The position numbers were made by a program, and so were the translations under genes. This document shows, in pieces, positions 1 through 64,000 of a DNA stretch of 64,000 nucleotides (the stretch's first letter is position 1; every line of letters starts with the position of its first letter). The stretch lies in the NCBI RefSeq assembly GCF_000374105.1, contig NZ_KB893650.1, positions 428,862 to 492,861 of the forward strand, given 5' to 3'. The notes under the pieces are model-generated. The model did no database searches, was not told the DNA's origin, and saw only the letters and a list, made by a program, of their open reading frames with translations. This DNA comes from Kangiella aquimarina DSM 16071. Lineage in GTDB: Bacteria > Pseudomonadota > Gammaproteobacteria > Enterobacterales > Kangiellaceae.

Positions 1-1560
1 TTGAGCGCGGCTGGGTACCCATTGAGCCAGGTGGCTATATTGATCGATTACCTTTCGTGATACTAGCTCATCTAGATCATCATTGTATTGGCTTAAGGTT
101 TGTAACAGCTGTTCATCAGATTCAGCACGAACCAGAAAAAACTGGTTGGTTGCCGGTGCTGAGATAATTCGGGTTAGTTCCGCTTCCTGATCGGTAAGCT
201 GCTGAGGGGCTGCCTGTAGCTGCCTGATATTGTCATTAGCCCGGTCGGTATCGAGTAACAGGTAACCCGCAAAAACAGGTAATCCCAATAAAATGATAAA
301 AAGTGCAGGATGAGCGAGTTTGCGACTGAAAGACTGATGACCTGTTAAAAGAGCGATAAATGGGCCTGGCGTGGAAACCTTGTATTGGAAAACATCGAAC
401 AATAAGGACACCGTTAAAAAAGCGCCAATCAACCCTGCAATACAGAAAATAGCCATTTGCTGCAGACCAGGGAATGGAGCCATAAACAGCGCAATATAGC
501 CAATGATGCTTGAAACAAGCCCCATCAGAATAGCTATAAAAATATGTGACAAGGGACGCCGGTGGTGAACGGCGCTTGAAAAATAGTGAAACGCATAATC
601 AACTGCTACCCCTACCAGACTCGCGCCAAAAACCATCGTCAGGATATGAATTGAGCCAAAAACAATATGAACAGTTGTAAAGCCGATAAAGATTCCAGTG
701 GCTAATGAGGTCATTGTCATTAGAAGCGGAGCTGTGCTTCTAAACGCAACAATCAATAGAGCGATAACACCAAGTAAGGAACCTAAGCCGATTGTTGATA
801 TTTCTGATTTGGCAGAGGCTGCAGCATATTGGGCATAAAAAAGTGCACCGGTAGTTAAAAGCTCAACCTGGGGATTTTGTTCAGAGAATTGATCAAGTAA
901 GCCGGCAATCTCTTCTTGTGTCCTGGTATCAAAGGGTGACTCTTTGAGACGCGCAGACAGAATCAGAACCTGCTGCCCCGAGTCGATAACTTTTAAAAAA
1001 TCGCCAACGACCTGTGTGTTGCTATGTCTAGAAGAACTATTGGCAACAGCCTGCTGTAAGTAACGGTAGGATAATAGCAAAGGATCCTGTGCAATCAGTG
1101 GTAATAATTGACCCGATAGCGGCGAGTAGATCATTTGTAGACTATGTTCAACAAAGGGCTCAGCACCCTCTGTTAACATCAGGCCTCTGTCTTTGCTGTT
1201 TAATAAATGAAAACGATGCTTGAAGATGAGTTCAGCAATGATCTCCTGCTCAGCCTCTGAGATTTGTGTGTTAAATCGTTCTATCAGTTGCGTCTGCTGC
1301 AACTGATTAACCAGAGAAGCGGCCACCGGCTCGAGCTCATTGGACGAATTGCTTTTTAGTCCAATTATGATCTGCTTGAAATTGTTATCGGAAAACTGAG
1401 CAAAGGCTTTTTCTGCAAAAGGATCAACTTCAGTTTCTGGTAACAGTTTCAGGATATTGGTTTCGACCTGTATGCCATCATGAAGCTGTTTATAAAACAG
1501 ACCTGCTGAAAGAAGGATAATTAATGCCCAAATGAGGGCTTTAACTTTAGTGGATGACAT
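1..1560 (-). CDS. apeM: MMPL/RND-family exporter of the aryl-polyene cluster (3' end outside window)
   Basis: A frame of 520 codons without a stop runs from an ATG at 1560 to the left edge, so the C-terminus is missing. An N-terminal transmembrane anchor (about residues 7-20) is followed by a large periplasmic loop and then by closely spaced hydrophobic helices from about residue 250, including small-residue-rich segments typical of MMPL permeases. It overlaps the upstream LolA-like gene by 14 bp, which implies translational coupling. MMPL proteins in aryl-polyene loci are thought to move the acylated pigment or its lipid carrier from the inner membrane. The role is inferred from family and position; the substrate is not visible in the sequence. 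Confidence 0.85.
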   Translation of the reverse strand, partial: MSSTKVKALIWALIILLSAGLFYKQLHDGIQVETNILKLLPETEVDPFAEKAFAQFSDNNFKQIIIGLKSNSSNELEPVAASLVNQLQQTQLIERFNTQISEAEQEIIAELIFKHRFHLLNSKDRGLMLTEGAEPFVEHSLQMIYSPLSGQLLPLIAQDPLLLSYRYLQQAVANSSSRHSNTQVVGDFLKVIDSGQQVLILSARLKESPFDTRTQEEIAGLLDQFSEQNPQVELLTTGALFYAQYAAASAKSEISTIGLGSLLGVIALLIVAFRSTAPLLMTMTSLATGIFIGFTTVHIVFGSIHILTMVFGASLVGVAVDYAFHYFSSAVHHRRPLSHIFIAILMGLVSSIIGYIALFMAPFPGLQQMAIFCIAGLIGAFLTVSLLFDVFQYKVSTPGPFIALLTGHQSFSRKLAHPALFIILLGLPVFAGYLLLDTDRANDNIRQLQAAPQQLTDQEAELTRIISAPATNQFFLVRAESDEQLLQTLSQYNDDLDELVSRKVIDQYSHLAQWVPSRAQ

Positions 1561-2179
1561 ATGAACGGAGCTGATTGATCAGATCAGGATCGGTTGATGG
1601 TGAAAGCACCAGTTGAGTTGAATCGCCACTAGCCTCGGTAAATGAGAGCGTTTCTATGTGATTCTGACCGCTGATATTTATATTGGTAATGATGGGTTTC
1701 ATGTCATTGGAACTGGCTTCGAGCTCAATGCTCCAGCGTGTTTCTGTGCAGTCTAAAGCTACAGAAAAGTGGTTATCTAATTTTTCAAAATCACCAGCGA
1801 GAATAGCCAGAAAAGTCGAACTGATCAGCTGACTCATTTTTTGATTATTGTTGGCAGGCGACATGACCGGTTGATCATTTTTATTGAATTGTCTGAGAGT
1901 CTGCTGACCGATTAACAAGGTGCTTTTTATTGGCTGCTGAGTCTGCCAGATGACCTGGTTATCGTCGCTAATTAATAGATAGCCTTTAGAGATCAGAGGT
2001 TTTTTTAGGATGGTAACTTGCTTAGTTTGAACAAATTCATTCAGCATGGCTTGTTCACCAAGTTCGGAGGCAATGGATTCAAGTGAGCACTTGAAAGGTT
2101 GCTCCGCTTTTACCGGAGAGCTGGTCACAAACAAAAGGCCATACAATATGCTGGCTAAAAGAAAGTTAAAGAGAGGCAT
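1547..2179 (-). CDS. apeL: LolA-like periplasmic carrier protein of the aryl-polyene cluster
   Basis: About 210 residues. I place the start at the internal ATG at 2179 because it directly precedes a good signal peptide (hydrophobic core FNFLLASILYGLLFV, cleavage near VKA-EQ); an upstream in-frame ATG at 2239 would add 20 polar residues and lengthen the overlap with the thioesterase gene to 74 bp. The mature part resembles LolA-type half-barrels that bind acyl chains (alternating strands, motif GYLLISDDNQVIWQTQQP). LolA-like proteins beside MMPL exporters probably ferry lipidated product across the periplasm. It overlaps its neighbours by 14 bp on each side, so it belongs to the operon. Confidence 0.8.
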   Translation of the reverse strand: MPLFNFLLASILYGLLFVTSSPVKAEQPFKCSLESIASELGEQAMLNEFVQTKQVTILKKPLISKGYLLISDDNQVIWQTQQPIKSTLLIGQQTLRQFNKNDQPVMSPANNNQKMSQLISSTFLAILAGDFEKLDNHFSVALDCTETRWSIELEASSNDMKPIITNINISGQNHIETLSFTEASGDSTQLVLSPSTDPDLINQLRSYVIH

Positions 2180-2609
2180 AAAAGAGCTCAATTTTTTGGC
2201 TAAGAATTTTTGGTGATACCAGCTGCATTTCAAAGTCATCCACGGTTACTGCTACCTGGATTGAGTAACCTTTTGACAGGCGCTTACCTGTTTCGTGGTC
2301 TTCAATACGATAATCAATGGCCAGTCTGTTCTCGCACTCTTTAAGCGTTGCGATACACCGAAGTTTTTGACCATATTTGGCAGGATGAATGTATTTAAGA
2401 CGAATATCGATGATGGGCCAGTAATATCCAGAGGCTTTCATCTGCGGATAGTCATAATCAATGGTACGGAGCAGCTGGCAACGGGCTTCTTCAAAGTACT
2501 TAACATAGTTGCCATGCCAGACGATGTGCATGGGGTCGAGGTCAAAAAAAGGTACCTCAACCACATACTCTGCACTGATCGGATGCTGTTTAAGCTGTTT
2601 GTTATCCAT
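2166..2609 (-). CDS. apeK: hot-dog acyl-CoA/ACP thioesterase of the aryl-polyene cluster
   Basis: 147 residues, the usual length of 4-hydroxybenzoyl-CoA thioesterase-type enzymes. The N-terminal signature FDLDPMHIVWHGNYVKYFEEAR carries the catalytic Asp of this family (the D-x-D-P-x-x-I-x-W-H-x-N-Y pattern). Such enzymes hydrolyse acyl-CoA or acyl-ACP thioesters; in aryl-polyene loci the ApeK-type thioesterase is thought to release or proofread the polyene chain. The start ATG is one base past the stop of the ammonia-lyase gene, and the 3' end overlaps the LolA-like gene. No signal peptide, so cytoplasmic. Confidence 0.85.
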   Translation of the reverse strand: MDNKQLKQHPISAEYVVEVPFFDLDPMHIVWHGNYVKYFEEARCQLLRTIDYDYPQMKASGYYWPIIDIRLKYIHPAKYGQKLRCIATLKECENRLAIDYRIEDHETGKRLSKGYSIQVAVTVDDFEMQLVSPKILSQKIELFYASL

Positions 2610-2610
2610 C

Positions 2611-4155
2611 TCAGTAGGTGCTCCAATGCTGGTTCTGAATTAAAGCCACAAACTGGCGTAACTCTTGTTCAAGTGGACGGTCTTCACTAACCAGTTCGAA
2701 ACGATCAAACACTTCTTTCAGGGTCTTCGAAACACTTTCGGAAAGAGAGGACTCCTGCAGCTGATTCTGTCGAATACGCAACTGTACTGCCTGACTTGCT
2801 GCCATTAGAGATGCTGCAGCAACCTGCTCGGTTAACTCCAGAATTCGTAAACAATCTCTGGCTGCGATGGTGCCCATACTGACTTTATCCTGATTATGGC
2901 ACTCGGTTGAGCGAGAAAAAACACTGGCTGGCATGGTGAGTTTAAGCGCTTCAGCAGTCCAGGCACTGATGCCGATTTGTACTGCCTTAAAGCCATGATT
3001 CAGTGGCTTTCTGTCTTCAGTGGCAGCCGATAAATTATTCGGTAGTCCATGATTGAACTTGTTATCCATTAACAGAGCCATTTGTCGATCCATTAGATCA
3101 GCAAGGTTGGCCACTCCTGTTTTCATAGTATCCATGACCATCGCGATATGACCACCATAGAAATGACCGCCATGTAAAACATGCTGACCTTCGCCATCAA
3201 TAATAGGATTGTCATTAGCGCTATTTAATTCAGTTTCAATAACCTGCTTAAACCATGGCATGGCATCGTTCAATGCACCAATAATGTGGGGGGCGCAACG
3301 GATGGAGTAACGATCCTGTAGACGCTCGGAATTCCGCGGGTGTTTGTGGTGGTTCAGATCGTCACGAATCCAGGCTGCCACCTGATTTTGCCCGGGGTGA
3401 GGCTTTACCGAAAATAAAATATCGTCAAAGTGCGCGCTGTTTCCCTGTAATGCAATGGAGCACAAAGAAGTAATGCGCGAGCATAACTGAATTAAGTATT
3501 CGGCACGGCTGTAGGCCAAACAGGCCAAAGCTGTCATCACCGCGGTGCCATTCATGACTGCCAGCCCCTCTTTGGGCTGTAAACGGATGGGTTCTATGCC
3601 AAGAGCCTGAAAGACTTCCTGTGTAGGCTTAATTGCACCATCCAACATAACCTCGCGCTCACCAATCAGGGCTGCAGCCACATAAGATAGCGGCGTTAGG
3701 TCGCCACTGGCCCCTACGGATCCCTCTTCTGGGATGCGCGGTAGAATATCGTGTTCTAACAGTCGATTTAATTGCTCTAACAGTTGCCAGCTGACACCTG
3801 AATATCCCTGGCACAGAGAGGCCAGGCGGGTGGCCAGGATGGCGCGGGTTTGTTGAGCATTAAAGATATTGCCAAGTCCACAGCCATGAAACCTGGTCAG
3901 GTGCAAAGGGAGTTCCGGAACATTGGCTAACGGCACCTGTGTAGTAACTGAGTCACCATATCCTGTCGTAACACCATAAATAACACCATCTTCCCGCAAC
4001 AGGGTCTTAATAAAGTCAGCACCCTGCTCTATACGCGCCTTAAACTGAGGATCGCTGTTTAGCGAGGCTGTTGCATTGCGTTGAGCAAGCTGATTAATAT
4101 CCTCGATTGTGAGTGGTTGCTGACCAAAAGTAATGTTCTGTTTATTGGTTGTCAC
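2611..4155 (-). CDS. aromatic amino acid ammonia-lyase (HAL/PAL/TAL family), likely making the aryl starter
   Basis: 514 residues. The MIO prosthetic group forms from the triad Ala149-Ser150-Gly151 in the motif GSVGASGDLTPLS, and the catalytic Tyr60 lies in VIYGVTTGYG. The enzyme eliminates ammonia from an aromatic amino acid to give a cinnamate-type acid. The substrate-selecting pair reads Phe89-His90 (TRFHGCGLG). Bacterial TAL has His-Leu there and histidine lyase Ser-His, so specificity cannot be read off directly. The position between the ApeJ and ApeK homologues suggests that it supplies a cinnamate or coumarate starter, as tyrosine ammonia-lyase does in flexirubin synthesis. It has a GTG start and overlaps the preceding gene by 14 bp. 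Confidence 0.88.
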   Translation of the reverse strand: MTTNKQNITFGQQPLTIEDINQLAQRNATASLNSDPQFKARIEQGADFIKTLLREDGVIYGVTTGYGDSVTTQVPLANVPELPLHLTRFHGCGLGNIFNAQQTRAILATRLASLCQGYSGVSWQLLEQLNRLLEHDILPRIPEEGSVGASGDLTPLSYVAAALIGEREVMLDGAIKPTQEVFQALGIEPIRLQPKEGLAVMNGTAVMTALACLAYSRAEYLIQLCSRITSLCSIALQGNSAHFDDILFSVKPHPGQNQVAAWIRDDLNHHKHPRNSERLQDRYSIRCAPHIIGALNDAMPWFKQVIETELNSANDNPIIDGEGQHVLHGGHFYGGHIAMVMDTMKTGVANLADLMDRQMALLMDNKFNHGLPNNLSAATEDRKPLNHGFKAVQIGISAWTAEALKLTMPASVFSRSTECHNQDKVSMGTIAARDCLRILELTEQVAAASLMAASQAVQLRIRQNQLQESSLSESVSKTLKEVFDRFELVSEDRPLEQELRQFVALIQNQHWSTY

Positions 4156-5875
4156 GGTTATTCTTCTCTTGAGTGTTTATGGCATTACGCTGAATAGAGT
4201 TCACATCATCTTTTTGCCAGAAATTATAAAAATTAAACCATTGATAAGGGGCTTTGAGGCAATAATGCTCCAGCCTTTGTGCGTAATCTGTAATGATGGA
4301 TTGTAACTGCTCGTTTTTATTAGTTCTAGCAAGTTTCAGGCTGTCCGCGAAAGGTTCCAGGTATAGGTGATACTGGCCGGATTGTTTAAGACAGAATAAA
4401 AGATAGGTTGGGCATTCGAGTAAACTGGCGAGGATAAAGGGTCCCTGAGAAAAGGGGGCTGGTTGACCAAGAAACGGAGCATAATTCACTCGCCCATATT
4501 GTGTTACCGAGGTTCTGTCGCCAACGATAATGACAATTTCACCAGCCTCTACTTTTTGTTTAAGCTCAATGGCCGTGTCTGCCCCCATAGTATCAACCTG
4601 AATCAGGTTTACCGAGGCTTTAGGGTTAAATTTTTCCAGAGCTTTCTGGAACTTCAGAGCATGCTTGGTAAACACTAACGCATTAATCTTCAGGGAAGAG
4701 TCGGATTCACCGATGGCTCGACACAGCTCAAGATTACCAAGGTGGGAACCTATGAATACAGCACCTTGTTGTTTCTTGCTGTTACGCAGATTGGCAAAAA
4801 CATCGGCATGATGAAACACAATATCAGACAAGTGCACATCACCTAGCCAGCCTCTAATTTTATCGACCGCCGCCAGGCCAAATTGATAAAAGTGTTTATA
4901 GACATGATACCAGCGAACTTTCTTTTTCGATCCCGTGTACTGATTGATTTGCCGAAGATACTGATAGGAAGCCTTGCGAGCCTTATTGCCGGTTAAGACA
5001 AAGTAGGCAATAACCGGGATCAATGCGATGCGAAATAACCACTGGCCAAAAATTCGATACAGCCAGACCAGTATCTGTATCCCAAGAGTTGAGCCGCGTT
5101 CTTCAGTTGCTGACCAGTGACTATCGGGTCTGGATTTTTTTTTGAAGCGACGTGCAATCAGGCGCGGAGCCCGCGGTAGCATGCCAAAAAAGAGCTTGGT
5201 ATGCATTTTAGTAATTAACCAGTTGTCCTTAAGCATCCTGAAGTGAGAAGAGCCGTCTTCGGGGTAAGTAACTTTGGTTGGAAAGTTGATGATTTCAACT
5301 GACTGCCAATACAGCTTGACCAGGATCTCGGTGTCAAAATCCATGCGCTTGCCAATCGAGGTTGATTGGATTAAGGCGACTGTAATCGCCAATGGATACA
5401 GGCGGTAGCCACACATCGAATCCTTGATGCTAAAAGACAGGGTTTCAACCCAAACCCAGAAGTGAGTGATATACCGAGGGATTAGACGACCAAGAGGAAC
5501 GGATTCATCATAATCCGGGATGCCGCAGATGACTGCATTTAAGTTGTTCTGGCTTAGGCTAATAAAATTAGGAATATCCGTCAGGTCATGCTGACCATCA
5601 GCGTCAACCTGTATGGCGTGGGTAAAACCTTGCTTATGGGCTTCAATAAACCCAGCCATGACTGCCCCACCCTTTCCGGAATTTTGTTCAAGATTAATGA
5701 CCTGTAGAAAGGGATAGCTGTGTGGCAGTTGATTAAGGTATTGGCTGGTTGATGCATCGCTCCCATCATTCACCATAATCACAGGCAGAGATAATTCTGC
5801 GATAGATTGCAGTACCCGGTCGATATGCTGAGTGTGATTATAGTTTGGGATAACGATGCAGTAAGAAGATTTCAT
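4142..5875 (-). CDS. apeJ: glycosyltransferase family 2 / LpxL-like acyltransferase fusion
   Basis: About 577 residues from the ATG at 5875; an in-frame TTG at 5905 is a weaker alternative that would overlap the dehydratase gene. Residues 1-240 form a GT2 domain (YCIVIPNYNH, VNDGSDAS, and the DADGQHD motif for nucleotide-sugar/metal binding). A hydrophobic stretch follows, then a C-terminal LpxL/HtrB-type acyltransferase with the H-x4-E catalytic motif in GSHLGNLELCRA and a GDRTS motif. The fusion could both glycosylate and acylate, linking the aryl-polyene to a sugar-lipid membrane anchor. This two-domain architecture is known from aryl-polyene loci; the sugar and acceptor are unknown. No clear ribosome-binding site precedes the ATG. 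Confidence 0.85.
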   Translation of the reverse strand: MKSSYCIVIPNYNHTQHIDRVLQSIAELSLPVIMVNDGSDASTSQYLNQLPHSYPFLQVINLEQNSGKGGAVMAGFIEAHKQGFTHAIQVDADGQHDLTDIPNFISLSQNNLNAVICGIPDYDESVPLGRLIPRYITHFWVWVETLSFSIKDSMCGYRLYPLAITVALIQSTSIGKRMDFDTEILVKLYWQSVEIINFPTKVTYPEDGSSHFRMLKDNWLITKMHTKLFFGMLPRAPRLIARRFKKKSRPDSHWSATEERGSTLGIQILVWLYRIFGQWLFRIALIPVIAYFVLTGNKARKASYQYLRQINQYTGSKKKVRWYHVYKHFYQFGLAAVDKIRGWLGDVHLSDIVFHHADVFANLRNSKKQQGAVFIGSHLGNLELCRAIGESDSSLKINALVFTKHALKFQKALEKFNPKASVNLIQVDTMGADTAIELKQKVEAGEIVIIVGDRTSVTQYGRVNYAPFLGQPAPFSQGPFILASLLECPTYLLFCLKQSGQYHLYLEPFADSLKLARTNKNEQLQSIITDYAQRLEHYCLKAPYQWFNFYNFWQKDDVNSIQRNAINTQEKNNRDNQ

Positions 5876-5886
5876 CAGGAATTTGT

Positions 5887-6261
5887 CTAAGCTGAATTTT
5901 GGCAATCATCAAGATGTATTTTTCCTGATGAAAATTGATGATCATGATTAAAAAAGCGGAAAGAAAGTTGCTGCTTATTCAGATCATGAGTCAATTCAAG
6001 CGAAACAGGCGTATTTGGCGTAATCACGTGCTGAAATTTCAGCGCTGAAATCTTATCGATAACTGCCCTTTTTTCTGGATTATCGTTAGTTGCCAGCAGC
6101 TTATTAAAAAAATGAAGAGACCATCCAATCTGTACTACGCCGGGCACAATCGGAAACTGATCAAAATGACCTTCAAAGGCATCAAGTTCAGGTTTGATAT
6201 CTAATTCTAGCAATACACTGTGGTCACCAGCATTCTGGGACAAAATTTCAGGGTAATCCAT
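5887..6261 (-). CDS. apeI: FabZ-like hot-dog 3-hydroxyacyl-ACP dehydratase
   Basis: 124 residues, a single hot-dog domain. The segment FEGHFDQFPIVPGVVQIGW matches the FabZ/FabA active-site helix, with the catalytic His in GHF and the PI-x-PGV loop. The acidic partner residue of FabZ (in its VEAL segment) is not obviously kept, since the sequence there reads VVQIGW. It would dehydrate the 3-hydroxyacyl-ACP intermediates and so build the conjugated polyene. The start lies one base past the stop of the ApeH homologue, within a tightly packed operon. The symbol rests on gene order and family. Confidence 0.82.
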   Translation of the reverse strand: MDYPEILSQNAGDHSVLLELDIKPELDAFEGHFDQFPIVPGVVQIGWSLHFFNKLLATNDNPEKRAVIDKISALKFQHVITPNTPVSLELTHDLNKQQLSFRFFNHDHQFSSGKIHLDDCQNSA

Positions 6262-6262
6262 A

Positions 6263-7609
6263 TTAAAAAAGCCCCATCAGTTGATCCAGGGTTAGCTTAC
6301 CTTGTGAGTTATAGGGTAGCTGTTCAAGGTAACGCCATTTTCTTGGTATGGCAACGGCTTCATACCGTTCAGCAAGCTCCGATCTAAGGCATTGATTAAT
6401 GTGATGTTTGCCACGACTATTAAGAAGCTGGCAACCAGTTTCACTTAAAACAATAACCGCTCCCAAATAGGTTCTATGATGCTGTAGGACAACGACTTTT
6501 GCTGCATTGACTAGAGAGGACTCTATGAGCGTTGTTTCTATCGCATCGAGGGAGACACGTTTTTCTTCTATTTTAACGACCCGATCCAATCTGCCGAGTA
6601 TTCGAAATTGGCCACCAGGTAGCAGCTGGATATCGTCATCCAGTCGATAGGGAGTGCTTAAGTATGGAGATGAAAGCGTGGTTATTCCTTCTGCATCCTG
6701 CTGCATGGACATACTAGGAAATAAAGTCCAGCAGGCCTGGTTTTTACTCTGAGTGCGGTAACCTATGCCTCCGGTTTCTGTGCTACCAAAGACTTCAACC
6801 GGAAAGATACCCAGTTGTTCATAAGATGCCTGAGCTGCTGCTTCACTCAATAAACTACCGGAACTAAAGCATTGCTTTAACTCAATAGCATCAAGCTCAT
6901 GATCCTGTCTTGATAAAAATGCAGGACTTGAAATCAGGCAGATCTGAGAAAGAGGTTGAGATAGGGATCTCAGCTGCTCCTGGTACAGCACAATTTCGGC
7001 ATAAAATGGATATCGGTACAAAAGTGGCCAGAGTAACCTGAAAATGAGTCCATAAATATGGTGGTGAGAAACGGTTGATAAGAAAGTGCAATTGGAAACA
7101 CTAGAGCCAAATATTGAATTGATGCAGCTGACTTCAGTTAATAATTGTTGAATTGATTTACTGATAGCCTTCGGTTGACTGGTAGAGCCGGAAGTAAAAA
7201 AAGTCAGGTTGTTGTCCAGTTGTAACGGTATGGTTACTGCTAGCTCAATGTCAGCTGGCTCTAATTCAGATGTGAGAAAGTGAGCCCCTGCCAATAAAGG
7301 CTCTAATGTTGCATCACCAATAACTGCATCAAATTGGTCGCTGATTTGGCTTAACCAGTCAGCTTTAGAGTTAGCGGTGAGAACCACATCTTTCTGTAAA
7401 AGAAATAAAGCAATCAGATTAACCGCAAAGTTATAGCTATGGTCGATAAAAAGAAGATAGCGTTGATGAGGATGCTGTTGAATATTATGGACGGCTCTGG
7501 CCAAATCCTCCCGGAAGCGGGTGGCTGGATATTGCTGTTGCTTATCATACGCAACACAATGATCGTCATTGGTCTGTATTAGCTGATTGAGTTTGTCCAA
7601 AGCTTCCAT
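6263..7609 (-). CDS. apeH: AMP-forming acyl-ACP/CoA synthetase loading the aryl starter
   Basis: 448 residues, an adenylate-forming enzyme of the ANL family. The phosphate-binding loop reads FFTSGSTSQPKAISKS, the A5-type motif VFGSTETGG, and a late GRLDRVVKIEEKRVSL matches the hinge (A8) region. The C-terminal Lys-bearing segment LPYNSQGKLTL is present. It is shorter than typical CoA ligases, as ApeH-type ligases are. These activate a hydroxybenzoate- or cinnamate-type acid and transfer it to an acyl carrier protein, consistent with the two ACP genes just upstream. An AGGTG ribosome-binding site precedes the ATG at 7609. Confidence 0.86.
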   Translation of the reverse strand: MEALDKLNQLIQTNDDHCVAYDKQQQYPATRFREDLARAVHNIQQHPHQRYLLFIDHSYNFAVNLIALFLLQKDVVLTANSKADWLSQISDQFDAVIGDATLEPLLAGAHFLTSELEPADIELAVTIPLQLDNNLTFFTSGSTSQPKAISKSIQQLLTEVSCINSIFGSSVSNCTFLSTVSHHHIYGLIFRLLWPLLYRYPFYAEIVLYQEQLRSLSQPLSQICLISSPAFLSRQDHELDAIELKQCFSSGSLLSEAAAQASYEQLGIFPVEVFGSTETGGIGYRTQSKNQACWTLFPSMSMQQDAEGITTLSSPYLSTPYRLDDDIQLLPGGQFRILGRLDRVVKIEEKRVSLDAIETTLIESSLVNAAKVVVLQHHRTYLGAVIVLSETGCQLLNSRGKHHINQCLRSELAERYEAVAIPRKWRYLEQLPYNSQGKLTLDQLMGLF

Positions 7610-7618
7610 GGATTCACC

Positions 7619-8185
7619 TCAGGCCTGCTTAAGCACGAGGCGACGATAGCCCCACTCTCCAATAAACAATAACCCCATGAGCAGGTAGGAAATTAGCCCG
7701 TTATAAAGAGCCCATATTTCAACCGATGTGAAAAAAACCGTATACAGAGAAACTAAGATATTTATTATAAAAAATAAACACCATATCTTAGTGACCTTAG
7801 TGGTATAAGGAATCGCTTCGGGAGGGAGTTCACTGGTTTGCAGGCGAGCAAATCGCTCGATGATTGTTGGTGGAGCGTACAGGCTATAACCGAAAACAGC
7901 CAAGAAACTGCCTGTAATGATTACAGGATACAATTTTAAACCTAGAGCCGAGTTCAATATAAAGCTTAAACCGGCCACTAAAAGCCCTACCACTAATACA
8001 ATAAGCCAAAGCCCCTTCATGGTTTCAATCAGTTTGCTACGAGCTATAAAGCCCCGTAGCAAAACCAGTGCGGCCAGGATAATTGCAATTGTTTTAGGTT
8101 GTAGATGCTGTAAACCAAAATAAACCGCAATGGGATACAGCAATACCACAAAGGCAATAAGAAACTTAAAGAGGTGTTGGAGCAT
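7619..8185 (-). CDS. apeG: integral membrane protein of the aryl-polyene cluster (COG4648-like)
   Basis: 188 residues with about six hydrophobic segments spread over the whole length (for example LFKFLIAFVVLLYPIAVYFG and GLWLIVLVVGLLVAGLSFIL). No catalytic motif is visible. Proteins of this type sit between the ACP and ligase genes of aryl-polyene loci, and their biochemical role is not established. The start ATG overlaps the stop of the ACP gene by one base, and only 9 bp separate its stop from the ligase start, so it belongs to the operon. It may help couple the cytoplasmic synthase to the membrane (inference). Confidence 0.75.
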   Translation of the reverse strand: MLQHLFKFLIAFVVLLYPIAVYFGLQHLQPKTIAIILAALVLLRGFIARSKLIETMKGLWLIVLVVGLLVAGLSFILNSALGLKLYPVIITGSFLAVFGYSLYAPPTIIERFARLQTSELPPEAIPYTTKVTKIWCLFFIINILVSLYTVFFTSVEIWALYNGLISYLLMGLLFIGEWGYRRLVLKQA

Positions 8186-8442
8186 CAGTTATGGACTAGA
8201 TCATAAACTGCATCAACAACATGTTGCATGGTACGAACTGCCTTGAAAGTATCAGGATTAACGGATTTACCAGTCATTTCCTGAAGTTTAATTACCAGAT
8301 CAACAGTATCAATACTATCTAAGTCAAGGTCAGTATATAAGTTTGCATCAAGGGTAATATCATCACCATCAACTTCAAAATCGTCTACTAAAATGGTAAC
8401 CAGTTCTTGATAGATGTGATCCTTGGTATCAAATTTAGCCAT
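8185..8442 (-). CDS. apeF: acyl carrier protein, second of a pair
   Basis: 85 residues, highly acidic. Ser43 in the motif DLDLDSIDTVDL is the phosphopantetheine attachment site, the D-S-I-D variant of the DSL motif. The protein would carry the growing polyene or the aryl starter as a thioester. Its ATG overlaps the stop codon of the upstream ACP gene (ATGA) and its own stop overlaps the start of the membrane-protein gene, so both are translationally coupled. Which of the two carriers takes the starter and which the chain cannot be told from sequence. Confidence 0.9.
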   Translation of the reverse strand: MAKFDTKDHIYQELVTILVDDFEVDGDDITLDANLYTDLDLDSIDTVDLVIKLQEMTGKSVNPDTFKAVRTMQHVVDAVYDLVHN

Positions 8443-8705
8443 CAGTTAGCACCTCTTTGTTGTTCAATAAACGAAGCAAGAGTACCTACTGAATAAAAAT
8501 GCTTTTTCGACTCTTCAGAGTCAGAATCCAGTTTAATATTGAATTGCTTTTTTATTGCGAGCCCCAATTCAAGCGCATCGATAGAGTCAAGACCTAACCC
8601 ATCGCCAAACAATGGCTCATCAGTTTCTATGTCATCAATGCTAATATCTTCAAGATCAAGAGAGTCAATAATGATCTCTTTAATCTCGGTTTCTAAGGAT
8701 TTCAT
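8442..8705 (-). CDS. apeE: acyl carrier protein, first of a pair
   Basis: 87 residues, acidic four-helix ACP. Ser41 in GDGLGLDSIDALELG is the phosphopantetheine site. It differs clearly from the second ACP (glycine-rich approach to the serine, FGDGLG), so the pair is not a recent duplication. The gene overlaps the acyltransferase gene upstream by 26 bp and the second ACP by four bases. The paired carriers match the ApeE/ApeF arrangement of aryl-polyene loci; the individual symbols are assigned by order only. Confidence 0.9.
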   Translation of the reverse strand: MKSLETEIKEIIIDSLDLEDISIDDIETDEPLFGDGLGLDSIDALELGLAIKKQFNIKLDSDSEESKKHFYSVGTLASFIEQQRGAN

Positions 8706-9480
8706 TTTGTGCCACTTCCTCTTTAAAAACGGTCTTAATATGCTCCGTTAATCGTCGTGCTGCGATTGATTCATTTTTTTCTTGGTTAATGAACGGAGTA
8801 ATGTCAATTTCCTCTACAACCCTCATCGTAAAGTATGCTTTACGGTCAGGGATTTGATACCACTTTTCTTGTTTAGTTAGTGTGGTAGGGTCACAGTCAA
8901 TAATTACCGGTAACAGATTAGTCTGACAACGTATTGCAATATTGGCTGCGCCACGCTGTAGTTTAATAGGTTTATTCGGAACAGTCCGGGTACCCTCAGG
9001 AAATATCACGAGATTATAACCTTCCTGTAGGCTTTTTTTACAGTTTTGAATGAGTTTATTTACATCTTGGTCATTGTTGATGAAATCAGCGACACGCACT
9101 ACCCGTTTAAGGAAAAAGTTATTCCAGAGCCCCTGCTTTACTACGCAATCAGCATTTGGAATTAAGGAAATCAGTGCGACAACGTCAATTAGGGTCGGGT
9201 GATTGGCAATAACAATTTTACCCTCGATACCTTCCAGCTGTGCTTTGGCGGCAGTTAAGTCGAACTTGAAGATTCCGAGCGCCTGCATAAAGCGAATAAA
9301 AATATACCAGGAGCGATGAATGAGATAGCGGGCCTTACGTTTTCGAACTAAGGGGTCCCGGTTGAAAAGTGCGATGACTGGAAACACAAACAAGGATAAT
9401 AATAGTCCGCCAATACCAAAGGTAGTGAAAGATAGGCCGGTGGCAAAAACCCGCCAAATGTAATTGATTTTATTAAACAT
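8680..9480 (-). CDS. apeD: PlsC-like lysophospholipid acyltransferase of the aryl-polyene cluster
   Basis: About 266 residues from the ATG at 9480; an ATG at 9507 would add nine residues and lengthen the overlap with the ketosynthase-like gene. The acyltransferase motif I (N-H-x4-D) is seen in IANHPTLIDVVAL, and the glycerol-phosphate binding motif in FPEGTRT. An N-terminal hydrophobic helix (VFATGLSFTTFGIGGLLLSLFVF) anchors it in the inner membrane. Enzymes of this family transfer acyl groups to glycerolipid hydroxyls; here the role is probably to attach an acyl or polyene chain to the lipid part of the product. Overlaps both neighbours. Confidence 0.83.
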   Translation of the reverse strand: MFNKINYIWRVFATGLSFTTFGIGGLLLSLFVFPVIALFNRDPLVRKRKARYLIHRSWYIFIRFMQALGIFKFDLTAAKAQLEGIEGKIVIANHPTLIDVVALISLIPNADCVVKQGLWNNFFLKRVVRVADFINNDQDVNKLIQNCKKSLQEGYNLVIFPEGTRTVPNKPIKLQRGAANIAIRCQTNLLPVIIDCDPTTLTKQEKWYQIPDRKAYFTMRVVEEIDITPFINQEKNESIAARRLTEHIKTVFKEEVAQNEILRNRD

Positions 9481-10216
9481 TCTTAATGAATTTCCAGCGT
9501 GTATCATCCGTAGTTATGGCTACTGTAGAGGCCTTATTATATAAAAAGTCATAAAATGCCAGAGCCATTGGTAACTCAGGTACCTGCAAATTTGATTGTG
9601 GCTCAAACGACAGGCTAATACCAGATGGAGCGGTATTGGGGCTGGTTAGCAATAACGAAAGACTGTAACTGGGGTAAAGTTTATTCTGAAGTTCGGATAA
9701 AGGGTGGCTAACCTCAAGATCAAAGCATGTTAACAAGACCTGCTTCTCCGGAAATCTTTGCAATAAATTATAGCTTTCAAGCAATGCATAACCAAAAGTG
9801 TCTGAGCCAGCGGCAATGCTGGTTCCTGCCTGCTTATTTCTTGTGAAGATTGAGAAAAGACCCAATGAGGCATTATGGACCGATAAGCTGAAATCCTTTG
9901 GTGACACTTCATGCTCTTGATACATGCTATCAACAATACTGACGGTTCTGTTGAGCTCACCATGTTGGGAAGCAAACACACTCAGGCAATCTGCCGGACT
10001 GGAGGCTGCTTGCTCTATACAATTTAGAGAAGTATGCATAGCCAATTTACTCAGTCCGCTTAAGCGGCGGCGCTTGATAGGAGGTATTTGTTTAAGAGTA
10101 ATCGGGTCGAAATCAGCATGTTCTGTTAACGATGGCAGGTTACATGACTCTTTGTATCCAGGAGCAATCCAACAATATGAAGATAGAACTCCCAGTTTTA
10201 TAGTTTTATTATGCAT
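9473..10216 (-). CDS. apeC: beta-ketoacyl synthase-like chain length factor, first gene of the operon
   Basis: 247 residues, about the size of the short Ketoacyl-synt_2 family. It has thiolase-fold features (FASQHGELNRT, SVHNASLGLFSI, SIAAGSDTFGYALLE) but I see no catalytic Cys in the usual nucleophile position, as expected for a chain length factor that pairs with an active ketosynthase (ApeO:ApeC). That partner is not in the window and should lie beyond the left edge. This is the promoter-proximal gene: upstream sequence to 10360 holds no gene, only the terminator of the next transcription unit. The ribosome-binding site is weak. Confidence 0.82.
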   Translation of the reverse strand: MHNKTIKLGVLSSYCWIAPGYKESCNLPSLTEHADFDPITLKQIPPIKRRRLSGLSKLAMHTSLNCIEQAASSPADCLSVFASQHGELNRTVSIVDSMYQEHEVSPKDFSLSVHNASLGLFSIFTRNKQAGTSIAAGSDTFGYALLESYNLLQRFPEKQVLLTCFDLEVSHPLSELQNKLYPSYSLSLLLTSPNTAPSGISLSFEPQSNLQVPELPMALAFYDFLYNKASTVAITTDDTRWKFIKNV

Positions 10217-10317
10217 ATATAGTCTATCTTGTTATTAAAAGTCGTTAACTGGCGAGAGTCTAGCCGATTTAGGGGGCTTCTTCAAACCAAAGCCCCGTGA
10301 TATATGGCAAGTAGCTA

Positions 10318-10343
10318 ATAAAAAAGCCACCCGTGGGTGGCTT
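10318..10343 (-). terminator. Rho-independent terminator of the solute-binding protein gene
   Basis: A perfect inverted repeat (AAGCCACCC / GGGTGGCTT, 10324-10343) is followed on the minus strand by a run of six T residues and then ATT. It begins 17 bases past the stop at 10361. It separates the solute-binding gene from the aryl-polyene operon, so that operon needs its own promoter between about 10217 and 10317. Confidence 0.9.
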
Positions 10344-10360
10344 AAAAGCAGCGTTAAAAA

Positions 10361-11155
10361 TTACTGATACTTAGCTACGATCGGATTGACTTCATTTCCG
10401 GTAACTAAAGTTTTAATAGTGTCTTGTAAGGCTTGAGATTTTTCGGGCGACAAGCTTTTTTTACTGAACATGAAAGAGACATTATCACTTGGAATTTTGA
10501 TATTGGACTCTTTGACCTGTGACTCGAGGCCTTTGCGTTTAATGATATAACGACCTTCTACCGGGTCCGTTAGAACACCGTCAATGGTACTGTAGATCAC
10601 ATTATAGAAACTTTGCTCTCCAGAGTTGCCGTCAATAAACAAAGGGCCATACTGAGGATGATTCATTAGGTTATAAACATCTTCACCGTAGTAGTAATCG
10701 TTAGTGATACCCACTTTATTGCCGCCACTCAGGAATCCTGCAAGCTCACCGCCCTGATAATCATTGGTTGAGCGGACAAACAAAGAGAAGGATTCACTAC
10801 GGTATGGCACTGAGAAATCAGCGTATACTTTACGCTCTGGGGTTTCAGTCGCACCGCCAAGAACATCAATCTCGCCGTTCTCAAGGGCAGTCAACAATTC
10901 TGTCCAGCTTTTCTGTACATACTGAATATTGCATTGAGTTGCATCGGCAGCTTTTTTGAAAATTTCGATATCAATGCCCTGCATCTCGCCATTATGCAAA
11001 AATTGGTAAGGTGGGCGTGGCTCCCAGCCATATTTGATCACACAATCATAGTTTTTTGCGGTGCTCGTTTCTGAAGATGCAGGGTTGGTATCCCCTCCTC
11101 CACAAGCCACAAGTAAAAATGTACTGACAAACAAAAAGGTGCTTAGACGATTCAT
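10361..11155 (-). CDS. periplasmic solute-binding lipoprotein (family 3, amino-acid type)
   Basis: 264 residues. A lipoprotein signal (LLVACGGG, lipidated Cys18) is followed by a bilobed family 3 binding fold: the N-lobe segment GEMQGIDIEIFKKAAD matches the usual G-x-D-x-D-I motif, and TELLTALENGEIDVLGGATETPERK is the family core. Such proteins bind polar amino acids or related solutes. No permease or ATPase gene adjoins it, and it has its own terminator, so it is an orphan binding protein that may serve a distant transporter or a sensory role. A GGGGAGG ribosome-binding site lies just upstream of the ATG. Confidence 0.85.
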   Translation of the reverse strand: MNRLSTFLFVSTFLLVACGGGDTNPASSETSTAKNYDCVIKYGWEPRPPYQFLHNGEMQGIDIEIFKKAADATQCNIQYVQKSWTELLTALENGEIDVLGGATETPERKVYADFSVPYRSESFSLFVRSTNDYQGGELAGFLSGGNKVGITNDYYYGEDVYNLMNHPQYGPLFIDGNSGEQSFYNVIYSTIDGVLTDPVEGRYIIKRKGLESQVKESNIKIPSDNVSFMFSKKSLSPEKSQALQDTIKTLVTGNEVNPIVAKYQ

Positions 11156-11176
11156 AAAGCCTCCCCAAGCTTTTTA

Positions 11177-11182
11177 ATTATA
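11177..11182 (-). promoter_or_regulatory. possible -10 element for the solute-binding protein gene
   Basis: The minus strand reads TATAAT here, 22 bases upstream of the start codon at 11155. The -35 region at about 18 bp spacing (TTAGTA) is poor, so an activator may be needed. Transcription would then start just before the ribosome-binding site, giving a very short leader. Confidence 0.4.
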
Positions 11183-11236
11183 ATCACGACTTCATCTTGC
11201 TACTAAATGTGAACTGGATCAAGTATTTGTTGTATA

Positions 11237-11290
11237 AAAAGCCGACAAACAGGGTGAAAAGTGAGCTATAGTTGCTTGAAAAGCCGACAA
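11237..11290. repeat. 12-bp direct repeat pair upstream of the solute-binding protein gene
   Basis: The sequence AAAAGCCGACAA occurs at 11237-11248 and again at 11279-11290. The copies are 42 bp apart, close to four helical turns, and lie about 80-135 bp upstream of the start codon at 11155. This spacing fits an activator that binds one face of the DNA, but no known operator is recognised. Confidence 0.45.
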
Positions 11291-11364
11291 TTGGTGCAAA
11301 AAACAAACCAAAAGTGACTTAAAGGTGTAAATTTTTCAGAATGGGTGCTTACAACGTCCTGATA

Positions 11365-11393
11365 TAAAAAAAGCGACCAATTTGGTCGCTTTT
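11365..11393 (-). terminator. Rho-independent terminator of rpoH
   Basis: A GC-rich stem (AAGCGACCA / TGGTCGCTT) with a three-base loop is extended by A:T pairs and followed on the minus strand by seven T residues. It lies about 35 bases past the rpoH stop codon. Confidence 0.92.
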
Positions 11394-11427
11394 GAACATA
11401 AATGTAAATCTATGAAATTATCGGAAA

Positions 11428-12279
11428 TTAACTAATAGCATTCTTGATTTTATTCATGGCATTTTTCTCCAGCTGACGAATACGCTCTGCTGAAACACCA
11501 TATTTATCTGCCAAATCATGCAAAGTGGCTTTTTGGTCATTTAGCCAACGCTGTTGCAGGATATCCTGGCTTCTTTCATCCAGAGTTTTCAGAGCAGATA
11601 GTAGTCGAGTTTCACGTTGGTCTTGCCAATCTTCCTGCTCAATCGCTACCGCCGGATCAGAGTTTGGTGACTCCAGGTAATGAACCGGAGCATATACTGC
11701 ATCGTCATCGTCGCTGGCATGTGGTGCATCAAAGGAAGCGTCATGGGCATTCAAGCGCCCTTCCATTCGTCTGACTTCCTCTTCGCTTACCCCTAAATCC
11801 TGTGCTACGGCATTGATTTCATCATTATTAAGCCAGTTTAGGGTTTTCTTTTTAGAGCGAAGATTGAAGAACAATTTACGTTGTGCTTTGGTTGTCGCAA
11901 CTTTGACAATACGCCAGTTACGCAATACATATTCGTGAATTTCGGCTTTAATCCAGTGGACTGCAAAGGATACCAGACGCACCCCGACGCTAGGGTCAAA
12001 GCGCTTAACGGCTTTCATCAGGCCAATATTACCTTCTTGGATTAAATCGGCCTGTGGCAAACCATAACCACTGTAACTTCTAGCAATATGAACGACGAAA
12101 CGTAAGTGAGCCATTACTAACTGGCGAGCAGCTTCAAGGTCATTATGATCATGAAACTGATGGGCTAATTTTTGTTCTTCTTCAACGGAAAGGACAGGAA
12201 TAGCACTGACGGTACTGATATAACCATCAATACTGCCTGTTGGAACGGCTAACGCCATGTTCATTGGAATATTGCTCAT
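11428..12279 (-). CDS. rpoH: RNA polymerase heat-shock sigma factor sigma-32
   Basis: 283 residues, normal length. The diagnostic RpoH box QRKLFFNLR (about residues 133-141) distinguishes it from RpoS and RpoD. Region 2 is seen in [18 protein letters not shown] and [22 protein letters not shown], and region 4.2 in [20 protein letters not shown]. It directs RNA polymerase to heat-shock promoters. A strong GGAGG ribosome-binding site sits six bases before the ATG. Two CIRCE-like operators lie immediately upstream (12313-12370), suggesting HrcA repression. In many relatives rpoH is next to ftsX; here yceI lies between them. Confidence 0.97.
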
Positions 12280-12312
12280 GCATTCCCTCCGAGTGATAAA
12301 GATTGACCAATA

Positions 12313-12339
12313 TTAGCACTGTTTAACTGAGAGTGCTAA
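12313..12339. promoter_or_regulatory. CIRCE-like operator 1 (HrcA site) upstream of rpoH
   Basis: The two arms are TTAGCACTG (12313-12321) and GAGTGCTAA (12331-12339), nine bases apart. This matches the CIRCE consensus TTAGCACTC-N9-GAGTGCTAA with one mismatch in the last base of the left arm. It ends 33 bp upstream of the rpoH start codon. Confidence 0.88.
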
Positions 12340-12343
12340 TATT

Positions 12344-12370
12344 TTGGCACTCTGAACCTAAGAGTGCTAA
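12344..12370. promoter_or_regulatory. CIRCE-like operator 2 (HrcA site) upstream of rpoH
   Basis: The arms are TTGGCACTC (12344-12352) and GAGTGCTAA (12362-12370) with nine bases between, one mismatch from the CIRCE consensus. It is placed 31 bp from operator 1, about three helical turns, so two HrcA dimers could bind the same face. Confidence 0.88.
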
Positions 12371-12603
12371 TTCAATAAAAAGTTCAATACAAAATTAATG
12401 GGCTAGGCGAGGATTTATAAGGCCTGGCGGGTCATTTGTATCCTTGAAAGAAGTAACCTACACCTATCGTATTCATAAATAAAGTGAAACTTCTTAAAGT
12501 CTTGGACTAGCTTTGTAACAGGACATTAACAGACTGAAAGAGGGGTTCCTGCCAGACCAGAAAACAGTGAGTTAGCAGGAACCAGGGCTAAAAAGGGATG
12601 AGT
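12371..12603. other. remainder of the rpoH-yceI intergenic region
   Basis: Together with the CIRCE elements this makes a 324-bp gap between rpoH and yceI. I see no convincing coding frame. It should hold the rpoH promoter (AT-rich sequence around 12371-12400 adjoins operator 2) and a hairpin after yceI. No clear sigma-70 hexamer pair is visible. Confidence 0.5.
12544..12583 (-). terminator. stem-loop downstream of yceI, possible terminator
   Basis: A nine-base perfect inverted repeat (GGTTCCTGC / GCAGGAACC) encloses a 22-base loop, 20 bases past the yceI stop. Only a weak T-rich stretch follows it on the minus strand, so intrinsic termination is uncertain. Confidence 0.35.
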
Positions 12604-13176
12604 TTATTTAGCAGAAGCTTCAACTTCGATGATGATATGAACATCGTCACCTACCGCCGGTACTCCATAAATCATACCGAATTCCGAGCGTTTGATAGAA
12701 CCTGTCGCTGAAAAACCAACATGGGGCTCTTCACTCATTGGGTGAATCCCAGCTTGGTTAAGAGTTAAATCAAGAGTGATTGGTTTGGTAGTACCCAAAA
12801 TCGTTAAGTCACCATGTAACTTACCCGAATTCTCACCGGTTTTTTCGAGTTTGGTGCTCTTAAAAGTCATGGCTGGAAATTGCTCAACATCGAAAAAGTC
12901 GGCGCTGCGCATATGGTCATTCCACTTTTTATTCTCCAAATCAATGCTTTTGGTATTGATGGATACTTCAGTCTGAGCGGTTGACCAATCTTCAGGATCA
13001 AAGCTTAGAGTACCTTCAAAAGCACGAAACTTACCGTACGAGTTAGAGTAGCCTAAGTGGTTGACTTTAAATATAATTTGGCTATGAACCGTGTCAAATT
13101 CATAGTCGGCTGGCTTGGCATCGGCTGTAGCGGTTAACGCCAATGCGCTTACCACAAACGCTAAAAATGTCTTCAT
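12604..13176 (-). CDS. YceI-family periplasmic lipid-binding protein
   Basis: 190 residues with a signal peptide (MKTFLAFVVSALALTATADA, cleavage before KPADYEFD). The mature part is a typical YceI lipocalin-like barrel: the opening YEFDTVHSQIIFKVNHLGYS, the SADFFDVEQFPAMTFKS stretch and the closing segment GSIKRSEFGM are family hallmarks. YceI proteins bind isoprenoids such as polyprenyl chains in the periplasm, and some respond to pH or stress; the physiological role is not settled. It is monocistronic, between rpoH and ftsX, with about 200 bp of leader sequence. Confidence 0.92.
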   Translation of the reverse strand: MKTFLAFVVSALALTATADAKPADYEFDTVHSQIIFKVNHLGYSNSYGKFRAFEGTLSFDPEDWSTAQTEVSINTKSIDLENKKWNDHMRSADFFDVEQFPAMTFKSTKLEKTGENSGKLHGDLTILGTTKPITLDLTLNQAGIHPMSEEPHVGFSATGSIKRSEFGMIYGVPAVGDDVHIIIEVEASAK

Positions 13177-13380
13177 AATGAGTTTCCTTTTCCAGTTAAT
13201 AGTAAACGGTGTCTATTCAAACAAGCTTGGAGACTATTATCAAATAGCATAAAAGTATTTTGAGTATTACTTCAGGGTATAGTTACTGCATGTAACGATG
13301 ATAGCTAGTGTAAGACAAATCTGTGATAAAAAAGTGAAAGCCGCAAGTAGGCAAACGTTATATTAAGAGACAGTTCAAAC

Positions 13381-14349
13381 TTAAGTGGGCTGAATATCCT
13401 TGAGGTGCTTGCTAACAGAGAACCAGGCACCGAAAAGGCCAAGCGCAGAGCCAATAGCTAACAATGACAGAGTTTGTGTTGGAGCCAATCCAATCAACGA
13501 AAAGCCGCTGTTATAGAGTTCAGCGAGAGTAGAGGAGGGTTGTAACAGTAGGAACAATACAATATTGACCATCAAAGCAGCGAGCAGGGCAGCAATCAAA
13601 CCGTACCAGAAGCCACTATAAAGAAAAGGGCGTCTGATAAAGGCATCAGTCGCACCAACCAGTTTGATTACCTGGATTTCCTCACGACGGTTAAGAATAG
13701 CTAATCTAATGGTGTTGCCCACAATCAATAAGACGCCAAAAGCAAGCAAAATGCTTACAAAAGTGCCTATTTTCTGTGAAATTTCAAGAATGGCCTGATA
13801 GCGCTGAATCCACGCCATGTCCAGCTGAGCAATATCGACCATGGGATTTTGTTCAAGCTCCTGAGCCAGTTGCTCAAGCGAGGCTGCATCGGCATGGGTT
13901 TCATAGGGCGTCAGAATGATACTGTCCGGCAACGGATTTTCATTGAGGTAGTCCAGTGCATCGCCAAATCCTGATTGCTGTTTAAACTCTTCAATGGCCT
14001 CTTCCTTCGGAACTAGTACCACTTCTTTAAACTCAGGACGGAAACTCAATTCCTGAATCAGGTCGGCTCTTTGTTGCTGATTGACATTATCCTTCAGAAA
14101 CAGGGCCATTTGCACGCCACCGCTCCAGTTGCTGCTGATTGCCTTGGCATTGGAGCTGAAAACATAGAAGGCACTCGGGAGGGCTAATGCTATTGCTAAT
14201 ACAAGAATAGTAAGAAGACTATTTGCCGGATGCCGAAAAACATCCAGAAGGGTAGTCATCGCATTTTTCTTATGCAGTGTAATGGCCATCCTGAAACGAT
14301 CGATAAAACTGATCTTATAGGTGGTATTCTGGCGACTACTCTTACTCAT
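13381..14349 (-). CDS. ftsX: cell division protein FtsX
   Basis: 322 residues, four transmembrane segments in the FtsX arrangement: one near residues 45-65 (LLTILVLAIALALPSAFYVF), a periplasmic domain, then three C-terminal helices (VSILLAFGVLLIVGNTI onwards). With the ATPase FtsE it forms the ABC-type complex that recruits and activates septal peptidoglycan hydrolases through EnvC-like partners. It overlaps ftsE by eight bases and is cotranscribed with ftsE and ftsY. Confidence 0.95.
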   Translation of the reverse strand: MSKSSRQNTTYKISFIDRFRMAITLHKKNAMTTLLDVFRHPANSLLTILVLAIALALPSAFYVFSSNAKAISSNWSGGVQMALFLKDNVNQQQRADLIQELSFRPEFKEVVLVPKEEAIEEFKQQSGFGDALDYLNENPLPDSIILTPYETHADAASLEQLAQELEQNPMVDIAQLDMAWIQRYQAILEISQKIGTFVSILLAFGVLLIVGNTIRLAILNRREEIQVIKLVGATDAFIRRPFLYSGFWYGLIAALLAALMVNIVLFLLLQPSSTLAELYNSGFSLIGLAPTQTLSLLAIGSALGLFGAWFSVSKHLKDIQPT

Positions 14350-15025
14350 CGAAAGCAGCCTCCGCCAGTTCGTTACGAATGGTGCGGCCTTCTTTTAACG
14401 TAATGACCGGGTGTCGCATGCGGGCAATCAGGGCCAGATCGTGCGAAGCAATCAGTACTGAAACGCCTACCTGATTAAACTCGGCAAATAGATTCATAAT
14501 ATCGGCCGACAGTTCCGGATCCAGATTACCGGTAGGCTCATCCGCCAGTAACAACGGGGGCTTGTTGACCACTGCACGAGCAATGCCGACACGTTGCTGT
14601 TCACCGCCAGACAGTTGAATGGGTAATTGCTTTTCTTTGCTGAGCAGTCCGACCTTATCTAGCGCTGCTCTGACGCGCTTGGGAATATCCCGATCAGAAA
14701 CTCCTGCGATAATTAAGGGCAAGGCGACATTATCAAAGACGGTTCGGTCAAATAGCAGACGATGATCCTGAAAAATCATGCCAATCTTACGGCGATGATA
14801 AGGAATATGACGATCTTTAACCTTACTGATATTCTGGCCATCGAGAATAACCTGACCGCGAGTAGGGCGCTCCATCAGAGCAATTAACTTCAACAGGGTA
14901 CTTTTCCCCGCGCCACTATGACCGGTCAAAAATGCCATTTCACCAGCAGGCAGTTCAAAGCTGACTCCTTTGAGAGCTTCGTGACCACCTTCATAGCGTT
15001 TAAAAACCTGGTGAAATTCAATCAT
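14342..15025 (-). CDS. ftsE: cell division ATP-binding protein FtsE
   Basis: 227 residues, a single ABC ATPase domain. Walker A is GHSGAGKST, the signature is [14 protein letters not shown], Walker B is [12 protein letters not shown], and the H-loop histidine is in IASHDLAL. It powers FtsX at the septum. Between ftsY (17 bp upstream) and ftsX (overlapping), the standard ftsYEX order in gammaproteobacteria. Confidence 0.97.
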
Positions 15026-15042
15026 AGATTATGAGAAGTTAG

Positions 15043-16287
15043 TTATTGTTCTGCGTTGTCGTTAGTAGCGAAAAGAGCCTGAATAAAGTCCTGACCATTG
15101 AACTCACGCAAATCATCAATGCTTTCGCCTACCCCAATAAAGCGTATCGGCGTTTTCATTTTATCCGCCAATGCAAAAATGATACCACCTTTTGCCGTTC
15201 CATCCAGCTTGGTGATGGTAATTCCGCTAAGTGGTACTGCTTTATTAAAGTGTTCGGCCTGGTTCAATGCATTCTGACCAGTACCGGCATCAACCACCAA
15301 CATAGTTTCGTGTGGCGCCGTAGGATCGAGCTTTTGCATGACCCGCTTAACTTTCGCCAGTTCATCCATCAGATTGGACTTGGTATGCAGACGTCCTGCG
15401 GTATCGGCAATCAGGACATCGATATTACGAGCCTGGGCGGCCTGTAAGGCATCAAAAATAACAGAAGCACTGTCCGCCCCAGTATGCTGGGCGGTAACAT
15501 GAATATTATTGCGCTCACCCCACACCTGCAATTGCTCCACAGCCGCAGCACGGAAGGTATCACCAGCAGCCAACATCACCGACTTGCCTTCGCTTTGGAA
15601 CTTTTTGGCCAGCTTGCCGATAGTGGTGGTTTTGCCAACGCCATTGACGCCAACCATCAAGATGACAAAAGGCTTATGGTTCAATTCCAGCGGTTCGCTG
15701 CATGGTTCGATTATTTCTGACAGTAACTGTCGAAGACGCTCCATCAATGCCTGCGGGTCTTTAAGTTCTTTACGCTCGGCTTTTTCGGTTAAGTCATCGA
15801 TAATTTTACGGGTGGCACTGACACCAACGTCAGCCATCAATAATTGAGTTTCAATGTCTTCAAGTAGGTCGTCATCAATTTCTTTGCTGCCCAGTACCAG
15901 ATTGGCAAGGCTGTCAGCCAGCTGCCCACGAGTACGGCTAAGACCTGCTTTGAGGCGGGCAAAGAAGCCTTTTTTCTCTGTAGGCTCCAAATCAGACTGT
16001 AACTCATCATTCTGTTCAGAAATGCTTGGAGTTAGAGTGGGTGCCTGAGACTCAAAAGAGTCTTGTTCAATATGCTGGTCCTGCTCTTTCTCGTGGTAAG
16101 CTTCCTCAATGTCTTGTTCGACCTGCTCCTCTATCTGCTCTTCAAGTTGATGTTCAGCTTCTTCGAGAGCCTCTTCTTCAGGAGAGTGCTCGCTATCAGA
16201 GTGTGATGATGATTCAGTAGAGTCTTTTTTGCCAAACCAGCCAAATAGGCCGCGTTTTGATTTATCTTTAGATTTTGAGTCGCTCAT
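15043..16287 (-). CDS. ftsY: signal recognition particle receptor FtsY
   Basis: 414 residues. The first 110 form a long acidic A-domain rich in Glu and Gln, the membrane-associating part that varies among bacteria. The NG domain follows: G1 is GVNGVGKTTTIGKL, the DTFRAAA motif binds nucleotide, G3 is DTAGR, and TKLDGTAKGG is G4 with its following loop. It is the SRP receptor GTPase that delivers nascent membrane proteins to SecYEG. First gene of the ftsY-ftsE-ftsX operon; rsmD is divergent upstream, sharing a 130-bp promoter region. Confidence 0.97.
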   Translation of the reverse strand: MSDSKSKDKSKRGLFGWFGKKDSTESSSHSDSEHSPEEEALEEAEHQLEEQIEEQVEQDIEEAYHEKEQDQHIEQDSFESQAPTLTPSISEQNDELQSDLEPTEKKGFFARLKAGLSRTRGQLADSLANLVLGSKEIDDDLLEDIETQLLMADVGVSATRKIIDDLTEKAERKELKDPQALMERLRQLLSEIIEPCSEPLELNHKPFVILMVGVNGVGKTTTIGKLAKKFQSEGKSVMLAAGDTFRAAAVEQLQVWGERNNIHVTAQHTGADSASVIFDALQAAQARNIDVLIADTAGRLHTKSNLMDELAKVKRVMQKLDPTAPHETMLVVDAGTGQNALNQAEHFNKAVPLSGITITKLDGTAKGGIIFALADKMKTPIRFIGVGESIDDLREFNGQDFIQALFATNDNAEQ

Positions 16288-16417
16288 GGCAGTGACGTTA
16301 TCAATGACTTGTTAAACTTTATAAAGGCGTTATCCTATCACTTTCAAGGCAGGTGCGTAAGAGATTTGCAGTCCACTGACAGCACAAGCTTAAGCACCAG
16401 TGAAGAAGAGGCCACTT

Positions 16418-17029
16418 ATGGCTAATCGAAATAAGATCGTTGAACAAAGCAAAAAGAAATCCTCCTCTCCCCACGCTAAAAAAGTGGGCCAGTTTCGTGT
16501 CATTGGTGGTAAGTGGAAGGGCCGGAAACTACGCTTTATTGAAGTCGAAGGGCTCAGACCAAGTCTCGATAGAATTCGCGAAACACTGTTTAACTGGCTA
16601 CAAAATGACATCCATGGTGCCAACTGTCTTGACCTGTTTGCGGGATCTGGCGCCATTGGCATTGAAGCTCTTTCACGAGGCGCCACTAACGTTCAGTTTG
16701 TCGAACTTAATCGCAAAGCTTTCCATCAACTGGAAGAAAATCTCGGGCTGGTTAATGCGGACAATGCCTATGTGATGCATGGCGATGCTTTCGACTTCAT
16801 TGAAAATAACGTTCAGAAATTCGATATCATTTTCCTGGACCCACCATTTCATAAAGGGATAGCGCAAAAAATCATCGAGCAATTGGCAACGGCTGATTGG
16901 CTCAAGCCTGAAACAAAGATTTATATTGAGGTAGAGCAGGGGCTAGAGCTACAACTTCCTGAGAACTGGACAGAAGTAAAAGATAAGAAAGCAGGGCAGC
17001 TGCAGTACAAGTTATTTGAGAAGAGGTAA
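16418..17029 (+). CDS. rsmD: 16S rRNA (guanine-966-N2)-methyltransferase RsmD
   Basis: 203 residues from the ATG at 16418, chosen because AGAGG sits six bases before it; an in-frame GTG at 16400 is possible but unsupported. The SAM-binding fold shows LDLFAGSGAIGIEALSRGA (motif I), and the catalytic N6/N2-methylase motif is LDPPF. GGKWKGRKL near the start and RPSLDRIRETLFNWL are characteristic of RsmD. It methylates G966 of 16S rRNA in the small subunit. Divergent from ftsY, as in Escherichia coli. Confidence 0.95.
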   Translation: MANRNKIVEQSKKKSSSPHAKKVGQFRVIGGKWKGRKLRFIEVEGLRPSLDRIRETLFNWLQNDIHGANCLDLFAGSGAIGIEALSRGATNVQFVELNRKAFHQLEENLGLVNADNAYVMHGDAFDFIENNVQKFDIIFLDPPFHKGIAQKIIEQLATADWLKPETKIYIEVEQGLELQLPENWTEVKDKKAGQLQYKLFEKR

Positions 17030-17053
17030 GTTAAGGAGTTCCTTAACTTACCT
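17024..17053. terminator. long stem-loop between rsmD and the convergent HEAT-repeat gene
   Basis: A perfect 14-base inverted repeat (17024-17037 and 17040-17053) has only two bases between its arms. It begins inside the last codons of rsmD and contains the stop codon. It lies between convergent genes and probably acts as a bidirectional terminator, though the T-tracts on either side are short. Confidence 0.6.
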
Positions 17054-17066
17054 AGAAAGATAAAGT

Positions 17067-18023
17067 TTATTTCAAATATAAATCAATCACTTCCTGGCTC
17101 CACAAGCGCTCTTTATCATCCGCATTTTGAAGCTCATTGGAAGCTACCATTAAGAAGTTACGTGCTTCATCAGTACCTAAATCTCCAATCGACTTTAAGG
17201 CCATAGCTTTATCTTGCCAGATATCTGCTGTGGCATAGATTTCTTTTAGTCTTTCTAAGGAAGACTCGGCTTTTAAAGTACCAAGACCAGAGATCGCAGC
17301 TAGTCGAATATATTCTTCATCACTGTTAGTAAGCTCTAGTAGTGCATCCAAAGCAAGAGGATTGTTTGAGAATCCAAGTTGGTAAACATCCTGATATGCA
17401 GTATTTTCATCATCGGAGTTCTTAATACGGTTAATCAGGTTCTGAACTTCTTGATCAGTCATCGCCTGATGAAACAGATGATTATTCAGCTTGGCTACAA
17501 ATTCTTTGACGGCTAGATCTAAAGGTTGATTGAAGGTTGGCTCAATAATTTCATCAAAACTCCAAACGGGTGTTTTACCGCGTTTAATAAACAACGCTAT
17601 ACGTTCAGGGCCAGTTTCACTCATAATATCAGCGCTTAGCATAGTAAACGTGATGAAAGGAGTATAGGCGTTAGTGCGATGATTTCTTACAACAAATTTG
17701 TTGATATTAATACTTTGTCCCTGTGTAGCGAGCAATGCATTAATATTACGAGCCTCAAGCTCAGCTTGAGTATGCTGTTCAAGAAACGCTATAGGCTCGA
17801 CTGGAGTTTTATTGTCTAGTAATTCTGCTTTAAGGACACCGTAACTGAAAGTTTTCTCAAGCTCAGGACGATTATCGATCAGATGAAGCGACTGTTGAGA
17901 TTCAGCAGGATTAGCATAGCTGATTGTTGATGGCTCAGGTTTGTCAATGTTGTATGCAGAAGGTGCGCAAGCTTGTATCCCCAATAATACCGCTGCAAGC
18001 AGTAACGTTTTATTAATATTCAT
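17067..18023 (-). CDS. HEAT-repeat lipoprotein of unknown function
   Basis: 318 residues. A lipoprotein signal ends at IQACAPS (Cys19), so the protein is membrane-anchored and periplasmic. The first two thirds match no domain I recognise. The last third carries HEAT-like repeats, seen in EEYIRLAAISGLGTLKAESSLERLKEIY and the following DKAMALKSIGDLGTDEARNFL. HEAT repeats usually mediate protein binding, so it may be an envelope scaffold (inference). A GAGGA ribosome-binding site precedes the ATG. The gene is monocistronic, convergent with rsmD. Confidence 0.8.
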   Translation of the reverse strand: MNINKTLLLAAVLLGIQACAPSAYNIDKPEPSTISYANPAESQQSLHLIDNRPELEKTFSYGVLKAELLDNKTPVEPIAFLEQHTQAELEARNINALLATQGQSININKFVVRNHRTNAYTPFITFTMLSADIMSETGPERIALFIKRGKTPVWSFDEIIEPTFNQPLDLAVKEFVAKLNNHLFHQAMTDQEVQNLINRIKNSDDENTAYQDVYQLGFSNNPLALDALLELTNSDEEYIRLAAISGLGTLKAESSLERLKEIYATADIWQDKAMALKSIGDLGTDEARNFLMVASNELQNADDKERLWSQEVIDLYLK

Positions 18024-18165
18024 AATATCCTCAATTCATTATTATAAAGTGATGGCTTATTGATAAGCACATATAATTAGTTTTTGCTTTTAAAAAAGCT
18101 GAGAAATATTAGTAGAACGGGTTAAGTATTGCAATAATCAACATCAATAGTATTTGAGTGAATAA

Positions 18166-18453
18166 TTAGCCACTTTTATATAACACTTTAATCAGGTGAT
18201 AACCAAAACGGGTTTTGACTGGGCCAATTAAAGGCTTGTTCTCACTGCCTTTGGCAAATACTGCATTATCAAAGGGCTTAACCATCTGGCCGCGACGAAA
18301 TTCGCCTAAATCGCCGCCTTGTTTTTTTGACGGACACATGGAATGGCGTTTGGCCAGCTGATAGAAATCAGCGCCCTTTTCAATTTTAGCCTTGAGCGCC
18401 AGGGCTTCCTTTTCGGTCTTGACCAATATATGTAAGGCAGATGCTTTAGCCAT
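18166..18453 (-). CDS. ppiC: parvulin-type peptidyl-prolyl cis-trans isomerase
   Basis: 95 residues, a single parvulin domain with no signal peptide, matching the small cytoplasmic PpiC of Escherichia coli in length. [14 protein letters not shown] opens the domain, [27 protein letters not shown] is its core, and FGYHLIKV closes it with the conserved His. It accelerates proline isomerisation during folding. AAGGA precedes the ATG. It lies 29 bp downstream of rsmJ and may be cotranscribed with it. Confidence 0.95.
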
Positions 18454-18482
18454 GAGGATTCCTTAAATTCATACGATTAAGC

Positions 18483-19268
18483 TTAACTTGGGATAGCTTG
18501 TTTAACATAAACATCAAAGCGATTGGCTTTGCTTTCAATGCTCATGGAAGGTTTTTGTTGATTAAGATAGGGCGCATAAGTGGGTCGTTTAACCACCACA
18601 CGATATTTGGCATGCTCTAGAGCTAATGGCAATAATTCATCGGCATCCAGATCTTCGCCCACCAATAGTTTAACCAATCGCATTTCTTTTTTGACGGCTG
18701 CGCTTTTGTTGCGTGGCGGAAACATGGGGTCGAGATAAATGATATCAGGTTGCTGATCAGTAGACAGCTTTGGAATCAGTTCATTAGCCTGGCCCTGGAA
18801 TAACTGAAAATCACGCGCAAAGAGCTCCTGAGTATCGAGGTGACTGGCGGCTCGTGCAATGGCGTCCTGCAGCAGGGCCGCAACGTAGGGCGAACGCTCA
18901 ATCAGTCGCAGACGACATCCAAGATTACGCAGCTCGGAGGCATCACGCCCTAGACCACCTGTTGCATCGAGGATTGAGGGCTGCCAATTATGCTTTAGGC
19001 CACAAGCTTTGGCGATCTGCTGCTTGCGACCGCCGCCATGGGAACGACGCCAGGCAATTGCTCCCTGGGTAAAGTCCAGAGAAAAGCCGGTTGCATGTCC
19101 ATCCAGCTTGGCGTAAAAATGTAACACTTGATTGGCATCCTTTGGCTCAAAACAGAAATAGCCATCGAACGGCTCCAACTCACCAGCATCAGTAATCACT
19201 GGCAAATCGGCCAGTAATGGTGGTGGCGATAAAGAGTCAGTTTGAAAAAAAGCTAAAGCATGCTTCAC
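18483..19268 (-). CDS. rsmJ: 16S rRNA (guanine-1516-N2)-methyltransferase RsmJ
   Basis: 261 residues with a GTG start at 19268. The SAM motif reads ILDATGGLGRDASELRNLGC, and the catalytic segment is IIYLDPMFPPRNKSAAVKKEM, a signature specific to RsmJ. It modifies G1516 of 16S rRNA. The gene is divergent from the pseudouridine synthase gene, and their start codons are separated by a single base, so each promoter and ribosome-binding site must lie inside the other gene. That makes the exact starts less certain. Confidence 0.93.
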   Translation of the reverse strand: MKHALAFFQTDSLSPPPLLADLPVITDAGELEPFDGYFCFEPKDANQVLHFYAKLDGHATGFSLDFTQGAIAWRRSHGGGRKQQIAKACGLKHNWQPSILDATGGLGRDASELRNLGCRLRLIERSPYVAALLQDAIARAASHLDTQELFARDFQLFQGQANELIPKLSTDQQPDIIYLDPMFPPRNKSAAVKKEMRLVKLLVGEDLDADELLPLALEHAKYRVVVKRPTYAPYLNQQKPSMSIESKANRFDVYVKQAIPS

Positions 19269-19269
19269 A

Positions 19270-20127
19270 ATGAATTATTCACAGATGATGACAGAACCCG
19301 CACAGAATACCATTATTGAGCAACATATAAACCTGGAAGATGTTGCTGATCTGAATGATACCAACCCGCTGGAATTATTGGCGCAAGCCAGTGGCTTGTC
19401 AAAACAGAAAGTCAAAGAGGCCATGAAAAAAGGAGCTGTCTGGTTATCTCGAGGCAAACAGGCAAGGCCCTTACGGCGCAAGAATGCCCGGCTAACTCTG
19501 GGTGATCAGTTGCATCTCTACTATAACGAACAGGTGCTAGGCGAGAAGGTAGCAGAACCTGAGTTGATAGCGGACGAGGGCGATTACTCGGTCTGGAATA
19601 AGCCTTATGGGGTTTGGTCGCAAGGTTCGAAGTGGGGCGATCACTGCTCGATTGGTCGCCTGGTGGAAGAACACTTTGACTATAATAGACAAACCTATGT
19701 GGTGCATCGGCTTGATAGGGCGGCCAGAGGTTTAATCATTGTCGCACACAATAAAGAAGCGGCTGCAGCTTTGTCTGCTATGTTTGCCAAGCGCGCGGCA
19801 GAGAAACATTATCTTGCCTGGGTCAAAGGAAAGTTTTCCCATCAATCGATCACCGTTGAAAAGCCTATCGATAAAAAGCCTGCGAAAAGCATTGTGACTT
19901 TAAAAAAGTATGATGCGGAGTCAGAGAGAAGTCTGTTGTCAGTACAAATTCTGACTGGCAGAAAACATCAGATTCGGATACATCTGGCATCATTAGGCTT
20001 CTCCATTATTGGCGACCGATTATATGGAGCAGCCGATGACAATAGCCCCGATCTGCAGTTACAGGCTTACCAGCTGATTTTTACCTGCCCTTTAACCGGT
20101 GACTTGAAGCAGTATCAGCTCGAATAA
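19270..20127 (+). CDS. RluA-family pseudouridine synthase
   Basis: 285 residues. An S4-like RNA-binding segment occupies about residues 30-85 (LLAQASGLSKQKVKEAMKKG). The catalytic motif is HRLDRAARG with the nucleophile Asp149, replacing the more common HRLDxxTSG. RKHQIRIHLASLG is the second family motif. It converts uridine to pseudouridine in rRNA or tRNA; the position cannot be predicted. Alternative ATG codons at 19285 and 19288 exist. It overlaps no gene but abuts rsmJ head-to-head, and the glycosylase gene follows after 5 bp. Confidence 0.88.
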   Translation: MNYSQMMTEPAQNTIIEQHINLEDVADLNDTNPLELLAQASGLSKQKVKEAMKKGAVWLSRGKQARPLRRKNARLTLGDQLHLYYNEQVLGEKVAEPELIADEGDYSVWNKPYGVWSQGSKWGDHCSIGRLVEEHFDYNRQTYVVHRLDRAARGLIIVAHNKEAAAALSAMFAKRAAEKHYLAWVKGKFSHQSITVEKPIDKKPAKSIVTLKKYDAESERSLLSVQILTGRKHQIRIHLASLGFSIIGDRLYGAADDNSPDLQLQAYQLIFTCPLTGDLKQYQLE

Positions 20128-20132
20128 ACTGA

Positions 20133-20729
20133 ATGAATATGGGAAAAGACCTGCAGCTACTGAAAGAGATTAAAGCCTGCACTATCTGTCAGGATTTGCC
20201 GCTGGGTCCCAATCCCATATTACAATTTAGTGCCAAGGCCAAAATATTGGTCGCTGGTCAGGCTCCGGGTCAGATTACCCACCATAAAGATCGCCCGTTT
20301 GATGATGCCAGTGGCGATAGGCTGCGGCAATGGTTGGGCGTAAACCGTGACACATTCTATGACCCAGACAAACTGGCGGTAGTGCCGATGGGTTTCTGCT
20401 ATCCCGGCAAAGGCAAGTCAGGGGATCTGGCACCGAAAGCCATTTGCGCGCAAACCTGGCGCAAAAAAATTCTAAACGTGTTGCCGAACATAGAGCTGAC
20501 ATTGGTTATCGGAAAATATGCTATGGATTGGCATTTGCCGGAGAGAAAGGAAAAGAATCTCACCGAAACGGTAGGTAACTGGCAACACTATATCGAGCAG
20601 GATAATCCTGTCCTGCCATTACCTCATCCGAGTCCACGCAATAATATCTGGTTGAAAAAGAATCCGTGGTTTGAGGAAGAGTTGCTGAAAGAGTTACAGT
20701 CCAAGATAGCTATGGTATTGGAGAAGTAA
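20133..20729 (+). CDS. uracil-DNA glycosylase superfamily protein
   Basis: 198 residues. The active-site-like loop is GQAPGQITHHKDRPFDDASGDRL, and the DNA-intercalation motif is PHPSPRNNIWL near the C-terminus. Both match the family 4/5-like or MUG-like branch rather than the Ung family. The N-terminal pair of cysteines (CTICQDLP) could contribute to an iron-sulfur site as in family 4 enzymes, but the other two ligands are not evident. It probably acts in base excision repair. Five base pairs downstream of the pseudouridine synthase, so cotranscribed. Confidence 0.82.
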   Translation: MNMGKDLQLLKEIKACTICQDLPLGPNPILQFSAKAKILVAGQAPGQITHHKDRPFDDASGDRLRQWLGVNRDTFYDPDKLAVVPMGFCYPGKGKSGDLAPKAICAQTWRKKILNVLPNIELTLVIGKYAMDWHLPERKEKNLTETVGNWQHYIEQDNPVLPLPHPSPRNNIWLKKNPWFEEELLKELQSKIAMVLEK

Positions 20730-20752
20730 TATTAATAATTTGAGTAAGAAAA

Positions 20753-21175
20753 ATGAATGAACTAATTAATGAGTTGCAGGGCTATTTTAGGTTGCTAAGA
20801 CGTTTAAGTAATAACACTTATCACTATACTGCTCGCTATATTGATATCAATGGAGGGGTAGAAGAAAGTTTGTTGAATTTTTATGACTCTATAGGGTTAA
20901 AGAAGAGAAATATATCTAGTGAGGCGATTAAAAGTGTTGAAGATTTAGCGAAATGTGTAAAAGAAATGACGGAAAGTTTAGATAGGAAATTTTCTGAATA
21001 CAAAGATGTTATAGAGTGGGATATCCATGAGTACGTAGACATGCTACTAGAAAGAGAAATTGAGAAAGGTGCTGCAATGGTTTTTCACTTAATGGATAAA
21101 AATGAAAAGCGATCCATTAACTTGGTCATAACAATCGATAAAAGATTAGTATTGATTAATGCATCGCCTAGTTAG
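20753..21175 (+). CDS. hypothetical protein, AT-rich orphan
   Basis: 140 residues, not recognised. No signal peptide or membrane helix; the sequence is largely helical and charged, with a possible coiled-coil stretch around SVEDLAKCVKEMTESLDRKFSEYKD. The DNA is visibly richer in A and T than its neighbours, with many ATA and AGA codons, which suggests recent acquisition. It follows the glycosylase gene by 23 bp but differs in composition, so it may be an insertion between that gene and the DUF1415 gene. Confidence 0.6.
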   Translation: MNELINELQGYFRLLRRLSNNTYHYTARYIDINGGVEESLLNFYDSIGLKKRNISSEAIKSVEDLAKCVKEMTESLDRKFSEYKDVIEWDIHEYVDMLLEREIEKGAAMVFHLMDKNEKRSINLVITIDKRLVLINASPS

Positions 21176-21192
21176 TTATATACGAAATGATC

Positions 21193-21753
21193 CTAACCAC
21201 TACTATTTATTGATTTATTAAGAACTTTTTTAAAAACATCTATGCCCTTTTCTCGAGCTAACTCTACATTCCTTTCGGGGATCGCATCGGGATCATCGAC
21301 AAACTCCAACGCCTTTTCAATACTGGCTTCACGTAGCAGGTGCAGCATCGGATAAGGTGACCGGTTGGTAAAGTTAGCAGGGTCATGTTTGAGTTGGCCT
21401 TCGAAACAGTATTCCGGGTGGAAACTGGCCAGTTGAAACACGCCCTCCAATTCTTGCATATGTAAAAGCTCGTTAGCCATATCGAGTAAATCCAGATAGT
21501 CCTCAAAATCAGCAAAACCCTTGGGCAAAATCAGTAAAGTGGTTTCAATCGAAGTATCCTGTTCCAGTTCTGAAACCGCTTTCAGTAAATCTTCCAGCGC
21601 CTGCTCAATGGTTTCCGCATCAGACACCCAGTAACGAATAGATTGACGGACAAACTCGCGTTTGGCAAAAGGACAGAAGTTAAAACCAATGACGGTGTGT
21701 TCAAGCCAATAACGGGTGGCTTTAATAACGTCGGTGTTTGATAAGTCGGACAT
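21193..21753 (-). CDS. DUF1415 family protein
   Basis: 186 residues from the ATG at 21753; the frame stays open upstream to 21906, but that part spans an intergenic palindrome and looks non-coding. TRYWLEHTVIGFNFCPFAKREF is the hallmark opening of the DUF1415 family, whose conserved Cys and FCPFA motif hint at metal or thiol chemistry without proof. LLILPKGFADFEDYLDLLD and GVFQLASFHPEYCFEG are further conserved blocks. The function is unknown; the protein is soluble and cytoplasmic. Confidence 0.85.
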   Translation of the reverse strand: MSDLSNTDVIKATRYWLEHTVIGFNFCPFAKREFVRQSIRYWVSDAETIEQALEDLLKAVSELEQDTSIETTLLILPKGFADFEDYLDLLDMANELLHMQELEGVFQLASFHPEYCFEGQLKHDPANFTNRSPYPMLHLLREASIEKALEFVDDPDAIPERNVELAREKGIDVFKKVLNKSINSSG

Positions 21754-21832
21754 AATGGATAGGGTTTTATAGAGTTGGCTAATGATAGCAGAGATGATCG
21801 GAATTGTTACATTCGAGTAAATATTTGGAAAA

Positions 21833-21866
21833 GTCACTGGATACCGCGGTCGAGCCGCGGTATGAC
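21833..21866. repeat. REP-like intergenic palindrome
   Basis: GTCA and TGAC flank a nine-base perfect stem (ATACCGCGG / CCGCGGTAT) with a TCGAG loop. This GTCA-TGAC framed, GC-rich hairpin is the form of repetitive extragenic palindromes, and similar copies would be expected elsewhere on the chromosome. It lies just before the DUF1415 start and after the DUF3703 stop. Confidence 0.6.
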
Positions 21867-21905
21867 AAAATAAAAGCTGGAGATTAAATGTGGAAAAATA
21901 AAACA

Positions 21906-22241
21906 TTAATCAAAGTAAACCTTCAAATCTTCCGGAATCGGCATCGGTTTAAAAGGTGAAACATTGGCGCCACCAGTGTTTCCGACAGGGTATTTACCGA
22001 TCAATGAGCCAGCCGAACCAATCATTCGAATGATCTGACCGAATATCTCTCGAAGGTCGATGCGTTTGATACCGATGCGGAACATCCACCAATGGCTTTT
22101 AACATGGCGCCCATAAAATGGCTGGCTCAGAATGTGGGCTCGTTCGAAATGCCAGAAAGCATCATCAAACTTTCCTTTATAAAACAATAACTTGCCTTGA
22201 TTAAGCTCGTTGGCAAAAGCGATTTTGAGTTTTTGTGACAT
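21906..22241 (-). CDS. DUF3703 family protein
   Basis: 111 residues from the ATG at 22241, preceded by AAGGAG at good spacing; a longer frame begins eight codons earlier without a ribosome-binding site. FDDAFWHFERAHILSQPFYGRHVKSHWWMFRIG is the family core. The function is unknown. It is divergent from the RND exporter operon, and the intervening 150 bp carries the TetR-type operator, so it could be controlled by the same regulator. Confidence 0.8.
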   Translation of the reverse strand: MSQKLKIAFANELNQGKLLFYKGKFDDAFWHFERAHILSQPFYGRHVKSHWWMFRIGIKRIDLREIFGQIIRMIGSAGSLIGKYPVGNTGGANVSPFKPMPIPEDLKVYFD

Positions 22242-22287
22242 GGTTACAACTCCTTGCAAGACCATACCAATTGTTGTGTTTGAGGAA

Positions 22288-22316
22288 TTGACAGACTAGT
22301 TGGTCTGTAGTTAAAT
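22288..22316 (+). promoter_or_regulatory. sigma-70 promoter with a TetR-type operator in its spacer
   Basis: A perfect -35 TTGACA (22288-22293) and a -10 TTAAAT (22311-22316) are separated by exactly 17 bp. The spacer and the -35 end hold the palindrome ACAGAC-N6-GTCTGT (22291-22308), a typical TetR-family operator. A repressor bound here would block RNA polymerase. The promoter drives the exporter operon, whose last gene encodes a TetR protein, so autoregulation is likely. Confidence 0.82.
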
Positions 22317-22392
22317 AGCAAGCCTTCCATACACGATCTTTAACAAGACTATGCTAAATGCATGCTCTTGAATCATTCAGTCAGGATCGACT

Positions 22393-24894
22393 ATGCCAGA
22401 AAATAATACCGTTAAATTTGGTCGTTTCGTTATCAGCCACCCATGGCTGGTAATCCTTGCTTCAATACTATTAGTTGTAGCAACAACCTATGGCGCACGA
22501 TTTTTGGAGATTAAGACCGACTATCGCGTCTTTTTCGCCGAAGATAATCCCCAGTTAATTGCCTTTGAAAATATCCAGAATACCTACGATAAGGCCGATA
22601 ATGCGATGTTTGTGATCACGCCAAAAGAAGGCAGTGTATTTGATCGCGAAACCTTGAAAAGCATTCATTGGCTGACAGAACAGGCCTGGCAGATACCGTA
22701 CACCACACGTGTAGATTCGATTACCAATTACCAGCACACCTGGGTAACCCCGGAAGACGAAGATTATATGCTGGTCGGTGCCTTGCTCTGTATTCCCGAT
22801 AAATCCTCCAATTTTGATAGTGAATGTGAGCATGAGTCGGTCTCTGAGCAGATGATTGACGATTTAAGCGATGCTGAAATTAAGCGATTGCAAGATATCG
22901 TGCTGCATGAGCCACAACTCGTGAATCGTGTGATTAACCCTGATTCCAGTGTTACAGCTGTCAATGTGACCGTGCAGCTTCCGCAGGATCCGGATTTAGA
23001 AGGGCTGGAAGGCAAGGCCTGGAAAGAAAAGAAAACAGAAATTCTGACGGCGGTGACTAAGGTTTCTGAGCACGTCGGAAAACTGCAATCTGAACTGATA
23101 GAGCGCAACCCGAATCTTGAAGTGCGTTTAACCGGTGTGGTGATGATGAACAATACCTTCGCCGAGACGGGTAAGAACGACATGATGACCTTAACCCCCA
23201 TCATGTTGTTTTTGGTTATTCCTCTAGCACTCTACTTTATGATTCGCAGCACCAGCGGTACGGTAGCCAGCGTCATTATCATTATTTTCTCGATTATGGG
23301 TGCACTGGGTGGCGCAGGCTGGTTAGGCATTGCCATGACCGCACCGATGTTCTCTGTACCGACGGTGGTGGCAACAATGGCCGTTGCCGACTCGGTACAT
23401 TTGCTGGTCACCTTCCTGCAAGGCATGCGACACGGCATGAGCAAGCAGGATGCGATGGTAGAAAGTATCCGTATCAATATGATGCCAATCTTCCTGACCA
23501 GTATTACCACGGTGATTGGCTTCCTGACCATGAACTTCAGTGAAGTGCCTCCGCTTCGCGATATGGGTAATACGGTAGCGGTGGGCGTGACCTTAGCCTT
23601 TATTTTCTCGGTTACCTTTTTGCCAGCGATGATGATGCTTCTGCCGGTTAAGGTCAGCGACAAGAAGAGCAAAGGCCATCATTGGATGGATAGCTTCGCG
23701 GACTTTGTAGTCAATAAACGTAAAGTGTTATTGCCCGTTATGGCAGTGATCAGCATTGCCATAATTGCAGCCATACCAAAGAATGAACTGAACGATGAAT
23801 TCGTTAAGTACTTTGATGAAAGCATCGACTTCCGTGTCGACTCAGACTATACGGCGGAAAATCTGACCGGTCTGTATACAGCCTTTTACAGCATCGATAC
23901 CAAAACCGGCAGTGGTATTCATGAGCCAGAGTTTATGGCCATGCTGAAGGACTTTGTGGAATATGCAGAGCAGCAACCTGAAGTGTTGCATGTCCAAAGT
24001 TACACCGATGTCATGAAGCGGTTGAATAAAAGTATGAATGGTGATCGCGAGGAATGTTATGCCTTACCGAAACCATCGTTAGATAAAGGCTGTAATGCTG
24101 TGCTGCTCGAAGATGGTGAAGTCGCGGATCTTGATACATTGATACGAGAACTCACGGCGCAATACACGCTGATTTATGAAACTTCATTACCACGCGGTAT
24201 GGATATCAACAATCAGGTCAACAGCGACAAGTCGGGAACTCGAATTCAGATTGCTCTGGAAAATCTATCCAGTGTTCAGGTGCTGAATTTGGAAGACCGT
24301 TTCAGTCAGTGGTTTGAAAAGAATGCCCCGGCAATGGAAATTTCCGGTTCGAGTCCTGCCATCATGTTTGCCCATATTGGACAAAATAACATTTATTCAA
24401 TGTTGAAAGGCACGGCCTGGGCCCTAGTCTTAATCTCGTTGTTATTAATATTTGCGTTACGTTCCTTGAAGCTTGGAATGTTAAGTTTAATTCCCAATAT
24501 TGTGCCGATGGCTGTAGCATTTGGTATCTGGGGTTTGTTCCAGGGACAGATTGGGATGGGACTGTCAGTTGTGACAGGCATGACTTTAGGTATTGTGGTA
24601 GATGATACGGTACACTTCCTGAGCAAGTATCTACGCGCTCGCCGCGAAAAAGGTTTAGATAAAGAAGCCGCTGTGAAATATGCCTTCCATACAGTGGGAA
24701 TGGCACTGACGGTAACTACTATTGTTCTGGTTCTCGGCTTCCTGGTCCTTGGTATGTCACACTATGTGATGAACAGTCATATGGGGATTCTTACGGCAAT
24801 AACCTTAGCCGTGGCCCTGATAATCGATTTCTTATTACTACCGCCATTATTGATGTTGGGCGGCAAAAAATTGAAAGATAAAGTAGCGAATTAG
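22393..24894 (+). CDS. MMPL/RND-family exporter
   Basis: 833 residues with about 12 predicted transmembrane helices in two halves, each with a large periplasmic loop. The MMPL pattern is clear in the helices around residues 270-430 (MLFLVIPLALYFMIRS onwards) and 690-830, with the second half carrying GMTLGIVVDDTVHFLSKYLRAR, a proton-relay type motif. RND exporters of this class move hydrophobic compounds such as lipids or hopanoids. AGGA precedes the ATG. It is followed after 9 bp by a LolA-like periplasmic gene and then tetR, all under the operator at 22291. Confidence 0.9.
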   Translation: MPENNTVKFGRFVISHPWLVILASILLVVATTYGARFLEIKTDYRVFFAEDNPQLIAFENIQNTYDKADNAMFVITPKEGSVFDRETLKSIHWLTEQAWQIPYTTRVDSITNYQHTWVTPEDEDYMLVGALLCIPDKSSNFDSECEHESVSEQMIDDLSDAEIKRLQDIVLHEPQLVNRVINPDSSVTAVNVTVQLPQDPDLEGLEGKAWKEKKTEILTAVTKVSEHVGKLQSELIERNPNLEVRLTGVVMMNNTFAETGKNDMMTLTPIMLFLVIPLALYFMIRSTSGTVASVIIIIFSIMGALGGAGWLGIAMTAPMFSVPTVVATMAVADSVHLLVTFLQGMRHGMSKQDAMVESIRINMMPIFLTSITTVIGFLTMNFSEVPPLRDMGNTVAVGVTLAFIFSVTFLPAMMMLLPVKVSDKKSKGHHWMDSFADFVVNKRKVLLPVMAVISIAIIAAIPKNELNDEFVKYFDESIDFRVDSDYTAENLTGLYTAFYSIDTKTGSGIHEPEFMAMLKDFVEYAEQQPEVLHVQSYTDVMKRLNKSMNGDREECYALPKPSLDKGCNAVLLEDGEVADLDTLIRELTAQYTLIYETSLPRGMDINNQVNSDKSGTRIQIALENLSSVQVLNLEDRFSQWFEKNAPAMEISGSSPAIMFAHIGQNNIYSMLKGTAWALVLISLLLIFALRSLKLGMLSLIPNIVPMAVAFGIWGLFQGQIGMGLSVVTGMTLGIVVDDTVHFLSKYLRARREKGLDKEAAVKYAFHTVGMALTVTTIVLVLGFLVLGMSHYVMNSHMGILTAITLAVALIIDFLLLPPLLMLGGKKLKDKVAN

Positions 24895-24903
24895 GAGATA
24901 CGC

Positions 24904-25695
24904 ATGAAACGAATACTATCAAGTTTACTATTGGCCGTAGCAGCTGTGAGCATGACGACAACTGCTGTTGCCGAAACCCCTGAAGAGAAGGGCTTGGCGA
25001 TTGCCAAAGAAGCAAAAGCCAGAAATACCGGCTGGGGCGACAGTCAGGCAGACATGACCATGATTTTGCGTGACAAAGGTGGTAATGAAGCAGAGCGAAT
25101 CGTCAAAGTTAAAAGCTTGGAAGTAAAAGGCGATGGTGATAAAGGTTTAAGTGTGTTTGAACAACCGCGTGACGTGGAAGGTACTGCTTTCCTAACTTAT
25201 TCTCATATTGAAGGTAATGATGATCAATGGTTGTTCTTACCAGCTTTGAAACGTGTAAAACGTATTTCATCATCCAATAAGTCAGGTCCCTGGATGGGCA
25301 GTGAATTTGCCTATGAAGATTTGTCATCATTCGAAGTAGAGAAATACGATTACAAATTTTTACGTGACGATGAACTGAATGGCGAAAAAATGTTTGTGGT
25401 AGAAATGGTACCTACTTATAACAACTCGGGTTACAGTAAAACCATTGCCTGGATCGATCAGGAACATTATCGTGTTCATCGCATCGAGTTCTTTGATCAG
25501 AAAAATGATAAGTTAAAAGAACTTAACATGTCAGAATTCAAGCAGTATCTTGATAAGTACTGGCGTGCACATCGTCAGGAAATGGAAAATGTACAAACGG
25601 GTAAAAGTACGACAATAATCTGGAAGGACTATGAATTTAATGTGGGCCTAACAGAAGACGACTTTAACAAAAGCAGTCTGAAGCGTGCCCGATAA
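24904..25695 (+). CDS. outer membrane lipoprotein-sorting (LolA-like) periplasmic protein
   Basis: 263 residues. A signal peptide (LLLAVAAVSMTTTAVA, cleavage near AVA-ET) precedes a LolA-like domain of the PF17131 type: QADMTMILRDKGG, LTYSHIEGNDDQWLFLPALKRVKRI and GSEFAYEDLSSFEVEKYDY are characteristic. Proteins of this family pair with MMPL exporters, and the half-barrel probably receives the hydrophobic substrate and carries it toward the outer membrane. It is the middle gene of the operon and the second LolA-MMPL pair in this window. Confidence 0.9.
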   Translation: MKRILSSLLLAVAAVSMTTTAVAETPEEKGLAIAKEAKARNTGWGDSQADMTMILRDKGGNEAERIVKVKSLEVKGDGDKGLSVFEQPRDVEGTAFLTYSHIEGNDDQWLFLPALKRVKRISSSNKSGPWMGSEFAYEDLSSFEVEKYDYKFLRDDELNGEKMFVVEMVPTYNNSGYSKTIAWIDQEHYRVHRIEFFDQKNDKLKELNMSEFKQYLDKYWRAHRQEMENVQTGKSTTIIWKDYEFNVGLTEDDFNKSSLKRAR

Positions 25696-25727
25696 GCAAT
25701 AATCTTGTGATGGTAAAAGGTAAATCA

Positions 25728-26336
25728 ATGAGTAAAGCAGCTGTTAGAAACCCTGATGCAACCAGGCAAAATATATTGCAGGTGGCCTTTGAAGAAATTC
25801 TATTAAAAGGCTATCAGGGTTTGCGTGTGGATGAGGTTCTTAATAAAACTGGATTTACCAAAGGTGCCTTTTATCATCACTTTAAAAGCAAAAAAGAGCT
25901 AGGCCATGCGGTCATTGATGAAGTCCTAAAGCCGTGGATTCATGAGCGCTGGATTGAGCCATTGAAACAGGTTAAGGATCCCATTAATGACCTGATTAAA
26001 ATGATGAACGATTCACGCGCAGAAATTAATATTAAGGAGCTGCATACCGGCTGCCCGCTGAATAATCTTACTCACGAAATGTCACCGCTAGATGAATCAT
26101 TCCGCGTGCGCATCGTTGCCATCTGGGAAATCTGGTACGAAGCCTTGGCAGAAACTTTCGAGCGTGGTCAGCAAACAGGACAGATCAGAAAAGACGTTAA
26201 CCCTCATAATATCGCTCGCTTCTTAATTGCCACCATCGAAGGCATCATCGGCCAGTGTAAATGCTACATGAGTGATCAGGCTTTCGATGAAGCCGGAAAA
26301 TGTTTACAGGAATATGTGAAGACGTTGAGAGCTTAA
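25728..26336 (+). CDS. TetR/AcrR-family repressor, likely autoregulator of the exporter operon
   Basis: 202 residues from the ATG at 25728, which has AAAGG eight bases upstream; GTG/ATG codons at 25707-25710 are weaker starts. The N-terminal helix-turn-helix is seen in RQNILQVAFEEILLKGYQGLRVDEVLNKTGFTKGAFYHHFKSK. The C-terminal ligand domain contains GCPLNNLTHEMSPLDESFR, a pattern common among regulators of lipid or aromatic efflux. As the last gene of the operon behind an 18-bp palindromic operator, it probably represses its own promoter until a ligand binds. Confidence 0.9.
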   Translation: MSKAAVRNPDATRQNILQVAFEEILLKGYQGLRVDEVLNKTGFTKGAFYHHFKSKKELGHAVIDEVLKPWIHERWIEPLKQVKDPINDLIKMMNDSRAEINIKELHTGCPLNNLTHEMSPLDESFRVRIVAIWEIWYEALAETFERGQQTGQIRKDVNPHNIARFLIATIEGIIGQCKCYMSDQAFDEAGKCLQEYVKTLRA

Positions 26337-26402
26337 CCATTCTAATCATTGCAGTTAAGCTCCAGACTGATAAATTCTTGTTCTAATCTTAAATAATTGA
26401 AA

Positions 26403-27479
26403 TTACTTAAACCAAAAAGATATCGAAGGCAGATATCGGTAAATCTTATAATTATCTATTTTCCTTGACAATGAAAGTTTACGATAATCTGGCACGCCAT
26501 ATTGCTTTATGTAGTCGATGCTTGCATTTATCATTCGTGAGGCAGATTGTCCATCATTGTAAGGATGGTACTGCTCTATTATTGAGTGTCTTTTATGGGC
26601 ATGTGTGTCTTCATTAGCAAGATAGCCATTCACTAACTCTAATACTTTTTCAGACTGACTCACGTCATCCCAAACAATATTTTCAGAGGTTGAGTTGAGT
26701 GTAATTACCGGCTTATTTAATAAAAGAAACTCATAAATTACTGAAGAAGTGTCGCTAATCATAAGGTCAGCTTTGACTAGTTCATCCGTAATATCAGGGT
26801 TAGTGACGAAAGTGATGTTCTGGCGTTGATCAGCTAATAGCTTATAAGACTCAACAATCTCCGCCCCCATCTTTTGAGCCATTTTGTCATGAAATTTGAT
26901 CCTCACGTCAACGCTGTCCAGATCGGCAATTGACTCAATTGTTTGTTGAAGAGCTACCGCTGAGGTCAGCGATGGTGAGAAAGTTGGTGCGTAGAGGATG
27001 GTATAGTGATCATTGCCCTTTTCTAAAGAGTCAGCGTCTTTGGTTTTTATAAATAAAGGGTCTAGCTTGCACCAGCCAGTTTCACTCACTTCAAAGTTTT
27101 TGTGCTTTTGTTGCAATTGGTTAAAACGATTGGTGAAGTAGGGACCCTGGGTCAGGTATAAGTCGAAATAATCACGAATCCTAAAATGACCTTTCTTTTC
27201 ACCAGCCAGCCCGTGAAAAACCTGGACTTTAACACCCCTTAAGAACCACGGGACTGAATTACCCGGAGCAAAGATAACGTCAGGTTGATATTTGTAAAGT
27301 TCCTCTAGCGAATGGCAAAGAGTCTGATCATCAAATGGAAATGCTGAGGAAAATTCGGAAGGGAGATACCAAAGATAGTCCTCTCCCCTATGCGATAATT
27401 CATCTGCAATAGGTTTAAGGATTCCAAATGCATAGGGAAAATTACAAAAGAGAACGTACTTCAATGAGATACCGGACAT
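26403..27479 (-). CDS. CDP-glycerol glycerophosphotransferase family protein (copy A)
   Basis: 358 residues, GT-B-like. Family motifs are FHGLAGEKKGHFRI, the acceptor-side ETGWCKLDPLF, the core LYAPTFSPS and the donor-binding DLMISDTSSVIYEFLLLNKPVI, all matching CDP-glycerol:poly(glycerophosphate) transferases. It would transfer glycerol phosphate from CDP-glycerol to an acceptor on the cell surface pathway. It shares every motif with the second copy at 31569-32624. There is no membrane helix, so it is peripheral and cytoplasmic. It lies 86 bp downstream of the FGGY kinase. Confidence 0.85.
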   Translation of the reverse strand: MSGISLKYVLFCNFPYAFGILKPIADELSHRGEDYLWYLPSEFSSAFPFDDQTLCHSLEELYKYQPDVIFAPGNSVPWFLRGVKVQVFHGLAGEKKGHFRIRDYFDLYLTQGPYFTNRFNQLQQKHKNFEVSETGWCKLDPLFIKTKDADSLEKGNDHYTILYAPTFSPSLTSAVALQQTIESIADLDSVDVRIKFHDKMAQKMGAEIVESYKLLADQRQNITFVTNPDITDELVKADLMISDTSSVIYEFLLLNKPVITLNSTSENIVWDDVSQSEKVLELVNGYLANEDTHAHKRHSIIEQYHPYNDGQSASRMINASIDYIKQYGVPDYRKLSLSRKIDNYKIYRYLPSISFWFK

Positions 27480-27564
27480 ACAAATATATTTAATCGCAAG
27501 CTTACCAAATGCAAAAGCATGATTGTAGTTAAACTAAGCTAGAAGAAGTCGATAATGAGAAAAG

Positions 27565-29109
27565 CTATAATTTTAAGTTACGAAGTGAGCGATAAATCGG
27601 TTTTAGTCGTTGATACATTTTCTTATAAACCTTTTCGTAAAGTTCCTGATAGCGTTCGACGTTTTCTTCTATGGGTTGGAAGGTTTCGCCTTTGTGGCAC
27701 ATGGCTTTAACCGCGTCTTGGTAATTTTCAAAAAGACCGATACCCACTGCGGCGTTGATGGCTGCGCCAAGGGCGGAGGTTTCATAAGTATGTGGGCGAG
27801 TGGCTGGCAGGTTGAAGATGTCAGCAGTTAGCTGCATGGCGACATCGCTTTGTGAGCCGCCGCCGGAAACCATCAGCTCGTCGATTGGATGCTTGGTTCT
27901 GAGTTGAATCGATTCTTTGCCATCCCTTAAACCATAAGCAATGCCTTCCAGAATCGCGCGATAGACATGAGCGCGGGTGTGGCCATCATGAAAACCGATA
28001 ATGGCGCCCCGCGCTTCGGGTCCCGGAACTTTAACGCCGGGTGACCAGTAGGGCTGCAGCATCAGGCCATCGGAACCTGGAGGAATTATCGCTATGGCTT
28101 CATCGAGTAGTTGCTCAGCTGACACGCCCATTTCAACAGATAAATCCTGCTCACGGTGACCAAACTGTTCTTTAAACCAGCTGACCATCCAGTAGCCGCG
28201 ATAAATTTGATACTCAATGGTGTAGGCATCGGTCACGGTAGAAGGATAGGGTGGAATAAAGCGCAGCGGTTCGATGTAGCGCTGGCTGGTGACGTTAATG
28301 GTGGCGGTGGTGCCGTAACTAAGGCAGGCCTGATGATCCTCGATGCAGCCGCTACCTAATACTTCTGAGGCTTTGTCGGCTCCGGAGGCAATCACCGGCA
28401 GGCCTTGTGGCAAACCGGTAGCTTCGCTGGCGCTTTGGTTGATGTGACCAATCAGCTCACCAGGCTTTACTAATTCCGGCAACATCTTGAGTTCAATCGG
28501 TGCTATCTGCCACTTCCAGCTATTGGGCTTTTCCCAGCGATGGTTCTTGTAATCAAAGGGAATGTAGCCGACCTGCGAAGCGGTTGAGTCTTTGAACTCA
28601 CCGGTTAATTTGTAATTTAAATAACCGGACATCATCAGGTACTTATCGGTTTTGCGCCAGATATCGGGTTGATGATGGGCAATCCAGGCCGCCTGGCAGC
28701 GAGTCTGGAAATTCCTGATGGTATCGCTAACGCCAACCAGCTTGAACAGATAGGGCCAGATGCCTGTTAAAGGCTTAATGGAATCTAACTCACGTTGATC
28801 AGTCCAGATAATGGCCGGACGTAAAGGTTCACCGGCGTGATCAAGATTGACCACGGTATTGCGAAGTGTCGTAACTGACACCGCCTGAATGCTGGACAAG
28901 TCGACATTGGGTTGTCGTGACAGTTTACGACAGGCGCGACACAGACTATTCCAGAAAACCTGGGGGTCCTGTTCTGACCAACCGGGATGATCGCTGTAAT
29001 AGTCGAGAGGAATTTGCGCCTTGGCGATAATCTGACCCTGCACATCAAACAGAATGGCGCGCAGACTTTGCGTGCCATTGTCGATTGCGAGCAGGGTCTT
29101 ATCAGTCAT
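27565..29109 (-). CDS. FGGY-family carbohydrate kinase
   Basis: 514 residues. The N-terminal ATP/phosphate motif AIDNGTQSLRAILFD and the C-terminal FGGY signature region ELMVSGGGSQSDVAMQLTADIFNLP are both present, as is the catalytic-base region GASGADKASEVLGSG-like segment (ASGADKASEV). It phosphorylates a sugar or polyol, but it is not a typical glycerol kinase (no GTTSSRA motif). Lying between glycerophosphotransferase genes, it might supply a polyol phosphate for activation by the TagD-like cytidylyltransferase (inference). The ATG overlaps the stop of prlC (TAATG), so translation is coupled. Confidence 0.88.
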   Translation of the reverse strand: MTDKTLLAIDNGTQSLRAILFDVQGQIIAKAQIPLDYYSDHPGWSEQDPQVFWNSLCRACRKLSRQPNVDLSSIQAVSVTTLRNTVVNLDHAGEPLRPAIIWTDQRELDSIKPLTGIWPYLFKLVGVSDTIRNFQTRCQAAWIAHHQPDIWRKTDKYLMMSGYLNYKLTGEFKDSTASQVGYIPFDYKNHRWEKPNSWKWQIAPIELKMLPELVKPGELIGHINQSASEATGLPQGLPVIASGADKASEVLGSGCIEDHQACLSYGTTATINVTSQRYIEPLRFIPPYPSTVTDAYTIEYQIYRGYWMVSWFKEQFGHREQDLSVEMGVSAEQLLDEAIAIIPPGSDGLMLQPYWSPGVKVPGPEARGAIIGFHDGHTRAHVYRAILEGIAYGLRDGKESIQLRTKHPIDELMVSGGGSQSDVAMQLTADIFNLPATRPHTYETSALGAAINAAVGIGLFENYQDAVKAMCHKGETFQPIEENVERYQELYEKVYKKMYQRLKPIYRSLRNLKL

Positions 29110-31154
29110 TAATGGCCTATCCCAGAATGTTTCAATAAGGGTTCAACCGAAGGCTCACGTCCGCGGAAGGCTTTAAATAAATCCGCAGGCTCTTCGGAGC
29201 CTCCTTTTTCTAAAATGTGGTGCAGAAAATCCTGGCCGACCTGAGGATTGAAAATACCTTCTTCCTCAAAACGTGAAAATGCATCGGCTGACAGCACTTC
29301 TGCCCATTTATAACTATAGTAGCCTGCCGCATAGCCGCCTGCAAAGATATGACTGAAGCTGTGCTGGAATCGGTTAAAGGCGGGTGGGTTAACCACGGCA
29401 ACTCTTTTACGTACTTCATCCAATGCATGCTGGATCGGATTATCCTGAGTCAAATCAAGCTCGGCATGGATCTCAAAATCAAACAGTGAGAATTCCAGCT
29501 GGCGTACCATCTGCATTGCTGATTGGAAGTTCTTGGCTGCAAGCAGTTTTTCTAACTTGTCTGCAGGTAGACCTTCACCAGTTTCGTAATGCTTGGCAAT
29601 TTTGTCGAGCCCTTCTTTGACCCAGCAGAAGTTTTCTAAAAATTGACTCGGTAGCTCAACTGCATCCCATGGCACGCCGTTAATGCCTGAAACAGACGCA
29701 TATTCAATCTGCGTCAGCATATGGTGCAGACCATGACCAAATTCATGGAACAGGGTAGTGACTTCATCATGAGTAAATAAGGCCGGTTTGCCACCGACAG
29801 GGCTGTTGAAATTACAGGTCAGGAAGGCAACCGGATTTTGGATACCATCTTTGGTGCGACGGCGGCCTATGCAATCCGCCATCCATGCGCCACCACGCTT
29901 ATTCTTACGGGCGTAAAGATCAAAGTAGAAACTGGCGATATGTTGATTATTGGCATTATAGATATCATAGAAGCGAACATCTGGATGCCAGATGTCAACG
30001 TCATCGCGTTGTTCAAAGCGGATATTAAACAACTGACCTGTGATATCAAATAACCCTTTAATAACCTGTGGTTCAGGGAACCAGGGGCGCAATTCTTCCT
30101 GCGATATAGCGTACTTTTCCATACGCAGTTTTTCGCTGTAGTAAGCAATATCCCAGGCCTCAAGGTGATCAAGGCCGTGCTTGTCTTTGGCATAAGCTTC
30201 TAATTCGGCAAGTTCGGCCTGAGCCTGAGGATGAGATTTATCGGCCAGGTCTTTTAAGAACTCGATGACCTGCTGCGGATCGTGCGCCATTTTGGTGGCT
30301 AGGGATAACTCGGCGTAATTCTTAAAGTCCAAAAGCTCTGCCAACTCTTGACGCAAGGCAAGAATTTCCGGCATCAATGAAGAGTTGTCGAATTCACCCG
30401 CATTAGGACCCTGATCGGAAGCACGAGTCGAAAAGGCAGTATAGACTTCCTTGCGCAGTTCACGGTCATTGGCATGCATCATCACCGGCAAGTAAGAGGG
30501 AAAATCGAGCGTAATACGATAGCCTTCCACTTCAGCCATTTTGGCGGTTTGCTGCGCCGCTTCAATGGCAGATTCTGGTAGCCCTTCGAGCGCAGCGGCA
30601 TCCTTGAAATCCTTGTGCCAGGCCATGGTGGCATCTAAAAGGTTTTGTTCAAACTTGGAAGTTAGCTCTGATAGACGTAGTTGGATTTCACCGTAACGTT
30701 TTTGTTTGTCCTTGGGTAGCGCCACGCCGGACAGTTTAAAGTCGCGTAAATCATCTTTCAGGATTTTGCACTGTACCTTGTCGAGTTTTAACTCATCGGC
30801 TTTAGCGTTTAGGTTTTCAATAGTCTGATAAAGGCCCTGGTGCTGGCCCATTTCAGTGCCGTATTCGGACAATAAAGGCAAACAGCTGTTATAAGCTTCA
30901 CGAATTTCTGGAGAGTTAACGGTGGCCTGCATATGACTGATGGGCGACCAGGCGCGATCCAGTCGATCACCAATGTCTTCCATAGGAAGCACAAAGTTTT
31001 CCCAAGTAACGGAATCTTTATCCAGCGAATCAATCAGTTCATTAATCTGTTTACGGCTGTCATCAATAATGGTCTTTATAGCCTCCTGCATATGTGAAGG
31101 CTGAATTTTTGAAAATGGCGGCAAGCCGCGGAGATCAAGTAAAGGATTAGTCAT
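29109..31154 (-). CDS. prlC: oligopeptidase A, M3 family metallopeptidase
   Basis: 681 residues, matching the family length. The zinc site HEFGH is at residues 470-474, preceded by THDEVTTLF; the third ligand is in the ELPSQFLENF block downstream. It degrades short peptides, including cleaved signal peptides, in the cytoplasm. In Escherichia coli prlC neighbours rsmJ; here it sits within the glycerophosphate gene set, four bases after the cytidylyltransferase gene and overlapping the kinase gene, which is an unusual context for a housekeeping peptidase. Confidence 0.95.
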   Translation of the reverse strand: MTNPLLDLRGLPPFSKIQPSHMQEAIKTIIDDSRKQINELIDSLDKDSVTWENFVLPMEDIGDRLDRAWSPISHMQATVNSPEIREAYNSCLPLLSEYGTEMGQHQGLYQTIENLNAKADELKLDKVQCKILKDDLRDFKLSGVALPKDKQKRYGEIQLRLSELTSKFEQNLLDATMAWHKDFKDAAALEGLPESAIEAAQQTAKMAEVEGYRITLDFPSYLPVMMHANDRELRKEVYTAFSTRASDQGPNAGEFDNSSLMPEILALRQELAELLDFKNYAELSLATKMAHDPQQVIEFLKDLADKSHPQAQAELAELEAYAKDKHGLDHLEAWDIAYYSEKLRMEKYAISQEELRPWFPEPQVIKGLFDITGQLFNIRFEQRDDVDIWHPDVRFYDIYNANNQHIASFYFDLYARKNKRGGAWMADCIGRRRTKDGIQNPVAFLTCNFNSPVGGKPALFTHDEVTTLFHEFGHGLHHMLTQIEYASVSGINGVPWDAVELPSQFLENFCWVKEGLDKIAKHYETGEGLPADKLEKLLAAKNFQSAMQMVRQLEFSLFDFEIHAELDLTQDNPIQHALDEVRKRVAVVNPPAFNRFQHSFSHIFAGGYAAGYYSYKWAEVLSADAFSRFEEEGIFNPQVGQDFLHHILEKGGSEEPADLFKAFRGREPSVEPLLKHSGIGH

Positions 31155-31158
31155 AATA

Positions 31159-31560
31159 TTAGTCTTTTATTGGAATGTGACGCACAACTTCTATTATTTC
31201 TGTCGTAGAAATTGAAGGGGTTCGAGGCAGATATTTAACATCGCAAAATTGCTTCATTTCATCAAACTTACCCTGCCAGTCGTCACCCATCACAAGCAAA
31301 TCAGCATTATATTGTTGAATATATTCAGATTTCTTTTCTAAAGACTCTTCGAGAAAAACAAAATCAACACAGGTTAGTGCACTTAAAATATGCATACGGT
31401 CTTCTTCTGAATAAATGGGGTAACGTCCTTTTTTATTGAAATTCAATTGATCCGAAGAAACTCCAACATAGAGCTCAGTGCCAAGTGCGCGGGCACGTTC
31501 TAAAATATTAACGTGACCGACGTGGAAAACATCGAAGGTACCGAAGGTAATGACGCGCAT
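31159..31560 (-). CDS. glycerol-3-phosphate cytidylyltransferase (TagD-like)
   Basis: 133 residues, the length of TagD. The nucleotidyltransferase motif HVGH is in FGTFDVFHVGHVNIL, and the closing RTPSISTTEII matches TagD's RTEGISTT. It would form CDP-glycerol, the donor used by the flanking glycerophosphotransferases. Only 8 bp separate its start from the upstream transferase stop, so the donor-making and donor-using enzymes are cotranslated. Activation of another polyol phosphate cannot be excluded. Confidence 0.88.
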   Translation of the reverse strand: MRVITFGTFDVFHVGHVNILERARALGTELYVGVSSDQLNFNKKGRYPIYSEEDRMHILSALTCVDFVFLEESLEKKSEYIQQYNADLLVMGDDWQGKFDEMKQFCDVKYLPRTPSISTTEIIEVVRHIPIKD

Positions 31561-31568
31561 AAGAGTCC

Positions 31569-32624
31569 TTAAGGTTGGTTGAGTAGATAATCAGCTACAC
31601 GAGCAGAGCAATGACCATCAACAGTGCCTAATATTTGCTCAATATAGCTCAGTCTTTGCGGTTCGAATAGCGTTGGGTTGGCGAGATTGTCTTCAACGGC
31701 ACTCTTTAATTGATGGTAGTGGTTTATATTAGTGCCAATTTCATTAAATATTTTGTAGTCTGCTGAAAGTCGCTTTTTAAACCTGAATTTTAAAAGTCCC
31801 CAATAACCAATTCTTAATTTTAAGAAGTGAGCAATAATGACTGGCTTATTGAGGGCCATAAATTCAAATAGTGCTGAAGACGTTTCACTGATCATGATAT
31901 CTGCTGTGGCCATAAAAGGTAGGAGGCTTTGTTCTTCAGGTTTTGCCAGATAGACATTGGGATAATTAGCCCAGTGTTCTAATAGTTCTCTTTGTTTTTT
32001 GTATGCTGACTTTATCAAAGAAAGATAGTGAGGCTTAATGAGAATATTGTAATCCGCAAATTGCTCCGGCCAGTCCTTTGGGAAATTTTCAATGGTACTC
32101 GGGAAAAATGTTGGAGAATAAAGTATAGTTTTCTTCTCCGGAATCAATCCTTTCTCTGTCAGATCCAGCGGTTCGCAGGTTCCATTAATCAGTGGATCAA
32201 GCTTGGTATATCCAGTAACGGTAAATACCTTGTCAGGAAACATTTTTTGTAGAGTTTTTTGTCTAATCTCTGATTCAACGAAGCGATACTCTATTGGGCA
32301 ATTTGAGCCATTATAGTAAGCAGACTTGGGGCCTAACCCATGCATAATCATTGCAGTTTTTGATGAGCAGCTCAGTTTGGCCGGAATTTGCGAGCTGTTA
32401 CCAAAGATAATCCAGTCCGCACTTTGTGAGTCGTAAAAATTGATCAGTTGATTATCGCTGATGACATGACAGGCAGCTAACGGTTCAAGTTGATGTTTAA
32501 TATTAGCCGGTGGCTCTTCACGGAAGACAACGCCAAGCTCCACTCCTCTTTCCTTCAGTTCCTCAAGAACAGGGGTAAAATGAGGCAGATAATAGAGATA
32601 GGCAACATCGAATAGTATTTTCAC
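31569..32624 (-). CDS. CDP-glycerol glycerophosphotransferase family protein (copy B)
   Basis: 351 residues. MHGLGPKSAYYNG, TGYTKLDPLI, LYSPTFFPST and DIMISETSSALFEFMALNKPVI align with the same blocks of copy A and with the TagB/TagF catalytic domain. It begins the minus-strand operon (transferase B, cytidylyltransferase, prlC, kinase). Two separate transferases suggest a primase-like and a polymerase-like step, or two linkages, in building a glycerol-phosphate polymer or modification; which does which is unknown. Divergent from gor, with a 72-bp shared promoter region. Confidence 0.85.
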   Translation of the reverse strand: MKILFDVAYLYYLPHFTPVLEELKERGVELGVVFREEPPANIKHQLEPLAACHVISDNQLINFYDSQSADWIIFGNSSQIPAKLSCSSKTAMIMHGLGPKSAYYNGSNCPIEYRFVESEIRQKTLQKMFPDKVFTVTGYTKLDPLINGTCEPLDLTEKGLIPEKKTILYSPTFFPSTIENFPKDWPEQFADYNILIKPHYLSLIKSAYKKQRELLEHWANYPNVYLAKPEEQSLLPFMATADIMISETSSALFEFMALNKPVIIAHFLKLRIGYWGLLKFRFKKRLSADYKIFNEIGTNINHYHQLKSAVEDNLANPTLFEPQRLSYIEQILGTVDGHCSARVADYLLNQP

Positions 32625-32660
32625 GTAAAAACCTGCGCTTTATATGACATTTAAAACCTT

Positions 32661-32666
32661 TATAAT
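32661..32666 (+). promoter_or_regulatory. probable -10 element of the gor promoter
   Basis: A perfect TATAAT lies 30 bases upstream of the gor start codon. The -35 region (TTTATA at about 16 bp spacing) is a poor match. The divergent transferase operon must be transcribed from the same 72-bp interval. Confidence 0.5.
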
Positions 32667-32696
32667 CGACGCATTATAGCGAAAAAACAGAAACTT

Positions 32697-34058
32697 ATGT
32701 CCAACAATATCAAACATTACGACTTCCTAGCGATTGGTGCTGGTAGTGGCGGAATTGCCTCGGCTAATCGGGCGGCCATCCGTGGTGCGAAGGCTGCTGT
32801 GATTGAAGCTAAGTCTGTTGGTGGAACCTGCGTCAACGTGGGCTGCGTACCGAAAAAGGTGATGTGGTATGGCGCTCACATCGCAGAAGCCATTAAATAC
32901 AGCGAAGCCTATGGTTTTAATTTAGAGCAAACGGGATTTGAGTGGTCGCGCCTGGTCAAGAACCGTGAAGCCTATATTGAGCGGATACATGGTGCTTATC
33001 ATCGTGGATTTGAGTCAAATGGCGTTGATTTTATTGAGGGATATGCCCGATTTGTTGACGATCATACAGTTGAAGTCAATGGTGAAAAAATATCAGCTGA
33101 TCACATCGTCATTGCGGTCGGTGGTCGCTCGATAATTCCTGATGTGCCAGGAGCCGAGCACGGCATCGACTCAGATGGCTTTTTTGCATTAAACGAGCGC
33201 CCCAAGAAAGCCTTAGTGGTGGGTGCAGGCTATATTGCCGTTGAGATTGCTGGCGTACTGCATGCTTTGGGAGCTAATGCTCATTTACTGGTGCGAAAAG
33301 ACCGTCCATTGCGCTATTTTGACCGAGATATAACTGACGCATTGTTGGACAGACTTAAACAGGACGGTCCGGTATTGCACACCCATACAGAGGTCAGCAA
33401 AATTGAAAAGGACGATAAAGGGTTATTACAGGTTCATACCAACAAAGGCTGTATCGAAAATGTCGATTGCCTGATTTGGGCGATTGGCCGTGAGCCGGCA
33501 ACAGATGACTTGGGGCTGGAGGCTGCTGGAGTAAAGGCTGATGAAGAAGGGTTCATTTTTACTGATAAATACCAGCAGACTAATGTTGAGGGAATTTACG
33601 CAGTGGGCGATATTACTGGCGAAGCACAACTCACCCCAGTAGCCATTAAAGCTGCGCGCTTATTGGCAGAACGATTATTCAATCCGGCCATGTCAAATGC
33701 TCATATGGATTACAGTCAGATCCCAACTATCGTTTTCTCGCATCCGCCAATTGGCAGTCTTGGTTTAACCGAAGATGAGGCGATTGAAAGGTTTGGCGCA
33801 GATGACATCAAGGTTTACAAATCTCAGTTTGCTGCCATGTATAACGCGGTTACCCCTCATCGAGCCATAAGTACCTTCAAACTGGTATGCCAGGGGAAAA
33901 ATGAAATGGTTGTTGGTATTCATGGCATAGGCGAAGGAATGGATGAGATCTTGCAGGGCTTCGCTGTGGCCATGAAGATGGGTGCAACCAAGGCAGACTT
34001 TGATGCTACTGTTGCGATCCATCCGACATCCGCTGAAGAGTTTGTGACTCTACGATAA
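32697..34058 (+). CDS. gor: glutathione-disulfide reductase
   Basis: 453 residues, the normal length. The redox-active disulfide is in [16 protein letters not shown] is bound by [22 protein letters not shown] by the [19 protein letters not shown] fold with the following Arg residues, and the C-terminal active-site His is in [11 protein letters not shown]. It regenerates reduced glutathione from GSSG with NADPH in the cytoplasm. The Arg residues after the second Rossmann motif ([10 protein letters not shown]) support NADPH preference over NADH. Confidence 0.95.
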
Positions 34059-34084
34059 AAAAAATGCGCTCAATGAGCGCATTT
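34056..34084. terminator. bidirectional terminator between gor and the TraB/GumN gene
   Basis: The inverted repeat AAATGCGCTCA / TGAGCGCATTT (34062-34084) is followed on the minus strand by eight T residues, while on the plus strand only a short T-rich tail follows. It therefore ends minus-strand transcription efficiently and perhaps gor as well. Confidence 0.85.
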
Positions 34085-34100
34085 CTTGTCCAACTTCAAA

Positions 34101-35132
34101 CTACATACGAGTGACTTTGAAGCCTTTTTGCTCTAGATAATAGTTTACGCTCTTTTCACCACCATAGTGGGCCGCACCGACCACGGCGAAGACGGACTTG
34201 CCTTGTTCAAGCAGTTCGGCGATGCCATCAGCCATGCCCTGATTGCGTTCATACAGAAATAGATCCATGAAGGCATTATAGTCTTCATCGGAGATGCCCT
34301 GATCTTTAGCCGACATTTCTGATTCTGCCAGGAATGCTTCTACGTCACCGGTTTTCCAGGCATTGACCAGCTTTTCGGTAGCACCTTCTTCACGGGTAAC
34401 GGTCGACAGTAGCATCAGGTCCTGAAGATGAGCTGGCATACCATCGAGCATTGCAAGTTGTGAGTCAAAGCTTTCAAGCTCAACGATTGCTTTGTTGCCT
34501 TTGGCTTCATTTAAGAAATGCATGTCAATGCCGAGTTGTTCCTTATAACCTGATTGCTGCATAGCTAACGCTTCTAAGGTCATGGCTGCAAACCAGGGCT
34601 CAAAGGAGCTGAACATCTGGCAAGGAGAACGCGTGCGTGTGCAGTACTCGTCGTACTTTTCTGCTGTGGTATCAGAGAGGTGCTCTTTCAATGGCTTGTC
34701 TGGATCGATGGCCATTTGCTGAACGGTTTGTGCAATTTCCATCTGATTCAGGTTGGTCATGTCGATTTCCACTACCAGAGTGTCACTTTCAGAAAATGCG
34801 TTGCGAATGTGCTCAGGTAATGGGTACATGCTGGAGTCGCCCATATGGATTGAGCCGAATAAATAGGAGGTCACGCCATTGTGTTCAATTTTCCAGATAG
34901 CGGGATCATAATTGGGTTCGGTAACTGCTTTAGTTTCTGGCTTGGTTTCAGGTTCAAGCTGACGGCTCTCTGGAGGATTAGGGTTAACCTGTTCCAGCGG
35001 TTGTTGTTCATCAGTGGCTACCGCAGGCTGAGATTCATCTGTATCAAAATACTTCTTTGCAAAGTAGCCGACGCCGATGCCTGCCAACAATAGCAGCAGG
35101 CCGATAAAAATAATACGGGCTGTTTTGTTCAT
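34101..35132 (-). CDS. TraB/GumN family membrane-anchored protein
   Basis: 343 residues. An N-terminal transmembrane helix (IIFIGLLLLLAGIGVGYFA) and a Pro/Glu-rich linker to about residue 75 precede the TraB/GumN domain: IWKIEHNGVTSYLFGSIHMGD at its start and SVFAVVGAAHYGGEKSVNYYLEQKG at its end carry the two conserved His/Glu-bearing GxxH motifs of the Tiki/TraB metalloprotease-like superfamily. It is anchored with the domain in the periplasm. The bacterial function is not established. AAGGAG precedes the ATG, and it lies 3 bp downstream of the ATP-grasp gene. Confidence 0.88.
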   Translation of the reverse strand: MNKTARIIFIGLLLLLAGIGVGYFAKKYFDTDESQPAVATDEQQPLEQVNPNPPESRQLEPETKPETKAVTEPNYDPAIWKIEHNGVTSYLFGSIHMGDSSMYPLPEHIRNAFSESDTLVVEIDMTNLNQMEIAQTVQQMAIDPDKPLKEHLSDTTAEKYDEYCTRTRSPCQMFSSFEPWFAAMTLEALAMQQSGYKEQLGIDMHFLNEAKGNKAIVELESFDSQLAMLDGMPAHLQDLMLLSTVTREEGATEKLVNAWKTGDVEAFLAESEMSAKDQGISDEDYNAFMDLFLYERNQGMADGIAELLEQGKSVFAVVGAAHYGGEKSVNYYLEQKGFKVTRM

Positions 35133-35135
35133 GGA

Positions 35136-36035
35136 TCACTCCTTGTTCTTTATTGTAGCTTTAATAGCAGAAACAAACGCATCACAGGATGCCTGACCGC
35201 CATGCCTAAAAAATAGTGACGGTTCGATCAACTCCATTTCGTTCAGGTACGGTGTTCCTGCCAGGTCGTGTAAAAAATCAATACGAGCGTACAGTAAACT
35301 ATCTTCAGATGCCGGTAAATAGTGGTCACAGACATAAGCAATCGCTTTATTGGCAAGCTCGATTTCTGCATCGCTCAAGTGATAAGGAAAGTCACTGGCG
35401 CCATAATCATCCTGAACTCTGAAGTCGCCCTGGACTGGAACTTTTCGTGTGCCGTGACTGAATTGGTTATTAAAGAAGATGCCGGATGTTTCGCCAAAAC
35501 TTTCAACTGTCGATAAGTAAGGTTGCAATACCAGATCTTCTGTTGCTATCAGACGATCAATATGTGCTTGGGCACTCTCTAAACCTTGCTCATTGGCATC
35601 AAAACGACAACATTCCCGGGCATTGGCACCAATCAGTGGTTTGATAAAGCCTTTTTGCCACCCTTTGGTCTGCATGATCGATTTAATATCGTAGGCTTGA
35701 CCGCGTTCGAGCCAGACGGATGGCGCTATCTGAATACCATTCTGTTCCAATTCGCGGAGGTAACTTTTATGGCTGTTCCAGTGAATGATGGACTCAGGAT
35801 TGTATAGGCGGGTCTGCTGGCTGACCGTTTTTATCCAGTCAGTGAATTCGTCGAATCGTTCCTGGTAATCCCAAGTGGTGCGAATGAGACACAGGTCATA
35901 ATTAGACCAGTCAGTATTACTGTCCCAAGGTACCACATCAAATTCTATGGCGGCTTTAGTCAGCGCCTTAAAAAAAGGCTGGTCATCCTGCTCCCAGTCG
36001 GGAAGGTTATGCCTAGTCGCGATGGCTATCTTCAT
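35136..36035 (-). CDS. ATP-grasp domain protein, glutathione synthetase-like
   Basis: 299 residues, cytoplasmic. It resembles the RimK/glutathione-synthetase fold as in DcsG-like proteins: an N-terminal pre-ATP-grasp part (CLIRTTWDYQERFDEFTDWI), the ATP-binding lysine segment GFIKPLIGANARECCRF, and the metal-binding ARIDFLHDLAGTPYLNEMELIEPSLFF near the C-terminus. Such enzymes join a carboxylate to an amine or thiol with ATP. The substrate is unknown. Nearby gor tempts one to think of thiol metabolism, but the gene is in a different operon, with the TraB protein. Confidence 0.85.
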   Translation of the reverse strand: MKIAIATRHNLPDWEQDDQPFFKALTKAAIEFDVVPWDSNTDWSNYDLCLIRTTWDYQERFDEFTDWIKTVSQQTRLYNPESIIHWNSHKSYLRELEQNGIQIAPSVWLERGQAYDIKSIMQTKGWQKGFIKPLIGANARECCRFDANEQGLESAQAHIDRLIATEDLVLQPYLSTVESFGETSGIFFNNQFSHGTRKVPVQGDFRVQDDYGASDFPYHLSDAEIELANKAIAYVCDHYLPASEDSLLYARIDFLHDLAGTPYLNEMELIEPSLFFRHGGQASCDAFVSAIKATIKNKE

Positions 36036-36096
36036 TGAGTAAGTTAAGACAAGTTATAAGGCCGGTTATTATGGAGTACAAACTAAAGAGGCACAA

Positions 36097-38529
36097 TTAA
36101 CGACGTGCAAAAGTGACTTTTCCTTCGCGTAATAAATCAGTAATTGCGGTAGCTGACATTGGTCGACAGAACAGCATGCCCTGCCCCATATCACAACCGA
36201 GAGATTGTAAAATTGACATTTGTTGAATGGTTTCGACACCTTCGCCAACCGTGTGCATATCAAGGCTTTGGGCAAGCGAGATTATACTGCGAATAATATT
36301 CACATTGGTCATCCGATCCTGCTTTTGGCTGCTCAGCTGAGAAACGAAATACATATCAATTTTAAGGTTATCTACCGGTAGCTGGCTTAAATAGGCTAAG
36401 GAGGAATAGCCTTTACCAAAATCATCAATCGATAACTTAATGCCCAGCTCTTTAAATTGATTGAGTACTTTGACGGTATTCACCACATCAGTCATCGCTG
36501 CACTTTCGGTAATCTCAACCTCCAGTGCGCTGCCCGGTATATCGTAGGTGCGCATGGTGTCGGAAAACTGATTGAGCAGATTAAAATTACGTAAATCCTT
36601 AATTGAGAGATTAAGAGCAACGGTGGTGTCTATGCCCATATTGCGCCAGGCAACAATCTGTTTACAGGCCAGATCGGTGACTTGTTGGCTAAGTTCATGG
36701 ACCAAGGTGCTTTCTTCAGCAATTGGGATAAAGACGCTGGGAGAAATATCGCCGTGGTCAGGGTCATACCAGCGACAAAGTGCTTCTACGCTTCTGATGA
36801 GACCCGTTTTGATGTCCACTCGAGGCTGGTAATAAAGCTTTAAGTGCTCGTTTGCTATGGCGGTTTTGAGCTTTTTCTCAACCGACCGACGACGATTTTC
36901 CCGTTCACTATGTTTAAGCTCATACAACTGATATTGATTGCGTTCTTTTTTAGCGGAATACATGGCAATATCTGCAAAACGGAACAGATCTTCAGCTTTT
37001 TTACTGTGATCGGGGAAGATGCTGATGCCAATACTGGCTCCCGTCTGAACCGTATGACTATCGGCCTGAAACGGTGTCCGGAATTGTTGCAGGATACGGT
37101 CTGCAATATGGCGTGCCTCTTTTTCTGAAGTCTCGGGCAGGACGATAGTAAATTCGTCGCCCCCTACCCGCGCCAGAGTATCTGAACTGCGTAGGCACTT
37201 ATGAATGGTTTTGGCAACGGTCTGCAATAAGGCGTCCCCTACCGAGTGACCCAAGGTGTCGTTAATTTCCTTGAAGCGGTCGAGATCGATATACATCAGC
37301 GCCAGTTTGGAATCGTTCTTTACAGAATCCGCCAGGCCTTTGAGTAACCGTTTACGCAGCAAATAGCGATTAGGAAGCTGGGTCAGTGGGTCATAGTTTG
37401 CCAGATTATGGATCTTCCGTTCGGCCTGTTTGCGTTCGGTAATCACATGAAAGTTAACGGTAACGCCCTGAATGTCAGGATCATTCAAATGATTGACCAA
37501 GCGGCTTTCAATCCATAGCACATGACCATCTTTATGATTAATGCGGCGCTCAACGACTGATAGTGCGCCTGGGTTTTCGGCCACATAGCGTAAATTGGCG
37601 GCCGCTTCTTCCCTATCCTCTTCATAAATGAAGGTGTCCAAGGTTTTTCCCACCAAGTCTTGTTCTGTATAGCCGGTAACACGTGTGACTGATGGAGAAA
37701 TATAGGTCACATTCATATTCTGGTCATACATCAGAATACAGTCGTAACTGTTCTCAACCAGGGTGCGGTAGTATTTATCCTTGCGTCGTAGCGCATACTC
37801 AGTTTCAAAATCTTTCTGAATTTGATGGATGGAGCCAATTTCAATAATGGCATTACCTTTATCGTCACGTGCATAGATGGTGCTATGGATTTGAATCCAG
37901 ATCCATTCACCATCTTTTCTTTTAACCCGAAAATCGGCGGGCACAACCTCTTTATCTCCACTTTCAGCGAGCTTTTGTTCCTGAGCTTTAACGATGTCCA
38001 TGTCATCTGGGTGAACGGTTGAATAGACACCGTCTGGCATTGCCTCGAATTCTTCCTGGCTGTAGCCTAGCAGCTCGCTGAAGTATTCCAGGCCTTCAAC
38101 AAACAATTGAGTTCGATAATCAAGGACATAGATAAAAATAGGGGCCTTATCAAGAACTGTGTTCTTGTAGATCGAAAGCAGGCTGGGCGTTGTTTCCTGA
38201 TCATTCAGATTGAGTTCTGGCGCAGGTTGAAGCGAAACCAGAACATTCAAGTGAGATTTGTCTTTAGGGAGCCGTGTAATAGAGGCGATAAAATACCGCT
38301 CTTTGCGGATATCAGGCAGTGAAACTACTGCGCGTAGCTTTTCAGCACTCAGCAATTCCGCTGGTAGCCATTCTTTGAGCTCTATCCCTTGAAGTGTCGA
38401 TGCTGGTATGGACTTATCGATACAGATGGCTTTAATGACATACTTGTCATTACAAACCAATACTGCTGAATAGTCATTTTCGACAAGGCTTTGTAGGGTA
38501 GATTCAGGTAATGGAGGTTTGCTAAACAT
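36097..38529 (-). CDS. PAS-GGDEF-EAL cyclic-di-GMP signalling protein
   Basis: 810 residues from the ATG at 38529. At least two PAS domains (about 125-245 and 255-375, the latter with YISPSVTRVTGYTEQDLVGKT) follow a degenerate sensor region. GGDEF (456-460) is intact with an RxxD inhibition site at 447-450. The EAL domain begins at about 565 with the EAL motif at 582-584 and DDFGKGYSSLAYL downstream, so both activities look catalytically possible. It has no membrane segment, so it senses a cytoplasmic signal. It is monocistronic. Confidence 0.93.
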   Translation of the reverse strand: MFSKPPLPESTLQSLVENDYSAVLVCNDKYVIKAICIDKSIPASTLQGIELKEWLPAELLSAEKLRAVVSLPDIRKERYFIASITRLPKDKSHLNVLVSLQPAPELNLNDQETTPSLLSIYKNTVLDKAPIFIYVLDYRTQLFVEGLEYFSELLGYSQEEFEAMPDGVYSTVHPDDMDIVKAQEQKLAESGDKEVVPADFRVKRKDGEWIWIQIHSTIYARDDKGNAIIEIGSIHQIQKDFETEYALRRKDKYYRTLVENSYDCILMYDQNMNVTYISPSVTRVTGYTEQDLVGKTLDTFIYEEDREEAAANLRYVAENPGALSVVERRINHKDGHVLWIESRLVNHLNDPDIQGVTVNFHVITERKQAERKIHNLANYDPLTQLPNRYLLRKRLLKGLADSVKNDSKLALMYIDLDRFKEINDTLGHSVGDALLQTVAKTIHKCLRSSDTLARVGGDEFTIVLPETSEKEARHIADRILQQFRTPFQADSHTVQTGASIGISIFPDHSKKAEDLFRFADIAMYSAKKERNQYQLYELKHSERENRRRSVEKKLKTAIANEHLKLYYQPRVDIKTGLIRSVEALCRWYDPDHGDISPSVFIPIAEESTLVHELSQQVTDLACKQIVAWRNMGIDTTVALNLSIKDLRNFNLLNQFSDTMRTYDIPGSALEVEITESAAMTDVVNTVKVLNQFKELGIKLSIDDFGKGYSSLAYLSQLPVDNLKIDMYFVSQLSSQKQDRMTNVNIIRSIISLAQSLDMHTVGEGVETIQQMSILQSLGCDMGQGMLFCRPMSATAITDLLREGKVTFARR

Positions 38530-38728
38530 CAAAACTAAATCCGCCTGTTCGGTATACTCCCTGTTGGTTGAATAAGCATAACCATCAACGGTGATAAGTG
38601 CAAATATGACTTACTGAAATAACAGTCATTATAGGACAAAAGGAAATATAGGCAGTTAGGGTATATTAGGTTTGAGATTAGGGTGAGACAGGCTAAAATA
38701 GCGGCAGAACGTAACAGGATACAACCTA

Positions 38729-39265
38729 ATGACGATTAGAAAATTTAATCAGCACCAGCCGCAACTAGGCGATAAGGTCTATGTAGACGAGACAGCACTG
38801 GTAGTGGGCAATGTACAGATTGGTGAAGACAGCTCAATCTGGCCAATGGCGGTTTTAAGAGGCGATGTGCATTCCATCCATATTGGCGCACGAACCAGTA
38901 TTCAAGATGGTACAGTATGCCACGTTACACATGCTGGCCCTTATGATCCCGAAGGTCATGATCTGTATGTCGGCGACAATGTGACCATTGGTCATAAAGC
39001 AATTCTTCATGGTTGCCGTATCGAAAGTAACTGTCTGATAGGTATGGGAACAGTTGTTATGGACGGAGCCTTGATTAAAGAAAACGTCATCGTTGGCGCC
39101 AATAGTCTGGTACCTCCAGGGCGTGTCCTTGAAAGTGGTTATCTCTGGGTAGGTTCACCAGCCCGCAAAATTCGAAAACTGAGTGAAGAAGAAACCGCCT
39201 TCTTCAAATATTCAGCAGATAATTATGTAAAGTTGAAGAATCAGTATTTAAATCAGGAAGATTAA
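38729..39265 (+). CDS. gamma-class carbonic anhydrase-like hexapeptide-repeat protein
   Basis: 178 residues, the length of the YrdA/CaiE family. A left-handed beta-helix of hexapeptide repeats runs through most of the protein (for example SIWPMAVLRGDVHSIHIGA and NVTIGHKAILHGCRIE), with the metal-binding histidines in CHVTHAGP and IGHKAILHG. It probably binds zinc or iron; whether it has carbonic anhydrase activity is unknown for this subfamily. It stands alone, with a terminator just past the stop. Confidence 0.92.
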   Translation: MTIRKFNQHQPQLGDKVYVDETALVVGNVQIGEDSSIWPMAVLRGDVHSIHIGARTSIQDGTVCHVTHAGPYDPEGHDLYVGDNVTIGHKAILHGCRIESNCLIGMGTVVMDGALIKENVIVGANSLVPPGRVLESGYLWVGSPARKIRKLSEEETAFFKYSADNYVKLKNQYLNQED

Positions 39266-39292
39266 AAAAACCGGCTTTTGCCGGTTTTTTTA
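39264..39292. terminator. bidirectional terminator
   Basis: A CCGGC / GCCGG stem with a four-T loop is flanked by a run of A on the left and seven T on the right. It can end transcription from both the hexapeptide-repeat gene and the convergent DUF481 gene. Confidence 0.92.
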
Positions 39293-39305
39293 TAGGAGTG
39301 TTTTA

Positions 39306-40040
39306 CTAGAAACTATAACTGACACTGACTGTTGTCGTAGTGTCGCGCTTTTCAGCACCAACTGGTACTTCAGAGTTGTAGTTAATGTTATAAGCCAATT
39401 TGAGAGATAGACTTTCAGAAATATTGGTTCTCAGTGCCGTTTCTGATGTATAGGTATCAACGTCCTGTCCCCAGATTGCCGAAACTAACTGAGTGAAAAC
39501 CGCAGTTTCAGAGATGTTGTATTGGTAATCAAGGTCGCCACGAACAACGTTTTCTTTTTCGTCTTCTCCCGCTTCGATGGCATTAATACGGTAACCTAAA
39601 CCAAGGCCAAGCGAAAAGTGGCCAGTATCATCTTTAAACAATTCATGACCATAACCAACATAGGCACCCGCCTGATAATCGTAAGCACCGAAATAGTCAT
39701 CCATGTAATCGACAACGCTATAAACGAATGATCTTTCTGAAAGGTCATAACGGTTGTTCCATACGAAGGTATAGCGCTCCGCTTCACGAATATCGTCATT
39801 TCGGTTGGTCACGCCGGTGATGTGAACACCTGTTGACCATTCATCAGTAAGACGTGTGATGTATTTGAAGGCACCGTTTAAGCTTTCAGTCTCAGTGTTA
39901 CCAGTCGTGCTGATATAACCAAGGTCGATTGCACCGATATAACCTTCTTCAGGTGCGTCGGATAAAAGGCCACTTTGCGCAAATAAGGCAGGGGAAGAAA
40001 AGCAAACGGCTAATGCCATCAGGGATTTTTTAAAGTTCAT
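39306..40040 (-). CDS. DUF481 outer membrane beta-barrel protein (YdiY-like)
   Basis: 244 residues. A signal peptide (LMALAVCFSSPALFAQ) is followed by a barrel whose strands alternate polar and nonpolar residues and by a C-terminal Phe (VSVSYSF), the outer membrane assembly signal. GYIGAIDLGYISTTGNTETESLNG is the DUF481 opening motif. Such proteins are small outer membrane barrels, and some are salt- or acid-induced; the function is not defined. Monocistronic. Confidence 0.92.
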   Translation of the reverse strand: MNFKKSLMALAVCFSSPALFAQSGLLSDAPEEGYIGAIDLGYISTTGNTETESLNGAFKYITRLTDEWSTGVHITGVTNRNDDIREAERYTFVWNNRYDLSERSFVYSVVDYMDDYFGAYDYQAGAYVGYGHELFKDDTGHFSLGLGLGYRINAIEAGEDEKENVVRGDLDYQYNISETAVFTQLVSAIWGQDVDTYTSETALRTNISESLSLKLAYNINYNSEVPVGAEKRDTTTTVSVSYSF

Positions 40041-40135
40041 GTCACTCTCGCTTTTTATATCAATCTACAAGCCAATAAAGCTGGGCATTTTAACAAATCA
40101 CTGACTAATAAAAATACAGGAAATGTTATAAAACG

Positions 40136-40930
40136 TTACATTCGGGACTTTAACCAGTGAAAAATTGATGGGTGTTGCAATTTTATCTGATCAAGAAAAA
40201 GAGATCGGTAGCGTTTGGCTGATTTGTCAGGTGATGAGGGAAGATCTGTGTCAGGCAACGATTGCTGAAAGACTTGGAACTGTTTGCGTTGAAAAGGAAA
40301 GCCGTCAGAAGCAATCACCAATGGCCATTGATGAACAACTGTTTGCCATAGCCATTGGCAGACGTCCTGCTCATGCACCAGATTCAACCATTTAGGGTTT
40401 TCTCTTTGGCCCGAGTCGAGCAGGCTATCAATCAGGCGTTGGCGCTGGGATGAATAGAGCCCAGAGGGTCTGACGATAGAGGTATTGGCATGCAGTTGCT
40501 TTATATTTTGCTCTGCTTCAAGCAGAGTCTGTCCCGAAAAGGAATCTGGCACAGGCCGGGTGTCTTCATAGATCACAGACTCAGTATTGCCACCATAGAC
40601 TGAGGTTGATGAAACAAAAACACAATGAAAATCCGTTTGTTGCTGATGCAAAAGAGCAATTAGATTAGAAACGGCGGTGATGTATGTTTGGCGATAAGCC
40701 GATTCAGTACGCTGGCCAGGAGCAAGAATGATAAATGCTTTGCTTATTTTTGGGAGTTTTGGCAAAGCCTGCTGATCATTCAAGAGATCATAACAAATAT
40801 GATGCTCGGACCAACCTTTGGGGTTTCTGGATAGAGTGATAGTGGGCTGATCAAGCGATTTAAGGTATTGATAGAAACGCTGGCCAAGCTTTCCAGTTCC
40901 AACAATCAGGTTTTTGCCTTGATTAGTCAA
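40136..40930 (-). CDS. NAD(P)-dependent epimerase/dehydratase-like protein (atypical SDR)
   Basis: 264 residues, cytoplasmic. The N-terminal Rossmann motif is degenerate but recognisable (LIVGTGKLGQRFYQYL, G-x-G-x-x-G), followed by a FVSSTSVYGGNTESVIYEDTRPVPDS segment typical of atypical short-chain dehydrogenases such as YeeZ. The usual Tyr-x3-Lys catalytic pair is not evident (the region reads SGQTLLEAEQNI), so it may bind a nucleotide without classical dehydrogenase activity. It overlaps gmhB by eight bases as the last gene of the glyQ operon. Confidence 0.82.
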   Translation of the reverse strand: MTNQGKNLIVGTGKLGQRFYQYLKSLDQPTITLSRNPKGWSEHHICYDLLNDQQALPKLPKISKAFIILAPGQRTESAYRQTYITAVSNLIALLHQQQTDFHCVFVSSTSVYGGNTESVIYEDTRPVPDSFSGQTLLEAEQNIKQLHANTSIVRPSGLYSSQRQRLIDSLLDSGQRENPKWLNLVHEQDVCQWLWQTVVHQWPLVIASDGFPFQRKQFQVFQQSLPDTDLPSSPDKSAKRYRSLFLDQIKLQHPSIFHWLKSRM

Positions 40931-41471
40931 TGGATTCCACCAACATCGCCAAGCTCTTTTCGACCAACAAATCTTTACCAGCCAGTTTGTTAAGAGTTTT
41001 CAGCCCCTTGCCTGTTAACAGCAGCACAAAGGGACAGCCAAAGTTTTGTGCGCACTGATAATCCGAGCTGGAATCGCCCACAAAAACTATTTCCTGTGGG
41101 TTCGCAGAGAATTTAGCAGCGATGTGTTCGAGCATCCGCGTTTCAGGTTTACGACATGAACAACCATCGTCTGGGTGGTGTGGGCAGTATTCAATATGAT
41201 CGATATGTCCATCATACTCTTTGAGTAACGCATCCATCTTGTCATGCATGGCATGTAAAATTGGCTCATCATAGAAGCCGCGTGCAATGCCCGACTGATT
41301 GGTGGCAATCGCAACTTTGAATCGTTGATTCAGTTTGGCGATGGCCGGCAAGCTGCCTGCGATAGGAATCCACTCTTCGGGTGACTTAATGTACTCATCT
41401 GAATCGTGATTAATGACACCATCACGATCCAGAACGATAACTTTAATTTTATCCCAATCTATTTTTGACAT
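40923..41471 (-). CDS. gmhB: D-glycero-beta-D-manno-heptose-1,7-bisphosphate 7-phosphatase
   Basis: 182 residues. The HAD phosphatase motif I is LDRDGVINHD (Asp15 and Asp17), motif III is DSSSDYQCAQNFGC, and the zinc site is YCPHHPDDGCSCRKP, a signature of GmhB rather than of other HAD enzymes. It removes phosphate in ADP-heptose synthesis for the lipopolysaccharide core. It follows glyS by two bases and overlaps the SDR-like gene, the order seen in many gammaproteobacteria. Confidence 0.94.
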   Translation of the reverse strand: MSKIDWDKIKVIVLDRDGVINHDSDEYIKSPEEWIPIAGSLPAIAKLNQRFKVAIATNQSGIARGFYDEPILHAMHDKMDALLKEYDGHIDHIEYCPHHPDDGCSCRKPETRMLEHIAAKFSANPQEIVFVGDSSSDYQCAQNFGCPFVLLLTGKGLKTLNKLAGKDLLVEKSLAMLVESID

Positions 41472-41473
41472 GG

Positions 41474-43534
41474 CTAGTTTTGTAGCAGGGAAATATCAGC
41501 TACCGAACCGAACAAGTCCTGCAGTTTTTTCAACATGGCCAGGCGGTTGGCTTTGATTGCTGCATCGTCAGCATTAACCATGACCTTGTCGAAGAAAGCA
41601 TCCACGTCATCGCGTAAACTGGCAAGGTGTTGCAGCTTGTCCTGATAATTGATCATGTCAGCTAATTTAGCTTCTGCATCGGCAATCGTTTTAGCCAGAG
41701 CCTGCTCTTCGGCTTCCAGCAATAAACCTGAATCAATTGACCCCGGTACTTCAATATCTGCTTTAGCAAGGATATTTTTCACGCGCTTATTGGCCGCTGA
41801 CAGACTGTCTGCCTCCGGTAAGGTCTGGAAGAACTGAACCGCCTTGATGCGGGCATCGAAATCAAGTGGTTGAGTCGGACGCAATGCCATAACCGCTGAA
41901 ATAGTATTGCTACTGACGCCTTGATCAAGATACCAGGCACGGAAACGCTCAAGAATGAAGTCCAGTAATTCTGCTTCCACATTGGCGTTACTGAGTGTGT
42001 CGCCAAAAGACGCCTTCGATTGTGCAATCAGGTCAGTCAGGTCGAGATTAAGTTGATTCTCAACGATGGTACGAATCAGACCAATCGCTGCGCGACGTAA
42101 GGCAAAAGGATCTTTTGCACCAGACGGCGCCTGGCCAATACCAAAAATGCCAACCAGAGAATCGACGCGATCAGCAATCGCCAAACATTGACCTACTGGA
42201 TTCTTGGCCAGTTGGTCACCTGAGAATTTCGGCAGGTACTGCTCGGTCATGGCGATAGCAACATTCTCGTTCTCGCCATCATGACGGGCATAGTAGGTGC
42301 CCATAATACCTTGCAGGTTATCGAACTCGCCGACCATGTTGGTGGCCAGATCGCATTTCGATAATAAGCCCGCGCGATGAGCCTGCTGCGCATCGGCACC
42401 AATCATTGGTGCGATTTTCGAAGCCAGTTCAGCGACACGCTGGGCTTTATCCTGCACTGAGCCAAGCTGTTTCTGGAACACCACATTCTTGAGATGAGCC
42501 TGATGACTTTCCAGACTGACTTTTTTATCGGTCTCGAAGAAGAACATCGCATCGGCTAAACGTGGGCGAATTACTTTTTCGTTGCCTTCGATTACGCTTT
42601 GCGGACGCTTACTTTCGATATTGCTCACGGTAATAAAGTTAGGCATCAATTTGCCGTCTTTATCCAGTACGTGGAAGTACTTCTGATGTTCTGCCATAGA
42701 AGAAATCAGACATTCCGCTGGAACGGATAGGAATTCATCATCGAACTTACCTGTAAGAGCTACTGGCCACTCGACCAGGCCGGTCACTTCATCCAGCAAC
42801 TCAGGAGTGATCTGAGCCTCGCCACCAAGCTTTTTCGCTTCGGCTTTGACCTGCTCTTCGATCAGTTGTTGACGTTCTTCGAAATCGACAATGACGTGTT
42901 CGGCTTTCAGTTTGTTCACGTAATCGTCAGCATCATGAAGTGAAACGCTGCCTTCGGACATAAAGCGGTGGCCGCGGCTGACGTTGCCTGTTTTAGTATC
43001 TAAAATTGTAGCTTCGAGTACCGATGAGCCGTGCAATAACACAGTCCAGTGCACCGGACGGATAAACTGAGCAGAACTGTTCCCCCAACGCATTGGCTTT
43101 GAAATTGGTAGCTTTTTTAATGCTGAATTCAGCATCTCTTCGATCAATTCAGATAGCGGCTGACCTTTTTGCGCGATGGTGTAACCCAGGCGCTCGCCCT
43201 TATCGGTTTCGATGCGATCCAGCTGATCCACTTCAACGCCACAGGATTTGGCAAATCCGACAGCGGCTGGCTTGGCAGAGCCATCATCGTTGAAGGCAGC
43301 GGCAACCGCAGGGCCAAGGCGTTCTACGTTCTTATCAGGCTGGCTATCCGCTAAATTGCGGATAATAAGCGCTAAACGACGCGGTGTCGCATAGTTCTCA
43401 ATGCTATCAAAGGTAAAATCGTTGCTTTGCAGGTTTGCAGCCAAGTTGTCGCGCAGAGCTTCGCTTAGTGTTTTTAATGCCTTGGGTGGTAACTCTTCGG
43501 TACCTAGCTCAAACAATAAATCGTATTGTGACAT
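41474..43534 (-). CDS. glyS: glycine-tRNA ligase beta subunit
   Basis: 686 residues, the normal length. The N-terminal LLFELGTEELPPKALKTLSEAL, the VSRGHRFMS motif and the C-terminal anticodon-binding-like helices match GlyS. It forms the alpha2-beta2 enzyme with GlyQ that charges tRNA-Gly. Its start is two bases from the end of glyQ and its stop two bases from gmhB, so all three are cotranslated. The gene is GC-richer than the flanking accessory genes. Confidence 0.97.
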   Translation of the reverse strand: MSQYDLLFELGTEELPPKALKTLSEALRDNLAANLQSNDFTFDSIENYATPRRLALIIRNLADSQPDKNVERLGPAVAAAFNDDGSAKPAAVGFAKSCGVEVDQLDRIETDKGERLGYTIAQKGQPLSELIEEMLNSALKKLPISKPMRWGNSSAQFIRPVHWTVLLHGSSVLEATILDTKTGNVSRGHRFMSEGSVSLHDADDYVNKLKAEHVIVDFEERQQLIEEQVKAEAKKLGGEAQITPELLDEVTGLVEWPVALTGKFDDEFLSVPAECLISSMAEHQKYFHVLDKDGKLMPNFITVSNIESKRPQSVIEGNEKVIRPRLADAMFFFETDKKVSLESHQAHLKNVVFQKQLGSVQDKAQRVAELASKIAPMIGADAQQAHRAGLLSKCDLATNMVGEFDNLQGIMGTYYARHDGENENVAIAMTEQYLPKFSGDQLAKNPVGQCLAIADRVDSLVGIFGIGQAPSGAKDPFALRRAAIGLIRTIVENQLNLDLTDLIAQSKASFGDTLSNANVEAELLDFILERFRAWYLDQGVSSNTISAVMALRPTQPLDFDARIKAVQFFQTLPEADSLSAANKRVKNILAKADIEVPGSIDSGLLLEAEEQALAKTIADAEAKLADMINYQDKLQHLASLRDDVDAFFDKVMVNADDAAIKANRLAMLKKLQDLFGSVADISLLQN

Positions 43535-43536
43535 GA

Positions 43537-44463
43537 TTACTTCTCCTCCGATTTATTGGTTTGCTGGTTACTGTTGTTAAGCATTGGGAATCCCAGTGCT
43601 TCGCGAGCGGCATAATAGCTCTCGGCGACAGAGCGGGCCATAGTACGAACCCGTAGAATGAAGCGCTGGCGCTCAGTTACCGAAATCGCGTGGCGCGCGT
43701 CCAGAAGGTTAAAGGCATGTGAAGCCTTCAACACCATTTCATAGGCGGGTAATGGCAAGTTATGTTCCATCAGGCGCATACACTCGCTTTCGCAATAATC
43801 GAAGAACTCAAAAAGCTTTTCGACATTGGCGTGTTCAAAGTTATAAGTCGACTGCTCGACTTCGTTCTGATGGAACACATCGCGGTAATAGACCGTTCCT
43901 AATGGGCCATCGGTCCAAACCAGGTCATAAATGCTGTCTACGCCTTGCAGGTACATGGCAATACGCTCAAGACCATAAGTGATTTCGCCCATTACCGGCT
44001 TACATTCAAGGCCACCGACCTGTTGGAAGTAGGTAAACTGTGTCACTTCCATGCCATTGAGCCAGACTTCCCAGCCCAGACCCCAGGCACCTAGCGTTGG
44101 CGATTCCCAGTTATCTTCTACAAAACGAATATCGTGTTCCAAGGGATCAAGACCAAGAGCCTTGAGCGAGCCGAGGTACATTTCCTGAATATCCAACGGA
44201 GATGGCTTTATCACCACCTGATATTGATAGTAATGTTGCAGGCGATTCGGGTTTTCACCATAACGACCATCGGTTGGACGACGGCAAGGCTGAACATACG
44301 CTGCACTCCATGGCTCTGGGCCAATGGCGCGCAGGAAAGTTGCAGGATGGAAGGTGCCGGCGCCGACTTCGAGATCCAGCGGCTGCTGAATGACGCAGCC
44401 CTGCTCGGCCCAATAATTTTGTAAGGTCAGGATTAATCCCTGAAAGGTCTTAGTGTCTGCCAC
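43537..44463 (-). CDS. glyQ: glycine-tRNA ligase alpha subunit
   Basis: 308 residues from a GTG at 44463, chosen because AAGGG lies just upstream and the protein then begins [23 protein letters not shown] as other GlyQ proteins do; the frame stays open for 46 more codons upstream without family similarity. [17 protein letters not shown] and [18 protein letters not shown] are class II synthetase motifs. First gene of the operon; tag is divergent. Confidence 0.96.
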
Positions 44464-44632
44464 AATCTGTGCCCTTAATGGATGCTTATCTGCTTTATTT
44501 TGTGCAAAGAGCGAAATTATACGGTAATTCAGGTTATTTTCTAACCTTAGAGTGTGAAATATCGGGCTTTTTGTCGATTTCCAACTCGTGGTAACATTCA
44601 TTGAAATAAAAATCAGTCAATAAGATAAATAA

Positions 44633-45181
44633 ATGCGTAACCGATGCGGTTGGGTCAATGATGATCCGCTATATATTGAATACCATGACAATGAATGGGG
44701 TGTACCGACCTATGACGACCGCGAGTTATTTGAAATGCTCTGTCTGGAAGGTGCGCAGGCGGGCTTAAGCTGGATCACGGTGCTAAAAAAACGTGAGCAC
44801 TACCGCAGGGTGTTTGACCATTTTGATGCCGAGAAAATCGCGCTTTATGATGAAGTGAAGCGCGAGCAACTCTTGTCCGATCCCGGCATCATTCGCAATA
44901 AACTCAAAGTAAATGCTTTTATCGTCAACGCGCAGAATTATCTCCGCATTAAAGAGCAGCAAAGTTTCAGCGACTACCTGTGGCAGTTTGTGGGTGGTGA
45001 ACCCATCGTGAATAACTGGAAAAGTCTTAAACAAGTTCCTGTTACGACGCCTGAATCCGATGCCATGTCAAAGCAACTCAAAAAGGACGGTTTTAAGTTT
45101 GTCGGCAGCACCATTTGCTATGCCTTTATGCAGGCAACAGGGATGGTGGATGATCATACGGTGGATTGCTTTAAAAGATAA
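44633..45181 (+). CDS. tag: DNA-3-methyladenine glycosylase I
   Basis: 182 residues. The zinc-binding N-terminus CGWVNDDPLYIEYHDNEWGVP and the CLEGAQAGLSWITVLKKREHYR block are family signatures, and the C-terminal DGFKFVGSTICYAFMQATGMVDDH holds the remaining zinc ligands. It removes 3-methyladenine from alkylated DNA. It is divergent from glyQ, a common arrangement. The upstream 170 bp must hold promoters for both. Confidence 0.96.
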   Translation: MRNRCGWVNDDPLYIEYHDNEWGVPTYDDRELFEMLCLEGAQAGLSWITVLKKREHYRRVFDHFDAEKIALYDEVKREQLLSDPGIIRNKLKVNAFIVNAQNYLRIKEQQSFSDYLWQFVGGEPIVNNWKSLKQVPVTTPESDAMSKQLKKDGFKFVGSTICYAFMQATGMVDDHTVDCFKR

Positions 45182-45402
45182 AATCCCCTTTTTTTGTCCT
45201 AAGCTTTGCTTTAAGTCCTTTTATCGTAAATCATTTAAGAGCAACTAAACTCCTTCCTCAAAAAGACTTATGCCGCGCTCAGTAAAAAATTTAGTTTTAT
45301 GATGATGAGTTTGTTTGAAGGAAAATTTATATTTAAAGTTCAGTCAGTATTCATTTTAAGAACGCTAAGTTAGGTAATTTTAGTTAAGGCTTAAGGGATA
45401 CT

Positions 45403-45636
45403 ATGAAAAAGGTACGGATTATAATTGGCTTAATCGTTTCTTTTGGAATGGCAGGTTGCGAAACAATGGGAAAAATTGCTTTGGTTGAGGCGATTGAGCA
45501 AGCCACTAATAGCGATATCAGTGCAGGGTCATACTGCCAGCAATTGAGAGCGACCTGTGAGCTGGGGCATTATAAAGAGTGGCAAACTCCGAGTGGCGGC
45601 AAGCGCTGTGCCTGTGAGAACCAGAATTATCGATAA
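45403..45636 (+). CDS. small lipoprotein of unknown function
   Basis: 77 residues. The lipobox is MAGC (Cys19), and the mature part is short with four further cysteines (GSYCQQLRATCELGHYKEWQ and KRCACENQ), enough for two disulfides. The predicted location is an inner or outer membrane anchor. AAGGGA precedes the ATG at good spacing. I do not recognise the family; the neighbouring genes give no clue. Confidence 0.7.
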   Translation: MKKVRIIIGLIVSFGMAGCETMGKIALVEAIEQATNSDISAGSYCQQLRATCELGHYKEWQTPSGGKRCACENQNYR

Positions 45637-45833
45637 CCAATAGCTACATCAGACACTCTCTCTTCTGTGGACTTCATCTTCTCTAAAATCTGCTTGAAAA
45701 ATAATCGGTTTTGGATAATTCTTTAGCTACTTAAAGTGCCACAGAGCATTATGTTGAGAAAATAGGCTAAGGAAAAGGACGTATGTTAGGGCAGACAATA
45801 TTCAGATTGATTGGGTAAACAGAGGGAACATTT

Positions 45834-46211
45834 ATGGATAGAAAGTTTATTATTACCGCATTACTTTACGCTGTGGTAGGTATGCTGATCGGCATACATA
45901 TGGCGGCTACTCATAATCATCTTCAACACGTCACTCATGCTCACATTCTTTTAGTCGGATTTGTGGTTTCATTTATTTATGCGCTGTGCCATAAATTGTG
46001 GCTCAATGCTGACGCTACCATGCTTGCCAAATTACAGTTCTGGATACATCAGGTTGGAGTTTTGGGGATGGTGATTGGTCTGTATTTACTTTACAGTCAC
46101 AAATTTGATGCTGCTAAAATTGAACTGGTTCTGGCAGTGTCGTCTATCCTGGTTTTAATCGGGCTGATATTAATGCTGGTCATGGTTCTGAAAAATAAGG
46201 CTACTCACTGA
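45834..46211 (+). CDS. four-helix membrane protein with conserved histidines
   Basis: 125 residues with four transmembrane helices. A His-rich loop after the first helix (MAATHNHLQHVTHAHILLVG) and a further His in the third helix (WIHQVG) resemble the haem-binding pattern of haem-copper oxidase-like small proteins, but the match is loose and no haem link can be shown. A GAGGGA ribosome-binding site precedes the ATG. Monocistronic; function unknown. Confidence 0.65.
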   Translation: MDRKFIITALLYAVVGMLIGIHMAATHNHLQHVTHAHILLVGFVVSFIYALCHKLWLNADATMLAKLQFWIHQVGVLGMVIGLYLLYSHKFDAAKIELVLAVSSILVLIGLILMLVMVLKNKATH

Positions 46212-46259
46212 TTCTAAATAGGGGTGAGCTATGTTCGCCCTACTCGTATTTACTAACTA

Positions 46260-46493
46260 TTAATTTTTTGCCGAAGGTTTATTACGCTTGAGGAAGCCCG
46301 CCAGCTGCTTTGCAATACTGACGGTCGATCCAAAGACGCCAATAATGGCAGCGCTGACTAAAATGCCGACTTTAACTTTACGACTAAACAGATCCCATTC
46401 GGCAAACTGCTCGGCTAATACAAAGCCAATAATGATAATTGAAATGATGTAGGAAACTATAGTGATTTTGGGCAGGGCTTGAAACTTGACCAT
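46260..46493 (-). CDS. small two-helix membrane protein
   Basis: 77 residues: two transmembrane helices (IVSYIISIIIIGFVLAEQ and VGILVSAAIIGVFGSTVSI) with a lysine-rich, probably cytoplasmic C-terminus. The family is unknown. It starts 15 bp past the DUF1285 gene, third in the tusA operon, so it may take part in the same process. Confidence 0.65.
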   Translation of the reverse strand: MVKFQALPKITIVSYIISIIIIGFVLAEQFAEWDLFSRKVKVGILVSAAIIGVFGSTVSIAKQLAGFLKRNKPSAKN

Positions 46494-46507
46494 CTGTTAC
46501 CTACAAC

Positions 46508-47107
46508 CTAAATAGTTCCCAAACTGAAAAACTCACCGGCAGACATTACGCCTAGATGTTTTTGATCAACAATGACTCTTTCTTCGGCGCGTTCCACCAG
46601 CTCATAAAAGACATTGCGATGAATTAAAGCGTGGAGATTACGACGAACCATTATATAAGGTGAAGGTTCGCCAGTTTTAGAGTCATGCTCAACCCAGATG
46701 GGGTTGTCCTTGGTAAGGACTATCTGATTATCGCAGTTATCTTCGAACGAAATGATTGGGCCTTCGGCAGTATCTTTAACCTGCATGCGAATGACCAGAA
46801 AGGGAGCATCTTCGACTCGAATGCCAAGTTTTTCAACCGGCGTAACCAGAAAATATTTATCGTCTTCTTTCTTGAGTACAGTCGAGAACAGTTTAACCAG
46901 CCGCTGGCGGCCAATCGGTGAGCCCTCATATTGCCAGCTACCATCGCGTTTAATGATCAGCTCCATATCGCCGCAGAATTCTGGGTTCCACTTTTCTACA
47001 GGGGGTAAGGATTGTCCGTCGCTATTTTTTTCAAGCTCAGAAAGAATTTGACCAAGATCCTTATTGACCGCTTCCTGCTGTTCGGGGTGATTGTCGGTGC
47101 CTGCCAT
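46508..47107 (-). CDS. DUF1285 family protein
   Basis: 199 residues, soluble. The blocks IIKRDGSWQYEGSPIGRQRLVKLFSTVLKKE and YFLVTPVEKLGIRVEDAPFL are the defining DUF1285 pattern. A role is not known for the family. The start is one base past the stop of tusA, so the two are cotranslated, which suggests a link to sulfur transfer or the same regulation. Confidence 0.88.
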   Translation of the reverse strand: MAGTDNHPEQQEAVNKDLGQILSELEKNSDGQSLPPVEKWNPEFCGDMELIIKRDGSWQYEGSPIGRQRLVKLFSTVLKKEDDKYFLVTPVEKLGIRVEDAPFLVIRMQVKDTAEGPIISFEDNCDNQIVLTKDNPIWVEHDSKTGEPSPYIMVRRNLHALIHRNVFYELVERAEERVIVDQKHLGVMSAGEFFSLGTI

Positions 47108-47108
47108 A

Positions 47109-47363
47109 CTAGGCCGCCATGCCCTTTTTAATCAGATACTTGTAGGGGAGCTGGTCGGTATCGCTTCCAATAAGCTGATGATCCATGAAGGTACAGAACT
47201 TTGGAATATCCCGAGTGGTCGAAGGATCGTCTGCTACAACCAGCAGGACTTCGCCGTCTGCCATCTTGCGAACATTGAGGCGCACCATCATGACAGGCTC
47301 AGGGCAACGCAGGCCGAGTGCATCGAGTTTGCGGTCGTATTGATCAAAGTTGAGCTGTGTCAT
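47109..47363 (-). CDS. tusA: sulfurtransferase TusA
   Basis: 84 residues from the ATG at 47363; an in-frame TTG five codons earlier is unlikely. The catalytic Cys is in [15 protein letters not shown], the family's C-P-x-P motif, and [21 protein letters not shown] follows as usual. TusA relays sulfur from IscS for tRNA thiolation and other uses. It is the first gene of a three-gene operon with the DUF1285 and small membrane proteins. Confidence 0.93.
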
Positions 47364-47444
47364 AGGGTAGTAAAACAATTGCTGTATGCTGAAATTGTGC
47401 GAATTTTAGTCTTTTTCACCCTTAACATGAAGCTAATAGCACTT

Positions 47445-47494
47445 TATATAGTAACTATATATCAATTCGTTAGTTAAGATTGATTTTAACTAAC
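47445..47494. promoter_or_regulatory. two inverted repeats between tusA and dps, candidate operators
   Basis: TATATAGT-A-ACTATATA (47445-47461) is a palindrome with a single central base. GTTAGTTAA-N8-TTAACTAAC (47469-47494) is a perfect nine-base inverted repeat ending 48 bp before the dps start codon, at promoter distance. Either could bind a regulator of dps or of the divergent tusA operon; I do not recognise the site. Confidence 0.5.
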
Positions 47495-47542
47495 ATTGAA
47501 GTTAGGTTAGTATGGTGAAAAGTTAATCATAAGGAGTACAGA

Positions 47543-48019
47543 ATGAATAAAGCGATTAATATTGGAATTAACGAAAACCACCGTGAAAAAATTGGCGATG
47601 GTCTATCTCGTCTATTAGCAGATACTTACACCCTCTATCTGCAAACTCACAACTTTCACTGGAACGTCACTGGGCCATTCTTCCAGTCATTACACACCTT
47701 GTTCGAAACTCACTACACAGAACTAGCGGTTGCAGTGGATGATATTGCAGAGCGTATTCGTGCGCTGGGTATTTTGTCGCCGGGTACTTATAAAGAATTT
47801 GCTAAGCTTACCAACATTAAAGAAGTTGAAGGCAATATTAGTGCTGAAGAGATGCTAGAGCGTTTAGTGGATAGCCATGAAACTGTAGTGAGAACAGCAC
47901 GTGAGATTTTGCCACTGGCTCAAGAAGCCGATGACGAATCGTCAGTGAGTTTGATATCTGACCGTCTGGTGGTGCATGAAAAGACTGCCTGGATGCTACG
48001 TTCTCATTTGCAGAAGTAG
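47543..48019 (+). CDS. dps: DNA-protecting ferritin-like protein Dps
   Basis: 158 residues, the family length. The ferroxidase-site ligands are in [27 protein letters not shown] (His, Asp and Glu positions conserved) and [12 protein letters not shown]. Dps forms dodecamers that oxidise and store iron and shield DNA in stress. A strong AAGGAG precedes the ATG. Monocistronic, with a palindromic repeat as the only terminator-like structure. Confidence 0.96.
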
Positions 48020-48044
48020 CTTATTAATTAAACACCGTAGTATT

Positions 48045-48074
48045 TGTAGGGGCGATTCATGAATCGCCCTTACA
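48045..48074. repeat. REP-like intergenic palindrome, possible terminator
   Basis: TGTA and TACA frame the perfect stem GGGCGATTC / GAATCGCCC with an AT loop. It lies between the convergent dps and diguanylate cyclase genes. Interspersed copies would be expected elsewhere; this one could also stop transcription, but no T-tract follows. Confidence 0.55.
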
Positions 48075-48107
48075 TTGATATTGGAACAGTCTGTAGCTTA
48101 AAGTGTC

Positions 48108-49982
48108 TCAAGCAAAACTCGCCATCACCTGATTACGACCTTCATTCTTTGCTTTATACAATAATCGATCAGCTCGATTGATAACCAGATCAAGAGTTTC
48201 ATCGTCGGGCATGTACTCGGTAACTCCGAAACTGGATGTGACGGTAAGTCCTGGCGCTAAATCATCAAAGTTATAACATTCAAAATATTCGCGTAACCTT
48301 TCTGCAATGCTGTAGGCTTCTTTAATGCCGGTATCCGGGAGTAAGATTAAAAATTCTTCGCCACCAATTCTTCCTACTGTATCTGAATCCCTTAATATTG
48401 CTTCACAAATATTACGTGTAGCCTGGATAACTCTATCGCCGACGTTATGTCCAAAGCGGTCATTAATACTTTTGAAGAAATCAATGTCAAACAGAATGAC
48501 GCTGTAGGGTTTCCGTGTTTGTCCACTGGATCGATGCTGAAGCTCCAAGGTACGAAAAACGTGGCGTCTGTTGGGCAGCTTAGTCAAATTATCTGTATAG
48601 GCCATACGATGATTGGTTCTGGCCACGCTTCGATAACGCAACATAATCCACAGCGCGATACACACTACCAGTAACAAGAGTAATATTAGTACCCATAAAA
48701 TATAACTATACTTTCGGCTCTCCTGGACATACTGAGCGTTAAGTATATTTTCCTGTTCTAGAAGCTTATTCTCGAATACCAGACGTTCTTGATCGAGTTG
48801 CTCACGAGACAAGTTAGAAACATAAGTCAAATTGTCATTAAACTGTTTACGATATTGAGTGTAAGACTCATTAAGCAGCTCATAGGCCTGTTCAAAGTTA
48901 CCACTTTTAAAGGCTAACTGACTCTCAAGGCGGTTAATATAATGAGTATCTTGGCTGCCTAGTTGCACCGCATATTCTTTTGCAATAACCAAGTGTTGAT
49001 TGGCTTTATCAAGTTGGCCCAATTCAAGGTAGATAGTTGCTAATTCTGTATGAATCTCAAAACTGAATAGTTCTTCGCCAACCTCTTTATGTAATTCTTG
49101 GGAAGTCAGAATGTGATTTAAAGCGGCCTCATAATTTTTTTGATCAATCAGCAAGCGCCCTTTAACTTGATGTGCGTATGCTCTGAGAGAGATATCTCCT
49201 GTATCTTTGGCTATTTGAAATGATTTATCGAGATAAGCATCTGCTTGCTCAAAGTCTTCAGCTGCGCGGTAAGAGTCGGCTAGATTTACGTATAAGTAAG
49301 TGTTCTGAGTGAACTTAGGGTTTGCTTCCATAATCTCAATTGATTTTTTAAGGTAATCAATTGCCGATGGGTAGTCATTAAGTGCACCGTATAAAATCGA
49401 GAAAACATTATAGGTTTCAACCAGTTGAAAAGGGTCGTCACTTTCGTATGCATGGGATAAAGCAAGCTCCATTAGCTCGAAAGCTTCCTGATAGCGATAC
49501 ATATAGGAATTAATATAAGCCCGCTCAAGCACAATATCGCTGAGTTTATTGTCTGGCCATGATTCTCGAACATCACGATAGAGTGCATCGGCAGTACGCT
49601 TAGCTTCTTTAATTTTACCCTCGGTTCTCAAAACCAGCATGAGAACATAATTGAACTCCTGATAGAGACTTGCCTTATCAACCGTATTTACCAGTGGTGT
49701 AGCGATGTTAAGGAATTCGCGGGCACGAAGAGGATCATTGGTGTGTATGTAATAATCAGCAACCAGAATATTGGCTAATGCTTCTGAGTGAGGATCCAAA
49801 TCATTATTGAGAATGGTTTGAAGTTTATTGAGAAAGGAGTCCTGACTGCGCTCGGGTATGGATAATTTACCCATGGCATAAAGCTGGTTCTGCAGGGGAA
49901 TATTGTCTGCTGGACTTGCTGAATAAGTTTGTGAGCTAGCCAGTAGCAACAACACCATCAATAGTGATTTGAGCTTGACCAC
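48108..49982 (-). CDS. TPR-containing membrane diguanylate cyclase
   Basis: 624 residues with a GTG start preceded by AAGGGA. A signal peptide or anchor (SLLMVLLLLASSQTYS) leads to about 370 residues of TPR-type helical repeats in the periplasm, then one transmembrane helix (YILWVLILLLLLVVCIALWIML, about residue 435) and a cytoplasmic GGDEF domain with the motif GGEEF. The RDSD sequence five residues before it is an intact inhibition site. It would make cyclic di-GMP in response to a periplasmic protein or peptide signal. Confidence 0.93.
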   Translation of the reverse strand: MVKLKSLLMVLLLLASSQTYSASPADNIPLQNQLYAMGKLSIPERSQDSFLNKLQTILNNDLDPHSEALANILVADYYIHTNDPLRAREFLNIATPLVNTVDKASLYQEFNYVLMLVLRTEGKIKEAKRTADALYRDVRESWPDNKLSDIVLERAYINSYMYRYQEAFELMELALSHAYESDDPFQLVETYNVFSILYGALNDYPSAIDYLKKSIEIMEANPKFTQNTYLYVNLADSYRAAEDFEQADAYLDKSFQIAKDTGDISLRAYAHQVKGRLLIDQKNYEAALNHILTSQELHKEVGEELFSFEIHTELATIYLELGQLDKANQHLVIAKEYAVQLGSQDTHYINRLESQLAFKSGNFEQAYELLNESYTQYRKQFNDNLTYVSNLSREQLDQERLVFENKLLEQENILNAQYVQESRKYSYILWVLILLLLLVVCIALWIMLRYRSVARTNHRMAYTDNLTKLPNRRHVFRTLELQHRSSGQTRKPYSVILFDIDFFKSINDRFGHNVGDRVIQATRNICEAILRDSDTVGRIGGEEFLILLPDTGIKEAYSIAERLREYFECYNFDDLAPGLTVTSSFGVTEYMPDDETLDLVINRADRLLYKAKNEGRNQVMASFA

Positions 49983-50045
49983 ATTAATCCCTTAATTGTT
50001 GTATTAGTAGAATGTGAATTAACTCACTTTACCGTAAATTGATGC

Positions 50046-50088
50046 AAAAATGAACAATGCCGTAATGCAAATTTGCATTACGGCATTG
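50046..50088 (-). terminator. 34-base perfect palindrome acting as terminator
   Basis: Two 17-base arms (50055-50071 and 50072-50088) are perfectly complementary with no spacer. On the minus strand a TTCATTTTT tail follows. It ends the amidohydrolase transcript about 28 bases past its stop. The core ATGCAAATTTGCAT could also bind a protein. Confidence 0.75.
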
Positions 50089-50116
50089 CAAGATTGAAAT
50101 AATCTATTGAGAAAGG

Positions 50117-53100
50117 TTATTCAAAGAAGAAAGCAGGACGTTTCTTCTCTTCTGGGGCAATTTGATTGAGGGTCTGGGCATCGTATAGGCGTCCATTCAG
50201 CATCACCATATTGACCTTTTCACTGTTCTTCAGGTTTTCCAGTGGATCAGCATCAAGGATAACCAAATCTGCCAGTTTGCCCTCAGTGATAGAGCCAATC
50301 TCCGAATCCATACCGAGTATTTTAGCGCCATCCATAGTACCCGCCTCCAAGGCTTCATGCGGAGTCATGCCACCTTGCTCAAACATCCACAGTTCCCAAT
50401 GGGCAGCTAGACCTTCGCGCTGACCGTGAGCACCGATACCCACTTTAACGCCAAGTTCGCGCAATTGTGCGGTAACCGTAGCATTGTTGATATGGTTGTA
50501 GTCCTCATCAGGCGCTGTGTAGCGACGACGAGACACCGGATCAAGGATTTCACGAGGAACAAATTTGGTCAGCAAAGGATGATCAAAAACCTTGGTTTTG
50601 TCATACCAGTAACGCTCACCCCATATTCCACCATAGGCTACGCCAAGCGTTGGCACGTAAGATGTCTGACTCTGGCTCCATAATTGCTTAACATCGTCAT
50701 AGATTTTTTCGACAGGAATTGAGTGCTCAATGGTCGTATGACCATCAATGACCATCGAGATGTTATGCATGAACAATGAACCGCCTTCAGGAACCACAAT
50801 GAGTCCAGTCTGACGGGCAGCTTCCAGTACCTGCTGTCGTTGATCACGACGTGGCTGGTTATAACTTTTTACAGAGAATGCTCCGGCAGCTTTCATGCGT
50901 TCAAGGTGGCCAATCGCATCATCCAGGTTGTTTACTTCAGCCGTAATGTATTGCTCTGCACCATAAAGAATGGTCCCTGTTGAGAAGAGGCGAGGTGCCG
51001 TAATCACACCTGCCTTTTGCATCTCGCTGGAAGAGAAAACAGCTTCGGTGTTGGCAGACGGATTGTGAGTCGTGGTGACACCAAAAGCCAATGAAGCCAT
51101 TGCGTTCCAGTTCGTTTGTGGCTGGATCTGGTCATTCGCGTAAGGGCCATGCCAGTGTACATCCACTAATCCAGGGATAATGGTTTTGCCAGAAACATCA
51201 ATGGTCTTAGCGCCTGAAGGAATGGTGACTTCACCACGCTGACCAACTGCTTTGATACGGTTGTTTTCAACTACAATGACACCGTTTTCAATGATCTCTT
51301 TACCTTCCATAGTAATAACTTTAGCACCAACCAAAGCTAATGAGGTGTCAGGCTTGTCTGCATTAACGGTAAAGTTAATGCGAGTTGCTTTGGCTTCAGG
51401 AGCTTCGGCTTCTGCATCTGCACCAGCATTTAAAAACGCAAAGCGCTCTTTAAGAGCTTGCTGATACAGATCTGGGCCTAACGACCATGAAAGCGATGCA
51501 CTGTCTTCTGACCAGGCCAGGTTGCTGCCTGCAAATTTAGAGAACTGACGAACCGGCAGGTTGCGAGCAGATGGACCTGTACTAATCGCATTACCGCTAC
51601 GCACGAATGGTGTTACATAAACTTGATAGCGTTGCGTGAAAGCGAGCCATTGCTGATCCGGAGATACTGCAAAATCACTAATCCAGTTGCCTTCATAATG
51701 TTCCTGCTTGGCGTTACCGCTTAGGTCAGTACTAACTAACTTGGTGCTGTAAATTTCGCCGTTAGGTGTTACCTGAGAAAAGAACACACGGTCAGAGCTT
51801 CCGGCAAAGAAAGGGCTGCTACCACTTTTTGATAACACGTATTGTTTATCATCATCAAGGTTAATGGCGACGATGCCAGTATCCTGAGAATAAAGTGGAC
51901 TGGTCAGGTAACCGCCAGAAATGGCTTGTACCACAACCGTTTCACCATCCGGACTTAGACTTGGATTGGTGTAATGGCCTGGTTGCTGAGAAACCACTTT
52001 ACCGCTGCCGCCACGTGAAGAAACGATGCGAACCGTACCCAGTTTTGCGTCATCCCAGGTGGTGTAGACAATTTTGCTACCATCCGCTGAATAATGCGGA
52101 TAAAACTCAAAATGATCATTCTGGCGAGTTAAGCGTTTAGGTTTGCCATCTGGTAGGTTTACGGTATAAATCTTGCCCAATGCCTGGAAAATAGCTTGAT
52201 CACCATCAGGAGAAACCTGTAACCAACGCAGCATCTTGGCATTAAATTTGGACTCATAAGCAGCATTCTTTTGAGTCACGGCCTGACGCATCTCGCGGCG
52301 ATCAGTCACTTCAAAAGGAATGTTGGAAACCTCTTTGGAGGCAATATCAATCTTGTGAAGTTTACCCTGCGCCCAGAAGACAATTTCATCGCTATCTGGC
52401 GTCCAGGCAAAATTTGGGTAAACCCCATGAATAGCCCAGGTCTCCTGCATATCGCGCTCAAGGCCTTCATAAATCGGGTATTCAGCACCTGTCTCACGAT
52501 CTTTCAGGAACAATGCGCTTTGTGCACGGATGCGACGCACGAAAGCAATAAACTTACCATCTGGCGAAGGTGTTGGACGAACTGCGCCGCCGGGGCCGTC
52601 AATCCAGGTTTCGATGTCGCCTGTCTCACGATTAATCGCAAAAACTTCATAAATCTGATTGTTGGAATCTTTACTGTATTCGAAATAACGACCTGGTGTT
52701 GAATCGCGAGAGAAAAGAACGTACTTACCGTCAGGGGTAAAAGCTGGCTCACCCAGATCTTTCTGCTCATTAGGACGCTTGTTCAACTGAATGCCGCTAC
52801 CGCCTGATTTGTGGTAAAGCCAGATTTCACCGGCACCTAGAGAGCGTGTTCCGGTAAAGTGTTTGCGCGCAGCAATATAGTTGCCATCAGGACTCCATAC
52901 AGGATTATTCAGCAAGCGAAAGCTTTCTTTAGTGACCTGATATTGGTCGGAACCATCGGTATCCATGACCCAGATATTGTCACCGCCACCCTGGTCAGTG
53001 GTGAAAGCTAGCTGCTTACCATCAGGCGAGAAACGCGGCTGCATATCCCACGCCATGCTGTTAGTAATGTTAGTCGCCTTACCGCCAGACATCGGCATAG

Positions 53101-53323
53101 TGTAGATATCGCCCAACAAATCAAAGGCAATCGTCTTGCCATCAGGGCTAACATCAAGATTCATCCAGGTGCCTTCATTGACCTGAATATCCGCAAAAAT
53201 AGGAGTGCCGGGAGGATTGTTCACATCCCACTTAGCCTTGTCCTCGTCTGCCGCTGTAGCTGAATTCGCCACAGTCCCCAAAGACAGCACCAACAGGCTG
53301 GATAAGATAGATAATTTCTTCAT
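50117..53323 (-). CDS. secreted beta-propeller amidohydrolase
   Basis: 1068 residues. A signal peptide (SSLLVLSLGTVANSATAA) precedes about 600 residues of TolB/PD40-type propeller repeats (many copies of a W-SPDG-x-x-I/L pattern, such as FSPDGKQLAFTTDQGG). The C-terminal 400 residues are an amidohydrolase: GLVDVHWHG carries the metal-binding HxH, followed by the His of TTIEHSIPV and by VGIGAHGQ near the end. The expected reaction is hydrolysis of a peptide or amide in the periplasm or outside; proteins of this build are common in marine bacteria, substrates unknown. Monocistronic. Confidence 0.92.
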   Translation of the reverse strand: MKKLSILSSLLVLSLGTVANSATAADEDKAKWDVNNPPGTPIFADIQVNEGTWMNLDVSPDGKTIAFDLLGDIYTMPMSGGKATNITNSMAWDMQPRFSPDGKQLAFTTDQGGGDNIWVMDTDGSDQYQVTKESFRLLNNPVWSPDGNYIAARKHFTGTRSLGAGEIWLYHKSGGSGIQLNKRPNEQKDLGEPAFTPDGKYVLFSRDSTPGRYFEYSKDSNNQIYEVFAINRETGDIETWIDGPGGAVRPTPSPDGKFIAFVRRIRAQSALFLKDRETGAEYPIYEGLERDMQETWAIHGVYPNFAWTPDSDEIVFWAQGKLHKIDIASKEVSNIPFEVTDRREMRQAVTQKNAAYESKFNAKMLRWLQVSPDGDQAIFQALGKIYTVNLPDGKPKRLTRQNDHFEFYPHYSADGSKIVYTTWDDAKLGTVRIVSSRGGSGKVVSQQPGHYTNPSLSPDGETVVVQAISGGYLTSPLYSQDTGIVAINLDDDKQYVLSKSGSSPFFAGSSDRVFFSQVTPNGEIYSTKLVSTDLSGNAKQEHYEGNWISDFAVSPDQQWLAFTQRYQVYVTPFVRSGNAISTGPSARNLPVRQFSKFAGSNLAWSEDSASLSWSLGPDLYQQALKERFAFLNAGADAEAEAPEAKATRINFTVNADKPDTSLALVGAKVITMEGKEIIENGVIVVENNRIKAVGQRGEVTIPSGAKTIDVSGKTIIPGLVDVHWHGPYANDQIQPQTNWNAMASLAFGVTTTHNPSANTEAVFSSSEMQKAGVITAPRLFSTGTILYGAEQYITAEVNNLDDAIGHLERMKAAGAFSVKSYNQPRRDQRQQVLEAARQTGLIVVPEGGSLFMHNISMVIDGHTTIEHSIPVEKIYDDVKQLWSQSQTSYVPTLGVAYGGIWGERYWYDKTKVFDHPLLTKFVPREILDPVSRRRYTAPDEDYNHINNATVTAQLRELGVKVGIGAHGQREGLAAHWELWMFEQGGMTPHEALEAGTMDGAKILGMDSEIGSITEGKLADLVILDADPLENLKNSEKVNMVMLNGRLYDAQTLNQIAPEEKKRPAFFFE

Positions 53324-53670
53324 TGCCAGACTCTTTCGTTAGTTAATGAAAATGACTCAACCTAGCAATATAGTGGGGCAATAGCTATTAGGCAAAAGAT
53401 TGGCGCAGTAAATTGTAAGAAAAGGTTAAATGAAGGAGATTAACGTATACTTGGGAGGCGGGTGACATACCTATAAGGTAAGACTTAGCTCAGCACGTGA
53501 CCATAGGAAGTACATTTGGGGAAAGTAAGAATTTGCTTCGTTACGTACCATGTTTGAGCCTGGTTTGATAGGAGGATAGTCCTCTGAGCTGGGAAAAGCA
53601 GGATTTAGAATAAACGTTATAGGTTAAGGAGTTCGAATGATACTTAAGCAACATGAGATACATACGGAAC
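53324..53670. other. 347-bp intergenic region between the amidohydrolase and CPBP genes
   Basis: I see no convincing gene. It must contain the amidohydrolase promoter near its left end. A 17-codon frame at 53637-53690 with AAGGAG upstream runs against the end of the CPBP gene, too short to call. The rest has scattered stop codons and no repeat structure. Confidence 0.5.
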
Positions 53671-54387
53671 TTAAACCCTTTCTAACATAGACATGGTATT
53701 GAGAAGGCAATGGGCAAAAATTAATGGCCATAAGTTTCTACCAAATGCCACATAACCTATACCCATGGCTAAACCTATCAATCCTACGGTGATAGAACGC
53801 TCGGAAAGATCGTAGGAGTGTCTAAAGCCAAAGAGCATGGCTTGAAAAATGACCGCAATAACTGTGGCAAACCAGACGCTGGATAAGGTTTTTTCTATCC
53901 AATTAATGAGAAAACCTCGATCAAGGATTTCTTCTAATGCAGATTGTAGCCATATAAAAGGAATAATAGATAAAAAGAGCAGCCAATTACTAGTCAAGTT
54001 GCCAAATTTATCTGCTGCATTTTGCTCAGATGTATCAGCCGCTATTTGTAGGCCAAACTGGTCATTTACTATTTGGAAAAAAACGATAGAGATTACTGTA
54101 AACCCTAAAATAAAAGCAGTAGCATATAATGACTGCTTATAGTTTTTGGGTTTGCATAATCCAATCTCTTTCCAACTGACGTTTCTTAAACGTACTAAAA
54201 CCACAGCGACCAGTAGAGTAGATATCGACCAGAAAAGACCATTAGTGATGAAGTTAAATTGTGAAAAATAAACTTCCCTTATTAAAAACATGACTGAAAT
54301 ATAGATCGCTAAATCTAATAAAAAGTATAGTGGTGATGGTTTGGAGATGTTTTGAGCGGGTGGTTCAGCCTTTCCGAGAGAGTTCAT
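53671..54387 (-). CDS. CPBP-family intramembrane metalloprotease-like protein
   Basis: 238 residues, about seven transmembrane helices. The family motifs are EEILDRG (motif 1, the EExxxR pattern), LFGFRHSYDLSE (motif 2, FxxxH) and the C-terminal FAHCLLNTM. CPBP (Abi) proteins cleave membrane anchors or serve as immunity or maturation factors. It is the last of four adjacent minus-strand genes encoding envelope proteins (channel-like, SseB, small membrane protein, CPBP), 55 bp after the third, so it may process one of them (inference). Confidence 0.85.
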   Translation of the reverse strand: MNSLGKAEPPAQNISKPSPLYFLLDLAIYISVMFLIREVYFSQFNFITNGLFWSISTLLVAVVLVRLRNVSWKEIGLCKPKNYKQSLYATAFILGFTVISIVFFQIVNDQFGLQIAADTSEQNAADKFGNLTSNWLLFLSIIPFIWLQSALEEILDRGFLINWIEKTLSSVWFATVIAVIFQAMLFGFRHSYDLSERSITVGLIGLAMGIGYVAFGRNLWPLIFAHCLLNTMSMLERV

Positions 54388-54442
54388 CTTTATAATCCCT
54401 TAAACAGTTTATGGTGAAAGCGAAAGCTAATTGCAAGTAGTG

Positions 54443-54691
54443 TTATAAACTTTTATCACTATCAGTGTCTTGCATTTCGGGGGTGTCTTTACACAGTGCA
54501 CAGTGTTGACCGCGTCTGGCCTGATAAAAACGGCTTACGGTAAAAATGATTGATGTAATCGGAGCCCATATTGCACCCTGAAACAAAGCATAGCTTAGGT
54601 CATTATTTTTTAAATACTGGGCACCTGAAATAGCAATAAAAGCACCAATAAGAATGGTAATAAATCGTTTGACCCAAAAAGTATAACCCAT
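54443..54691 (-). CDS. small membrane protein with a CxxC motif
   Basis: 82 residues. Two hydrophobic segments (FITILIGAFIAISGAQYL and ALFQGAIWAPITSIIFTV) precede a soluble C-terminal tail with GQHCALCKDTPE, a CxxC pair that could bind a metal or undergo thiol exchange. The family is not recognised. It lies 15 bp past the exported SseB gene, so the two are probably cotranslated. Confidence 0.65.
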   Translation of the reverse strand: MGYTFWVKRFITILIGAFIAISGAQYLKNNDLSYALFQGAIWAPITSIIFTVSRFYQARRGQHCALCKDTPEMQDTDSDKSL

Positions 54692-54706
54692 AAACCTGCC
54701 TCCGTA

Positions 54707-55534
54707 TTATTGAGCCTGATTGTCAGCAGTCGTCGCTTGGTAGATAGGCTCTACGCGTTTACTGATTGTATGACCTATACCTGTGTCACCGATATAGATG
54801 AGATCCAAGTACTTGTTACCCGCATTGAGTGCAATGATTGCATGTGTGATAGCTGTATTTAACTCATCTTTTCGTGAGCTGCTTAAATTATGCGAGTCGA
54901 TAGCTAGCAGTAAATTGGGTTTGGCGGATTCTGTTTCATAGGATACAGAAGCAAGGTATGCCAATTGTACTTCGGGAAACTCTTTAAAGGTGTTCGTTAT
55001 TGCATTGATTAGGTCCGTTGAGGCATCTTCTGGATGTCGAATGAACACAGTTGTGTCTTTGCTAAGCACTTGCTCTGTTATCTTAGAATCAGCAACCAGT
55101 TCGGCAAGCCAATCTAACTCATCAGGAACGAAAATTTTACTATGCTCAGTTCCAACATTAAGTGCCCAATGCAGGTCTGAACCTACCGCTTCGACAAGCG
55201 TTCGGCCATTCATGGAAACATAGGCAAGTTCATCATTACCCCACTGTCTTAATCGTTCCAAGGAATCGAAAACCATCAGAACGAGAACACCGTCAGTTTT
55301 CATAAGCAGCGGATCAAAGGTGCCTCCCTTTTGGGTAAGACTATCTTTTTCAAAGCTATGAACGGGTATATAGAGTTCAGAATTTAATAACAGGTTGTAG
55401 TAGGCGAACTCTTTTTGCTCATCCTGTAGCGCAATTTCATATGCTTGGTCCAAAGGGCTTAGAATGGTTTTAGTCGCAACTGCAAATGGTGCGAACAAGC
55501 AAATTAAAAGCAGTGAAATACGTAATTTATGCAT
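54707..55534 (-). CDS. exported SseB-domain protein
   Basis: 275 residues. A clear signal peptide (LLLICLFAPFAVA-TK) precedes an SseB-like fold: YYNLLLNSELYIPVHSFE, LVLMVFDSLERLRQWG and ALNVGTEHSKIFVPDELDWL are N-terminal domain hallmarks, and the following 120 residues correspond to the SseB C-terminal domain. SseB proteins are normally cytoplasmic and of unclear function, so secretion is unusual. No lipobox, so it should be free in the periplasm. Second gene of the four-gene cluster. Confidence 0.8.
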   Translation of the reverse strand: MHKLRISLLLICLFAPFAVATKTILSPLDQAYEIALQDEQKEFAYYNLLLNSELYIPVHSFEKDSLTQKGGTFDPLLMKTDGVLVLMVFDSLERLRQWGNDELAYVSMNGRTLVEAVGSDLHWALNVGTEHSKIFVPDELDWLAELVADSKITEQVLSKDTTVFIRHPEDASTDLINAITNTFKEFPEVQLAYLASVSYETESAKPNLLLAIDSHNLSSSRKDELNTAITHAIIALNAGNKYLDLIYIGDTGIGHTISKRVEPIYQATTADNQAQ

Positions 55535-55638
55535 GGGCTATAATGTAAGTTAGTTATTAGAATAAATGACTTAAAGAGAAAAATATAATACAAGAATAAT
55601 TAACTCTGTCCGTGTTGATTATTGAATTAAAGATTAAG

Positions 55639-56286
55639 TCATTGTTCTGTGATGTCTCTTGATTTAGGCGTTGGGATTAATCCTATAAACCTTGCTAGAC
55701 TTAATAAAGTCATGAAAAGGCCAATCATCGCTTGTCCGATAACGAGGGAATAAGCCAAGACTCCAAGTGGTGTGACATTGTAATAACCAAAACTGGTCAT
55801 TACGACAAAGCTGGTATAAATAGCTCCGAAAACGCTTTCGTTCGATCCTTCGACTGCGAACAAAAATAAACTATTGAATACTACATACTGGGCTGCAAAC
55901 CAAAAAATAATTTCAAAATAGTTTTGAATCAAAAGTACTACAATCCGACGATAGCCATGCAAAGCATATTCTTTACCTGCTTTTTTGGCTCTGTATTCAT
56001 CAAAGAGCAACACATTGGTCTGATATACAACAACCTCGAAGACCCGTAGTAAGGCATATGCTGCAATAAATAAACCTACATAGTAGTTATTGATGAATAA
56101 AACGGCGGGTACAGATAAGAAAGATAGCAGCAGATGTCCAAGAGCCCAGGCTTCTGAAAAAAGACCAGTTCTGGCGCCTGGAAATAAAAACCTGACAAAG
56201 TTGAAAAGTGATATTTTACCTATGGCTTTGAAAATAAAGGCCCAAAAATCAAGAATGAATGTCGTTCGTTTTGGTGAATCTGCCAT
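55639..56286 (-). CDS. ion-channel-like membrane protein with an atypical filter
   Basis: 215 residues with about four transmembrane helices; the last two flank a pore-loop segment VVMTSFGYYNVTPLG that resembles the TTVGYGDVTP filter of two-helix potassium channels but has SFGYYN in place of TVGYGD. The second glycine and the aspartate are absent, so potassium selectivity is doubtful. It may conduct another ion or none. No cytoplasmic RCK domain. First of the four-gene minus-strand cluster; 104 bp separate it from the SseB gene. Confidence 0.72.
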   Translation of the reverse strand: MADSPKRTTFILDFWAFIFKAIGKISLFNFVRFLFPGARTGLFSEAWALGHLLLSFLSVPAVLFINNYYVGLFIAAYALLRVFEVVVYQTNVLLFDEYRAKKAGKEYALHGYRRIVVLLIQNYFEIIFWFAAQYVVFNSLFLFAVEGSNESVFGAIYTSFVVMTSFGYYNVTPLGVLAYSLVIGQAMIGLFMTLLSLARFIGLIPTPKSRDITEQ

Positions 56287-56538
56287 AGAACACTCTGTTA
56301 TTAATTATTTGTAGTATATTCGTAAGACTTTATTATCATTAATCTTGTAATACAAGTATCGATTATCCAGCCATAAACAGCACTTTCTTCGGTCGAATTA
56401 CTCGGCTAGCAGATAGGAAATTCAGTTATAGGTATAATTAAGACAGCAATGGAACTGAGTTCATAATCGCTGCAGCGTGTTAACTGGCGGTGCTATTGCA
56501 TATCATTCTGTAATAACTAATAGGGTCAAGGAGGGTTT

Positions 56539-56907
56539 ATGAGATCACGCTTCGAACCGGGCCATAATATTGCGATGAAGGTTCCAGCGCATGAGTACGA
56601 TACGACGGTGGCGTTTTATCGTGATGTGTTGGGGTTTGAGTTGATTCCTTTGGACAATGATGAGGAGAACAATACCATTCGTTTTAAGTTTGGCGATAAG
56701 GTGTTGTGGATTGATCGGGTTGCGACTCTCAGCCAAACTGAAATATGGTTAGAAGTTACTACGGATGATGTGGAGGAGGCTGCTCAGTATTTACAGCAAA
56801 ATAACGTCGTGCGTTGTGATGATATTGAAATCTTGCCTGAGGGTTTCAAAGGCTTTTGGATATCTAGTCCTGCCAATATCATTCACTTAGTGACCGATTC
56901 CGATTAA
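56539..56907 (+). CDS. VOC-superfamily (glyoxalase-like) protein
   Basis: 122 residues, one VOC domain. NIAMKVPAHEYDTTVAFYRDVLGFEL is the opening beta-alpha-beta module, with candidate metal ligands His8-region and the closing GFKGFWISSPANIIHLV. Such proteins bind a metal and act as dioxygenases, lyases or resistance proteins. A strong AAGGAGG precedes the ATG. The SpoIIAA-like gene follows after 34 bp with its own ribosome-binding site. Confidence 0.85.
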   Translation: MRSRFEPGHNIAMKVPAHEYDTTVAFYRDVLGFELIPLDNDEENNTIRFKFGDKVLWIDRVATLSQTEIWLEVTTDDVEEAAQYLQQNNVVRCDDIEILPEGFKGFWISSPANIIHLVTDSD

Positions 56908-56941
56908 TATGGTGTAAAACATAAGCAAGGAGAGTAAGGAT

Positions 56942-57310
56942 ATGCTGAATGTAAAAGTCGATGCTGATCATGCTTTAGTGATTTTAGAGCCGGATGGTGC
57001 TTTAACGGATAATGATTTTCGGTTGGCGGCACAGTTAATTGATCCGGTGATTGAAAAGAATGGTTCACTCAAAGGGCTAATCATTCAAACACGTTCATTT
57101 CCTGGCTGGGCTTCATTTGCCGCGCTAGTCTCTCATCTACGTTTTGTTCGTGAACACCATAAAAGCGTACAGCGCATTGGCTTTGTTACTGACTCTCCAG
57201 TAGGGTCATTTGCGGAGGCGATAGGCAATCATTTTGTTAGTGCTCAAATTCGGCACTTTTCGTATGATGAATTTACACACGCCAGAAACTGGGTTCTGTA
57301 TGGAGAATAA
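56942..57310 (+). CDS. SpoIIAA-like (STAS-fold) protein
   Basis: 122 residues. The pattern VILEPDGALTDNDF, GLIIQTRSFPGWASFAALVSHL and VQRIGFVTDSPVGSFAEAIGNHFV is that of the SpoIIAA-like family (PF11964), a STAS-fold relative found widely in proteobacteria, without a phosphorylation Ser I can be sure of. Function unknown, perhaps membrane-associated. Likely cotranscribed with the VOC gene. Confidence 0.85.
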   Translation: MLNVKVDADHALVILEPDGALTDNDFRLAAQLIDPVIEKNGSLKGLIIQTRSFPGWASFAALVSHLRFVREHHKSVQRIGFVTDSPVGSFAEAIGNHFVSAQIRHFSYDEFTHARNWVLYGE

Positions 57311-57389
57311 ACCGACTGATTTAATGGAATTAATTCGCTTTTATCGAGTCTAGTAAAATTCAAATAAAAAAGCAGAAGGAAGTTAGTGA

Positions 57390-57746
57390 ATGAATAAAAT
57401 ACTGGTTGGATTAATTTTGTGTGCCGCTTGCACGGGATTTGCAAAAGAAAAGGGCTCAATTGGATTTTCAGGAAAAGTTGGTGTAGATGGCTTTTTCTCT
57501 CCAGAAATTTCGTCTTTTGAAATAGAAGAAGTCTTTGCGGATTCTCCCGCTGAAAAGGCGGGTCTAAAAGCAGGTGACAAGGTGTTGGCAATTGAAGACT
57601 GCCAGATCCCAGGCTGTGATACTGATGAGGCACAGGAGTTAATGAAAAGAGCGCCTGGAGAAGAGCTAAGATTAACTATCCAAACCAAGGATGGAGAGGA
57701 AAAAGAAATCCTGATTCTGGTGGGTGAGCCGATTGAAGAATCTTAA
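57390..57746 (+). CDS. secreted single-PDZ-domain protein
   Basis: 118 residues: a signal peptide (ILVGLILCAACTGFA) and one PDZ domain (IEEVFADSPAEKAGLKAGDKVLAIEDCQI, with the carboxylate-binding loop, and the closing RLTIQTKDGEEKEILI). A second Cys pair (CQIPGC) may form a disulfide. It lacks any protease domain, so it may bind C-termini of periplasmic proteins. AAGGAAG precedes the ATG. Its stop codon is back-to-back with the stop of queG (TTAATTAA). Confidence 0.82.
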   Translation: MNKILVGLILCAACTGFAKEKGSIGFSGKVGVDGFFSPEISSFEIEEVFADSPAEKAGLKAGDKVLAIEDCQIPGCDTDEAQELMKRAPGEELRLTIQTKDGEEKEILILVGEPIEES

Positions 57747-58895
57747 TTAAGCATCATCAGGTAACATGACCGTCACACAATGAATTAACTTTTGTGTTTT
57801 TTTATCAGTGGCGGTTCTATCGATATTTTCTGGGTTAGTAAGCTGTTGAACTGCCCAATCAATATGTTCTCGAACCATTTCGTTGGCCTCTTCGTATTTA
57901 GCCTTCAGCGGCTCAATCATTTCATGCTGATTTGAGTTACCAATAGCAACTGCCAGATTTCTGAGCCAGTTCTGATAACCGATGCGTCGAATAGGACTAC
58001 CCTGGAAATTGTTTAGGAAGGTTGGCTCATCCCAACTCCATAGCGTTGCCAGCGATACTTTGTGGAGATCATGTCGAGCTGAAAAATCCTCAATATTGGT
58101 ATGATTAGCAAATCGGTTGTAGGGGCATGCCAGTTGGCAGTCATCGCAGCCATAAATTCGGTTGCCCATTAAAGGTCGTAATTCGATTGGAATGGCTTCC
58201 TGATTCTCAATGGTCAGATATGAAATACAGCGCCTTGCATCGATTTTTTTATCATCAATAATCGCATCCGTTGGGCACAGATTGATACAGGATGAGCAAC
58301 TGCCGCACAGATCCTCGACCGGCTCATCAATGGACAATGGTAAATTAATAAAGATTTCACCAAGGAAAAACCAGGAGCCTGCATCTTTATTGAGTATCAA
58401 CGTATGCTTACCCTTCCAACCAAGTCCTGACTTTTCAGCGAAAGCTGTTTCCAGCACTGGAGCACTATCAACTAACACCCGATAATCAATATCACAATCT
58501 TTTTCCAGAGTGGACCTTAAATCCTCGATGACCCGCTGCAACCGTTTACGCATCAACTTATGATAGTCGCGACCTAAAGCATAGCGAGAGATATTGGCCA
58601 GGGATTTATCTTTGAGTGGCGTAGTAAAGCTGGCGTTGTTATTCAGATAGTCAAAACGTAAAGATAAAACACGGCAGGTGTTGGGATGTAGCTCGGCGGG
58701 GTTTTGGCGCAGCTCCTGATTACGTTCAAGAAAGGACATGCAGCCATGATAGCCGTCATCCACCCACTGCTTGAAGCGCTCAAAGTAACCGCCGGTATCA
58801 GTGTCGGAAACTCTTAGATCCTGAAACCCATGCTCTTTTGCCAACCTAACCGCGGTCTGCTTAATCTGTTCAAGTTGTTGGTCGGTCAGGGGCAT
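57747..58895 (-). CDS. queG: epoxyqueuosine reductase QueG
   Basis: 382 residues, the normal length. The two [4Fe-4S] clusters are bound by CGSCSSCINLCPTDAI and CDDCQLACPYNRF, and the cobalamin-binding region includes ISRYALGRDYHKLMRKRLQ, with SGLGWKGKHTLIL as a family hallmark. It performs the last step of queuosine formation in tRNA. It ends exactly at the convergent PDZ gene. The C-terminal HEAT-like helices are present. Confidence 0.95.
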   Translation of the reverse strand: MPLTDQQLEQIKQTAVRLAKEHGFQDLRVSDTDTGGYFERFKQWVDDGYHGCMSFLERNQELRQNPAELHPNTCRVLSLRFDYLNNNASFTTPLKDKSLANISRYALGRDYHKLMRKRLQRVIEDLRSTLEKDCDIDYRVLVDSAPVLETAFAEKSGLGWKGKHTLILNKDAGSWFFLGEIFINLPLSIDEPVEDLCGSCSSCINLCPTDAIIDDKKIDARRCISYLTIENQEAIPIELRPLMGNRIYGCDDCQLACPYNRFANHTNIEDFSARHDLHKVSLATLWSWDEPTFLNNFQGSPIRRIGYQNWLRNLAVAIGNSNQHEMIEPLKAKYEEANEMVREHIDWAVQQLTNPENIDRTATDKKTQKLIHCVTVMLPDDA

Positions 58896-58932
58896 AGATA
58901 GTTAAAGGGATTACCATGCATACATGGTAACG

Positions 58933-59247
58933 CTATTCCTTGGGCAATAACATAAAGTCCAAGGCCATTTGCAGGTCGGCTTCACTACAATCGAAGCAGG
59001 CACCTTTGGGTGGCATACCCTTATAGCCTTCAACCATACTAGTCATCATAGCTTCCTCGCCTTTGTCCAGGCGTGATTGCCATTGCTCCATATTGCCACG
59101 GATCGGGGCTCCGCCGTGGCCACGTTCATGGCAACTGAAACAGGATTGGTAATAAATGCTTTCACCAGTACGTTCCTGTGGTTCTGGAGTGCAGGCAGAT
59201 AGCAGTAATAATGCTGTGGCTGAGATAGTTAAAAGAGTCGGTTTCAT
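58933..59247 (-). CDS. lipid-anchored cytochrome c5-like protein
   Basis: 104 residues from the ATG at 59247, which starts the lipoprotein signal (LLLLSAC, Cys19); 12 more upstream codons have no signal. The haem site is CFSCH (36-40), the axial Met78 is in GMPPKGACFDC, and the extra Cys84-Cys87 pair forms the disulfide of cytochrome c5. It is a short-range electron carrier in the envelope. It lies downstream of the second c5-type gene, beyond that gene's terminator. Confidence 0.88.
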   Translation of the reverse strand: MKPTLLTISATALLLLSACTPEPQERTGESIYYQSCFSCHERGHGGAPIRGNMEQWQSRLDKGEEAMMTSMVEGYKGMPPKGACFDCSEADLQMALDFMLLPKE

Positions 59248-59283
59248 GGCAGTGTTACAGAAGTGTTCGTAAATGACAGGCAC

Positions 59284-59311
59284 AAAAAAGCCGATCGCGA
59301 GGGATCGGCTT
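59284..59311 (-). terminator. Rho-independent terminator of the second cytochrome gene
   Basis: The stem AAGCCGATC / GATCGGCTT with a six-base loop is followed on the minus strand by six T residues, 10 bases past the stop at 59322. It separates the two cytochrome genes into different transcripts. Confidence 0.9.
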
Positions 59312-59321
59312 GATGTAATGA

Positions 59322-59762
59322 TTACTGGCTTTGTTCGATCATGTAATCGACAGTAGCGATGATTTCTTCATCAGAACAATCAGCACAGGTACCTTTGGCT
59401 GGCATTGCGTTAATACCATTGATGGCGTTGGCGTGAACGGTATCGATACCCTTTGCGGTACGGTTAGCCCACTCAGCAGCATCACCAATTTTAGGAGCGC
59501 CTGCAGCACCAGTAGTATGACAGGCCATGCAGTATGTGTTGTATATCTGATCTGGAGTGCGTGTTGCTGAAGCACCGCCAGCTGCAGCTGGAGCAGCGTT
59601 AGCTACTTGTGGTACATCGTCACCTTCAACATAAACGCTATGAACAGGCTTCAAGCGTTCGTTAACATTATGATCACTCATGTGCTTTGCGGTGGCGATA
59701 CCAGCAAAACCCGCGATAGTGAAACTGGTGATAAAAACAAGTGCGTTTTTCAAGTTAGTCAT
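59322..59762 (-). CDS. cytochrome c5-type electron carrier
   Basis: 146 residues from the ATG at 59762; a longer frame upstream lacks a signal. The N-terminal hydrophobic helix (ALVFITSFTIAGFAGIATA) is a signal anchor or uncleaved membrane anchor, followed by an Ala-rich linker. The haem motif is CMACH (78-82), axial Met120 lies in AMPAKGTCADC, and Cys126-Cys129 form the c5 disulfide. It probably shuttles electrons to a terminal oxidase. It is divergent from the thioesterase gene. Confidence 0.88.
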   Translation of the reverse strand: MTNLKNALVFITSFTIAGFAGIATAKHMSDHNVNERLKPVHSVYVEGDDVPQVANAAPAAAGGASATRTPDQIYNTYCMACHTTGAAGAPKIGDAAEWANRTAKGIDTVHANAINGINAMPAKGTCADCSDEEIIATVDYMIEQSQ

Positions 59763-59984
59763 GACGTCTCTCTCTGTATATGCCTGTTGCCTGTGCTCTA
59801 TAGTCGAGATGCAGGCATTCATGTGGCGCAGATTATAACGGTTATTGGCAAACGATCAAATAGTCATCAACTATCAAGGGCAAAAAATAACCAGATTAAA
59901 CAGGGATCGAAGGGCTTTGAATTAGGCATAGGTTTTTGCCGTCAGATCAGGCAAACTAGCGCAAAAGCTTTGGTTGGGGAGAAT

Positions 59985-60446
59985 ATGGGTTTTCTAAAGC
60001 AAACAGCGCTCAAAATGCTTGGTGAAGCGTTGGTCAATAAGATTCCTTTCAATCGCCATATAGGGCTCGAATACGATAGTGTCAGTGAACAGGAATGTAT
60101 CATCAAGTTCGATATGAAGCCTGAGTTAGTGGGCAATTACTATCATGGAATATTGCATGGAGGAGTAATTTCCTCTGCTTTGGATATGGTTGGTGGTACC
60201 ATGGCTGCGGTTGGTATTCTTAACGATAATCCTGCTACTCATTTACCTCAACTGAAAACTAAACTGGCCAAACTGAGCACCATTGATATTCGTGTTGATT
60301 ATCTGCGGCCAGGTCGCGGAGAGCAGTTTTTTGCTAAAGCTCAGCTTTTGAGGGCTGGTCGAAAGGTGGCGGTAGTGCGAATGGAGCTGGAAAATAACGA
60401 AGGCTCATTAATCGCTGTGGCAACCGGCACTTACATGGTGGGTTAG
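59985..60446 (+). CDS. hot-dog thioesterase family protein (YigI/PaaI-like)
   Basis: 153 residues from the ATG at 59985, preceded by GGGGA; the frame is open for another 126 codons upstream, but that part lies over the divergent cytochrome gene's start and is not coding. The hot-dog helix HGILHGGVISSALDMVGGTM carries the catalytic His and Asp. It hydrolyses medium- or long-chain acyl-CoA. Monocistronic or cotranscribed with rarD, 36 bp downstream. Confidence 0.85.
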   Translation: MGFLKQTALKMLGEALVNKIPFNRHIGLEYDSVSEQECIIKFDMKPELVGNYYHGILHGGVISSALDMVGGTMAAVGILNDNPATHLPQLKTKLAKLSTIDIRVDYLRPGRGEQFFAKAQLLRAGRKVAVVRMELENNEGSLIAVATGTYMVG

Positions 60447-60482
60447 CCCCATACAAAACCAATAATTGATTAGAGAATCATC

Positions 60483-61403
60483 ATGCAGAACGTTAATCGT
60501 GCAGGATACATTTATGGCATTCTAGCTTTTGTCATCTGGGGACTGGCGCCTATATACTTTAAGGCTCTTGAAGGGGTTTCTGCCCTAGAAATACTTGCTC
60601 ATAGGGTGGCCTGGTCAGTGCCGGTGGTACTGATCATTATGTGGGCCATTAAGCGGCCTTTTCCGAAGAATATCCTGCAAGATAAAAAAACCATTGGGAT
60701 TCTGATCGCCACCTCAGTATTAATTTCAGGTAACTGGCTGGCATTTACCTGGGCGGTGACCAATGAGCGGGTGCTTGAAACCAGTTTGGGCTACTTTATC
60801 AATCCTTTATTCAGCGTTGCTCTGGGCATTCTCTTTTTAAAAGAGAAGTTGACAACTTGGAGCAAGATAGCACTACTTTTGGCGACGTTAGGCGTACTTT
60901 ATCGTATATTTTCGTTAGGAAGCTTGCCCTGGATATCCCTGTGGCTGGCTTTTTCATTTGGTGTCTATGGGTTGCTGCGTAAGCAGGTCAATATTGGGCC
61001 TTTACAGGGTTTGCTGGTTGAAACGCTAATCGTTTTGCCATTCACGGCAGGTTACATCATCTATCTATGGTACACAGGCACCGGCGCTTTCCTGCATACC
61101 TCGGCTTCTATCGATTGGTTATTGTTAGCAGGTGGTGTAATCACCACGGTACCTCTAGCATTGTTCTCAGCCGGAGCGCGCTTGCTACCACTTAATACCA
61201 TCGGCTTTATGCAGTATCTGGCTCCAAGCTTGACCTTCCTGTTAGCAGTATTTGCCTTCAAGGAAACCTTCAATGTCGATCTGTTGATTACCTTTGGCCT
61301 GATCTGGGCAGGTTTGATCATCTATACCATTGGCGTAGTTCGCCAGCAAAATCAGAAGAGACGCGACCGCAAGTCAGCAGCTAAGTTAATGGAAAATCAG
61401 TAA
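60483..61403 (+). CDS. rarD: EamA/RhaT-type transporter RarD
   Basis: 306 residues, ten transmembrane helices arranged as two EamA halves. The N-terminal GYIYGILAFVIWGLAPIYFKAL and the FTWAVTNERVLETSLGYFINPL block are RarD-specific. RarD homologues are exporters of small metabolites linked to chloramphenicol sensitivity; the substrate is unknown. The SLC13 gene follows after about 100 bp. Confidence 0.92.
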   Translation: MQNVNRAGYIYGILAFVIWGLAPIYFKALEGVSALEILAHRVAWSVPVVLIIMWAIKRPFPKNILQDKKTIGILIATSVLISGNWLAFTWAVTNERVLETSLGYFINPLFSVALGILFLKEKLTTWSKIALLLATLGVLYRIFSLGSLPWISLWLAFSFGVYGLLRKQVNIGPLQGLLVETLIVLPFTAGYIIYLWYTGTGAFLHTSASIDWLLLAGGVITTVPLALFSAGARLLPLNTIGFMQYLAPSLTFLLAVFAFKETFNVDLLITFGLIWAGLIIYTIGVVRQQNQKRRDRKSAAKLMENQ

Positions 61404-61504
61404 GTTTTAGAGCGTAAAGGGCCAGGATAATCGTATTGGCGATAGCCTGATGTATGATAAATTGGCTGGTACATTGATTTATTCTTGGTGCAAACGGAGC
61501 TTGT

Positions 61505-63280
61505 ATGACTTTTGAAGTCATTTTCATTTTTGGACTGGTATTAGCGGTTTTTATCGCTTTCATCTGGGAGAAATACCCTCCAGAAGTAATAGCCCTGGCA
61601 TCATCAGCAATATTGATGGTGGTAGGCATTCTGGATACCGGCGAGTTTCTATCAGTATTCAGTAGCAGCGCGCCAATGACAATTGCCATGATGTTTATCA
61701 TCAGTGCCGCTCTGGAGCGGACTGGCGTGCTACAAATTATTAGTAATATCCTCAAGCGCAGTGCCAAAGGTTCCTATCTTCGTTCATTATTGGTGATCAT
61801 GTTTTTCAGCATGATTTCATCAGCATTCATGAATAACACGCCAATTGTTATCATGCTGACGCCGGTGGTCATTTCATTGGCAGCCAGTATTAACATGCCC
61901 CCTTCAAAACTGCTTATCCCTCTATCCTTCGCTTCAATTTTTGGTGGCACCTTAACGCTGGTTGGAACTTCAACCAATATCTTGATGAGTACTGTGGCAA
62001 CTGACCATGGTCAGCCAGTGATTGGTATGTTTGAAATGACCTTACCGGCACTGTTTTTTGTAGTGGTCGGTTTTACTTACATGATGATCCTCAGCCGATT
62101 TTTGTTACCTGATCGCTATTCACTGGCAGATATTGTTGGCAGCCAACCTGAGAGAAAATTTATCGCCGAAATACTCATACCGGCTGAGTCAGACCATATA
62201 GGAAAACAGGTAAAAGACTTCTCATTGCCGGTAGAAGGGGCCAGCGTTATCGACATGATTCGACGTAATGTTTCGGTAAGGCGCAGGATGAGAGAGCTGA
62301 CGGTTAAGGCAGGCGACCGCTTTATTTTAAAAACCGATGCCAGCGAGCTGTTAAGTTTAAAAGAAGATGGGCAAGTCGAGTTCAGTTCAACGTTACCACA
62401 AGGTTTTGAGCCAGTTACTGCCAGTGAATCATTGTTGATGGAAGCCAGTATCAATCAAAAATCCAGCCTTATGGGACGTCGGTTGATGGACTTAGGTTTA
62501 GCACGTAAATATGGCGTTTATGTAATCGCTATTCATCGTGATGATGAAAATCTGAATGAAAATTTTGAGAATATTAAATTAAAGTTTGGCGATACCCTAT
62601 TGTTAGAAGGTCCGGTTGACGGAATTAAGCGGTTGCTGGAAGACGGTAACATCATTAATTTAACCGAACCACAAGATAGACCCATTCGTCGTAGCAAAGC
62701 CCCCATCGCTTTCATTACCATTCTTGGCATTATGGTGCTGGCAGCGATGAATGTGTTGCCGATTGCAGGATTAGCCATTATTGGCGCTACTATTGTAATG
62801 ATCACGCGCTGTGTCGATCCTGATGAAGCATTTGATGCGATTGACTGGCGTATTCTGTTTCTGATATTCGGTATGCTGGGACTGAGTCTGGGCATGGAAA
62901 AAACAGGCGCAGCTGAGATATTGGTTTCAGGAGTTGTTGGAATTACCGAAAATATTGGCCCCATTGGTTTGCTGTTTGCAGTTTATGTATTAACTTCTTT
63001 GCTGACCGAAATGATCAGTAATAATGCGGTAGCGGTATTAATTGGGCCGCTGGTGATTGCACTTGCTGAACAATTGGGGCTCGATCCGAGACCTTTTATC
63101 ATGGCAGTAATGTTCGCTGCCAGTGCCAGCTTTGCAACGCCAATTGGTTATCAGACCAATACATTCGTTTATGGTGCCGGTGGCTATAAGTTTAGAGACT
63201 TCCTCAAGATTGGTATTCCACTGAATATCATTTTTGCGATTCTGGCAACCGCTGTCATACCGATGTTTTTTCCATTTTAG
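61505..63280 (+). CDS. SLC13-type permease with TrkA-C (RCK_C) domains
   Basis: 591 residues. Transmembrane segments occupy about 1-200 and 400-590, with FMNNTPIVIMLTP and, in the second half, MISNNAVAVLIGPL as the paired NTP/NNA-type motifs of the SLC13/ArsB fold. In between, about residues 205-390, two TrkA-C domains (for example FILKTDASELLSLKEDG and GDTLLLEGPVDGIKRLL) form a cytoplasmic regulatory insert. It is probably a sodium- or proton-coupled anion transporter (sulfate, carboxylate), gated by a nucleotide or ligand. GGAG precedes the ATG. Confidence 0.9.
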   Translation: MTFEVIFIFGLVLAVFIAFIWEKYPPEVIALASSAILMVVGILDTGEFLSVFSSSAPMTIAMMFIISAALERTGVLQIISNILKRSAKGSYLRSLLVIMFFSMISSAFMNNTPIVIMLTPVVISLAASINMPPSKLLIPLSFASIFGGTLTLVGTSTNILMSTVATDHGQPVIGMFEMTLPALFFVVVGFTYMMILSRFLLPDRYSLADIVGSQPERKFIAEILIPAESDHIGKQVKDFSLPVEGASVIDMIRRNVSVRRRMRELTVKAGDRFILKTDASELLSLKEDGQVEFSSTLPQGFEPVTASESLLMEASINQKSSLMGRRLMDLGLARKYGVYVIAIHRDDENLNENFENIKLKFGDTLLLEGPVDGIKRLLEDGNIINLTEPQDRPIRRSKAPIAFITILGIMVLAAMNVLPIAGLAIIGATIVMITRCVDPDEAFDAIDWRILFLIFGMLGLSLGMEKTGAAEILVSGVVGITENIGPIGLLFAVYVLTSLLTEMISNNAVAVLIGPLVIALAEQLGLDPRPFIMAVMFAASASFATPIGYQTNTFVYGAGGYKFRDFLKIGIPLNIIFAILATAVIPMFFPF

Positions 63281-63299
63281 AACACAGTTGCCGAGGTGA

Positions 63300-64000
63300 T
63301 TACAGTTTCACCTTGGCAACTTTTATGACGCCATTGGCATCGTATTCCCGATCGAACACGCAGTAATAGTCGCTCATTAGTGGCAAACCCATAATCGACA
63401 TATCAGGCCAGTTTTTTAATTGATCCATGATCATGAAATAAGCTCGGCCATGTTCCAGTGCATTAATCTGCCAATAATTATCAGGGGTACAGCTCATTCG
63501 GATTTTCTCGCCATAGGGGCTAAGGAAATAAAAGTGAATGTCAGGCCATTGAGCTAAGTCCAGATCAGTCGGGAAGTAGCCTTTGCCAGCCTGATTGGCA
63601 TTCTGGAATCGCTCAATATGACGAATGAAGCTGACATCCAGGTCTATCAGGTCATCCATTAGTTCCTGGTAAAGATAACGCTGTAATACTAAGAAACTGG
63701 AGCCACAGTCAATGATGCTGTTGGAGCGGCCCTTGCTGCGATAATTGTTTTGAATTGGTGGTGCGGCAATTTCACGGCCATTACCAACCTGCATCGAAAT
63801 TAACTTGGTGTTGTAATAACTGTCGTGCACCACATCAATCGTTTCGAGGTTGCCATGGTAGAGTTCGCGATGAACTTCCCCGGCACCCAGAATCAGCAGC
63901 CCCTGATTTAATGGGTCGGCATGTAGATGTTCATCGGTATAAGTCGGATCGGCAACATGCACGATGGAACGCTTGGTATACAGGGCAAATTTATTTTTAC
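63300..64000 (-). CDS. pepsin-like (family A1) aspartic peptidase, 5' end outside window
   Basis: The reading frame is open to the right edge, so the N-terminal lobe with the first catalytic Asp is missing. About 233 residues are visible. The second catalytic motif reads SIIDCGSSFLVL, matching the D-T-G-T/S-S of pepsins but with Cys after the Asp. Before it, ELYHGNLETIDVVHDSYYNTKLISMQVG matches the flap-distal loop of A1 enzymes, and the C-terminal SIMGLPLMSDYYCVFDREYD is the pepsin closing motif. Bacterial pepsin homologues are known only from few lineages. The gene is convergent with the SLC13 gene, 19 bp apart. Confidence 0.75.
   Translation of the reverse strand, partial: KNKFALYTKRSIVHVADPTYTDEHLHADPLNQGLLILGAGEVHRELYHGNLETIDVVHDSYYNTKLISMQVGNGREIAAPPIQNNYRSKGRSNSIIDCGSSFLVLQRYLYQELMDDLIDLDVSFIRHIERFQNANQAGKGYFPTDLDLAQWPDIHFYFLSPYGEKIRMSCTPDNYWQINALEHGRAYFMIMDQLKNWPDMSIMGLPLMSDYYCVFDREYDANGVIKVAKVKL

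Follow-up and report, generated by a model that had tools for sequence, protein, structure and literature searches.

We analysed a window of Kangiella aquimarina DSM 16071 (the whole 64 kb stretch, G000:C1:428862-492861, from a genome of 2,681,803 bases on 3 contigs) in which the heat-shock sigma factor gene rpoH, read on the minus strand, is preceded by two CIRCE inverted repeats. The features of this locus, in window positions, are as follows:

11428-12279, minus strand: rpoH, heat-shock sigma factor sigma-32, 283 aa (ORF; NCBIfam TIGR02392 rpoH_proteo, 417.8 bits, cut-off 323.1, equivalog level)
12285-12290, minus strand: likely ribosome-binding site GGAGGG of rpoH (read from the sequence)
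12310-12318, minus strand: extended -10-like TG-C-TAATAT (TGCTAATAT), formed where TAT follows the proximal CIRCE's right arm (TAnnnT in 20/20 genus genomes)
12313-12339, no strand assigned: proximal CIRCE, putative HrcA operator, 1 mismatch (pattern scan; arm conservation)
12334-12339, minus strand: weak -35-like TTAGCA, 4/6 to TTGACA, at the proximal CIRCE's left end (L106)
12344-12370, no strand assigned: distal CIRCE, putative HrcA operator, in 31 bp register with the proximal copy, 1 mismatch (pattern scan; arm conservation)
12359-12363, minus strand: TCTTA within the distal CIRCE, predicted -10 of a sigma-E-type promoter for rpoH (TGAACTT-N16-TCTTA, L106)
12380-12386, minus strand: TGAACTT, predicted -35 belonging with that sigma-E-type -10 (motif match; position read from the sequence)

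Scanning the window with the pattern TTAGCACTC-N9-GAGTGCTAA at up to 3 mismatches returned these two CIRCEs and no other match; each deviates from the consensus at one position, and they are separated by a 4 bp linker, with the rpoH start 33 bp beyond the pair. An earlier sequence-only reading had described two CIRCEs, one base off consensus each and 31 bp apart upstream of rpoH, and the pattern scan and the TIGR02392 match reproduced this description exactly. Dinucleotide shuffles of the window (n = 100) contained a mean of 0.02 CIRCE matches. A purine-rich stretch resembling the GGAGGG of rpoH is present in most of 10 alignment rows, and an Rfam scan of positions 11400-13400 gave nothing at gathering score. 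On the plus strand, a terminator-like hairpin (12421-12433) lies between rpoH and an ORF at 12604-13176. Elsewhere (7619-10216), the window has a row of four ORFs, of which two are small and acyl-carrier-protein-like, one is acyltransferase-like and one ketosynthase-like; the row resembles an aryl polyene or lipid synthesis cluster (all by eye).

The pair is preserved throughout the genus: all 20 Kangiella genomes examined carry it before rpoH at exactly 31 bp, so the repeats are indeed conserved in relatives, a point on which the sequence-only reading had depended. By column, in 13 genus genomes, the arms of the proximal CIRCE are 98-99% conserved against 74% for its spacer, and those of the distal CIRCE 93-98% against 59%; the linker is 87% and the 30 bp upstream 56% conserved. 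The family search yielded CIRCE matches in 40/40 genomes. At least one site of ≤2 mismatches precedes rpoH in 37 of these, where the upstream regions were mostly reached via the CIRCE itself and 6 via a search with RpoH, all 6 with CIRCE; the other 3 were without a found rpoH (no RpoH at E 1e-60 in G569 and G570, and none in the stretch of G572, whose site lies near a contig end). Two sites of ≤3 mismatches each were found before rpoH in 29 of the 37 genomes, distributed as Kangiella 20/20 (register 31 bp), g348 5/7 (four at 31 bp, one at 33), g349 2/3 (31 bp), g2 2/5 (30 bp), and g350 and g351 0/1 each. Some family members have only a single CIRCE at rpoH, and weaker second copies (4-5 mismatches) occur in G571, G575 and at the second rpoH paralogue of G573. 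The latter genome has two rpoH paralogues (L216 and L217), which share 69% and 52% identity with the window RpoH; each has a tandem CIRCE, the distal copy of the second paralogue having decayed to 4 mismatches. A term search for HrcA, rpoH, sigma and heat shock found none of these in the main text of a Kangiella comparative genomics paper (PMC6000758).

We further examined the rest of the HrcA circuit in the source genome. The hrcA gene, on which the sequence-only reading had relied, is present at C1:608241-608897 (TIGR00331, 319.5 bits, cut-off 197.2; Pfam, 216.5 bits) and is followed by a grpE-like ORF (by eye). Its product is similar in sequence to the solved structure 1stz, in which HrcA is a dimer. 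The sigma-E gene rpoE is also present (323.6 bits, cut-off 236.15). Genome-wide, three CIRCEs were found at ≤2 mismatches, two of them being the pair before rpoH and the third lying 102 bp ahead of groES. A scan to 3 mismatches, for which a reversed control pattern gave 2 matches, added a fourth site (C1:1611579) inside an unrelated, acetyltransferase-like ORF (by eye, L005), which we took for chance. An autoregulated hrcA operon was considered: the genome scan to 3 mismatches was empty before hrcA, and the best CIRCE resemblance in 200 bp spanning the hrcA start and in 210 bp preceding dnaK had 8 mismatches. The groES CIRCE (G000:C1:145624-145650, L004) overlaps a likely sigma-32 promoter, judged against the sigma-32 consensus, with its right half reading CTTGAG and CCCCATAT following in the leader. 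Across the genus, the CIRCE spacer and right arm together read CCTTGAG in 13/13 groES loci (L004, L191-L202), apparently since this right half also provides the -35 for the sigma-32 promoter ending in CCCCATAT. HrcA control of rpoH is the simplest reading of this arrangement. The sequence-only reading had placed the repressor and the sigma-32 circuits in series, but the circuit would not be purely serial: groESL has its own CIRCE, so that HrcA would act on rpoH and groESL in parallel.

A single CIRCE before rpoH proved to be common. Among the best 80 matches to the window RpoH (hereafter the named loci, mostly from beta- and gammaproteobacteria), 35 had a CIRCE of ≤3 mismatches within 600 bp upstream of rpoH, while 0/400 shuffled control regions had one even at ≤4 mismatches. 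A draw of 369 genomes from the class contained 279 with a CIRCE at ≤1 mismatch to a degenerate consensus. The class sites listed (75 loci from 36 of the 279 genomes; L121 and L175 could not be classified) placed CIRCE at groES in 32 genomes, at rpoH in 29 and at hrcA in 12, which makes groES a slightly commoner target than rpoH in the class. In a draw from the order, hrcA exceeded the cut-off in 22/197 genomes. All 22 had a CIRCE at rpoH and 17 also at groES, making rpoH the most consistent HrcA target in the hrcA-bearing genomes of the order, and in 5 of them (four from family f20, the fifth being G052 from f7) the rpoH CIRCE was the sole one found beside a heat-shock gene. Of the 175 hrcA-less genomes, 11 had sites, all of 2 mismatches, and these 12 sites had no rpoH, groES, hrcA, grpE or dnaK match in the surrounding 2.5 kb; likewise, no match to these genes was found in the 2.5 kb surrounding the second sites of G044 and G098. 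In the four f20 loci (L109-L112), the rpoH CIRCE comes after a shared TTGCAA...TATAGAT-like stretch, which is not the sigma-E layout (by eye). Upstream of rpoH in Lysobacteraceae and Xanthomonas (L064, L050), GCAGTC-N9-GACTGC replaces the GCACTC-N9-GAGTGC of other genera, with both arms changed, and L029 shows this change in part; a co-evolved HrcA specificity is possible.

A 2003 study by Permina and Gelfand and a 2007 paper on the RpoH of Geobacter sulfurreducens may already have dealt with CIRCE at rpoH. For G. sulfurreducens, a CIRCE upstream of rpoH was predicted in 2004 (Genome Biol, PMC545781). With this prediction and 35 of the 80 named loci, the surprise that the sequence-only reading had expressed at a CIRCE before rpoH does not hold for single sites. 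By sequence, a single CIRCE at rpoH is a widespread putative operator in beta- and gammaproteobacteria and is known as a prediction; the doubling alone is special. A strict core pattern of two CIRCEs 4-34 bases apart occurred in 2/369 class genomes (the window's own, and G354, at rpoH with a 42 bp register) and in 2/398 genomes of a phylum draw (the window's own, and G140), counts that are lower bounds because each draw holds one family member and the pattern requires perfect cores (the G173 pair would fail). The G140 tandem (L206) was discarded as no CIRCE, with no rpoH, groES, hrcA, grpE or dnaK match nearby. G039, from another family of the order, likewise has two CIRCEs before rpoH, in a 33 bp register. 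Overall, the doubled CIRCE at rpoH looks special to the Kangiella family, and no description of a tandem CIRCE at rpoH was found in searches of the openly accessible literature, including the available parts of PMC545781, PMC3989490, PMC10696704, PMC3557214, PMC6032397, PMC8762339 and PMC5904260.

The two copies differ in the promoter-like motifs that accompany them. We searched for the sigma-E-type promoter motif GGAACTT (≥6/7)-N15-17-TCnnA. It lies on or beside the distal CIRCE in 19/20 genus genomes (the exception is L224), with the -10 inside this CIRCE in 13/20 and 15-16 bp upstream of it in 6/20. A GGAACTT-like -35 (≥5/7) occupies the fixed place before the distal copy in 7/13 genomes and before the proximal copy in 0/13, while a -10-like TAnnnT follows the proximal CIRCE in 20/20 genomes and the distal CIRCE in 0/20. 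The match to TATAAT is 4/6 at both copies in 19/20 genomes, so the difference between proximal and distal lies in the first TA and the last T. In the window, the proximal TGCTAATAT likewise scores 4/6 to TATAAT, and scanning 12280-12600 with the sigma-70 consensus gave no promoter. Given the sigma-E-type motif under the distal operator, the cascade would probably start at sigma E.

Similar motifs accompany the rpoH CIRCEs of other bacteria. Both promoter motifs and the sigma-E threshold were set after viewing the named loci, and the class and groES sites, fetched later, serve as the test set. The sigma-E-type motif was found at 40/64 CIRCE-bearing rpoH genes (22/35 named, 18/29 class), with its -10 inside the CIRCE at 19 named and 15 class sites, and at none of the other CIRCEs (class groES, 0/32; genus groES, 0/13; hrcA, 0/12); 24 of the 64 rpoH sites fall below the threshold. 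The GGAACTT-like -35s cluster at a start 16 bases before the CIRCE (16/35 named, 14/29 class). The motif also occurs at 25 of the 45 named rpoH loci without CIRCE (1% in shuffles), so a sigma-E input to rpoH seems to be a more general feature. Directly after the CIRCE, [AT]AT is present at 53/64 rpoH sites (26/35 named, 27/29 class), compared with 0/32 class groES, 1/12 hrcA and 5/13 genus groES sites. The right arm TGCTAA and this flank combine into an extended -10, which matches TATAAT at ≥5/6 in 30/64 rpoH sites and in 0/32 groES and 0/12 hrcA sites. In the class alone, Fisher's test gave p = 3e-15 for the flank and p = 3e-8 for sigma E, values that treat the genomes as independent when they are related and some class genomes may share a species with genomes of the named loci. 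A selection of 13 order rpoH sites, several of them distal copies of pairs, does worse (flank, 4/13; sigma E, 7/13), and the four f20 genomes with an rpoH CIRCE have no sigma-E motif (by eye), with 3/4 lacking the flank. Class groES CIRCEs come instead after a TTGAC...TAT promoter. That the flank is merely an extended palindrome was set aside, the upstream flank not mirroring it (0.08-0.29 bits vs 0.69-1.88) and class groES sites lacking it, a rejection limited by the [AT]AT still seen at the 5/13 genus groES sites.

On this evidence, we propose, with a probability of roughly 65%, that HrcA controls rpoH through both CIRCEs, each the operator of its own promoter (one sigma-E-type, one sigma-70-type), making the sigma-E-to-sigma-32 cascade conditional on HrcA and GroE. 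The distal CIRCE would cover the -10 region of the sigma-E-type promoter, where HrcA would block sigma-E polymerase, and the proximal CIRCE would lie over the extended -10 of the sigma-70-type (housekeeping) promoter, where HrcA would block the housekeeping polymerase. In the unstressed cell, GroE-activated HrcA would sit on both operators and keep rpoH low. Unfolded protein would draw GroE off, or heat would weaken HrcA, so that HrcA leaves both operators and rpoH is read by sigma-70 polymerase, and additionally by sigma-E polymerase if the envelope is also stressed. Loss of HrcA activity would thus free rpoH and groESL together, and sigma 32 would then drive dnaK and the groESL operon freed from its own CIRCE, forming a coherent feed-forward loop that newly made GroE would close by restoring HrcA. 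Such sensing has precedent: according to PMC6032397, GroE raises the DNA binding of HrcA in Helicobacter pylori, which agrees with B. subtilis and C. trachomatis, and in other systems HrcA together with GroE is established as a thermometer.

It is also conceivable, if unlikely, that both CIRCEs serve one rpoH promoter, with the second copy only raising the affinity or cooperativity of HrcA over a three-turn spacing and the promoter-like motifs being incidental. The register, exactly 31 bp in 20/20 genus genomes (2.95 turns at 10.5 bp), would suit this reading, as would the 30, 33 and 42 bp of other lineages, all four spacings deviating by no more than about 0.15 turn from a whole number of helical turns at 10.5 bp; the dimer that HrcA forms in its solved structure and the [AT]AT flank at 5/13 genus groES CIRCEs point the same way. 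The cooperative binding that the sequence-only reading had suggested would fit the 31 bp spacing, as would an inherited 31-bp duplication unit. What a single promoter leaves unexplained is the division of motifs, in which the sigma-E -35 precedes the distal copy alone and TAnnnT follows the proximal copy alone, and the recurrence of these motifs where other rpoH genes have just one CIRCE. We consider it quite improbable that the repeats act mainly in mRNA, through a leader CIRCE hairpin, in the transcript of an upstream promoter, that alters rpoH translation or stability with temperature. The predicted sigma-E transcript does contain the complete proximal CIRCE, and a 96-nt stretch folds at -24 kcal/mol (z = -3.06; 0/200 shuffles as stable) with the ribosome-binding site mostly paired in the minimum-energy fold; yet any inverted repeat yields such a hairpin, the centroid fold leaves the ribosome-binding site free, the HrcA letters are kept in the arms while the spacers vary, and the rpoH CIRCE goes with hrcA in the order (22/22). 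Finally, a relic or chance repeat devoid of a regulatory role is very hard to credit and was rejected on conservation and shuffles, since no window shuffle (0/100) contained two sites, the pair is kept in every genus genome with arms at 93-99% against spacers at 59-74% (13 genomes), and the 22 hrcA-bearing order genomes all have an rpoH CIRCE.

If one operator per promoter is the correct reading, the Kangiella arrangement probably originated by duplication of a single CIRCE serving both promoters, as in many relatives, followed by a division of labour. We tentatively extend this, at a little under even odds, to a broader proposal: the rpoH CIRCE of many beta- and gammaproteobacteria would be a fused promoter-operator, with its left arm forming the sigma-E -10 and its right arm the housekeeping extended -10, so that one HrcA dimer could veto both inputs to sigma 32 and the cascade would be conditional on GroE and HrcA. 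The Kangiella family would have duplicated this element and split its functions, a case of cis-regulatory subfunctionalisation traceable in 37 genomes, and in some lineages (the four f20 genomes and one f7 genome) rpoH would be the sole HrcA target found. For a CIRCE overlapping the sigma-E and extended -10 elements of rpoH, too, the same literature searches gave no description. The question bears on why many proteobacteria keep both the repressor HrcA and a heat-shock sigma factor: were the fusion true, the folding state of the cytoplasm (GroE, HrcA) could veto the envelope-stress input of sigma E to the heat-shock regulon, and E. coli, in which a control search did not find the HrcA family, would lack this veto step. 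The Kangiella pair separates the two operators, so that each input could be tested by point mutation.

Compared with known systems, the Kangiella locus resembles that of G. sulfurreducens, where, in the available sections of PMC545781, the operator lies at -51 from the rpoH start, hrcA is in the genome and the site is listed as a candidate HrcA site. Unlike Kangiella, this delta-proteobacterium has a single CIRCE, and the same sections contain no sigma-E or extended -10 overlap; its hrcA-grpE-dnaK-dnaJ genes also have a CIRCE (PMC545781, same sections), whereas none was found before hrcA or dnaK in Kangiella. The operator and repressor family are those of HrcA/CIRCE at groESL and hrcA-grpE-dnaK in Bacillus subtilis, Chlamydia and Helicobacter, and the HrcA of H. 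pylori also covers core promoter elements (PMC6032397, available text). In contrast to these systems, the putative Kangiella target is a sigma factor gene with two operators that stand in different relations to its promoters. In E. coli, the P3 promoter of rpoH is sigma-E-dependent and of the GAACTT-N16-TCTGA type. Kangiella similarly has a sigma-E-type promoter motif before rpoH, but while E. coli P3 has no CIRCE, the predicted Kangiella promoter is covered or abutted by a putative HrcA operator.
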